Source: Betaproteobacteria bacterium (lineage in GTDB: Bacteria; Pseudomonadota; Gammaproteobacteria; Burkholderiales; Burkholderiaceae_A). Taken from it: DNA of 43,355 nt. The DNA lies in contig RFRK01000002.1 of NCBI GenBank assembly GCA_009924525.1, forward strand, positions 1-43,355. The letters are read 5' to 3'. The notes beneath the pieces were generated by a model, which worked only from the letters and a program-made list of their open reading frames with translations, had not been told where the DNA came from and made no database searches. Position 1 is the stretch's first letter; each line of letters opens with the position of its first letter. Both the position numbers and the translations under genes were made by a program. Shown piece after piece: positions 1 to 43,355 of this stretch.

Positions 1-1
1 G

Positions 2-487
2 AGCCTGCGTCAGCGTGTCGCCCTGCTTGCAGGCCTCTCAGCGACAGTCTTAGACGACGTCATTCGCTACCGTCTGAAATTTACTCCCGGCGTGAAGTCC
101 TTGGTTGCAGCCGCACAGCAACACCGGGTCCATACCCTGCTCGTCTCCGGAGGGTTCACGCAATTCACCAGCTTTGTCGCGGAAAAGATCGGTTTTGAGC
201 AGACGAGATCCAACTCCTTGGAGATCATCGATGGCTACCTCACTGGCAGATTGCTGGGCACCATCGTTGATGCCAGCATCAAGCAGGCGACCCTGGCCTC
301 GGCCTGCCGCAGCCGCAGCGCCTCAACACAACAATCCATCGCAATTGGCGATGGCGCCAATGACCTAAAGATGATGAAACGTAGCGGACTCTCGATTGCC
401 CATCGGGCGAAGCCGGCCGTCACCGCACAGGCCATGCAGGCCATCCGCCATGGCGGCTTGGATAATATTCTTGACTGGTTTGAGTAA
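2..487 (+). CDS. serB: phosphoserine phosphatase SerB, C-terminal part (5' truncated by window edge)
   Basis: Frame open from position 2; HAD motifs LLVSGGFTQF and AIGDGANDLKMMKRSGLSIA. Confidence 0.9.
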   Translation, partial: SLRQRVALLAGLSATVLDDVIRYRLKFTPGVKSLVAAAQQHRVHTLLVSGGFTQFTSFVAEKIGFEQTRSNSLEIIDGYLTGRLLGTIVDASIKQATLASACRSRSASTQQSIAIGDGANDLKMMKRSGLSIAHRAKPAVTAQAMQAIRHGGLDNILDWFE

Positions 488-488
488 C

Positions 489-1235
489 TCAGGCCGCCGG
501 CAGCGACAATCTTGCCGAAATAGCCAAATGATCCGACAGTGCCGACCACTCAGTAAGCCGCTCAACCTGGTGAGTCATCAGTCCGCGGACATAAATCCGA
601 TCCATCCGCAGCATTGGCCGAATCGAAGGAAACGTCTTTGCAGGTGTGCCGGTAGAGATCTCAAAAACATCACGAAAGCCGGCATCTCGCATGGGATCCT
701 CGGCCCGATTGCGCCAATCATTGAAGTCGCCGGCCACAATTGCTGGGCCTGTATCCGCAATTTGCGCAATGCACTCCAGCATGGCCTGGAGCTGGCGCCG
801 ACGGCCCCGCTCTAGTAGACCGAGATGCACGCAAAAACAATCCACCGCCCGCTCACCGATAAACACTACAGCATGCAGCAGGCCGCGCCGCTCAAAACGG
901 TATTCTGAAATATCGTAATTCAGGCCGTGAGATAAGGGATGTCGCGAAAGAATCGCGTTTCCATGATGGCCGCGGTCATAAAGAGCGTTTCGACCGTAAT
1001 GCCAATCGGGCCAAAAATCCTGCGCAAGATAAGGTGTCAGACCTAGTGTGGCACCGATGCGCAAATCACGAAGCCGTCCATGGGTCTTTTGCTGAAGCTC
1101 CTGCAAAAATACAAGGTCGGGATGACGATCACGAATCTGCTGCCGCAGGCGATGGGCGGTAAGCCGAAGGTGCAGGGGCGAGACGCCCTTATGCATATTC
1201 AAGCTAATCACTTCGAATTGGGGGCCGTGCACCAT
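489..1235 (-). CDS. endonuclease/exonuclease/phosphatase (EEP) family hydrolase
   Basis: LNMHKG, FLQELQ, VAGDFNDW and SDHLAISARL motifs of the EEP fold. Confidence 0.88.
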   Translation of the reverse strand: MVHGPQFEVISLNMHKGVSPLHLRLTAHRLRQQIRDRHPDLVFLQELQQKTHGRLRDLRIGATLGLTPYLAQDFWPDWHYGRNALYDRGHHGNAILSRHPLSHGLNYDISEYRFERRGLLHAVVFIGERAVDCFCVHLGLLERGRRRQLQAMLECIAQIADTGPAIVAGDFNDWRNRAEDPMRDAGFRDVFEISTGTPAKTFPSIRPMLRMDRIYVRGLMTHQVERLTEWSALSDHLAISARLSLPAA

Positions 1236-1252
1236 CTACCCCAACGTCTGCA

Positions 1253-1630
1253 TTAGAAGACCAACACCCGGGTATCGTCCCGCTGCAGCTGAGCCATGAC
1301 CGAGGTCGCGCCCGTCTGTCCGGTGATCTCGCTGATAATGGGCTCACCTTGATGATGCTCAGCAAGCGCCATGCCACACATGTAAATGTTGATACCCATG
1401 GCGTGACAACGCTGCAAATAACTCAAAATCGTTGTCTCGCCCCGCTGATCTGAGACTGCCGCTGCAGCGACACCCTCGAAGGCCCAGCGCACCGCCGAGG
1501 AGGTTAAATGAATTTCAACCTCGCAATCTAGCGCCCGCGCGCACAAGGCATAAACCAGGGGGGATGCAGCCTTTGCAGCAGCCTCGGGGCCGGCCTGCCA
1601 CATCACAATCACTACGCGCGTTACAGCCAT
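1253..1630 (-). CDS. DsrE-like family protein
   Basis: 125 aa; DsrE-like fold pattern with central Cys in GINIYMCGMAL; 3 nt from the upstream GcvH-like gene. Confidence 0.7.
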   Translation of the reverse strand: MAVTRVVIVMWQAGPEAAAKAASPLVYALCARALDCEVEIHLTSSAVRWAFEGVAAAAVSDQRGETTILSYLQRCHAMGINIYMCGMALAEHHQGEPIISEITGQTGATSVMAQLQRDDTRVLVF

Positions 1631-1633
1631 GTA

Positions 1634-2116
1634 TCAGTAGCTGACGTTTTGCGGATCAATCGGCGGTAACTCCTCGTGACGCTGCTCGATGGGGCGCAAA
1701 CGCTCGTGATGGTGGGCCGAGAGCCACTCACGGTACTCTTTAACGCCCATCAGAAACCCAGACTCGTCCTGCCAGGCCATTGGCTTGAGTCGATACAGCC
1801 ATCCTGCGCCGTAAGGATCCTGAATCACGACACTGATGTCTTGCTGTGCAGCCTGGTTGGTCTCAATAATCGTGCAGCTAATCGGGCAAGTGATCGCCAC
1901 TGCAGTCTTGGCAGTCTCCATCACCCCCAAAGAGCGTTCCCGCATGACCGGGATTTCGCATGGCCGAGGATAAAACAGCATGAAGTCGCCATGGGCAACC
2001 ACAAACCGTACCGCACCCACGACAACCTCTTCGCCCTCTGGCCGCAGCCAGAGATCCTGCTCGGCGGCATAGAGACAATCCTCTGGTAATTCAGCCAGAA
2101 TCTGTGCGAGTTCCAT
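1634..2116 (-). CDS. glycine cleavage H-like (lipoyl-domain) protein
   Basis: GVMETAKTAVAITCPISCTIIETN...DPYGAGWLYRLKP resembles the GcvH lipoyl-lysine region (ESVKA...DPYGxGWL). Confidence 0.7.
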   Translation of the reverse strand: MELAQILAELPEDCLYAAEQDLWLRPEGEEVVVGAVRFVVAHGDFMLFYPRPCEIPVMRERSLGVMETAKTAVAITCPISCTIIETNQAAQQDISVVIQDPYGAGWLYRLKPMAWQDESGFLMGVKEYREWLSAHHHERLRPIEQRHEELPPIDPQNVSY

Positions 2117-2134
2117 CAGGCACTCTCAGCGTAG

Positions 2135-2227
2135 CGGAAGGGTATGGGAGTCGAACCCACCAGGGATTGCTGGCAACCCCTATCAGATTTGAAGTCTGAC
2201 CGGACCACCGGGCCGCGACACCCTTCC
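2135..2227 (-). tRNA. selC: tRNA-Sec (anticodon UCA; + strand 2190-2192)
   Basis: 8-bp acceptor stem GGAAGGGT/ACCCTTCC, long variable arm AGGGGTTGC..GCAATCCCT, anticodon loop CTTCAAA, T-arm TTCGACT; CCA not encoded. Confidence 0.95.
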
Positions 2228-2263
2228 ATTGAGTTTCCTGCGTCATCATTTTCAATTCAGTTT

Positions 2264-4180
2264 TTAATGTATGACAAAGGGGTTATCTCTGCGAATCAAG
2301 TGGTCATCACGCACGCGCCGCGTGTAACCCACTCGATCAAAAAACTCCAAAATCTGTATCGCTACCTTTCGGCCACCCCCAATCTGGTCACGGAAATCGG
2401 CGGCGCGCACCGCGCCATGCTGATCCTGTAACCCTCTCGCAATTCTCGCCATTTCACTCACATGTACTGTGAGAAAGAAATGATCGAGTGCCACGAGAGT
2501 GATCTCCCCAAGCCGGGCGACACGCCGAAGGTTCGCACGAATTTCTGACTCGGGGATGTGGGTGAGCTTGGCGATATCCCTAACCCGCGGCGGATTGTAG
2601 GGGGACTCCGACAGTAGTGGCGCAATCGACTTCCAGAGGTTCTCCTCGGCCTTACTGAGCTCAACGGTATGGCCTGGCCGGGCGAGAAATGCGCCGCGAC
2701 GCTCCAGCCGTTGCTCTGCCATCAGCTGATCGATGAGCGCATCAAAGGCGTCACTATCCAGCTGGGGAGCGGCCACGCGGCGGGCTCGGTTGACCTCAAG
2801 GCCCTGCATTTCAGGCTCGCGTGCATGAATCTCGTCGATGGCTAAGATGAGTCGGTCCTGATAAGCGGTCCACTGATCGGGATGAAAAATCATTCCAGCA
2901 GCAACACGCAGCCCCGCCTGGCCCGCCAACTGCACAAGGGCCTGCTCTGTGGTGTTCCAGCCCTGACAGAGACGGGCAATCGCGATGGGGGCTATGCCTG
3001 CCATCACTGTGAGGCACTTTGCGTCGTCAAACGCACGCAGCGACTGAAGGCAGGCGAGTCGTGAGGCCGACCGGCGGCCCCGATGGGGCGGGCTGATATC
3101 GAGCACCCGGGCACCCGCTAAAGTCGTCTGGGCCTGACTGTCGCGCAAGATCAGTCGATCCCCTCGGCAGATGCTGAGGCTATCGCTCACCACAACCGAA
3201 GCAAAACACTCGGCACCCGGCTGGGCCCGATCGACATCCAAGGGATAGATACGCGCCATCACGTCTGCTGCACCATGATGCAGATGGACCTCGAGGCCTT
3301 GGCCAATGCTGCGGTCATGCAGTGCAGAGACCGTGAGCGCAATATCGAAGCGCTGCACGCCATGATTAAGATCAGCACTTGTAATCCAGCTGCCGCGAGG
3401 AATCTCTTCAACCGCTACGCCCACCAGATTTAATGCAAGCCGCTGTCCCGCGCCGCCCTGCTGGGCCGCTTGATCCTGGGCATGCACCGAACGGACACGG
3501 GCCTGAAGTCGCGATGACCCCGTAAGTGGCGTGATATTGACTGCCTCGCCGACGACGACCGCGCCTGCGTGGGCAGTGCCAGTGACGATGGTACCAATAC
3601 CGGATAGAGAAAATGCCCGGTCTACAGCAAGCCGAAAATTACTACCCGCCTGCCGATGGGTCATCTCAGTGGCCTGGGCAAGCAGAAACTTTCGCAAGCC
3701 ATCGATTCCTTCTCCGGTAATCGATGAAACAGGAAATAAAGGCCACTTTTCTGCGGGCTGACCAGCCACCGCATCCGCAATCGCAGCAATCGCGAGATCA
3801 CCCTGGGCCTGCTCGACCGCATCGATCTTGGTCACCACAATCGCGCCTCGGGCGATCCCCAAAAGCCGCAGAATCTCCAGATGCTCACGAGTCTGGGGCA
3901 TCGGACCATCGTCGGCCGCGATCACTAAGAGTGCGAAGTCTATTCCACTGGCCCCGGAGACCATGGCGTGCACAAAACGCTCGTGACCTGGCACATCGAT
4001 AAAGCCAATCGCATTTTCGCCAGAAGACACCTCTGGCCGGGCCGCAAGATAAGCATAGCCCAGCTCAATTGAAATACCCCGACGTTTTTCCTCCGGCAGC
4101 CGATCCGTGTCTTTGCCTGTAAGCCTGCGAATTAGAGAAGTCTTACCGTGGTCAATATGCCCGGCAGTTCCAACAATCAT
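2264..4180 (-). CDS. selB: selenocysteine-specific translation elongation factor SelB
   Basis: [44 protein letters not shown] and C-terminal winged-helix repeats; overlaps selA by 4 nt. Confidence 0.97.
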
Positions 4181-5616
4181 GTTTCGCCCAAGCGCAGCTG
4201 CTCGATGAATAACGCCTCTTCGGCTGGCAAAAGGCAGCGGCAGTCAAAAATGATTGCACCATCACGAATACGGCCAATTACAGGCGTGGGCAGCCGTCGA
4301 AATTTGGCGAGTGTCTCCTGCAAAACACCGCCGCTTCGACCTAGCCTCTCCTTTGGCCGAAGCATCACTGCTGCCGACGGCAGCCGTTCCTCGGGCAGCG
4401 CACCGGATCCAATCTGGCTGGCACAGTCCACGATCTGCATCTCAAACGAATCACCAGCGAAGGCCGCAAGCGGACCGGCAACACGGCTACAAGCCTCCTT
4501 TATGGCGGCTTGCGAGCGCGTGAGCATCGCTAGCACTGGAAGCCGCTCAGGCAGCCGATGGCCTGAGTCATAAACCCGAAGCGTTGCCTCCAGTGCAGCA
4601 AGAACAAGTTTTGATACGCGCAGAGCCCGCTTCAGGGGGTGGCGCTTGATCCGGTCGATAGCCAGCCGGCTTCCCACGATAATACCGGCCTGGGGACCAC
4701 CCAAAAGTTTATCGCCCGAGAACATCACAACATCTGCGCCCTTGGAGAGCGAATCGGCAGGCAGCGGCTCGCGCGGCAAGCCCCACTGGCTAAGATCAAC
4801 CAACGCCCCACTGCCCAAATCCACCATATACAAAAGCCCATGCTCGCGTGCCAAGGCGCCGAGCTCCGCGTCTCCGACCTCCGAAGTAAATCCGGTCACC
4901 GCGTAATTCGAGCGGTGGGCCTTCACAATCAGCGATGACTTCTCGGTAATGGCATCACGATAATCACGCAGATGGGTGCGGTTGGTCGTGCCCACTTCAA
5001 TGAGCTTGCAATTCGCGGCGCGCATGATATCGGGCATACGAAAAGAGCCGCCAATTTCAATCTGCTCGCCACGCGAAATGAGAACTTCCTTACGGGCACC
5101 AAGCGCAACCAGTGCAAGCAGTACTGCAGCAGCGCAGTTATTAACAACAGTGGCTGCCTCAGCACCCGTTAGTCGGCAAAGCAGCTCCTCGATCACATTA
5201 TCGCGATCGCCCCGCTCCCCTGATTCAATATCAAATTCAAGCGCTCGATATCCACGCATCGCGGCCGCGACAGCATCAATCGCCTCCTCGCCCAGCAGCG
5301 CACGGCCAAGATTGGTATGAATCACAGTGCCAGTAAGATTAATCACGCCGCGCAAGCGGGAGGCGGCATCCTTCTGAGCGCGGGCCTGCGCTCGGTCAAT
5401 AATTAGGGCCTCGGAGGGCGGGTCGGTATGCCCAGACGGCTGCGCACGGGCGCTGGCGAGCTCGGCCTGAATCGCGCGCTTAACAAGGCCGCGGCCAAGC
5501 GTTTCAGAGAGCGCCGAAAGCGCCGGGGTGGCCAACAGCCGATCTACCGAAGGCAGGTGGCGGGGATTCTTTTGAACTTCGGATTCGCCCGAACCGGGCA
5601 GAATCGAGGGAGACAT
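4177..5616 (-). CDS. selA: L-seryl-tRNA(Sec) selenium transferase SelA
   Basis: [42 protein letters not shown] motifs. Confidence 0.97.
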
Positions 5617-5618
5617 GG

Positions 5619-6560
5619 CTAGTCGTGGCCGGGATAGAAAAGCAGATTCGGGCCAGTCCGCGAGTAGCCTTTTTCGTCGACCAGCATATCCAGGGCCAGC
5701 GAATTCAAATCATCTGCGATTGGATCGATATTGGGATCTTTTTCCTGCATAAAAATCTTTAAGTAAGTCTTGCATTCATCGCAGGTCTCCGCACGAATCG
5801 GAACATCAGCCGGTGCACGGCCCTCCACCTCAACGGTGAGATAGGCCACGCCCTTTTCTTCTTCGCACGATGTGCACTTCACCCGCTCCATGTTCCATTC
5901 TGTCATACAGAGTGCGCAAACAAGGTAGCGGTAATTCATACGATCGGGGTTAATCCTGACCAGACTACCCGTCGGACGCATGCCGCAGCAGGGGCAGACG
6001 GTCGGCACATCACTTGCGCCGACATCCTCTGCGGTCAGCGAGGCCGCCAGCCGCGAGAAATAGACCTGCAGAGCAGCACCGATTAGAGGATAGAGCGGGC
6101 CATCATCCGGCTCGGGAATACCTGCAATGATTCGATCGGCAATGGCTTCAATTTTTGCAGGATCAGATGCCAAGGCGGATGTCAGCTCAGCAATGACTGC
6201 TGCGAGCTGGGCATTGGCCTGGCCCTGGGCGCTGACTTCAGCCAGAACATCACGCAGATCGGCATGCCATTGGATATCTCGCGGTGTGACGTGGGCCGAT
6301 AAGGGTGGCATGCCGTACTGGCGGCTATTGGCGACTGCCTTCTCGGGCACCGCATGGGCCGGGCGGGCCGCATAGGCTTTGGCTTGGCCGCGACAGACTT
6401 GGCCGAGAAACCGCATATAGGCACCCGAATCGTCGTGTGCAGCCAGAGCATCAAAGCGGGCCGCACGGTCACGAAACAGGCCCTGCGGCTCGGGTAACAC
6501 CACCCGCGGGGCCTTGATGAGTCGGTCCATCGTGCCGTCGGTAATGATCGGTGTCGGCAT
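5619..6560 (-). CDS. fdhE: formate dehydrogenase accessory protein FdhE
   Basis: CPCCGMRP...CALC...CTSCEEEKG...CDECKTYLK zinc-ribbon Cys pattern; position next to fdo genes. Confidence 0.93.
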   Translation of the reverse strand: MPTPIITDGTMDRLIKAPRVVLPEPQGLFRDRAARFDALAAHDDSGAYMRFLGQVCRGQAKAYAARPAHAVPEKAVANSRQYGMPPLSAHVTPRDIQWHADLRDVLAEVSAQGQANAQLAAVIAELTSALASDPAKIEAIADRIIAGIPEPDDGPLYPLIGAALQVYFSRLAASLTAEDVGASDVPTVCPCCGMRPTGSLVRINPDRMNYRYLVCALCMTEWNMERVKCTSCEEEKGVAYLTVEVEGRAPADVPIRAETCDECKTYLKIFMQEKDPNIDPIADDLNSLALDMLVDEKGYSRTGPNLLFYPGHD

Positions 6561-6599
6561 ACCTGCGTTTCCCTCTTTTGCTTAACGGTCCACTTCGAA

Positions 6600-6628
6600 A
6601 TAAAAACCGGCCCCTTTCGGGGCCGGAA
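6600..6628 (-). terminator. predicted intrinsic terminator downstream of fdoI
   Basis: Minus strand CCGGCCCCGAAAGGGGCCGG (6607-6626) followed by TTTTT. Confidence 0.85.
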
Positions 6629-6661
6629 TCACTTACCACTTCCTTGCTTAACCGAGACCGA

Positions 6662-7285
6662 TTATCGCTTATCGATCGACTGATACCACAGGGGATGGTG
6701 GTGCTTGGCCCAGGCGCGCGATACAGTGCCCTTGGTCATGGCACCAATCGTGCCTTTCACCCAGATCGCAGCATAGACATGCACGATGATGGTGATGATC
6801 AATAACGCACCCGCCACAGCATGGACCAAGGCTGCGAGCCGAAGCGTATCAATCGCAAACATGTGCGAGAAATACTGCCTCCAGATGATGATGCCGCTGA
6901 CCATCAACGCCAGCATCGTGAGCAACATCGCCCAGTAAGCAAGCTTCTGCCCGGCGTTGTACTTGCCCACCGCCGGCAGCCGATCATCGCGATTGGCAAG
7001 CACATCGCCAATCTGGCCCAGCCACTTCCAGTCGTAACTCCTCATGACATTGTCACTGAATTTCTGAATGGCAAAGATCATGAAGGACACGAACATCACC
7101 ACACCGATAATGGGATGGAGCATGCGCGATAACTCGCCACCACCCAACACAGCACTGAGTGACCAGAACGTGGGATGAAAGAAGGCCAGACCACTGGCGG
7201 CCAGCAACACAAATGTAATTGCTGTTAGCCAGTGATTCCAGCGCTCATTGGCGGCATAACGCTGAACTTCATTGCCGTGACTCAT
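6662..7285 (-). CDS. fdoI: formate dehydrogenase gamma subunit, cytochrome b556
   Basis: RYAANERWNHWLTAITFVLLAASGLAFFHP and conserved membrane His residues; operon position. Confidence 0.93.
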   Translation of the reverse strand: MSHGNEVQRYAANERWNHWLTAITFVLLAASGLAFFHPTFWSLSAVLGGGELSRMLHPIIGVVMFVSFMIFAIQKFSDNVMRSYDWKWLGQIGDVLANRDDRLPAVGKYNAGQKLAYWAMLLTMLALMVSGIIIWRQYFSHMFAIDTLRLAALVHAVAGALLIITIIVHVYAAIWVKGTIGAMTKGTVSRAWAKHHHPLWYQSIDKR

Positions 7286-7288
7286 AAA

Positions 7289-8158
7289 TCAGACCTCCTT
7301 TTCATCAACAGTCTTGGGACCCTTGATGAAGTAGTGGGCGATTCCAACGGCAACTGCCGCAGCCATACCCCAGGACAGCACAGACTTGGTCATGCCCTTC
7401 CACAGGCCAACCGTTGGGCTGATCTGCGGATCGCTGGGAAGACCGTTGTAGGCCTCAGGCTTGTCGCCATGACGCAGCACATACATGACGTGCGTGCCAC
7501 CCACTCCCTGCGGGTTATACAAGGCTGCATTCTGATAGCCGCGCTCTTTTAAGTCCTTCACGCGCTGATCGGCCCAGGCCACGAGATCCTTCTTCTTGCC
7601 AAAGCGAATCGCCTTGGTGGGGCAGGATTTCGCGCAGGCTGCACCTTCGCCCACTGCCACACGGTCTGAACAGAGCGTGCATTTGTAGGCCTTGTGATCG
7701 GTCTTGCTGATCCGCGGAATGTTAAAGGGGCAGCCAGCGACGCAATAGCCGCAGCCAATGCAGTTGTCTTTTACGAAATCGACAATGCCGTTTTCATATT
7801 TGACGATTGCGCCCGGCGCAGGACAGGCCTTTAAGCAGCCGGGATCCTCGCAGTGCATACAGCCGTCTTTACGAATCAGCCAATCGAGGCCACCGTCGGC
7901 CCGCTCGACTTCATTGAAACGCATCACGGTCCAGGATTTGGTCGTGAGGTCGGCCGGGTTGTCATAGACCCCGACCATCGACCCGATTTCATCCCGGTTG
8001 TCGTTCCACTGCATACATGCGACCTGGCAGGCCTTGCAGCCGATGCACTTCGACTCGTCAATCAACTTCGCAACGGCGATATCCGGATTGCTCTTGATCG
8101 GCATCTCCGCCGTGGTCGCGGAGCGATTCACAATGTTCATGGTTGTTGCTGTAGCCAT
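7289..8158 (-). CDS. fdoH: formate dehydrogenase beta subunit, 4Fe-4S
   Basis: [47 protein letters not shown] clusters and a C-terminal TM segment. Confidence 0.95.
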
Positions 8159-8169
8159 TGTTATCCTCC

Positions 8170-11100
8170 TTAGACCTTAGCGATGTTGACCAGGAACGCC
8201 TTGAACTCTGGCGTCTGAGAATTGGCATCGCCCACAAACGGCGTGAGTTCGTTGGCCAAGAAACCGTTCTTGGCAACGCCCACAAAGCCGAAGTGAATCG
8301 GGATGCCGACGTGATGCATCGTTTTTCCGTCGACCGTCAACGGACGAATGCGCTTGGTCACCGCAGCAACCGCTTTGATCTGGCCACGATTACTCCAGAC
8401 CCTGACCATATCGCCATTACGAATGCCTTTCTCCTTGGCGAGCGCCTCGCCCAGCTCGATAAACGGCTGCGGCTGCGTGATCGCGTTGGATTCCACGTTC
8501 TTTGTCCAGAAGTGGAAGTGCTCTGTTAGGCGATAGGTGGTTGCGGCATACGGGAACTCATCGGCCTTACCGAACGACGAAGCATCGGCCTTGTACACGC
8601 GCGCACAAGGATTGCTGGTGACCTTCGGGTTGTTCGGATGCATGAGGTTCTTACCGACCGGTGTCTCAAACGGCTCGTAGTGCTCCGGGAACGGGCCCTC
8701 AGCCATGCCCGGTGCAAACAGGCGGCCAACGCCTTCCGGGTTCATGATGAAGGGACCCGTTGCAGGTGGCAATGCGGGAGCGATATCCGGAATATCCGGG
8801 CCCGCCCACTTGGTGCCGTCCCACTCCACGGTCGGACGCTTTGCGTCCCAGTACTTGCCTGTCGGATCCGAATTCGCGCGGTTATAAAGAATCCGGCGAT
8901 TGGCAGGCCATGAGTAGCCCCACTGCTGATGAATACCCATGCCACTCTCATCGGCGTTGTTACGGCGCGCAGTGAGGTTGCCCGCCTGCGACCAGGAGCC
9001 GCCATAGATCCAGTTGCCGCACTCGGTCGTGCCGTCATCACGGAGCACACCAAAGCCCGGCAGCTGCTCGCCGGCCTTAAAGAGCACAGCGCCAGTCTTC
9101 GGATCTTTGATATCCACTAGGGCACGCCCAGAGATCTCTTTTAAGAGCTCTTCAGGAGCGGGGTTGGACGGGTTGGTGTAGTTCCACTTAATCGCCATCA
9201 GGGGCTCACGACCCTTGCCACCATCTTTGCGGTACATCTCGCGAAGCTTGGTAAAGAGCGTGCCAATGATTTCACGATCGGTCTTGGCCTCGCCCGGCGC
9301 ATCAGCAGCAGCATAGTGCCAGTGCACGACACGGCCGGAGCTGGTGAAGGTACCCGGATCCTCTGCAAAGCAGGTCGACGGCAGGCGAATCACCTCGGTC
9401 TTGATGTCCTCGGGCTTAACGTTATTCAACTCACCGAAGTTTTTCCAGAACTCAGCCGATTCGGTCTTCAGAGGATCGATCACCACCATGTACTTCAGGT
9501 TGGAGAGCGCCTTGTGAAGCTTAGCTTTGTTCGGAAGTGCAGCAAGTGGGTTGTAGCCCTGGCAAATCAGGCCATTCATCTTTCCCTGGACCATACGCTC
9601 GAAGTTGGCCAGCGTGTCGTAGGCCGCATCGCGCTTGGGCAAATAGTGATAGCCGAAGTCATTGTCCTTGTTCGCGTTGTCCCCGTAGTAAGCCTTCATC
9701 AGGCTGGTGTTCCATTTCGGGAAGTTCTGCGGGAAGTTCATCGAGTTTGGCCGAGTCGCCTTCGGTGTGCGGACCTTGAGATAGGTCTCACGGGTGTCAT
9801 CGGATTCCATGGGCGAAACCATGTATCCCGAGAGCACCTCTGAATAGGCACACATATCGGTGATGCCCTGCACGTTGGCATGGCCACGCAGCGCATTCAC
9901 GCCGCCGCCGGGGCGGCCCACATTACCCAAGAGCATCTGGATCATTGCCATGGTGCGGATGTTTTGCGAGCCATGTGAATGCTGAGTCCAGCCCAGGGCA
10001 TACATGATGGTCATGACTTTGTCGGGACGCGAAGTCTCAGCAATGTATTCACAGACCTTGATGAACTGATCCTTTGGCGTACCGCAGATCGATGAGACCT
10101 TCTCGGGTGTGTAGCGGCTGAAGTGGGACTTCATCAGCTGGTACACACAACGAGGATCCTTCATGGTCATGTCGACTTTTGCAAAGCCGTCATCACCCAT
10201 CTGGTAAGTCCAAGTCTTCTTGTCATAGGACCGCTTTTCTTCCTCATAGCCGGTGAACAGGCCATCCTTAAACGAGTAGTCCGCGTTGATCAAGAAGGGA
10301 GCATTCGTGTAATGACGAACGTAGTCCTCATGGATCTTGTTCTTGGACAGCAGGTAATTGATCACCCCACCCAAGAAGGCAATGTCCGTACCGACACGAA
10401 TCGGCGCGTAGTAATCCGCAACTGCTGCCGAGCGCGTGAAGCGCGGATCCACCACCACAAACTTCGCTTTGCGGTGCTCCATCGCTTCCGTCACCCACTT
10501 AAATCCGCAGGGGTGCGCCTCGGCGGCATTGCCGCCCATTACCAAAATCAAATCCGCATGCTGAATATCTGGCCAGCCATTTGTCATGGCGCCACGCCCA
10601 AACGTCGGACCCAGACTGGATACCGTGGGGGCGTGTCAGATACGTGCTTGCGTATCAAGCGCAACCATACCGAGGCCGCGCGCCATTTTGACTAGCGCAT
10701 AGCCTGCCTCGTTTGAAGTCGTGCTTGATACAAGAAGTGATGTCGTATTCCAGCGATTAACGGGAACACCCTTGTCGTTTTTCTCGACAAAGTTCGCATC
10801 GCGATCCGCCTTCATGTGGCGCGCTACGCGATTTAAGGCGTCTTCCCAAGAAATCTTTTTCCACTCTTTCGAGCCAGCCTCACGGACTTCGGGGTGAAGC
10901 AGCCGATTTGGCGAATGCACCATATCCAGCAGGCCTGCGCCTTTCGGGCAGAGCGACCCCTTGTTCACCGGATGATCAGGATCACCCTCGATGTGAATGA
11001 GTTTAGTTTTCTTCGTGGCTTCATCTGTTCTCGAATACATCAAGACGCCGCAGCTCACAGAGCAATACGGGCATGTGCCACGGGTTTCAGTGGTGCGGGC

Positions 11101-11226
11101 TAATTTAAAAGCCCGGACTTCAGCATGCACAGTCGCGGGCGCAAACCCAAGACCAACTGCAGAAGAAGTCGCGACACCTGCCGAACAGACCTTAAAGAAC
11201 TGTCGGCGAGACATCGGTGCGTTCAT
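8170..11226 (-). CDS. fdoG: formate dehydrogenase alpha subunit (periplasmic N/O-type), selenoprotein read through UGA at 10636-10638
   Basis: Two ORFs join across one UGA: ...[35 protein letters not shown]...; Tat signal [26 protein letters not shown] upstream of ATG 11226. Confidence 0.96.
10593..10638 (-). promoter_or_regulatory. bacterial SECIS element immediately 3' of the Sec UGA
   Basis: Minus strand TGA-CACGCCC..CGG-T-ATCC-AGTCT-GGGT-CCG..GGGCGTG: outer 7-bp stem, upper stem with bulged U, GUCU-type loop like E. coli fdh SECIS. Confidence 0.9.
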
Positions 11227-11504
11227 TTGTGTCCCTCCAGAACGAACGTTGATCAAGTACCAATTGAGTTACAGCAAAGATCTTGCGGATTTTTGCTGCG
11301 TGAAGTGTGAACTTCTCCCCTACAGTTACAAGGTGCATTGCAACATTCGTTAAACCGAATAAATGCATTTGTCGACGTTTTGCACTAGACATCAATCACT
11401 CGCTCAGTGAAATCGATCCACGTTGTGGTTTGACTTCAGTTCCTGAGTTCCGCAGTCTTGGATCTCTTGATCACTGACACTGCGCTTTTTTTGGATAATT
11501 CAAC

Positions 11505-12758
11505 GTGCCTGACTCCTTTGCCCCCCAGACCATTGAGATGGCCCTGCAGGCCATCTCCAGCCAGATCAGTGAGTCAGTAAGTGCGGAGCGAATCCCGCTC
11601 GCGGCCGCCGGTGGACGCTTCCTCGCCCACGACATATATAGCCCCCAGGATGTTCCCGCCCATCCACTTTCTGCCATGGACGGATTCGCGTTTTCCCTGA
11701 GCACCCTGAACAAAACCACTAGGAATAAACCCCTATCGCTCAGGGTTACTGGAAAATCGCTGGCAGGCCGTCCTTTGGAAGGGCTTGTAGACCCAGCAGG
11801 CTGTGTCCGGATCTTCACCGGAGCCCGAGTGCCAGAGGGGCTCGATGCAGTCATTCCGCAGGAGCGGGTGCGCCAAGGCGCTTCGGAAGATACCGTTGAG
11901 TTTTCCACCGATGGCATATCGCCCATGGCCAATATTCGGCAGGCTGGCGAAGACCTTGCGGGCGGCGCGGTGGCGCTTGCCGCGGGAACGCGTATCAGCC
12001 CACAGGCGATTGCATTGCTTGCCTCGATTGGTATCGCAGAGGTCGGGGTCATGCGCTCGCTGCGCGTGGGCGTGCTCTCGACCGGCGATGAAGTTGCCGA
12101 TCCGGGCAGCCCGCTGCCCGACGGCGCGATCTACGATGCCAACCGCCCTCTGCTGATCGAATTGATTCGTGAAATCGGTGCAATACCGATTGATCTCGGA
12201 ATTGTTCGTGATGATGCCGAAAGCCTGCGTCACCATCTGCGGCATGCCGCATCAATCGCGGATGCAGTGATTACCTCTGGCGGCGTCAGTGTAGGCGAGG
12301 CGGATCACACGCGAGCTGTAATGCAATCACTTGGAGAAATCGCATTTTGGAAGCTGGCCATTAAACCGGGCCGACCGCTGGCCGCAGGCTGGATTCATAA
12401 TGAAACCGGCCAACGTACGCCTTTTTTTGGCCTACCAGGAAATCCCGTTGCAGCCTTCGTTACCTTTCAGGGTATCGTCGGGCCCTGCCTGCAGCGACTC
12501 GGCGGTGCGACGCCTGTTCAGCGGCCAACAGTGCGCGCACGGCTTGCAAAGGCCACAAAAAAAACTTTCGGGCGAACTGAATTTCTTCGCTGCAGACTTA
12601 CTCGGGATGCGCAAGGGGATTGGCTTGCTGAGATCGCAGCCTCACAAGGCGCGGCCAGCATCAAGTCACTGGTGGATGCCGATGGTCTCGCGGTGTTGCC
12701 GCACGATGCGGGGCCGCTCGCTGCCGGCGCGGCCGTGGATGTGTTGCTGCTGAAGTAG
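11505..12758 (+). CDS. moeA: molybdopterin molybdenumtransferase MoeA
   Basis: HPLSAMDGFAF, GLDAVIPQE, VLSTGDEV, TSGGVSVGEADH, FGLPGNPVA motifs; GTG start. Confidence 0.95.
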   Translation: MPDSFAPQTIEMALQAISSQISESVSAERIPLAAAGGRFLAHDIYSPQDVPAHPLSAMDGFAFSLSTLNKTTRNKPLSLRVTGKSLAGRPLEGLVDPAGCVRIFTGARVPEGLDAVIPQERVRQGASEDTVEFSTDGISPMANIRQAGEDLAGGAVALAAGTRISPQAIALLASIGIAEVGVMRSLRVGVLSTGDEVADPGSPLPDGAIYDANRPLLIELIREIGAIPIDLGIVRDDAESLRHHLRHAASIADAVITSGGVSVGEADHTRAVMQSLGEIAFWKLAIKPGRPLAAGWIHNETGQRTPFFGLPGNPVAAFVTFQGIVGPCLQRLGGATPVQRPTVRARLAKATKKTFGRTEFLRCRLTRDAQGDWLAEIAASQGAASIKSLVDADGLAVLPHDAGPLAAGAAVDVLLLK

Positions 12759-12759
12759 G

Positions 12760-14190
12760 CTAGGCCTTGGGTGCTGCCGGCGTACGGCAGAGGCTGGCAA
12801 CACGAAAAGTGCCCATCAATCCAGAGTGTTGATGCTCGGCCACATGGCAATGAATCATCCAATCGCCAGGGCTTTCCGCAACAAATGCAATCTCCTGTGT
12901 TTTAAAAGGCCAGACCAGAGTTGAATCCTTAAACGGCCCCCACTGTCCATTGGGCAGGCGTTCGCGAAAAACGATGCCATGAAAGTGCATAGGATGGAAC
13001 CAGGCGGTTTTGTTATCAATCAGGCAACGCACCGTGCAGCCTTGCTCAAAAGTAAAGAGTGGCTCGGGGTGTTTACCGTGTATATCCATATGCGAGCCGT
13101 GATCATTGCCTTTGCCATTCATAAGCCAGATAGCCTCGCGGGTCGCTTTATTCGATAAGGCGCCGCCTTCGAGAACCATTTTCACCGACTCAGCCCCCGA
13201 CAGCACCGGCTCAAAAAGCGTATTTGGCGGCAGCTCTCCGAAGGGCTTGCGGGCCCCCACAGCAGAGCGACTGCTGTAGCGAATCAGGCCAACCTTATTA
13301 CGCATCGCGGGAAAGAACTCATCTTCAATCTCAAATTGCGCGTTGGGCGCGCCAGTGCAATCGAGAATGAGATCCACTCGATTGCCCGGAGAAAAATAAA
13401 ACGACTCCGTCAGCCGATATGGCGTGCACGGGTGCCCATCGTGGGCCACCACCAGCGGCTGATGCCCATGGATCTTGATCCGAAAGAGTCGTGCACTGGC
13501 GGCATTGAGCAAACGCAAGCGAATCCGCTGTCCAGCGCGGACATCCAGCATGGCAGGACCGCGCTGGCCATTGACCAGCACGATATTGCCCAGACGGCCT
13601 GCATGCGCAGCGTCATGCAGACTTTTGAAATTTGGCGCAATGGCCGCATCTTTTGTGAGCATGACATCGGAGAGCACCCAGGTGACATCGTCATCCACAT
13701 CGGGCGGCTGCCGCTCCTCGACCTGAATCACACCATACAGACCGCGCCCGATTTGTTCATAGGTGGCCACATGAGGGTGATACCAATAGGTGCCTGCATC
13801 GGGCAGCGCGAATTCGTACACAAAATCCTCACCCGGCTTCACGGGCGCCTGGGTGATACCCGGCACACCATCCATCGCATTTGGCAGTCTTATGCCATGC
13901 CAATGAATCGTCGACAGGCTGGAAAGCCGATTACGAAAACGAATCCTCAGCATGTCGCCCTGATTGGCCCGCAAGACTGGGCCGGGAATCATATTGTTAA
14001 AGGCCCAGACATCCGTCGCTGGATAGTCGTCGCCCAGAAGGCTCAGCCGAGAGGGCTGAGCGATCAACATATGATCTCGAAGCCGGCCGCCTCTTGCCAG
14101 GCTGGCCAGCGGCACGGCGGCAGCGCCTGCGACGGCACAGCCAGCAAGACCTGCTTTCAGAACGTGTCGACGGTTCATAATGGATCGCAA
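12760..14190 (-). CDS. multicopper oxidase with Tat-like signal
   Basis: Copper motifs HWHG, WYHPHV, HPMHFHG and HCHVAEHQHSGLM; N-terminal NRRHVLKAG. Confidence 0.93.
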   Translation of the reverse strand: MRSIMNRRHVLKAGLAGCAVAGAAAVPLASLARGGRLRDHMLIAQPSRLSLLGDDYPATDVWAFNNMIPGPVLRANQGDMLRIRFRNRLSSLSTIHWHGIRLPNAMDGVPGITQAPVKPGEDFVYEFALPDAGTYWYHPHVATYEQIGRGLYGVIQVEERQPPDVDDDVTWVLSDVMLTKDAAIAPNFKSLHDAAHAGRLGNIVLVNGQRGPAMLDVRAGQRIRLRLLNAASARLFRIKIHGHQPLVVAHDGHPCTPYRLTESFYFSPGNRVDLILDCTGAPNAQFEIEDEFFPAMRNKVGLIRYSSRSAVGARKPFGELPPNTLFEPVLSGAESVKMVLEGGALSNKATREAIWLMNGKGNDHGSHMDIHGKHPEPLFTFEQGCTVRCLIDNKTAWFHPMHFHGIVFRERLPNGQWGPFKDSTLVWPFKTQEIAFVAESPGDWMIHCHVAEHQHSGLMGTFRVASLCRTPAAPKA

Positions 14191-14218
14191 ACCAAAGTCT
14201 TAAGGAGGTCTCCAAAAA

Positions 14219-14470
14219 ATGCAAGCCGCAGCCCCGCTCGTTCTAGCCCTGCTGTTGACGGGCACGGCGGCACCCGCCTGGCCCCACAGCTGTCCGCTGG
14301 AGATGTACAAAATTGACCAGGCCCTGTCCAGGTCGAACAATCTTGATCCCTTGCTAATTAAAAAAGTGCGAGAGCTGCGTGCAGAGGGTGAGAAGCTCCA
14401 TAAGCAAGATAAACACGGTGAGGCCATGCTGGTGCTGGGCTCAGCAAAAAAACTCTTAAAAATTGAGTAA
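14219..14470 (+). CDS. small exported protein of unknown function
   Basis: Strong RBS (AAGGAGG) before ATG; signal peptide; 83 aa. Confidence 0.65.
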   Translation: MQAAAPLVLALLLTGTAAPAWPHSCPLEMYKIDQALSRSNNLDPLLIKKVRELRAEGEKLHKQDKHGEAMLVLGSAKKLLKIE

Positions 14471-14513
14471 TCCAGCACAGCTTCTCCACACGCGAATCCA
14501 TTTACCTGCCACG

Positions 14514-14795
14514 ATGCGCTATCAACACCATATTTTTATCTGCACCAACGCCCGCGAAAACGGCGACTGCTGTGCCGCACGAGGATCGCTCGATCTGTTA
14601 AAGCAGCTGAAACATGAGTTGCGAAATCGAGGTCTGGATCACGATGGCGGCATCATGGCCAATAAATCCGGCTGTTTTGGCCTGTGTCAGCAAGGCCCAA
14701 ATGTCGTGGTCTACCCACGGGGTTCTTGGCATCGTGTGACCGATACCGATGATGTCACTGCCCTCATTGATGGCCTCACCCATTCCAACAACTGA
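14514..14795 (+). CDS. thioredoxin-like [2Fe-2S] ferredoxin family protein
   Basis: HHIFICTNARENGDCCAARG...NKSGCFGLCQQGPNVVVYP, four-Cys pattern; start at ATG 14514. Confidence 0.82.
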   Translation: MRYQHHIFICTNARENGDCCAARGSLDLLKQLKHELRNRGLDHDGGIMANKSGCFGLCQQGPNVVVYPRGSWHRVTDTDDVTALIDGLTHSNN

Positions 14796-15348
14796 ACCCG
14801 TCACGGGACTGCTGCTCTGTGGTGGCGCTGGCCGACGTATGGGTGGCGCAGACAAGGGGCTGATCAGTTTTCATGGCAGGCTACTGATCGATATCGCAAT
14901 TGATCGGTTATCGCCCCAAGTCAACGCACTCATCATCAATGCAAACCGTAACCGCGCGCAGTATCTGCAGCGCGGCCTTCCAGTGATTACTGATCCAGTC
15001 TTCGGAGAGCACGCCCCTAGCTACGAGGGCCCCCTGGCGGGAATCCTGGCAGGCCTGCAAGCCGCAGACACGCCCTGGATGGTGACGGTGCCCTGTGACT
15101 GCCCGCTCTTTCCGCTCGATATCGTGAGCCAGCTCTGGGCTTGCCGCTCCGCAGGGGGTGCCTATATCGCCGAACATCCCACCTTTGCCCTGGTGCCGAT
15201 CGCAAGCCGCACGCATCTTGAGCATTTTCTTCAACACGGGAAAAGAAAACTTGGGCTTTGGCTTGCCGAGATCGGCGCCGCTGCAGTGGTTGCCTGCGAC
15301 GAGACAGCGTTTCGCAATCTCAACACCCCCGAGGACCTTGAGGCCTAA
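14749..15348 (+). CDS. mobA: molybdenum cofactor guanylyltransferase MobA
   Basis: GLLLCGGAGRRMGGADKGL...PVITD...GPLAGILAGL...VPCDCPLFP. Confidence 0.93.
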   Translation: MMSLPSLMASPIPTTEPVTGLLLCGGAGRRMGGADKGLISFHGRLLIDIAIDRLSPQVNALIINANRNRAQYLQRGLPVITDPVFGEHAPSYEGPLAGILAGLQAADTPWMVTVPCDCPLFPLDIVSQLWACRSAGGAYIAEHPTFALVPIASRTHLEHFLQHGKRKLGLWLAEIGAAAVVACDETAFRNLNTPEDLEA

Positions 15349-15378
15349 ATGCCGCAGGGCTCGGCCCTTCAAGCACGG

Positions 15379-17001
15379 TTAAGCAGCGAGGCCCTGACTG
15401 GCCAGATATTCGTCGTAAGACCCCTTGAAGTCGGAAACGGATCCATCGTCACGAACCTCTAGAATGCGATTGGCTACTGCGTTTACAAATTCACGGTCGT
15501 GAGAGACAACAAACAGCGTTCCCTGAAATTTTTCCAAAGCCAACTGCAAGGACTCGATGGACTCCATATCGAGATGATTGGTAGGCTCGTCAAGCATAAG
15601 AACATTATGGCGGCCTAGCATCAGCCGGCCAAAGGTCATGCGATGTTTCTCACCACCGGAAAGCACACGCACCATCTTCCCGACATCATCGCCTGAAAAC
15701 AGCAGCCGGCCTAAAATCGATCGGACCGCTTGATCATCATCGCCCTCCTGAGTGTAGCGGCCGATCCAGTCGGTAAGCGATATGTCTTTTTCGAAATCCG
15801 GATAGACATCCTGCTGCATATATCCAATATTTGCGTTTTCCGCCCACTTGTTTTCGCCGCCGTCCGGATCCATGCCGCTGACCGATGCGCCCGCAATACA
15901 ACGCAACAGCGTTGTCTTACCTGCGCCATTAGCGCCGACGATGGCAATTTTTTCTCCCGCTTCAACCATCATCGAGAAGCGTTCAATCACCGGACGGCTG
16001 CGGCCCTCGAAAGTCTTTGAGATACTTTGGACATGGACGGCCTGCCGGTAAAGCTGCTTGGCTTGCTCGAAACGAATATACGGATTCTGCCGGGAGGAAG
16101 GCCGCACCTCGACCGCATCGCCCTGAATCTTTTCAATTAACTTACGACGTGATGTCGCCTGTTTGGCCTTTGATTTATTTGCTGCAAATCGCCGCACGAA
16201 CTCCTGTAACTCAGAGACACGCTCCTTGCTTTTGGCATTCGCCGCCATGAGCCGGGCCCGGGCTTCGGAGGCAGCAAGCATGAAGTCGTCGTAGTTTCCC
16301 GGATAAATCCTCAGCTCGCCGTAATCCAAATCGGCCATGTGGGTGCAGACCGAATTCAGAAAATGCCGGTCATGCGAAATGATAATCATCGTGCTGTTTC
16401 GTTCATTAAGCACATCTTCGAGCCACTGAATCGAATGAATATCTAGATTGTTGGTCGGCTCGTCTAATAAAAGCACATCAGGGTCTGAAAAGAGGGCCTG
16501 GGCCAATAAGACCCGGAGCTTCCAGCCGGGAGCAATCTCACGCATCGGACCCTGGTGCTGCTCGAGCGGAATTCCGACGCCCAGCAGCAACTCGCCTGCC
16601 CGCGCCTCGGCGGTGTAGCCATCGTATTCCGCAAACTTTCCCTCCAGCTCTGCGGCCTTCATGTAGTCATCCTCGGTGGCCTCGGGGTTGGCATAGATCG
16701 CATCCCGCTCAGACTGTGCCGCCCACATTTCTTCATGGCCCATCATGACCACATCCAGCACACGCACGTCTTCGAAGGCAAATTGATCCTGACGAAGTTT
16801 GCCGAGACGAACATGCGGATCCCGAACCACCACCCCATTGCTGGGCTCGAGATCTCCGCCCAGGATCTTCATCAGGGTTGATTTGCCACAGCCATTCGCA
16901 CCAATTAAGCCGTAGCGGTTACCGTTATCAAACTTTGCATTGACATTCTCAAATAACGGCTTGGCACCGAACTGAATCGTGATATTTGCTGCAGATAACA
17001 T
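15379..17001 (-). CDS. ybiT: ABC-F family ATPase (YbiT-type)
   Basis: Two Walker A/B sets; strong resemblance to YbiT ([41 protein letters not shown]). Confidence 0.9.
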
Positions 17002-17014
17002 CGTGACTAGACTT

Positions 17015-20000
17015 TCATGCGTGTTGAACCCAATGACGGGCGTTTCGGAACATCATCATCCAGGGCGAATCATCGCCAGTCATGTGAATCGCCTCAGGAA
17101 TCCAAGACATCTGCACCTGACGAAACACGCGCTCGGGGTGCGGCATCATCACCGTGATGCGGCCATCCTGGTTTGAAACTGCGGTGAGGCCCCCGGGAGA
17201 GCCATTTGGATTGTAAGGGTAATGTTCGCTGGCCAGGCCCCTCGGATCCACATACCGCATCACTGCGGATGTGGGAGGCTGCGTCAGGCCAAAGGCTGCA
17301 CGGCCCTCGCCGTGCGAAACCACCACCGGCAAAATAGAGCCCTCCATACCGGTTGTCAGTATTGAGGCCGAGGGCAGAATCTCCACCAGAGAAAAACGGG
17401 CTTCAAACTGCTCAGAGCGATTCCTGACAAACCGCGGCCAGTCGGCGGCACCGGGAATAATCTCACTCAATCCGCTCATCATCTGACAGCCATTACAAAC
17501 GCCAAGCGCAAAACGTGTCGGGTCGTTGAAAAACGTCTCAAACTGCAGCCTGAGCGCATCGTTAAAAAGAATTGATCGCGCCCAGCCCTGTCCGGCGCCC
17601 AGCACATCGCCAAAGGAGAAGCCCCCGCAGGCGGCGAGTCCCGCGAACTGATCGAGCCGGATACGGCCGGCCATCAAATCACTCATATGCACATCCCAAG
17701 ACTCAAAGCCCGCCCGATCAAATGCAGCAGCCATCTCGACCTGGCCGTTCACACCCTGCTCCCGCAGAATAGCGATTTGCGGACGTTTCCCGACCCTTGG
17801 GGCGGCTAATTCTCGCTGACGCGATGGGGCACCAGGGCCGAGCACAACACGGGGCAACTCAGAATCCTGAACAACAGAAATTTCTTGCTCTACACAGTCA
17901 GGGTGGTCACGACGCCGACAGATTTCTGCGCTGACTGAGCTCCAGGTCCGCTGCAGGACATGCCGCGGTTTTTGAAAAATACACTTTGCGTCGCGATAAA
18001 TCTCAATTGCATCGCGCGGATTCACCGTGCCGATCTCAAAGGTCAGACGCGATAAGCCATAGCGACGCAGACAGTCCATGACCGCTGATCGATTTGACCG
18101 GCTCACCTGAAGCACTGCACCAAGTTCTTCATTAAAAAGCGCCTTGATCGTGAGCTCATCGCGCCGTACCGCCACCTGCTCCGGCCGTATCTTGAAGTCG
18201 CCCCAATCCGATGCCACCGGATCAATCGTGATCAGATCAATATTAATCGTGATGCCACAGCGGCCCGCAAAGGCCATCTCGCAGAGCGTAGCCAGAAGGC
18301 CGCCATCTGAACGATCGTGGTACGCCAATACATGCTCCGTCTGGTGTAAGTCAGCCATCGCAGCGGCAAAAGACTGGAGCACTTGAGCATCGATATCGGC
18401 TGTTTCGTCACCAAACTGCTGCCGTGTTTGCGCCAAGACCGAGCCTGCCATTCGATTTTTTCCCTGCCCAAGATCGATCAGGAGCAGCACTGTCGGCTCC
18501 GGTAGCCGCTGGAGTACGGGCGTCCAGGTCCGGCGCGCATCGATAACTGGTGCGATCGCCGTGAGGTTCAGTGATACCGGTGAGATCACCGACTTGGGTC
18601 CCGAGGCCTCACTCCAAACAGTGCGCATGGAAAGCGAATCCTTTCCGACTGGAATGGACAGCGACAGCGCAGGACAGATTTCTTTTGCAAGGGCCTGCAC
18701 AGCATCAAAGAGCGCGGCATCCTGGCCCGCTTCTCCGCAGGCTGCCATCCAATTGGCCGAAAGTTTTACGGTCTCAAGGGACCCGATGTCGGCGGCCACG
18801 AGATTGGTAATGGCCTCGCCCAGCGCACAGCGAGATGCAGCAGCGGGATTAAGGATTGCAATCGGACTTCGTTCGCCGAGCGCCATTGCCTGGCCACCGA
18901 GCCCCTCAAAATCCCACAGCGAAATTGCCACATCGGCAACCGGCGTCTGCCAAGGGCCAACCATCTGATCGCGAGCCGTCAGCCCGCCCACCGTTCGGTC
19001 TCCGATCGTAATGAGAAATTGTTTACTGCCAACAGTTGGGTGAGCGAGTACCTGTTCCACCAGGCTATCGAGCTGCAGGCCGGCGCAATCCAGTGGCTCA
19101 GCAGCAATCGCGACACGATTCGCCTGGCGATGCATCTTTGGCGGCTTTCCCAGCAGTACCGAAAGCGGCAGATCCACTGGCGACCGATTGCTTTGCGCAT
19201 CGATAAGCTCCAACCGATCCTCTTCGGTCGCATGACCCACCACAGCAAACGGACAACGCTCGCGTGCGCAGATCGCCTTGAATGTCTCAAGTGACTGCGG
19301 TGCAATCGCCAACACATAACGCTCTTGGGATTCGTTACACCAAATTTCTGCCGCGGAGAGGCCCGATTCATCCAGCGGCACATCCGCGATCCGAAATCGG
19401 CCACCCCGGCCTGCGCCATGCACGAGCTCAGGAAAGGCATTCGACAGGCCGCCTGCTCCGACATCATGAATGGACAACACCGGATTCGCTTCGCCAAGCG
19501 CAGCACAGGCATCAATGACCTCTTGCGCCCGGCGCTGCATCTCCGGATTGCCACGCTGTACCGAATCGAAATCTAAGGCCTCTTGATTGGCGCCCGTCTG
19601 AATCGACGACGCAGCCCCGCCGCCCAGGCCGATGCGCATGCCGGGGCCACCCAGCTGAATCAATAACGCACCCACAGGAATAGGGTGCTTGCCGGCCTGA
19701 CTGCTATCAATAATTCCAACGCCACCGGCCAGCATGATGGGCTTGTGGTAACCCCAGTGCCGCTGGCCCACGGTCATTTCAAAACTTCGGAAATACCCCA
19801 GCAGATTGGGCCGGCCGAATTCATTATTGAACGCCGCGCCGCCAAGCGGGCCATGAATCATGATTTCAAGCGCGGATGCGATTCGCGATGGCTGATGGGC
19901 CGCCCCACTGAAATCAAGGCGCGATACAGCAAAACCTGTCAGGCCCGCGCGGGGCTCGGCACCTGTGCCAGTTGCACCCTCGTCGCGAATTTCACCGCCC

Positions 20001-20971
20001 GCACCTGTTGCCGCTCCAGGAAATGGGGAGATTGCCGTCGGATGATTATGGGTCTCGGCTTTTAAGACGGTATGCACGGTCTGCGGCTGTGCGCGATACG
20101 CCGATGGCGCGCCTGAATCGGGCCGAAATCGTATCGCTGATGCGGTATGCAGAATGGCTGCGTTATCCGCATAGGCCACGACGGTATGCTGCGGCGTGAC
20201 CGAATGAGTGTGACGAATCATTTTAAAGAGCGACTCTGACTGCGGCACACCGTCAATAGTGAAATCAGCGTTAAAAATTTTGTGGCGGCAGTGCTCTGAG
20301 TTTGCCTGCGCAAACATGAGTAATTCCACGTCCGTCGGATCCCGGCCAAGCCGTTGATAGGCCTGGGCTAGGTAATCGATCTCGTCTTCAGAGAGCGCAA
20401 GGCCAAGCTCTTGATTGGTACTGCTCAGGACCTCGCGCGCACTTATCATCGATGGCCCGAGTGCGATCTCGCGTAGCGGGGGTGAATGTCGCGGCGCCAA
20501 AATGTCATCTGGCGGTAGGCCGACAAACCAGGATTCGGTCATACGATCATGCAGCCTTGAGGCAATGCGCTCAATCAGCGGCCTGTCTTGGGTCTTGATC
20601 TCAATATCAATCACCACTCCACGCTCGACCCGCTCGACGGTGCTGAGTCCACAAGAATGCAGAATCTCGGTCGCTTTCGAAGACCAGGCCGAGCGAGTGC
20701 CCTGCCGAGGAACCACCGACAGCCGCAGCATGCCTGCATCGGGCGGTGCGAGCGGACCCGTTGCATCAAGGATCGCAGAAAGGCGCTGCTCATCCAGATC
20801 CTGGCCATGTCGGACCAGATAACCCCAGCGGGCCTGGACCGATTTGGCCTTAGGGGCAATCGCCTGGATTTCAGAAGTAAGTCGGGAAAGTCGAAACTCG
20901 GAAAGCGCAGCAGCGCCTCCGAGCAACAGCAATGAGGGCATGCCTAAATTATACGGTGGCCCCTGCCGCAA
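17015..20971 (-). CDS. purL: phosphoribosylformylglycinamidine synthase PurL (large form)
   Basis: 1318 aa; [29 protein letters not shown]-terminal glutamine amidotransferase GVCNGCQMM. Confidence 0.97.
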
Positions 20972-21611
20972 GCCTCAGCACCTGCTGGCAGCGTTCGGCA
21001 AGCTCTGGGGCGTGGGTCACCAACACAATTGTGGTGCGATGTCGCGCCTGCAGCTCGAATAAAAGATTAGAGATCTTCTCGCCGTTAGCGGCATCCAGGC
21101 TGCCGGTGGGCTCATCGGCAAAGATGAGCCGTGGCTGCGACACAAACGCTCGAGCCAGCGCAACCCGCTGCTGCTCACCGCCCGAGAGTGTCTTGGGAAA
21201 ATGATGCAATCGGCCCGTCATGCCGACCTGTTCTAGCAGTTCTTCAGCGCGCTGTCGGGCGTGGGCAGCGCCGCTGAGCTCAAGCGGTAGCATGACATTT
21301 TCCAGCGCATTTAAGTGGCCAAGCAGCTGAAACGATTGAAAAACGAATCCCAAAATACCATTGCGGCGCTGGGCTCGGGCATCCTCGGAAAGCGCATCAA
21401 TCCGCTCATCGAACCAATAGACCGCGCCCGAACTGGGTGACTCAAGGCCAGCAAGAATCCCGAGAAGGGTTGACTTTCCGCTACCCGAGGCGCCGAGAAT
21501 CGCCAAAGATCCGCCCAGTTCGACGGATAACGAGACATCGCGGAGAATGTCAATGGAACCGGTGCTATCAACAACGGTCTTGGTGATGTGCTCTGCTCGA
21601 ATTGCGTTCAA
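20949..21611 (-). CDS. ybbA: ABC transporter ATP-binding protein (LolD/YbbA-like)
   Basis: [44 protein letters not shown]. Confidence 0.85.
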
Positions 21612-22403
21612 CCCCGACTCCTTCTTCTAACCACTGTGATCTCAATTCTGTTTCATAACCTGCTGCCATCGCGGCATAGTCTGGCGGCCCACTGCGCCGT
21701 GTGGCTGGCGTATCTGGGCCGAAAGTCCATCGCAACATATACCCTGCTGCTGGCCGCGACGGTCTTAAGCCCAGTTCAGGCCATCGCTTCGGCCACTGCG
21801 CCCGCCAAGCCCCTTATTCTGATCTATGGTGACAGCCTGTCTGCAGAATATGGCTTAAAACGCGGAACCGGCTGGGTCGCTTTGCTCCAAGACCGACTCG
21901 CTCGTGAAGGGTTCCCCCATCGGATTATGAATGCAAGTATCTCCGGGGAGACCACGGCAGGCGGGCTGTCAAGATTCGATACAGCATTGAAAAAGCATCA
22001 GCCCAGCCTTGTACTCTTGCAATTGGGGGCAAACGATGGCCTGCGTGGCCTCGCGATCAGTCAAACCCGGCGCAATCTCGCTGAGATGATTGATCGAGCC
22101 CGCACGCAGGGGGTTGCCGTGCTGCTGATCGGGATTCGAATTCCCCCAAACTATGGGCCCGACTATTCCCGGCAATTCGACAGTCTTTTCAGCCAGCTGG
22201 CCGGCGAGAAAGAGGTACCGCTTGTACCCTTTTTGCTTGACGGTCTCGCCGATAACCCTATGATGTTTCAAGCTGACACCATCCATCCCAACGAAAAAGC
22301 GCAGCCTGCGATCCTGAGAAATGTCTGGATCGGACTTTCTTCAAATGGGCTTTTGCAGAAAACACAGCCAGTAGCCCCATCAACCGACCATGGCAGTCGC
22401 TGA
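21588..22403 (+). CDS. tesA: arylesterase / GDSL lipase (TesA-like)
   Basis: ILIYGDSLSAEYGL, LLQLGANDGLRG, DTIHPNEKAQ (SGNH hydrolase blocks); divergent to ybbA; exact start uncertain. Confidence 0.88.
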   Translation: MLCSNCVQPRLLLLTTVISILFHNLLPSRHSLAAHCAVWLAYLGRKSIATYTLLLAATVLSPVQAIASATAPAKPLILIYGDSLSAEYGLKRGTGWVALLQDRLAREGFPHRIMNASISGETTAGGLSRFDTALKKHQPSLVLLQLGANDGLRGLAISQTRRNLAEMIDRARTQGVAVLLIGIRIPPNYGPDYSRQFDSLFSQLAGEKEVPLVPFLLDGLADNPMMFQADTIHPNEKAQPAILRNVWIGLSSNGLLQKTQPVAPSTDHGSR

Positions 22404-23061
22404 TCCGAGACGGCGTACCTGCGGCACCGCGTATGCAACGGCTGCTTTCGTTGCGGCGCTTGCAAGTCTTTTCATTGCGCCAGACGCCTGTAAGGCTTTG
22501 GAGTTCTCTGACCTTGCCCGAGAGGGAGAGCTTCGATTTCTTGCCCAACACCCAGAGCCCGACAGCTACCGCTACGAATCGCGTGTGCGGGTCGGGGCCG
22601 AGAGCCTTGACTCAGGAATCATCGAGCTTAGCACCTGCCACTATCAGCTCGATCCCATTCGCAAAATCGTAATTGCCTTTAATCCAAATCGTCTCCAGGC
22701 TCTTTCAATTAAATCGACCCAAGGCATCGGATCTGTCGAAGTGAAGGAGCACCATGTGGTGATGGCTGATGTGCAACGCGGGGCCTCCATCTGCATTGAT
22801 CTGCGGTCAAAGGCCCTGGATCGCATCGATCACCAGACCTATCGGCTTCAGGCCGGGCCGCTGATGCGTCGCTATCTGGATGGCTATCTGCCTATGCAGG
22901 CAAAACTCACCTTTGAATGGCCTGAGACTCTGGTCTCGCTCTATCAGACCCTGCCGGAGCCTCAGCCTGGAGTCAAGCTATCGCAACACGCCGCCGGAGC
23001 AGAGCTCACCATGGTATTTGCCGGTCGGCTACTCGCCGCAATTGATCTGCGCCGGAAGTAA
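22390..23061 (+). CDS. hypothetical exported protein
   Basis: Signal-like N-terminus, 223 aa; overlaps tesA end by 14 nt. Confidence 0.6.
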   Translation: MAVADPRRRTCGTAYATAAFVAALASLFIAPDACKALEFSDLAREGELRFLAQHPEPDSYRYESRVRVGAESLDSGIIELSTCHYQLDPIRKIVIAFNPNRLQALSIKSTQGIGSVEVKEHHVVMADVQRGASICIDLRSKALDRIDHQTYRLQAGPLMRRYLDGYLPMQAKLTFEWPETLVSLYQTLPEPQPGVKLSQHAAGAELTMVFAGRLLAAIDLRRK

Positions 23062-23087
23062 GTTAATCGTGTTGATTCGAATCCGCT

Positions 23088-23420
23088 CTACTTAAACTTA
23101 TAGTAGGTGTCGTTGAGATATCGGCCAACGTGCTGAATCTCTTCCTCAAACCAGCCCGAATTCGTGCGGCTGTTGCAAAACTCGATCATGCCCCTCAGCT
23201 TGGCCACACTATCAGCTTTACGAAATAAATCCGAGTACAGCTGTGTCCCATCTTTATCAGGAAACATGCTGTTATGACACGATACGCAGCGCGGATCGTG
23301 AAGCTTTTTTCCACTTGTCGGATTACCCTTCGGAAATGGGTTGGCGCTCGCAGACTGCGGTCCCGATACAGTCACAACGCAAAGCAGAACTGCACCTAGA
23401 GTTAACATCGCTGGCTTCAT
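23088..23420 (-). CDS. small monoheme cytochrome c
   Basis: Signal peptide and heme motif CVSCH; RBS AAGGA before ATG 23420; downstream of soxB. Confidence 0.8.
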   Translation of the reverse strand: MKPAMLTLGAVLLCVVTVSGPQSASANPFPKGNPTSGKKLHDPRCVSCHNSMFPDKDGTQLYSDLFRKADSVAKLRGMIEFCNSRTNSGWFEEEIQHVGRYLNDTYYKFK

Positions 23421-23477
23421 GCAAACAGTTCCTTTGAGAGACACGAAACGAGAAGCGGGCCGAAACCGTTTTGTGGA

Positions 23478-25200
23478 TCAACCAGCCATACCAGGATTAT
23501 TCTTCAATCCGATTAGCCGAGGAAGATTCAGACGTCGCGGGCTTATCCGCTTTTTCGACTTCAGCCAGGTCTCAACCACCTCCCAGATCGGCTCGCCCTT
23601 GGCGCCCTCAGCCACCGGCGCCCAGCCGGCCACCTTATAGGTCTTTTTCGGATCAATCAGCTGGCCTTTTAGCCGCATATCACTGATACGGCTGCCCGCC
23701 TTGCCGCCAGGCTCACAGGCATAGGTCAGGCCACCCACACGCACCATGTCGCCGCCTTGCTGGTAGTAGGGATCAGGATTAAACAGGTTATCGCAGACAT
23801 CCTCGAGGACTGTCTTAATAAATTCGCCCGTCATCTCGGTAAGGGTTGTAAACGGATACGTAATAGCCGTCTGATCCATCACGTGTTCGCGGGTGATGGT
23901 CTGGCCCGACAAAATGCTGGTTCCCCAACGAAAGCCTGGGGAAAATGCGATATCCGCCCCTTTCACCTCAATAAGAGCGTCGCAAATCAGCTGATCGAAG
24001 GTGCCATTAAAGTTACCGCGTCGATACAGTAGGCCCTCGGTGACCGCCAGTGGCTCTTCAAGTTTCGTTTTATAAGGCGCCCGAATGCGATCAATTAAGG
24101 CCTGCATTTCTTTATCGGCGGGTAGCATGTTGGCAAATACCGGCAGCAGTGAGTATTTGAAATCCACGACCTTTCCGTCGCGAACATCAAGATCCATCAC
24201 GCCAAGAAATTTCGAATTGGAGCCCGCATTGGTGACGAGGGTTTTTCCGCCAGCGTTGGATACCACCACAGGCTGCGGTACGCCATCATGGGTATGACCA
24301 CCAAAGATCGCATCAATACCGCGGACCCGCGTGGCCATTTTTAGATCAACATCCATGCCATTGTGCGAAATGACGACCACTACCTTGGCGCCTTTGGCGC
24401 GGACTTCATCAACCATCTTCTGCATGTTGTCGTCTTGAATCCCGAAGGTCCAGTCGGGCACCATATAACGCGGGTTAGCAATGGGTGTATACGGGAAGGC
24501 TTGTCCGATCACGGCAACTGGAATGCCGTTTTGCTCACGAATCACATAGGGCTTGAAGACCGGATCACCGAAATCAGCGGTCTTTACATTCTGGGCAAGA
24601 AACTCAACATTGCCTGCGAAATCCTTTTTGATGATCTCTTCAACCCGCTTAGCGCCCAGCGTAAATTCCCAATGGGGGCTCATCATGTTGACCCCAAGCA
24701 GCTTGCAGGCATCCACCATATCCTGGCCGTTAGTCCAAAGTGCGGTGGCCGACCCCTGCCAGGTATCGCCGCCATCCAGTAAAAACGCGTTCGGCCGATC
24801 GGCCCGCATTTTCTTAACCAGCGTCGCGAGGTGGGCAAATCCGCCAACCTTGCCATAGGCGCGAGCCGATTTTTCGAAATCTAAATAAGTGAACGCATGC
24901 GAAAGGGCTGTCTTCGCCGGTACTTTGTGGAACTTTAGGAACTCCTCTCCTACAAAATGCGGAGGCCGACCGTTCATCACACCGAGACCGATATTGACAC
25001 TCGGTTCACGAAAATAAATCGGCAGCAGCTGGGCGTGGCAGTCGGTGAAATGCAGAAAACTCACATTGCCTGCTCTCGGAATGTCGTAGAGCCGCTCGCC
25101 CTTGGCGGCTGCCTGTGCCGCGCTCGCCCAAGAGCCAAACATGCCGCAGGCAGAAACCTGCCGCCATAACATTCAAAAACTCTCGCCGGTTTAATTGCAT
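23478..25200 (-). CDS. soxB: thiosulfohydrolase SoxB, with apparent 1-nt frameshift in the signal peptide (~25153-25162)
   Basis: GNVSFLHFTDCHAQLLPIYFREPSVNIG..GGDTWQGS; N-terminal Tat sequence MQLNRREFLNVMAA lies in another frame from the body. Confidence 0.9.
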
Positions 25201-25228
25201 GGTGAGCCCTTAATCCTTCGTAGAAATA

Positions 25229-25258
25229 AAAAAAGCCCGGCGATACACGCCGGGCTCA
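25229..25258 (-). terminator. predicted intrinsic terminator between soxX and soxB
   Basis: Minus strand AGCCCGGCGTGTATCGCCGGGCT (25234-25256) followed by TTTTTT. Confidence 0.85.
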
Positions 25259-25267
25259 TCGGTCCGC

Positions 25268-25891
25268 TTATTTATTGACAGGTGAATTCGGATCCAATAG
25301 CAGCGCCATTAAATCCTTCATTTGGGCTTCGGTCAGAATTCCCTGCTGGCCAAAGCGCGGCATATTGGTGCAGGAATTAAAGGCCTTGGCGTTATAAATC
25401 TTGCCCCAGGTGTATTTCACGATCGCCTCTGAGTTGCCGCGCAGCTTGCCGTAGTTATACAGACTTGGGCCAAGCGTGCCGTGGGAGATCTCTTCTTTGC
25501 TGATCTGATGGCAGTTGTAGCAGTTTCCGCCATTGGCCGATCCGGGCTGATCGCTGTAGGTGAAACCCGCACCACTTTGGGCAATGCGTTCGCCGACCTT
25601 CCAGTCGCCGAGAAACTTTCCATCGGCTGGATACTTGATGGTCGCAGCCTCTGCAGCCTCGAGTTTACGAACCATCTCGCCCGATAAGGGGGCACTCGCG
25701 TACTCAGCGCGAGAACAGGCATCGTTGATTGCGTCTTGATTGATACGCTCTTTCTTGGCAATGCCCCGCTCCACGAAGGATCGACTCACTGCGTCTTTAG
25801 CCATTTTTTCCAGCTCAGCACTTGAATAGGTTGTAGCACAGCCAACCAGCACTAATGCGCTTAAGCCAGTAATCACAATTAATTTTTTCAT
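25268..25891 (-). CDS. soxX: sulfur oxidation cytochrome c SoxX
   Basis: CYNCHQ heme motif, GTLGPSLYNYGKLRG...YTWGKIYNAKAFNSCTNMPRFG. Confidence 0.93.
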   Translation of the reverse strand: MKKLIVITGLSALVLVGCATTYSSAELEKMAKDAVSRSFVERGIAKKERINQDAINDACSRAEYASAPLSGEMVRKLEAAEAATIKYPADGKFLGDWKVGERIAQSGAGFTYSDQPGSANGGNCYNCHQISKEEISHGTLGPSLYNYGKLRGNSEAIVKYTWGKIYNAKAFNSCTNMPRFGQQGILTEAQMKDLMALLLDPNSPVNK

Positions 25892-25906
25892 TTGACTCTC
25901 CTGGGC

Positions 25907-26710
25907 TTAGCGCTTAATCGTGGGGGCGAGCGACTTCACGCCCTTTCCGGTGACACCCATATAGCTGGAGAGCGCGATCGTGACATCCGATCCAAACTCC
26001 ACATATGGAAAGCGCTGCTGACGAAAGCAGTCCTCAAGCCGCTTTTGCATCGGCCAGAGCTGGGAGTTCGACACGCGGTAAGCGGGCCAAGAGGTGAAGG
26101 CCCTTCCAGCCGGCTCATTTTTGGTCAGGTTGGGCAGCACCTGTAATCGAATACGCTTGCCATCCTCAGCATGACAAGTTGCGCAGGCAAAGTCATAGGG
26201 TCCGGCGCGATAAAAAAATATCTGCTTACCCATTTCATACATACGACGCTCTTCGGGATGGCCCTGCGGCACATTGACTGGCATGCCCCGCGACTCCGAA
26301 GCGATCCAGGTCACCAGCGAGACGATATCCCTGTGGTCATCCCGATCATAAACCGCAGCCTTCGCCTTGATGCCCTGATGCTGCTCCATGCAGGTTACCA
26401 GCCGTGTCTCCAGGTCTTGGACTTTTTTGACATCATCAAAGTAACGCGGCAGCGAGACATAAGCGCCCTTTACGACGCCGGGGCCGAGGCCGAGATCACA
26501 TTTTTCAAGCGAAGCGTTTTTCGGGCCCCGCTGCCTCTTCCAGAGATCCTCACCGCGGGCCTCCCAGAGTTCTGCGGGATTGCCATCGGCCACCATTTCT
26601 CGATAACGATCGATCGCCTTCTCGGCGTCGGTCTGAGCGACGGCGGACATTGACCCTGATGCGCCAAGCGCCAGCGCCAAAATCGTCCCTTTTAGCGTCT
26701 TGCTAAGCAT
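25907..26710 (-). CDS. soxA: sulfur oxidation c-type cytochrome SoxA
   Basis: CATCH heme motif, LEDCFRQQRFP heme-ligand Cys; first heme site absent (monoheme type). Confidence 0.94.
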   Translation of the reverse strand: MLSKTLKGTILALALGASGSMSAVAQTDAEKAIDRYREMVADGNPAELWEARGEDLWKRQRGPKNASLEKCDLGLGPGVVKGAYVSLPRYFDDVKKVQDLETRLVTCMEQHQGIKAKAAVYDRDDHRDIVSLVTWIASESRGMPVNVPQGHPEERRMYEMGKQIFFYRAGPYDFACATCHAEDGKRIRLQVLPNLTKNEPAGRAFTSWPAYRVSNSQLWPMQKRLEDCFRQQRFPYVEFGSDVTIALSSYMGVTGKGVKSLAPTIKR

Positions 26711-26784
26711 TACTGCCTCCCTATTTTTAACAACTTATTGCCACCGCCACACGAAGATGACGGTGGAGCACTCAAACCAAAGAC

Positions 26785-27093
26785 TCAGCCGACATTGGTC
26801 TCGTCGGTGCGCTTTTCTCCGCGGTTATCCACCCAGGTCACGGTGACTTTATCGCCCGCCTTGCCGCGCGCCTTGAACTGCAGGAACGGGTTTTTAGACA
26901 CCGCGGGGCCCCATTGGGCCGTCATCACCGTTTTTCCATTAACCTGGCATGTGACCTCTTGAATAAACCAGGCGGGAATTATTTTTCCGGAAGCATCTTT
27001 ACGGGTTCCGGTCTCCATTTCGTGAGCCATCAGGACGCGAGCATCAATCACACCATCTGCGGCCCGGGCACGAATACGCATTGGGTCTGCCAT
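26785..27093 (-). CDS. soxZ: thiosulfate oxidation carrier complex protein SoxZ
   Basis: KVLMAHEMETGTRKD-like block, FIQEVTCQVNGKTVMTAQWGPAVSKNPFLQFKARG. Confidence 0.94.
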   Translation of the reverse strand: MADPMRIRARAADGVIDARVLMAHEMETGTRKDASGKIIPAWFIQEVTCQVNGKTVMTAQWGPAVSKNPFLQFKARGKAGDKVTVTWVDNRGEKRTDETNVG

Positions 27094-27140
27094 AACAATC
27101 TCTCCTTAATTCGACAATGTTAGTTTGACTGCGGCCGCCA

Positions 27141-27608
27141 TTAACCGCCGCAGCCGCCGAGGGTGACCTTGATTTCTTTTTTGGCCATAAAAAACTTTCC
27201 GTCGGCTTTAACGATCGCGATCACATCAGAGCTCTGACCCATCTTGACCCGCATGGAAACATCAGGCAAGGAATCGGGTGCGAATTCATAAAAGCCCGCC
27301 ATCATGGCCGGATTCTTTTCCACCAAGAGCGCAATCATCTCGGTCTTCGGCAGCTTTGAGGCGATGCCTACGGGCACGACCGCACCGTTTTCGGCGATGT
27401 CAGGCGAGGTGATCGCGATATCTCCAGCTCCCGGGGTGCCGGCAATACCCATGGCCTTCAAAGTATCCGGAACATTTTTGGCATCAAACCAATCTTTTTT
27501 CCAAGAGGCCATTGCCGGATTTGCGGCAAAAAAGCCGATCGATGCAAGGGCCGAATACAACGCGGCACCGCCACCGGCCTTCACAACTGTACGACGTGAA
27601 ACGTTCAT
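27141..27608 (-). CDS. soxY: thiosulfate oxidation carrier protein SoxY
   Basis: C-terminal swinging-arm GGCGG; Tat-like N-terminus SRRTVVKAGGG. Confidence 0.95.
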   Translation of the reverse strand: MNVSRRTVVKAGGGAALYSALASIGFFAANPAMASWKKDWFDAKNVPDTLKAMGIAGTPGAGDIAITSPDIAENGAVVPVGIASKLPKTEMIALLVEKNPAMMAGFYEFAPDSLPDVSMRVKMGQSSDVIAIVKADGKFFMAKKEIKVTLGGCGG

Positions 27609-27648
27609 AGTGACTTCTCCTCTCTATATACAAACCAATGCCGAGCGG

Positions 27649-28743
27649 TTACTTGGCACCTTCAAGAATCCACTGCGACAAAGCAGTGAGTTCATTGTCT
27701 TTCAAATTCGGATGGGGTGGCATTGGTACTGCCCCCCAGTTTCCTGCCCCTCCCGCCTTGATTTTCTTGGCAAGCATCGCCGGGGCCTTTGCATCGCCTT
27801 TGTATTTTTTGGCAATCTCTGTCCAGGACGGCCCCACCATCTTGGCAGCCTGCGCATGGCAGGCCGTGCAATTGGCCTTCTTGGAAATCTCTGCTGCATT
27901 TACGCTAGCTGCTGTGGCAGCTGAGGCGGCGGGTGCCGATGACGAAGCGACCGCTACCGGCCGATCGATTGCGGGCGCAGACGCCCCGGGCCTTGAAGTA
28001 TCAATGGCGCGGGCCGGACCGATGGGCCGATGCTGCTCTTTTAGATTGCCATGGGCATCGCGGGCAGACTCTGGCAGAAACGAAGTGATCTTTAACTCGG
28101 TCGCGCAGTTGGTCATGCAAACGGTTCCAGCCACATCGGGCTTGCCCTTCAGATCCCAGAGCCCATGCTTTTCAGTCATGCCGTTGCGATTAGGCATACG
28201 TTTCTGCACTTCAGCAATATTTTTATCTGAAAGCACAAAGTTCTCAGGAACGACCTCGGCCAAATTCAGAATGTAAGCCGTAACTGCATACACTTCCTCA
28301 ACCGTAAGAGTCTTAGGATTATTCCAAGGCATGGCCCGATTAATGTAATCCCAGAGCGTGGAAACCGTTGCCACTTTCATCATGGTCGTGCGCTGTGGAA
28401 AGTCTTCCCTAGCGAGATTCGCCACGCGGCCCGTCTCAATATCTTTTTTGGTCGTGCCGCCGATAATGGGGGTGAAGACCTCGGTGCTTTCGCCAAAAAC
28501 ACCGTGGCACGAGGCACATTTCGCCTCCCAGACATCCTGGCCCTTGGCCACCGAGCCGGAGCCGGGCGGCAGTCCTTTGAAATCCGGCCGAACATCAATA
28601 TCCCAGGCCTTGATCTCCGCCGGAGTCGCGGTGCGGCCAATACCCGAGAACTTCTGATTGGCACTCTGGGCAGATGCCGATAAAGAGGCTGCGAGTAAGC
28701 CCATCATGGCAAGAACTCGCAATGATTTAGTAAACCTGAACAT
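27649..28743 (-). CDS. soxD: SoxD, cytochrome subunit of sulfane dehydrogenase
   Basis: Two heme motifs CASCH and CTACH; ATG at 28743 with signal peptide; overlaps soxC by 17 nt. Confidence 0.92.
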   Translation of the reverse strand: MFRFTKSLRVLAMMGLLAASLSASAQSANQKFSGIGRTATPAEIKAWDIDVRPDFKGLPPGSGSVAKGQDVWEAKCASCHGVFGESTEVFTPIIGGTTKKDIETGRVANLAREDFPQRTTMMKVATVSTLWDYINRAMPWNNPKTLTVEEVYAVTAYILNLAEVVPENFVLSDKNIAEVQKRMPNRNGMTEKHGLWDLKGKPDVAGTVCMTNCATELKITSFLPESARDAHGNLKEQHRPIGPARAIDTSRPGASAPAIDRPVAVASSSAPAASAATAASVNAAEISKKANCTACHAQAAKMVGPSWTEIAKKYKGDAKAPAMLAKKIKAGGAGNWGAVPMPPHPNLKDNELTALSQWILEGAK

Positions 28744-30079
28744 TGCTGACCTCCCCGCTCTCAGCAACACGCCATGACTGAATCGCATTTTGGTGATAGA
28801 TCGATCGCGTGCCACGGACTGCGCGAAGCTGATTAATCTTGGGCTGGACATAGCCGGTCTCATCCTGTGCACGTGACTGCAGAATTGCAGGTCCCCCACT
28901 CCAGACCCAGTCGATATTGAATCGTGTGAACGCCTTAGAGAGAATCGGCGTCTCAAGTCGAGCGGTCCGCCAATTTCGGCCGCCATCGACCGAGACATCA
29001 ACACGCTTAATTTTCCCGCGGCCCGACCAAGCTAGCCCGCTGATGTTGTAGAAGCCCTTATCGAGAAGGGTCTGACCACCGGAGGGCGTGGTGATGACGG
29101 ACTTGGCCTCCTGAATGCCGGTGTACTGCCGATGCAGGCCACCCGGCATCAAATCAATGTAATGGATCGATTCATCTTTGGTTGCCCATTTCATATCGCC
29201 GACTTCAATTCGACGTAGCCATTTCACCCAAGAGACTCCCTGGATCCCTGGCACAACCAGCCGCAGGGGATACCCGTTCTCAGGCCGAAGCATCTCGCCA
29301 TTCATGCCGTAGGCCACGATGACATCGTCGAGGGCGCGATCTAAAGCGACAGTGCGAGTCATGGAAGACCCATCGGCGCCTTCCGCAAGAATGTACTTTG
29401 CTGTTTTTCTGTCGATGCCGCAGTCTTCTAGCAGAATTGACAGAGGCACACCGGTGAATTCACTGCATGAGACCATGCCGTGGGAGTACTGCACCGTAGG
29501 CACAGCCACATTGCCCCACTCCATGGCTGTATTGGCTCCGCACTCAATGAAATGAATCCGCGACACCGAGGGCAGCCGCATGATGTCATCCATGGTGTAG
29601 ACCTTGGGGTTCCTCACCAGCCCCATGACCATAAGGCGATGCTTACTGGGATCGATATCCCACCAGCCTTGATGATGGCGCTCAAAATGCAGGCCACTGG
29701 GCGTGATGATGCCGAATGTTCCTTGAAGCGGTGTGAACGCCACCGACGCTGCTGAGACGCGTGTCAGTCCCGGGCTCTCGCGCCGTTGCAGACCTTTTTC
29801 ATACTGCGAGGGCATGCCATAGGGGTTGGCAGCCACCGGCATTCCGAGGCCGGTGGTGTGGGCCGGTAAATTCAGAATATTGGGATCGCCCTCGCCGACG
29901 CTGGCCAGAACGTGTTTTGGGGCAGATAGGCCGAGTGCAGCAAGCGACGCTGCGGCCGTTGATGCCGAAGCAGCAAGAAACTTGCGTCGCATCAACGCGG
30001 GTTCTTTTGCATCCTGTGCAGCGAGAAAATGCTCCGGCGCCTTAATCAGACGGCCGGATTTCTTTACCTCAAATGACAT
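28727..30079 (-). CDS. soxC: SoxC, molybdopterin subunit of sulfane dehydrogenase
   Basis: Sulfite oxidase-family core (IHFIECGANTAMEW.., LRLVVPGIQGVSWVKWLRRIEV); Tat-like RRKFLAAS. Confidence 0.94.
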   Translation of the reverse strand: MSFEVKKSGRLIKAPEHFLAAQDAKEPALMRRKFLAASASTAAASLAALGLSAPKHVLASVGEGDPNILNLPAHTTGLGMPVAANPYGMPSQYEKGLQRRESPGLTRVSAASVAFTPLQGTFGIITPSGLHFERHHQGWWDIDPSKHRLMVMGLVRNPKVYTMDDIMRLPSVSRIHFIECGANTAMEWGNVAVPTVQYSHGMVSCSEFTGVPLSILLEDCGIDRKTAKYILAEGADGSSMTRTVALDRALDDVIVAYGMNGEMLRPENGYPLRLVVPGIQGVSWVKWLRRIEVGDMKWATKDESIHYIDLMPGGLHRQYTGIQEAKSVITTPSGGQTLLDKGFYNISGLAWSGRGKIKRVDVSVDGGRNWRTARLETPILSKAFTRFNIDWVWSGGPAILQSRAQDETGYVQPKINQLRAVRGTRSIYHQNAIQSWRVAESGEVSNVQVY

Positions 30080-30123
30080 TCAACCCTCCCCAGTGTTGAA
30101 TTCACAACCCGAACATCAAAGTA

Positions 30124-30489
30124 CTAAGCGCCCGACTCCTGTAGGCCGCCCGCCATGCGCAGACAGACCACACGGCAAAGCTCCGAAATCGTGGCGTCCG
30201 AAACCGCATAAAACACCGAGGTGCCAACCCGACGGCGCGACAAAACCCCCGATCGATGCAGCAACGCTAAATGCCGCGATACATTCGGCTGCGGCAGGCC
30301 CGTCTGCTCCACTATCTCTTGGACCGAACGCTCGGCGTAGCAAATTGCCTGAATGATGCGCAGCCGCGAGGGCTCAGAGAGCAGGGAAAAGTATCCCGCC
30401 GCCCGCTCAAGCAGCGTCAGTAGCTCTGGAGCGCTCGCTTCTTTGGGGGTTTTAGGCCTAGCCTGCGGATCAAATGGAAGGGTTTTCAT
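30124..30489 (-). CDS. ArsR/SmtB-family regulator heading the sox operon (SoxR/SqrR-like candidate)
   Basis: Winged HTH VQEIVEQTGLPQPNVSRHLALLHRSGVL; Cys at AICYAE and C-terminal LCRVVC. Confidence 0.88.
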   Translation of the reverse strand: MKTLPFDPQARPKTPKEASAPELLTLLERAAGYFSLLSEPSRLRIIQAICYAERSVQEIVEQTGLPQPNVSRHLALLHRSGVLSRRRVGTSVFYAVSDATISELCRVVCLRMAGGLQESGA

Positions 30490-30547
30490 TGCCTATGTCT
30501 TGCTTTAACTTGCGATAGCTGGTCACACTGTAACGTCTTGGTGTAAG

Positions 30548-30575
30548 AATATACGGATGAAAGCATATTAGTCAA
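30548..30575 (-). promoter_or_regulatory. putative sigma70 promoter and operator of the sox-leading arsR gene
   Basis: Minus strand TTGACT-N16-TATATT; inverted repeat AATAT-N12-ATATT (30548-30569) overlaps it. Confidence 0.6.
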
Positions 30576-30581
30576 CCACCA

Positions 30582-30995
30582 ATGTCTGCCGCTCTCACCC
30601 CTGCACAGGAATTGACCAGCATGCTGAAGCGGGCTGCCGCCCGCGAGCTGGTCGTGGTCGGCTTTTACACCTCGCACAGCTGTCCCTGGTGCGTGGCCGT
30701 TCGCCGCGAGCAGCTCGAACCTAGGCTGCGGTCCAGCGACTTGCCGAAAGTTGCAATCATCGAATTCGATGCGGATAGCAATGTGGTCTTCGCGCTGCCC
30801 GATGGGCGCCGGCAGACCGCACGTCAGTGGGCCGAAACGCTAGGCTTTCGGCTCACGCCCACCTTGGCTGCACTGGATCGCTCTGCCAAGCCGATCGTGC
30901 CGCCCCTGGTGGGCTACAGCTCCAGAGATTTTTACGGCGCCTATCTTGAGGAGCAGATCCGTCGGGCGCAGCTTTACTGGCAGAATCTACGATAG
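30582..30995 (+). CDS. thioredoxin-fold protein with CPWC motif, SoxS/SoxW-like
   Basis: VVVGFYTSHSCPWCVAVRREQL...LTPTLAALD; no signal peptide evident. Confidence 0.75.
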   Translation: MSAALTPAQELTSMLKRAAARELVVVGFYTSHSCPWCVAVRREQLEPRLRSSDLPKVAIIEFDADSNVVFALPDGRRQTARQWAETLGFRLTPTLAALDRSAKPIVPPLVGYSSRDFYGAYLEEQIRRAQLYWQNLR

Positions 30996-30997
30996 TT

Positions 30998-32359
30998 ATG
31001 CCATCTGCTGACGCGCCCCCGGTTTCAGCCAGTCGGGATCATCCGCAACGACTTGCGCTTCACAACGAAGTTCATGCAAGGCCGCCGGTACCCCTTTGGT
31101 CCAATGAACGCATTCTCAGCCAGGCCTTCACACTCGATGCGTTCAGCCGCCGCGAACACATCGCATGGATTGACCGCGCATCAAGCGCCTTTCCGCCGCT
31201 TCAAAAAAATATCCAACAACAATCGATTCGGGTCTTAAAGCTTGCCGATGAATCGAGCCGAATCCTTCTGAAATGGGAGATGCACGGGGAATTTCTCGCG
31301 CTCACCATATTCGCCCAGCAACAAGACGCCGCCCATATTGAGGGCCGGGCCGAGTTAATGGGCCGTATTGAGGCACTACTGGCAAGAAACGGGGTCGCCC
31401 CCCTGCATGAACTTCCAGGCCAGCGGCTCGTCGCAATCGATATTGTCCTTGAAGAGGGCGCGCCTTACGCCGACGCTTTTACGATTGCCAAGCGATTTAA
31501 CGACAATACCGTTTTAGGCAGTCTGATCACCTCGAATCAGAATGCCCAGCTCTGGACTGATCTACAACTAGACGACGAAGGCTATGTCCGAGTTGTAGTG
31601 CGAGGAAGTGGAATGGGCAGCCGACAAGCGGGCCGCGCAATTCAGCGCTTAATCGATATCGAAACCTATCGGATGATGGCCCTGCTGGCGTTTCCGAACG
31701 CGAAGTCTCTGGCTGAACCCCTGCGTAATGCAGAACTTGAGCTGGCGAAGGTATCTGAAAAAATTGCAACTGCACAAAAGCAAGAGACCATCGATATTAC
31801 TGTCGATGCGCAGCTTTTGGGCGATGTCTCTGCGCTTGCAGCCCGAGTAGAGGGTTGGATTTCAGCCAATGGACTGCGATTTACCGCAGCAGAGGCCTAT
31901 CACGAGCTGGTTAAAGGGGCCCTTCAGGAGTTGCACGAATCGGTTATTCCAGGCGTGCAGACCCTCGGCACCTTCATGGAGCGGCGATTTGAGCCTGCCA
32001 TGCGGACCTGCCGTTGGACTGTTCGGCGTCTGCATGACCTCTCGGATCGAATCTCCCGAACCAGCCATATTCTTAAGACCCGAATCGAATTTGTTAATGA
32101 AAGTCAGCAGCAGTCCTTGCTCGAGAGCATGGATCGTCGTGCGAAGCTGCAGCTGCGGCTCCAGCAGACCGTTGAGGGGCTGTCGGTGATTGTGATGACC
32201 TATTACGCAACAGGCCTGCTCCAATACATTGCCAAGGGCCTACGCACGACTGGGATCGACGTCAACCCTGATGTGATCGGCCTAGTCTCAGTGCCGGTTA
32301 TCGCGATTGGTTTGTTGTGGTTTCTCAGCCAACGTCGCAAGAAGCAGCCCATCGTTTAG
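30998..32359 (+). CDS. DUF3422 family membrane-anchored protein
   Basis: HPQRLALHNEVHARPPVPL N-terminus, coiled middle and two C-terminal TM helices; 2 nt after previous gene. Confidence 0.85.
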   Translation: MPSADAPPVSASRDHPQRLALHNEVHARPPVPLWSNERILSQAFTLDAFSRREHIAWIDRASSAFPPLQKNIQQQSIRVLKLADESSRILLKWEMHGEFLALTIFAQQQDAAHIEGRAELMGRIEALLARNGVAPLHELPGQRLVAIDIVLEEGAPYADAFTIAKRFNDNTVLGSLITSNQNAQLWTDLQLDDEGYVRVVVRGSGMGSRQAGRAIQRLIDIETYRMMALLAFPNAKSLAEPLRNAELELAKVSEKIATAQKQETIDITVDAQLLGDVSALAARVEGWISANGLRFTAAEAYHELVKGALQELHESVIPGVQTLGTFMERRFEPAMRTCRWTVRRLHDLSDRISRTSHILKTRIEFVNESQQQSLLESMDRRAKLQLRLQQTVEGLSVIVMTYYATGLLQYIAKGLRTTGIDVNPDVIGLVSVPVIAIGLLWFLSQRRKKQPIV

Positions 32360-32381
32360 CGTGCGCAACGCGCCCATTGAT

Positions 32382-33563
32382 CTAAGCAGCGCGGGACTCA
32401 AGGGCCTCGATGGCGGGAAGTCGCTTGCCTTCTAAAAACTCTAAGAATGCGCCACCACCAGTTGAGATATAGCCAATCTGCGCAGCGATATCAAACTTGG
32501 CAATGGCCGCCAATGTATCGCCTCCGCCAGCAATCGAAAATGCCGGGGAGTGTGCAATTGCAGCCGCAAGCATTTTTGTGCCGCCTGCGAATTGTGGAAA
32601 CTCAAACACGCCAACTGGGCCATTCCATACAATCGTGCCGGCATTAGAGATCATCGCCGAGAGATGCGCAGCGGTCTTTGGGCCAATATCCAGGATCATG
32701 TCGTCGTCTGCTACTGCTGTAGCGGCAACCTTGTTAGCGCGAGCCTGAGCGGAAAATTCATTGGCCACCACGACATCCTCTGGAATCGGAACCTGCGCCC
32801 CGCGTTTTTCCATCATATCCATGATGCGCCTGGATTCGTCTATCAAATCAAGCTCAGCTAAGGACCGGCCGATCGGCAGCCCCTTGGCCGCCATAAAGGT
32901 GTTGGCGATTCCACCACCAACAATTAGCTGATCTACCTTTTCAGCAAGCGAGCGCAAGATGGTGAGCTTGGTGGAGACTTTCGAACCGGCAACGATGGCC
33001 AACAAGGGGCGTCGGGGATGCTCCAGCGCAGATGCCAGGGCATCCAATTCAGCGGCCATCAGGGGGCCAGCGCATGCAACTGGGGCAAAGCGCGCAACGC
33101 CATGGGTGGTCGCTTCCGCCCGGTGGGCCGTGCCAAATGCATCATTGACATAGATATCGCATAAAGCGGCGATTTTCTTTGCCAGGGTCTCATCATTTTT
33201 TTTCTCACCAGGATTGACTCGGCAGTTCTCCAATAACACGATCTGGCCCGCTCCAACCTTAAAGCCGCCCTCGACCCAATTTGAAATCAAGGGCACCTTT
33301 CGGTTCAATAACTGTGCAAGCCGCATTGCGACCGGTGCAAGCGAATCTTCGGGCTTTAGCTCGCCTTCCGTAGGACGGCCCAAATGGGAGGTAACCATGA
33401 CTGCCGCGCCGCGATTCAGCGCGAACTCAATTGCTGGCACAGAGGCCCGAATTCGCGTGTCGTCAGTAATTGCTCCGGCATCATCTTGTGGAACATTTAA
33501 ATCAGCACGAATCAACACCCGCTTTCCTGCAAGCGGCAGATCAGTCATGCGCAAAAACTTCAT
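32382..33563 (-). CDS. pgk: phosphoglycerate kinase
   Basis: [46 protein letters not shown]. Confidence 0.97.
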
Positions 33564-33628
33564 CTTCTTCCCTTCTCACGACAGTGGCCGATGGCGCCCC
33601 GGCGCCAAACCTGCCATTGTAATGAACC

Positions 33629-34501
33629 CTAGGCCCGACGCTTCAGGTCCATCAAACGAAGAATCATTGGTGTGAAGATAAGCTGCATGGCGAGGCCCAT
33701 TTTTCCGCCCGGTATCAATAGTGTGTTAGGCCGCGTCATCATGGAATCATGAAGCATTGACAACAAATACGGAAAGTCAATTCCCTTGGGGTTCGCAAAT
33801 CGAATTACCACCATGCTCTCATCGGCGGTCGGAATATCTCGGGCGATAAAGGGATTCGAAGTGTCTACAGTTGGAACTCGCTGAAAATTAACATGTGTTC
33901 TAGAGAACTGCGGAACAATATGATTGATGTAATCTGGCATGCGACGAAGAATCGTATCGACAACTGCCTCTTGCGAATAGCCACGCGTGGTCTTATCACG
34001 CAGTAATTTCTGAATCCACTCTAAATTAATGGTCGGCACAACACCAACCAAGAGATCAACATGCCTTGCAACATTGACTTCTGGCCCGACATAGCCGCCG
34101 TGCAGCCCCTCGTAGAACAATAAATCCGCCGATGCAATCATGTCCTGCCAGGCGGTGAATGTGCCCGGCTCGCATCCGGATTCCGCCGCGCCAGCAGCAT
34201 CATGGATATAACGACGCACACGGCCAGCTCCGGTCTGGGCAAATGTTGAAAAGGTCTCCTCCAGCTCCTTTAAGAGATTCGCCTCGGGACCAAAGTCGCT
34301 AAAGCTTGGGTTTCCCAGCTGCGCCTGGCGCTGGATTTCAGCACGCATCGCCTGTCGATCAAAGCGATGCATGGAGTCGCCTTCAAGAATTTGTGCCTGA
34401 ATGCCCTCACGCCGAAAGATATGTTGAAAACTGCTCATCACCGAAGTGGTTCCCGCCCCGGATGAGCCCGTAATTGCAACAATCGGATAACGAACCGACA
34501 T
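33629..34501 (-). CDS. prk: phosphoribulokinase
   Basis: AITGSSGAGTTSVM P-loop, EGDSMHRFDR, FYEGLHGGYVGPEVNVARHVDLLVGVVPTINLEWIQKL. Confidence 0.96.
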   Translation of the reverse strand: MSVRYPIVAITGSSGAGTTSVMSSFQHIFRREGIQAQILEGDSMHRFDRQAMRAEIQRQAQLGNPSFSDFGPEANLLKELEETFSTFAQTGAGRVRRYIHDAAGAAESGCEPGTFTAWQDMIASADLLFYEGLHGGYVGPEVNVARHVDLLVGVVPTINLEWIQKLLRDKTTRGYSQEAVVDTILRRMPDYINHIVPQFSRTHVNFQRVPTVDTSNPFIARDIPTADESMVVIRFANPKGIDFPYLLSMLHDSMMTRPNTLLIPGGKMGLAMQLIFTPMILRLMDLKRRA

Positions 34502-34545
34502 GAAAACCCTTCCTAGGGAATGTGGCCACGCCCAGTATCCCCCGG

Positions 34546-35604
34546 TTATTGAAACAAAGAACGCTCCTTGAATAACGGCGAGGAGTAGCGCTCATCAATG
34601 CCGTTATCGTGCTCGTGATGGTAACGCTCCAGGCGCTCACACTCTGAACGCGCACCTAAAATCAACGGTACGCAGTCATGGATCTGAGTCGGTTCGATAT
34701 CTAATATCCGGTGCCGGCCTGTGGTGGCCCGGCCCCCGGCCTGCTCCACGAGCATCCCGATTGGCGCTGCTTCAGTCAATAAGAAGCGGTGGCCGGCTCG
34801 CTCCTGCTCGCGAGGGTAAAGCGCCACCCCACCCCGCATCAAAATCCGGTGCAGATCCGCCACGATGCTGGCACTCCAGCGCAGATGAAAATCTCGGCCC
34901 CGGATATCGGCACTTCCCGCCTTGCATTCGGTGATGTAACGCTGCACAGGCGACTCCCAGAGACGCTCGCGGCCAACATCGATGGCGAACTCGTCGGCGC
35001 CATCTGCGATCTTTAGTCCCGGATGAGTCAAAAAAAACCTGTCGGACTCAAGATCCAAGGTAAATCCGTGGGTGCCACTGCCGATAGTGATGACCAGCAA
35101 AGTCGCCGGACCGTAGATCGCATAGCCGGCCGCAATCTGAGACCGGCCGGACGGCAGTGCATTGCTTGTCGCTGACGCTGGGTGAACGCTTGCAGGCCAG
35201 ACTCCAAAAATCGATCCAGCAGTGGCATTGATGTCAAAATTCGCCGCGCCCTCTAGAGGCGAGATTGCAACCCAAAAAGGCCGTGCGCTCTGGGTCTTAA
35301 GGGCCAGAGGGGCCTGGGTCTGAAAGACTGCCTCGGCAAGACCCTGGCCCGACACCGCATCAAAAAAAGTAGCGGTGGCTTGATCTAGGCGTGCCAACTC
35401 AGACAGCGGCCCCGGATCGCTGGGCCGAGTGGCGACGCTGCTTGTTGGCTGCCCTGCCAGCCGGCCTTGGGCGGAATCCGCCGAGACGATCCGTACCGCT
35501 TTCGCGATGGCAGTAATCAAGGCGACAAGGTCCTGGCCGTGGGCCAGACCATTCAGGCCTTCCCCCAAAAAGTCATCAAGTGTGCGAAGCATCGCCTCTG
35601 ACAT
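34546..35604 (-). CDS. fbp: fructose-1,6-bisphosphatase class 1
   Basis: VAISPLEGAANFDINATAGSIFGVWP; GGVALYPRE; EAAPIGMLVEQAGGRA. Confidence 0.92.
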   Translation of the reverse strand: MSEAMLRTLDDFLGEGLNGLAHGQDLVALITAIAKAVRIVSADSAQGRLAGQPTSSVATRPSDPGPLSELARLDQATATFFDAVSGQGLAEAVFQTQAPLALKTQSARPFWVAISPLEGAANFDINATAGSIFGVWPASVHPASATSNALPSGRSQIAAGYAIYGPATLLVITIGSGTHGFTLDLESDRFFLTHPGLKIADGADEFAIDVGRERLWESPVQRYITECKAGSADIRGRDFHLRWSASIVADLHRILMRGGVALYPREQERAGHRFLLTEAAPIGMLVEQAGGRATTGRHRILDIEPTQIHDCVPLILGARSECERLERYHHEHDNGIDERYSSPLFKERSLFQ

Positions 35605-35644
35605 CAGATATTTGATAAGTTAAGGTAACAGCTTTTCGAGCAGA

Positions 35645-35663
35645 TCATAAGTTTTGCTTATGA
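35645..35663. promoter_or_regulatory. putative LysR/CbbR-type T-N11-A inverted repeat overlapping the cbbR start
   Basis: TCATAAG-TTTTG-CTTATGA perfect 7-bp arms containing T-N11-A. Confidence 0.5.
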
Positions 35664-36595
35664 AAAATCTCAGTCTTCGGCAAATTCGAATCTTTTCGGC
35701 TGCAGCGCGGCATCTGAGCTTTGTCCGCGCCGCGGAGGAGCTGCACCTGTCTGCACCCGCCGTATCGATGCAGATTAAAGAGCTGGAAGGGGAAATCGGC
35801 TCGCCTTTATTTCTAAGATCGGGACGAAAAGTGGAGCTCACCTCGGCCGGCGAGTACTTCTGGGTCTACGCCAAAAAGGTGCTCAGCACACTGGCCGAGG
35901 CCGAGGCGGTGATGCAAAAACTGAAAGGTGCTGAAGCTGGAAATTTAAAAATCGGTCTTGTGAGCACCGCAAAATACTCGGTGCCTCGCATGCTCGGACT
36001 ATTTCGGGAGGCCCATCCTGGAATCCAAATTTCGCTTAATGTTTGTAATCGGGAAACGCTTGTTTCACTGCTGCGCGACGGAGAAATTGATCTTGCGGTC
36101 ATGGGCCGGCCCCCGAAAAATCTGGATACCCGGGCGGATGTCTTTGCCCACCATCCCCATGCCTTCATTGCGTCTCCGCAGCATCCATTGGCGGGGATGT
36201 CCGACATTCAGGCTGAAGCGCTCAACCACGAAGAGCTGATCTCCCGCGAAGAGGGCTCGGGCACTCGGGCCATCATGGAGACCTATATCACCCAACACCG
36301 GGTCAGCCCCACCATTTCGATGGAGATGTCGAGTAACGAAACCATCAAGCAGGCAGTTATTGCCGGATTGGGCATCTCCTTTGTATCGCTGCACACGGTC
36401 GGATTAGAAATAGCGCATGGACAGCTTGTGGTGCTGAATATGGAAGGCACACCCGTACGTCGGGCCTGGCATGTGGTCTCGCTAACTCAGCGTCACCTAT
36501 CGCCGGCCGCAGAGGCCTTTCGCGTCTTTATGTGCGAGCGTGGTGCACAATTACTCGCAGAACAATTTCCTAACCTTGAGTCGCCCCGCCTATGA
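35660..36595 (+). CDS. cbbR: LysR-family regulator, CbbR
   Basis: N-terminal LRQIRIFSAAARHLSFVRAAEELHLSAPAVSMQIKELEGEIGSPLF; divergent from fbp-prk-pgk. Confidence 0.9.
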   Translation: MKNLSLRQIRIFSAAARHLSFVRAAEELHLSAPAVSMQIKELEGEIGSPLFLRSGRKVELTSAGEYFWVYAKKVLSTLAEAEAVMQKLKGAEAGNLKIGLVSTAKYSVPRMLGLFREAHPGIQISLNVCNRETLVSLLRDGEIDLAVMGRPPKNLDTRADVFAHHPHAFIASPQHPLAGMSDIQAEALNHEELISREEGSGTRAIMETYITQHRVSPTISMEMSSNETIKQAVIAGLGISFVSLHTVGLEIAHGQLVVLNMEGTPVRRAWHVVSLTQRHLSPAAEAFRVFMCERGAQLLAEQFPNLESPRL

Positions 36596-36951
36596 CGCCT
36601 CCCGTTCGCTGGCTTACCGAAAAAATCGCAATCGCGGGCCAGATCAGTCCCGAGCATCTGCAAAGCCTTTCCGAGTTGGGCTTTAAGAGCATCATTTGTA
36701 ATCGGCCGGATAACGAATATGGCCCCGGACAGCCCAGTGCTGAGTCAATTCGCGAGCGGGCCGAGTCTATCGGTCTGCAGTTCGCGCTTCTTCCCGTGAG
36801 TGGAGATGGCGGTACGGCCCGCGACGCCCAAGAGATGGGCAAGCTACTCTCGAGCCTGCCCACACCGATTCTTGCTTACTGTTACTCGGGCGGCCGTTGC
36901 ATGGCGTTAATCGGCAACGCTGCCCGAATGGGTCTGCCCATTCCCGCCTAG
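36592..36951 (+). CDS. TIGR01244-type / DUF442 sulfurtransferase-phosphatase-like protein
   Basis: GQISPEHLQSLSELGFKSIICNRPDNE...CYSGGRCMAL; ATGA overlap with cbbR. Confidence 0.82.
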   Translation: MTPPVRWLTEKIAIAGQISPEHLQSLSELGFKSIICNRPDNEYGPGQPSAESIRERAESIGLQFALLPVSGDGGTARDAQEMGKLLSSLPTPILAYCYSGGRCMALIGNAARMGLPIPA

Positions 36952-37928
36952 AGAACTCCGACCAGCGGCCTGCCCTCTCGCGACCAGAGATACAACGAGC
37001 CATCGTAGAGCCTGACATTGGCGTTACCCAGTAACTCGGAAAATACAAACCAAGCCCCGGAGGCGAGATTGCCACTGTTACAGTAGCTGATCGCCGGCGC
37101 CGTGGCATCAACACCCAATAGCTTTGCCAGTGTCTGGTACTGCGCGCGGGTTAGAAAATACTGTGCGCCCTGCACGCTACGAAACATCAATTCGGGCGGC
37201 AGAGATTTTGCGTTAGCGATATGGCCATATTGATTCACATAAGACCGTTTGGCGAGCCCATAAAACGCTGCAGACTCTCGACCATCAATCAATTGCGGCC
37301 GTGATGATTTAGAAGCCTGCTCCACATCGGCCGAGCCTGCAATTAACGTAGCGCGATAGCCCTTGGTAGCCCAGTTCCCCGGTGCAGGCGGGGCTACGCC
37401 GGCCGGCTGAAGCACCCGGCCCGAGACCAGCCAGCCCGCACTGCCGCCATCAAGTACCGCCACCCGATCCTCTCCGAAGACCTTCAAAGTCCAGTAAAGT
37501 CGCAAGGCTTCGACCACATCCGAGGGGTCCAGCCCAAGCGCCGCGATCACAATCGGCTTATCGCTGCGCAATCCTGCAGCGCGCAGCCGCGACTCCAGCT
37601 CTTCGCGATCGGGGATCAGATATTTGGTCTTCTGACCATCAAAGAGTTTTTCGCTGCGCACTAAGGCGTAATCCACTAAAAGCGCGCCAGGAATTACCCC
37701 GCCCACTTCCTCGACCTGGACCTTGCCGGTTTTCTTCTCCACCGAGGTCACGGATTGGCGGCTGTAGCTTTTGGTGTCAGAGCGCACATCCACCAGCTGA
37801 ACTTGGGCCTGATTGGCTGCAAGCCAATCCGCAGTCACGATTGGGCCGGGTAGCTGCTGCGCAAACACCAGCGAGACCCCTAACGCAGTGAATGCTGCGA
37901 TCAATAATTTTGAAATGCTCCTCATCAC
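36948..37928 (-). CDS. exported two-domain rhodanese-like sulfurtransferase
   Basis: Signal peptide; VTADWLAANQAQVQLVDVRSD; active Cys in SYCNSGNLASG; GTG/ATG start overlapping the upstream stop. Confidence 0.9.
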   Translation of the reverse strand: MMRSISKLLIAAFTALGVSLVFAQQLPGPIVTADWLAANQAQVQLVDVRSDTKSYSRQSVTSVEKKTGKVQVEEVGGVIPGALLVDYALVRSEKLFDGQKTKYLIPDREELESRLRAAGLRSDKPIVIAALGLDPSDVVEALRLYWTLKVFGEDRVAVLDGGSAGWLVSGRVLQPAGVAPPAPGNWATKGYRATLIAGSADVEQASKSSRPQLIDGRESAAFYGLAKRSYVNQYGHIANAKSLPPELMFRSVQGAQYFLTRAQYQTLAKLLGVDATAPAISYCNSGNLASGAWFVFSELLGNANVRLYDGSLYLWSREGRPLVGVL

Positions 37929-38551
37929 CTATCCTTTTTGGTTTCTTGCTTTGAAAGCCGGGCTAAGGTTTTCATCAAATCAATCGGTCTCTCACAGATG
38001 ACATCCCAGCGCCGATCCGTGAGGTGCGATACACAGCCGGTTGCCCGTTGCCGTTGCTGATGCCAGCGATATCGCCGTTGATGCAGGGCCTGAATCTCTG
38101 GGCGATATAAATGCACCATGGCGCAAAGCCATCGGCCAACCGGCGATAGACGGCCCCGCAGCTGACAGTGAAACCGCTGGAGGGCCGATTCCAGATGCTG
38201 TGGCGCTACCCAGTGCTCCCCCGTCACCCATTGGTTGGTGAGGAACAATCGTGTTGGTAGGCCCTTTGGGTTCATCGAAACACCAATCAAATGATGAAAT
38301 CGATGTCGGCCGCCGGGTCGAGTAAACACATGGAAGTGGCCATGCTCATCATCGGAATGCTGAGCACCACTGTGGGCGTGATAGTAAAACTCACTGTTGT
38401 GTGTCACATCGACCGCATCATGGGCAGGGTAATGCTGCCACTGGATAAATTGCTGGGCGCCACACAGGGCCGCGATGCTGAGATTTGATCGTTGGTGTGC
38501 CAGGCGCTGCATGACACCCATGATCGACTCCGCACACTGCCTTGGCTGCAT
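37925..38551 (-). CDS. DUF6969-like protein of unknown function
   Basis: WQHYPAHDAVD...FYYHAHSG...EHGHFHVFTRPGG..HHLIGVSMNPKGLPTRLFLTNQWVTGEHW; family name from memory; coupled to the preceding ORF by TAATG. Confidence 0.72.
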   Translation of the reverse strand: MQPRQCAESIMGVMQRLAHQRSNLSIAALCGAQQFIQWQHYPAHDAVDVTHNSEFYYHAHSGAQHSDDEHGHFHVFTRPGGRHRFHHLIGVSMNPKGLPTRLFLTNQWVTGEHWVAPQHLESALQRFHCQLRGRLSPVGRWLCAMVHLYRPEIQALHQRRYRWHQQRQRATGCVSHLTDRRWDVICERPIDLMKTLARLSKQETKKDR

Positions 38552-38781
38552 TACTCAGACTTTTTCCGTTTTGGGCCGCAGGGATTGCTCGGTCCACAAG
38601 GATTCGCAGAGCGCTTTTTTGGGCCGCAGGGATTGCTCGGCCCGCAGGGGCTGCTTTTTCGGCTTTTCGGAGCGCAGGGCGATCCGGCCTTTGCATCCTG
38701 CGCAGAGACCGCTGTCGGAGCAACAATGCCAGTGGAGAGCGCAAGTGCCAACGCCACGAGTTTTTGAGATGGTTTTTTCAT
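38551..38781 (-). CDS. small exported basic Cys-repeat (PCGP) protein
   Basis: Signal peptide ending AVSAQDA then five PC[AG]P motifs: SPCAPKSRKSSPCGPSNPCGPKKRSANPCGPSNPCGPKRKKSE. Confidence 0.82.
   Translation of the reverse strand: MKKPSQKLVALALALSTGIVAPTAVSAQDAKAGSPCAPKSRKSSPCGPSNPCGPKKRSANPCGPSNPCGPKRKKSE
38569..38640. repeat. 24-nt perfect direct repeat (two copies, 48-nt period) within the PCGP protein gene
   Basis: TTTTGGGCCGCAGGGATTGCTCGG at 38569-38592 and 38617-38640. Confidence 0.9.
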
Positions 38782-38809
38782 AGTGCTTTTTTCCTTGTTA
38801 AGATTTCAA

Positions 38810-39421
38810 TCATGCAGAAGACTTTACGGGCCGTGAGTCGCCAGCAACTGCCTCAATCGCAGTAACGGGTCCACCGAAGCGGCGCTCCAAGGCACTGCCG
38901 CCAATAAAGACAGCCACTGCGGCAATCACCATCGCGATATTCACCCAAAGGCTCGACACGCCAAGCGCCGCGGGCAAGGTATCGCCAATGGTCACTTCGC
39001 CGAGAGTGGTCAAGGATTCAATCTGTTCATAAGCCCCCGCAAACACCAACGTGCCAACGATCAGTCCCGCCAGAAATACGCTCGCATCCAGTCGGCCCGA
39101 CATCAAGCCCACCACTGAGGTGCCTGGGCAATAACCGCCCACAGCAAAGCCAGACCCGATGAGGATTCCGCCGATTGCTGCTGCTCCGAGTAAAGCCGGA
39201 GGAACAAACAGGCCCTCTAGGCTAATCAGACCAAACCATTCCGAGAGCATCAGCCCGACCGAAGTCAAAACAATGGCGGTGAACATCACCTTAAAGACCG
39301 ACCAGTCGGCGAGACGAAACTGAGCCGTCAGCTTGTAAGGGCTGCCAAACCCAGCGTTTTCGAGAACAAAACCAAAGGCAAAGCCCAGCACGAGCCCAGA
39401 GAGAATTTCAATCGGCGTCAT
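38810..39421 (-). CDS. YeeE/YedE (TsuA-like) sulfur-compound transporter, half 2
   Basis: FGFVLENAGFGSPYKLTAQF; GSGFAVGGYCPGTSVVGLMSGRLDA. Confidence 0.92.
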   Translation of the reverse strand: MTPIEILSGLVLGFAFGFVLENAGFGSPYKLTAQFRLADWSVFKVMFTAIVLTSVGLMLSEWFGLISLEGLFVPPALLGAAAIGGILIGSGFAVGGYCPGTSVVGLMSGRLDASVFLAGLIVGTLVFAGAYEQIESLTTLGEVTIGDTLPAALGVSSLWVNIAMVIAAVAVFIGGSALERRFGGPVTAIEAVAGDSRPVKSSA

Positions 39422-39933
39422 TATCGAACTCCCCGCACCAGCCGGCTCACCACCAGACCCGCTGCAAAAAACATTATTAGGAATGTGAAGCCTGCAAGGC
39501 TAAGCGTAGCGGCACCGGAGAGCCCCATGCCACTGGTGCAGCCGGCTGCAATACGTGCGCCCAGGCCCGCAAGCAAACCACCAGCAAAGGCAGTGATCAG
39601 GCGACGGGGTGTGCCCAGTGTTTTCTGGCCATCGATTTGAAATCGAATCCTGCGCGCAAGCCGCGCGGAAACATATGCGCCGAGCGCCACACCGATCATC
39701 TGCCAGGTAATCCAGGCGGAAAAGATGCTCTCCTCGGCGATTGGGCCGAGATAGCTTTCTTCGCCCATGAAGGCTGGAACCCCCGATGCCAACCAGGCGG
39801 TGACGCGCGTGGTGAAACCTGTTGCACCCAGCCCGTGGCCGGTGATTAAAAAGGTGAAGAGCAGAACCAGCCCAAGGGCAATACCAGCCCACAGGGGATG
39901 CCAGAAGGGTTTGGGTTGCGTCTCAAGATGCAT
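39421..39933 (-). CDS. YeeE/YedE (TsuA-like) sulfur-compound transporter, half 1
   Basis: FAGGLLAGLGARIAAGCTSGMGLSGAATLSLAGFTFLIMFFAAG. Confidence 0.92.
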   Translation of the reverse strand: MHLETQPKPFWHPLWAGIALGLVLLFTFLITGHGLGATGFTTRVTAWLASGVPAFMGEESYLGPIAEESIFSAWITWQMIGVALGAYVSARLARRIRFQIDGQKTLGTPRRLITAFAGGLLAGLGARIAAGCTSGMGLSGAATLSLAGFTFLIMFFAAGLVVSRLVRGVR

Positions 39934-40267
39934 GCGTTACCCCCTTACGTGATTTTTTTTGCGAGCAAAACAGTCCGTGAAGCGCCAACAGCATGCTACC
40001 CACCCGAGGGTCCCCGATGGCGTAATAAACATACTTGCCATCCCGACGGGTCTTCACCAGGCCCTCTTCGCGCAATACCCCAAGCTGCTGCGACAGGGTC
40101 GGCTGCTCAATGCCAGTACAAGACTCCAAGTCGCTGACACAACATTCGCCCTCGGTCAGCTGACACAGCAAAAGCAGCCGATCCTCATTGGCCATGAGCC
40201 GCAGAAAGCCTGCCGCCCGGCCTGCGGCTAAGCGCAGGGCACTGACCCCCATGGCGCGCTCTGACAT
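39923..40267 (-). CDS. ArsR-family regulator (BigR/SqrR-like candidate)
   Basis: ECCVSDLESCTGIEQPTLSQQLGVLREEGLVKTRRDGKYVYYAI; RBS AAAGGAG. Confidence 0.9.
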   Translation of the reverse strand: MSERAMGVSALRLAAGRAAGFLRLMANEDRLLLLCQLTEGECCVSDLESCTGIEQPTLSQQLGVLREEGLVKTRRDGKYVYYAIGDPRVGSMLLALHGLFCSQKKSRKGVTHAS

Positions 40268-40303
40268 CGGCTTTACTCCTTTATTAAAACTTAAGTAAAA
40301 AAC

Positions 40304-40332
40304 ATTATATATTTAAATATAACGTAAGTCAA
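40304..40332 (-). promoter_or_regulatory. sigma70-type promoter with palindromic operator in the spacer for the ArsR-YeeE operon
   Basis: Minus strand TTGACT-N17-TATAAT; 14-bp palindrome TATATTTAAATATA at 40308-40321. Confidence 0.8.
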
Positions 40333-40442
40333 ATAAAAAGGACTAAAACGCCGGATGCTCCTGGCGCAGCTGCCTGTTGGTGGCTTTGGCGCGCTCCCGG
40401 GGTGGGTTAAAAGACTGGCGCGCCGAAAGGCAGCGCGTCGCT

Positions 40443-41075
40443 CTAGTGAATTGTGGTGGAAAACGATGGGCTGCCGAAGCCGGGGCTAACGCAGCGCCAT
40501 CGGGCCTCGCGTGTTCCAATCGCAGTGATCAAGCCCGACTCTAGCGAAAGTCTGCGAACCACAACCGTTAGCTTATTCCGTTGAAGGTGATAAGTACCAA
40601 TGACTGCCTGTTCAGCAGGAAAAGCGCTTTGCTTCACCAAATTCAAATCTCGCGACAGGATGACCATGCCATTGGAATCGAACTTAATTGCACTGGAGAG
40701 TTCGACCTGCCGAACCGGAACACTGCAAGTATTGAATATGCTAGCGCGGAGCAGTTCTCCCATTGAAATACCCAGCGCGCCCGGCACGTAGTTCTGAATA
40801 TCAACGACATCCGGCACAACATACGCGAGCTTGTTGCCGGGTCCGATTTCAACGCCGTCCGGGGTCGGCAGGCAGACTTCTTTGGAAACCTCGGTCAGGA
40901 GCTTGCGCATATCAATACGGGCAAGCGCCTCCTCGCGAGTAATTCTGCAATCCTCGATCGGGTGATCCTTCAGCAGCACATTGTCAATGCGCTCAACCCC
41001 AGTTGCACAGCCCGAAAGCAGAATAGCCCCCGCAATAAGCGCCAGGCTCAGGCGGCGTGCAGGGGCCTTGAACAT
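40443..41075 (-). CDS. FlgO-like lipoprotein
   Basis: Lipobox LLSGC; VILSRDLNLVKQSAFPAEQAVIGTYHLQRNKLTVVVRRLSLESGLITAIGTREARW resembles FlgO C-terminal half. Confidence 0.7.
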   Translation of the reverse strand: MFKAPARRLSLALIAGAILLSGCATGVERIDNVLLKDHPIEDCRITREEALARIDMRKLLTEVSKEVCLPTPDGVEIGPGNKLAYVVPDVVDIQNYVPGALGISMGELLRASIFNTCSVPVRQVELSSAIKFDSNGMVILSRDLNLVKQSAFPAEQAVIGTYHLQRNKLTVVVRRLSLESGLITAIGTREARWRCVSPGFGSPSFSTTIH

Positions 41076-41085
41076 CGGAAGAAGC

Positions 41086-41736
41086 TTAGCGGGTCAGCTG
41101 TACGACAGGCGCGGGCTTGGGTTTGTCCACCAAAGAGCTGATGAACTTATCCCGCAAAAAACGTGTCTGCGATGTCGAGACGACCTGCCCACTTGCGAGA
41201 TCCAGCACGCGAACACTCACCAGAATTCCGTCGACAGTCAACGTGTAAGTGCCCGTGACGACATTCGCGGCAGACATCGATCCACGCAGACGCTTCAGTT
41301 CCCGACTCAGCGAGAACTCGCCTTCTTCATTGATGATCAGGTCTCGGGTCATGCGCATATCGGTGACATTCCAGCCGCGAATCTGCAGCTGATGCATAAA
41401 ATGCTCACCCATCAGACGGCCCAGCGACGAAGTCTCGCCCAGGTTATTCAGATCCACAAAGCTGGTGATCACAGTAGGACGGGTGCGCACTTCTGGGTGC
41501 GCATTGCGCTCGATTTGCTCGGTGAGGAACATCATGCCGCTATTGAACATGCCGGCGGGCGTACCGCTACGCTGCACGACGATCGGCTCATAGGGAACGC
41601 TGTAACGGGTCAATGCGGCCTCGCGGGTGGAGATCAGCGCCGACTCTTCCTTCACCACCGGCGCGGCAAGGGCAGACTGGAGTGCTACAGCCGAGACTGC
41701 AAGCGTCAGTGTTGTTTTGATTGCAAAGGTTTTCAT
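41086..41736 (-). CDS. FlgO-family envelope protein
   Basis: VITSFVDLNNLGETSSLGRLMGEHFMHQLQIRGWNVTDMR...EFSLSRELKRL...VVTGTYTL; signal peptide. Confidence 0.8.
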   Translation of the reverse strand: MKTFAIKTTLTLAVSAVALQSALAAPVVKEESALISTREAALTRYSVPYEPIVVQRSGTPAGMFNSGMMFLTEQIERNAHPEVRTRPTVITSFVDLNNLGETSSLGRLMGEHFMHQLQIRGWNVTDMRMTRDLIINEEGEFSLSRELKRLRGSMSAANVVTGTYTLTVDGILVSVRVLDLASGQVVSTSQTRFLRDKFISSLVDKPKPAPVVQLTR

Positions 41737-41750
41737 TTCATGGCCCTTTC

Positions 41751-42044
41751 TTATTTCCAGCAGGCAGCAGCCTGCACCTGGGCGGCGCCATCGGCGAGCA
41801 CCATGCGGTCAACCGGCCGAACCCGGGCATCGGTCTCGGGCACCTGGACGCGGTATTCAACAGGGTAGTCGTTGCAGAGGGCCGGGCGTGTCACTGCAAC
41901 GGCGTAATAAGGCGGCTTCACATTGCACTCAGCACAGGGTTGAGCGACTGCGGGGGCTTGAGCCGTAGCGGGGGGCAGCTGAAGCTGAGCACAGCCCGTG
42001 AGTAAGACCGAAAAACCTATTGATATCAATAATTTATGTTTCAC
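41751..42044 (-). CDS. small putative lipoprotein of unknown function
   Basis: Lipobox LLTGC; 97 aa, Cys-containing; co-directional with FlgO-like genes. Confidence 0.65.
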   Translation of the reverse strand: MKHKLLISIGFSVLLTGCAQLQLPPATAQAPAVAQPCAECNVKPPYYAVAVTRPALCNDYPVEYRVQVPETDARVRPVDRMVLADGAAQVQAAACWK

Positions 42045-42178
42045 TTTGAACCCCTATTCTCGGACCAACATACGCCTATTCGGCCCGCTTTTTTCAATAC
42101 AAGACCAGCGGAAACCTCTTCACATCAGAGTTTACGGCGCCGGGGCGCGATTGGTTTAACTGGGGTCTAAACGAGGGT

Positions 42179-43093
42179 CTATCGGACCCTGCCCCTAGAC
42201 TCCTTGATCAGCCGATCGTGGGTCGGCTGAATCGGCCGAGCATTATTGGGAAAGAGCCGAGCAAAAGTTCGTAGCTGCTCGGGCGAGACTTCGACCGGCT
42301 CCTTAAACACGAACCACTGGACCCCCTCTGAGCAGGGGGGAGTAGTCAACGAGCCCATATAGTTAAAGAGCTGACGCTCTTTAGGCAGAAACCGATTCAG
42401 GTCTATAGAGATATCCGCGGCTGAAGCCATGGCCTGGCCCGCCACCAGGGGGATGTGATTCCAGAGGGCCTGTATAAATGGATTCTCCGCGCCGACGGTC
42501 ATCAGGACCGCCACTACTGCGAGCGCCCCCTGCGCATCGCGGTGCACCAGGTGGGCCACCATTTCGAAGGATTTGCCCTCAATCTTCTCTTCTGCTGGGC
42601 GATGAAAATGGAATTGAACCAGCTGATAGGTTTTCGTTGCAAAGGTCAGGCTGCCGCCCGCCGAGTAGGCGACCTCAAGGGTGTGGCCATTGTTGGCGAC
42701 CGAGAACCGTGATGGCGCGTAGTTAAACCGAAGCTCCGGCAGATCAACGCCGATGCTGCCGCGAATATCAATTGGGGATTGTTGCTTACCGCTATCGCAG
42801 AGCCCGTAGCTGGCGTGCAATTTGCCCCAGTTATCCGGCCCGTCTGCACCGTGATAGCTCCAGTGCGGCATCGGTGCCGGCTTTGCCGCCCGCTTTGTTG
42901 GAGCAGCCTTTTTCGGCGGCGGATCAGCAGCAGGTGCCGCAGCCGGCGGCGGCGGTGGCGCCGGAGGCATTGCAGACGGAGCGGGGGCAGCCGCGGGCTT
43001 CACATCTGCCGCAATCACCGAGCCCGAGCTCAGTACAACTGCAGCCAGTAGCGACAGAAGTTGGGGTTGTACACGGTTGGCGCGCAACATCAT
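42179..43093 (-). CDS. alpha-type carbonic anhydrase, exported, with Pro/Ala-rich linker
   Basis: QQSPIDIRG, VQFHFHRPAEEKIEGKSFEMVAHLVH, TTPPCSEGVQWFV. Confidence 0.94.
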   Translation of the reverse strand: MMLRANRVQPQLLSLLAAVVLSSGSVIAADVKPAAAPAPSAMPPAPPPPPAAAPAADPPPKKAAPTKRAAKPAPMPHWSYHGADGPDNWGKLHASYGLCDSGKQQSPIDIRGSIGVDLPELRFNYAPSRFSVANNGHTLEVAYSAGGSLTFATKTYQLVQFHFHRPAEEKIEGKSFEMVAHLVHRDAQGALAVVAVLMTVGAENPFIQALWNHIPLVAGQAMASAADISIDLNRFLPKERQLFNYMGSLTTPPCSEGVQWFVFKEPVEVSPEQLRTFARLFPNNARPIQPTHDRLIKESRGRVR

Positions 43094-43187
43094 AGAGAGT
43101 CCTCCATTGCAACGCTTACGGCCAGACGTCAGCGCAAGTTAAGGGCCTGCCAATTACCTACAAAGCGATTTTGAAAACTTTTTTAGT

Positions 43188-43272
43188 TGGTGCCCGGAGC
43201 CGGAATCGAACCGGCACGGCTTGCGCCCCAGGATTTTAAGTCCTGTATGTCTACCTATTTCATCATCCGGGC
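43188..43272 (-). tRNA. tRNA-Leu (anticodon UAA), CCA encoded
   Basis: Minus strand GCCCGGATGATGAAATAGGTAGACATACAGGACTTAAAATCCTG...GGTTCGATTCCGGCTCCGGGCACCA. Confidence 0.93.
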
Positions 43273-43355
43273 AGAGACTACAAACTGCATTTTAGCCTTC
43301 ATAACAACCCATCGCCCCAACAGCCATCGAGCCGCCAACGCATTACGCCGAAAGC

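Follow-up and report, generated by a model that had tools for sequence, protein, structure and literature searches.

A conserved gene pair for an exported Cys-repeat peptide and a DUF6969 protein in a betaproteobacterial operon of sulfur genes

The operon and its genes

The window analysed in this study is a 43,355-nucleotide stretch of DNA (contig RFRK01000002.1) from a betaproteobacterium. Six genes follow one another on its minus strand: an ArsR/BigR-type repressor gene (39923..40267), two genes for the halves of a YeeE/YedE sulfur transporter (39421..39933 and 38810..39421), a gene for an exported Cys-repeat peptide of 76 amino acid residues (38551..38781), a gene for a DUF6969 protein predicted to be cytoplasmic (37925..38551), and a gene for an exported two-domain rhodanese with a single Cys283 (36948..37928; profile match E=1e-18). 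All six ORFs listed in a first-pass annotation of this DNA were found at the coordinates it gave. The junctions were also as described, with an 11-base overlap at 39923-39933, TAATG at 39421, TAATG at 38549-38553, and GTGATGA between the DUF6969 and rhodanese genes. The peptide gene is preceded by a 28-base gap containing a ribosome-binding-like AAGGAAAA. On the plus strand, a convergent neighbour (36592..36951) encodes a phosphatase-like (BLH/TIGR01244-type) sulfurtransferase domain and is kept in the loci L002 and L004. The same window carries soxB, soxY (27141-27608), soxZ, and soxA together with Calvin-cycle genes.

The two transporter halves had been recognised correctly in the first-pass annotation, but their order needed correction. 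The first gene encodes the C-terminal, PmpA-like half (Sulf_transp positions 176-308, E=4.5e-22; see also PMC11582611) with a single Cys132, while the second encodes the N-terminal, PmpB-like half (positions 5-149, E=5e-13) with a single Cys98. Two half-length Sulf_transp proteins with one conserved Cys each are what is expected of a YeeE/YedE (PmpAB) transporter.

The ArsR protein has its best NCBIfam match in BigR at 89 bits, below the equivalog cut-off of 155 bits. Its Cys35 and Cys101 are conserved in all seven homologues compared, and the spacing of 66 residues equals that of C34 and C100 in Acinetobacter baumannii BigR. Thus, the combination of an ArsR fold and a conserved cysteine pair, by which BigR/SqrR-type sensors are recognised, is present. 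Judging from sequence comparison, the window ArsR is a relative of BigR and not a BigR equivalog. A promoter-like TTGACT-17-TATAAT element (40302..40332, minus strand) lies 5′ of arsR and overlaps an inverted repeat (40302-40310 and 40317-40325). TTGAC and TATAAT-like elements are found at the equivalent position in both L002 and L003. The inverted repeat is a candidate for the ArsR operator.

The Cys-repeat peptide and its DUF6969 partner

By inspection, the peptide starts with a Sec signal-like N-terminus and continues as a chain rich in Lys and Arg that carries five PC[AG]P motifs. The five motifs had already been noted, whereas the mature length of about 46 residues proposed with them was too short: cleavage by signal peptidase after AVSA would leave about 49 residues. 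A comparison of the peptide gene with its counterpart in L002, the nearest relative of the window, shows 20 synonymous and three replacement codon changes (dN 0.018, dS 0.52). The peptide is under strong purifying selection with a dN/dS of about 0.03, and this value together with its conservation rules out a spurious ORF. No Pfam family and no NCBIfam model above its cut-off matched the peptide, which places it in no known bufferin family (DUF2282 or other). It is not a SoxY either, as PF13501 was unmatched in the Pfam search.

The partner had been called DUF6969-like. The relationship is real and the qualifier can be dropped, because the protein matches PF22308 over nearly its full length with 176 bits (E=7e-52; the gathering cut-off is 27 bits). 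In an alignment of 86 sequences, H58, H60, G71, H72, H74, N106, and R160 are invariant, and E69, H70, H87, W108, and D161 are nearly so, giving a pattern of HxH...EHGHFH...H. This His-rich set is probably a metal-binding site, although metal binding is inferred from the residues alone and the site geometry is unchecked. An export signal is missing in 99 of 100 DUF6969 proteins, and the family is predicted to be cytoplasmic. The idea of an exported DUF6969 was rejected, since a hydrophobic N-terminus was seen only in one chlamydial protein. The AlphaFold (AF2) model is confident (pLDDT 95), and structure comparison of this model found no match in the PDB or among viral folds. PDB sequences gave nothing better than E=0.26, and other Pfam families were each matched by at most one member. 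Thus, DUF6969 could not be assigned to a known fold or family. No mention of DUF6969 was found in the openly accessible literature (subscription papers were not covered). Literature searches for NPCAP returned only unrelated matches, and those for a Cys-rich carrier with SoxA/TsdA returned nothing relevant.

Is the pair found in other genomes? An exported Cys-repeat ORF lies near 86 of 104 DUF6969 loci, usually directly upstream. Among 78 machine-detected Cys-repeat ORFs, 73 are located at most 500 bp upstream of DUF6969 on the same strand. In two samples that had not been picked for the peptide, the linkage was seen in 17 of 20 genomes and at 11 of 13 loci. For background, flanking DNA at distances above 2 kb from DUF6969 (706 kb in all) contained three strictly defined exported Cys-repeat ORFs, one of which is real. 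The repeats are of the PCAP, NPCAAK, KCAPKC, and ACAAGC types, and the repeat type follows the DUF6969 phylogeny (15 changes on the tree, against a mean of 43.7 after shuffling). The first-pass annotation held that its proposal would fail if the pair were not conserved, or if DUF6969 homologues consistently stood without a Cys-repeat ORF. Neither is the case, and the pair is kept in members of the Alpha-, Beta-, and Gammaproteobacteria. That peptide and DUF6969 form a conserved linked pair is solidly established.

The co-occurrence is not strict. A Cys-repeat ORF is missing within reach at some DUF6969 loci (Ferrovibrio, SAR324, and the genome G163). Conversely, about 20 genomes, most of them from one family, have cytochromes with NPC repeats but no DUF6969, which indicates that DUF6969 is not always needed. 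The constraint on leader and core is about equal in the largest group, with mixed results overall; thus, a recognition leader is not singled out.

It might be supposed that DUF6969 is a non-enzymatic chaperone, which holds the reduced, signal-bearing precursor, perhaps metal-bound, until Sec export. Both the linkage with the peptide and the cytoplasmic location would suit such a role. However, the seven invariant residues, among which His prevails beside Asn and Arg, resemble a catalytic or metal-ligating set rather than a binding surface, and the chaperone has only a slim chance of being correct.

Sulfur-gene context and a proposed function

The neighbouring genes were counted by tblastn at the 104 DUF6969 loci. 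A YeeE/Pmp transporter is present at 57 loci, every one of which (57/57) has the peptide, and a rhodanese is present at 59; the co-occurrence with YeeE and rhodanese, which the first-pass annotation had proposed to test, was borne out. At least one sulfur gene was found at 69 of the 86 peptide-bearing loci versus 3 of the 18 peptide-less loci. The gene order in Sinorhizobium medicae is sulfurtransferase-YeeE-peptide-DUF6969. Some proteins of other lineages join repeats of the NPC or KC type to a SoxA/TsdA-type cytochrome c, and NPC repeats are fused to a phosphatase-like sulfurtransferase domain adjoining YeeE. DUF6969 is also present in loci without sulfur genes. The earlier suggestion of a sulfur carrier gains independent support from the cytochrome fusions, the persulfide-sensor-like cysteine pair of ArsR, and the sox genes in the window, although only by association. 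The sulfur role is inferred from such guilt by association without biochemical data. The pair turns up in numerous bacteria that handle sulfur, which gives it the look of an undescribed system that carries reactive sulfur (or metal) beyond the cytoplasm.

Does DUF6969 act on the peptide at all? It may instead be a separate cytoplasmic metalloenzyme that transforms imported persulfide or thiosulfate, leaving the peptide as an unmodified periplasmic carrier. This possibility would fit a protein of the cytoplasm whose His set resembles a metal site and whose gene lies downstream of a sulfur importer gene, and a persulfide dioxygenase takes a comparable place in the yeeE-yedE-pdo2 operon of A. baumannii BigR (PMC7315123). 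However, the peptide pairs with DUF6969 even at loci without YeeE or rhodanese, and the repeat type tracks the DUF6969 tree. Thus, a peptide partner fits better than a small-molecule substrate, and the separate enzyme is an unlikely explanation.

The main rival is a bufferin-like buffer: DUF6969 would modify or escort peptides chelating periplasmic copper or another soft metal, and the sulfur neighbours would reflect coinciding sulfide and copper stress. At one locus (L116, genome G366), DUF6969 adjoins an MNIO gene (PF05114, E=1e-103), DUF2063, DoxX, a sigma factor, and a KCGAK peptide. Because one DUF6969 copy is thus located in a bufferin-type MNIO operon, it stays open whether the peptide is a metal buffer or a RiPP-like precursor, as the first-pass annotation had also considered. 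Bufferins are likewise Sec-exported and Cys-rich, and fusions with cytochrome c and with FGE are known among them (PMC12452194); the SoxA/TsdA cytochrome fusions and FGE neighbours at DUF6969 loci can be read in the same direction. However, MNIO is absent genome-wide in 10 of 20 DUF6969 genomes, including that of the window, and lies within 5 kb of DUF6969 at only one of the 104 loci. The commonest DUF6969 neighbours, YeeE and rhodanese, also speak against a copper buffer, and the regulator of the window operon is BigR-like rather than of a copper type. The metal buffer therefore seems doubtful but deserves to be kept in mind.

I favour, with a probability of roughly 0.45, a persulfide-regulated operon that encodes an exported carrier of sulfane sulfur with many thiols and, in the cytoplasm, a partner dedicated to its maturation and probably dependent on metal. 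In such a system, DUF6969 would remain in the cytoplasm and encounter the precursor prior to export, the signal peptide serving partly as a leader. Its His-rich, probably metal-binding site may modify the peptide cysteines or load them. The peptide would then exit via Sec and work in the periplasm as a thiol carrier with many sites, accepting sulfane sulfur from thiosulfate or polysulfide. The exported rhodanese may serve the donor step in the window operon, as may SoxA/TsdA-type cytochromes in other lineages. The loaded peptide would hand its sulfane sulfur to the PmpAB/YeeE importer, and ArsR might keep the operon repressed until persulfide joins C35 and C101. Metal binding, peptide modification, the sulfur cargo, the direction of flow, and the interaction of DUF6969 with the peptide are all inferred without direct support.

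A bolder proposal can be put forward only tentatively. DUF6969 may found a new class of metalloenzymes, distinct in fold, that mature Sec-exported peptides with Cys repeats. Their products would be dedicated multi-site carriers of sulfane sulfur at the thiosulfate or persulfide level, a function undescribed for any such peptide, and evolution would also have welded the repeats onto SoxA/TsdA cytochromes and sulfurtransferases.

The step by which YeeE-type importers receive sulfur from oxidation in the periplasm has been described as poorly understood (PMC11582611). For this step, the pair offers candidates for both the carrier and the maturation protein, in many bacteria that oxidise sulfur as well as in rhizobia that are tractable. 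The uncharacterised DUF6969 family, which combines a confidently predicted fold without any solved relative and a strictly conserved His-rich site, has now been linked to a likely substrate, which makes its function directly testable.

Comparison with known systems

The pair is best read, by analogy, as a counterpart of bufferin and MNIO that lacks the MNIO. Bufferins and other MNIO RiPPs (BufA/BufB/BufC; DUF2282, DUF692, and DUF2063) share with it a short Sec-exported Cys-rich precursor, a cytoplasmic partner with metal-site-like residues, and the cytochrome c and FGE associations. In contrast, bufferins use MNIO and DUF2063, while the partner here is DUF6969 with its fold unmatched in the PDB; sulfur genes for YeeE and rhodanese are the main context here, and a modification has not been shown. 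No MNIO (PF05114) was detected in the genome of the window, which is 93% complete, and the peptide was therefore excluded as an MNIO substrate in that genome. These comparisons suggest that MNIO is not the only family of partner proteins for exported Cys peptides of the bufferin-like kind.

With SoxYZ, the peptide would share a location in the periplasm, sulfur carriage on Cys, and a setting of SoxA-type cytochromes and YeeE/SoxT importers. In SoxY, a GGCGG tail on the folded SoxYZ pair holds the one carrier Cys, whereas the peptide has at least five Cys in a repeat that is short and probably disordered; the window encodes its own SoxY and SoxZ besides the peptide. The BigR operons (bigR and yeeE-yedE-pdo2 of A. 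baumannii, bigR-blh of Xylella) and PmpAB/SoxT resemble the window operon in the persulfide-sensor-like ArsR with a Cys pair 66 residues apart and in the split YeeE halves (PMC7315123, PMC11582611). Where a persulfide dioxygenase follows downstream in such operons, the window has the peptide, DUF6969, and the exported rhodanese. Metallothioneins are also short Cys-rich chains, from which the peptide is set apart by its export, its regular PC[AG]P spacing, its dedicated partner gene, and its sulfur-gene context.

The sulfur operon of the window

An ORF check of the window found the six minus-strand genes (36948-40332) where the first-pass annotation had placed them, with the overlaps that it claimed. 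Pfam and NCBIfam identified an ArsR/BigR-like regulator, two Sulf_transp halves and, as the last gene, an exported two-domain rhodanese; the exported 76-aa peptide (38551-38781) has no family in either database. The following gene product (37925-38551), annotated as DUF6969-like, is DUF6969 (PF22308, E=7e-52). Both YeeE halves are present, but by Pfam positions the PmpA-like C-terminal half is encoded by the first gene and the PmpB-like N-terminal half by the second, as in the split that PMC11582611 describes. The peptide has the five PC[AG]P motifs, while its mature length would be about 49 residues if cut after AVSA, not about 46.

In a comparison with the nearest relative (L002), 20 codon changes in the peptide gene are synonymous and 3 are replacements (dN 0.018, dS 0.52), and the DUF6969 gene has a dN of 0.074 and a dS of 0.468. 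On these values, both genes are real and under constraint. Ahead of arsR, a 9-bp inverted repeat and a sigma-70-like promoter (TTGACT-17-TATAAT) overlap, and similar promoter-like elements occupy the equivalent position in two related loci (L002 and L003). Two tandem FlgO-domain proteins are encoded upstream of the operon (40443-41736, minus strand).

Linkage of the peptide and DUF6969

A search for related loci with DUF6969 as the query gave 80 loci. To avoid the bias of this sample towards the query, PF22308 was then run against whole genomes; it is carried by 20/399 genomes of the phylum and 15/199 of the order. A Cys-repeat ORF was linked to DUF6969 in 17 of these 20 genomes. Of the other three, G081 has both genes cut off at contig edges, G016 has its peptide elsewhere, and no Cys-repeat ORF was found in G163. 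A second genome sample had such an ORF within 1.5 kb of DUF6969 at 11 of 13 new complete loci. The pair, first proposed from the window alone, recurs in samples drawn blind to the peptide.

Pooling the 80 loci with those of the first genome sample and with four plasmid loci gave 104, of which 86 had a Cys-repeat ORF (including L032, L070, L076 and L117, added by eye). Most script-detected ORFs (73/78) are on the same strand, less than 500 bp upstream of DUF6969. As background, 706 kb of the same contigs more than 2 kb from DUF6969 held three strict-type ORFs, one being a true repeat protein. An NPC[AG] double motif occurred two or more times in 13/20 DUF6969 genomes versus 22/379 others (Fisher p = 9e-11; hand tally of 399 genomes); 19 of these 22 belong to one family (f40). 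ORF calling was home-made, signal peptides were judged without a predictor, and many source records are MAGs. Linkage and conservation are observed, and it is nearly certain that the two genes form a functional pair.

The PC[AG]P core is found in betaproteobacteria (Thiomonas-like), and the NPCAAK/NPCAG core is often fused to cytochrome c. Other cores are KCAPKC/KCGAK, lipoprotein ACAAGC/CCAAEGC, and NPCGL. The repeat type tracks DUF6969 phylogeny (15 changes versus 43.7 in shuffles), although the tree was a quick one and several of its branches are long. Leaders are recognisable within a type (e.g. LSIAALTAAT, SMLAVAGGLA, NTLLFGA...DHxxH). Since leader versus core dN/dS comparison gave mixed results, leader recognition is suggested only.

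Some loci depart from the common arrangement. In genus g171 (L105, L106, L108), the gene of an NPCAANPCAAK peptide runs on the opposite strand and is separated from DUF6969 by about 1.2-1.5 kb that include an FGE-sulfatase domain gene; DUF6969 of L174 likewise has FGE as a neighbour. In a Chlamydiae MAG (L038), DUF6969 has an N-terminal hydrophobic segment and adjoins the gene of a divergent membrane protein with a CAPC...PCHPC...NPCNPCG stretch, which may represent a membrane-bound form of the pair. On Burkholderia glumae plasmid plas1 (L167), the genes after a KCAPKC peptide and DUF6969 encode MTA phosphorylase and two glycosyltransferases of the arsenosugar type, and L069 likewise has glycosyltransferase-like neighbours. 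An arsenic or sugar link of KC-type repeats is possible.

Sulfur context and the copper alternative

The co-occurrence with YeeE and rhodanese that the first-pass annotation proposed to check was borne out: a YeeE-type gene lies within 5 kb at 57 of the 104 loci, all with the peptide, and a rhodanese gene is near DUF6969 at 59. At least one sulfur-related gene (YeeE, rhodanese, SoxA/TsdA cytochrome or phosphatase-like sulfurtransferase) was observed at 69/86 loci with the peptide versus 3/18 without. NPC and KC repeats are fused to a SoxA-TsdA_cyt-c domain (L107, L154, L058, L183), and in L060 and L066, downstream of YeeE, NPC repeats are joined with a phosphatase-like sulfurtransferase domain. 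These fusions are independent evidence for the sulfur context. The gene order on Sinorhizobium medicae pSymA is sulfurtransferase, YeeE, an unannotated Cys-repeat ORF and DUF6969. A second locus of G357 has rhodanese, YeeE and an NPC peptide without DUF6969. C35 and C101 of the window ArsR are conserved in 7/7 homologues compared, and their spacing matches that of the C34/C100 dithiol pair in A. baumannii BigR; the operon of that BigR is yeeE-yedE-pdo2 (PMC7315123).

The window also has a minus-strand Sox thiosulfate-oxidation cluster (23088-27608): a small CxxCH protein without a Pfam match (23088-23444), soxB (23478-25172), a cytochrome in the place of soxX (25268-25891), soxA (25907-26710), soxZ (26785-27093) and soxY (27141-27608). 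Calvin-cycle genes for phosphoglycerate kinase, phosphoribulokinase and FBPase (32382-36595) adjoin the sulfur operon, beside a divergent LysR gene whose position is CbbR-like; a carbonic anhydrase gene lies at 42179-43093. From the sox and Calvin-cycle genes I infer the setting of a thiosulfate-oxidising autotroph. Sulfur handling is probably the main role of the pair.

In genomes without DUF6969 or MNIO (L157, L154, L155), NPC[AG] repeats are fused to SoxA/TsdA-like cytochrome c, which is itself an undescribed cytochrome architecture.

The pair might instead be a copper buffer, as L116 has its DUF6969 gene within a complete operon of the bufferin type (MNIO, DUF2063, DoxX, Cys peptide) and bufferin systems likewise have cytochrome and FGE associations (PMC12452194). 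However, 10/20 DUF6969 genomes have no MNIO, and I consider this unlikely. The Cys peptide of L116 (G366:C4) is of the KCGAK type, with an MTA-phosphorylase-like gene, a DUF3641 radical SAM gene and a sigma factor nearby; two peptide-modifying systems at one peptide are possible there.

DUF6969 and the proposed mechanism

In an alignment of 86 diverse members, seven DUF6969 residues are invariant (H58, H60, G71, H72, H74, N106, R160) and the near-invariant ones include H40, E69, H70, H87, W108 and D161. A putative metal site is inferred from this His pattern in the sequences, without site geometry. The AlphaFold2 model (pLDDT 95, pTM 0.92) has five strands, then helices; HxH and EHGHFH map to strands 2 and 3. 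Fold comparison gave nothing better than E=0.43 against the PDB or E=0.11 against viral folds; no sequence relatives were found in the PDB (best E=0.26), and DUF6969 was the only consistent family in a Pfam search of members. A signal is absent in 99/100 DUF6969 proteins.

The favoured proposal is that DUF6969 would act on the peptide precursor in the cytoplasm, that the exported repeat peptide would carry sulfane sulfur, linking thiosulfate/polysulfide chemistry in the periplasm with the Pmp/YeeE importer, and that ArsR would switch the operon in response to persulfide. I give this whole chain a probability of roughly 0.45; the genes, their linkage, conservation and context are observed, and modification, cargo and direction of flow, like the metal, are inferred, with function resting on guilt by association. 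Covalent modification of the peptide by DUF6969 has about even odds. Part of the data would also fit DUF6969 as a separate cytoplasmic sulfur enzyme with the peptide as an unmodified carrier, which seems rather improbable, or DUF6969 as a chaperone, which is very doubtful.

DUF6969 is named in no paper of the open-licence literature searched, and the accessible part of a 2025 MNIO landscape paper does not describe the pair. Since its chemistry is inferred only, the pair is not classed as categorically new; it resembles known systems in which a Cys-rich peptide is exported and has a cytoplasmic partner of its own.
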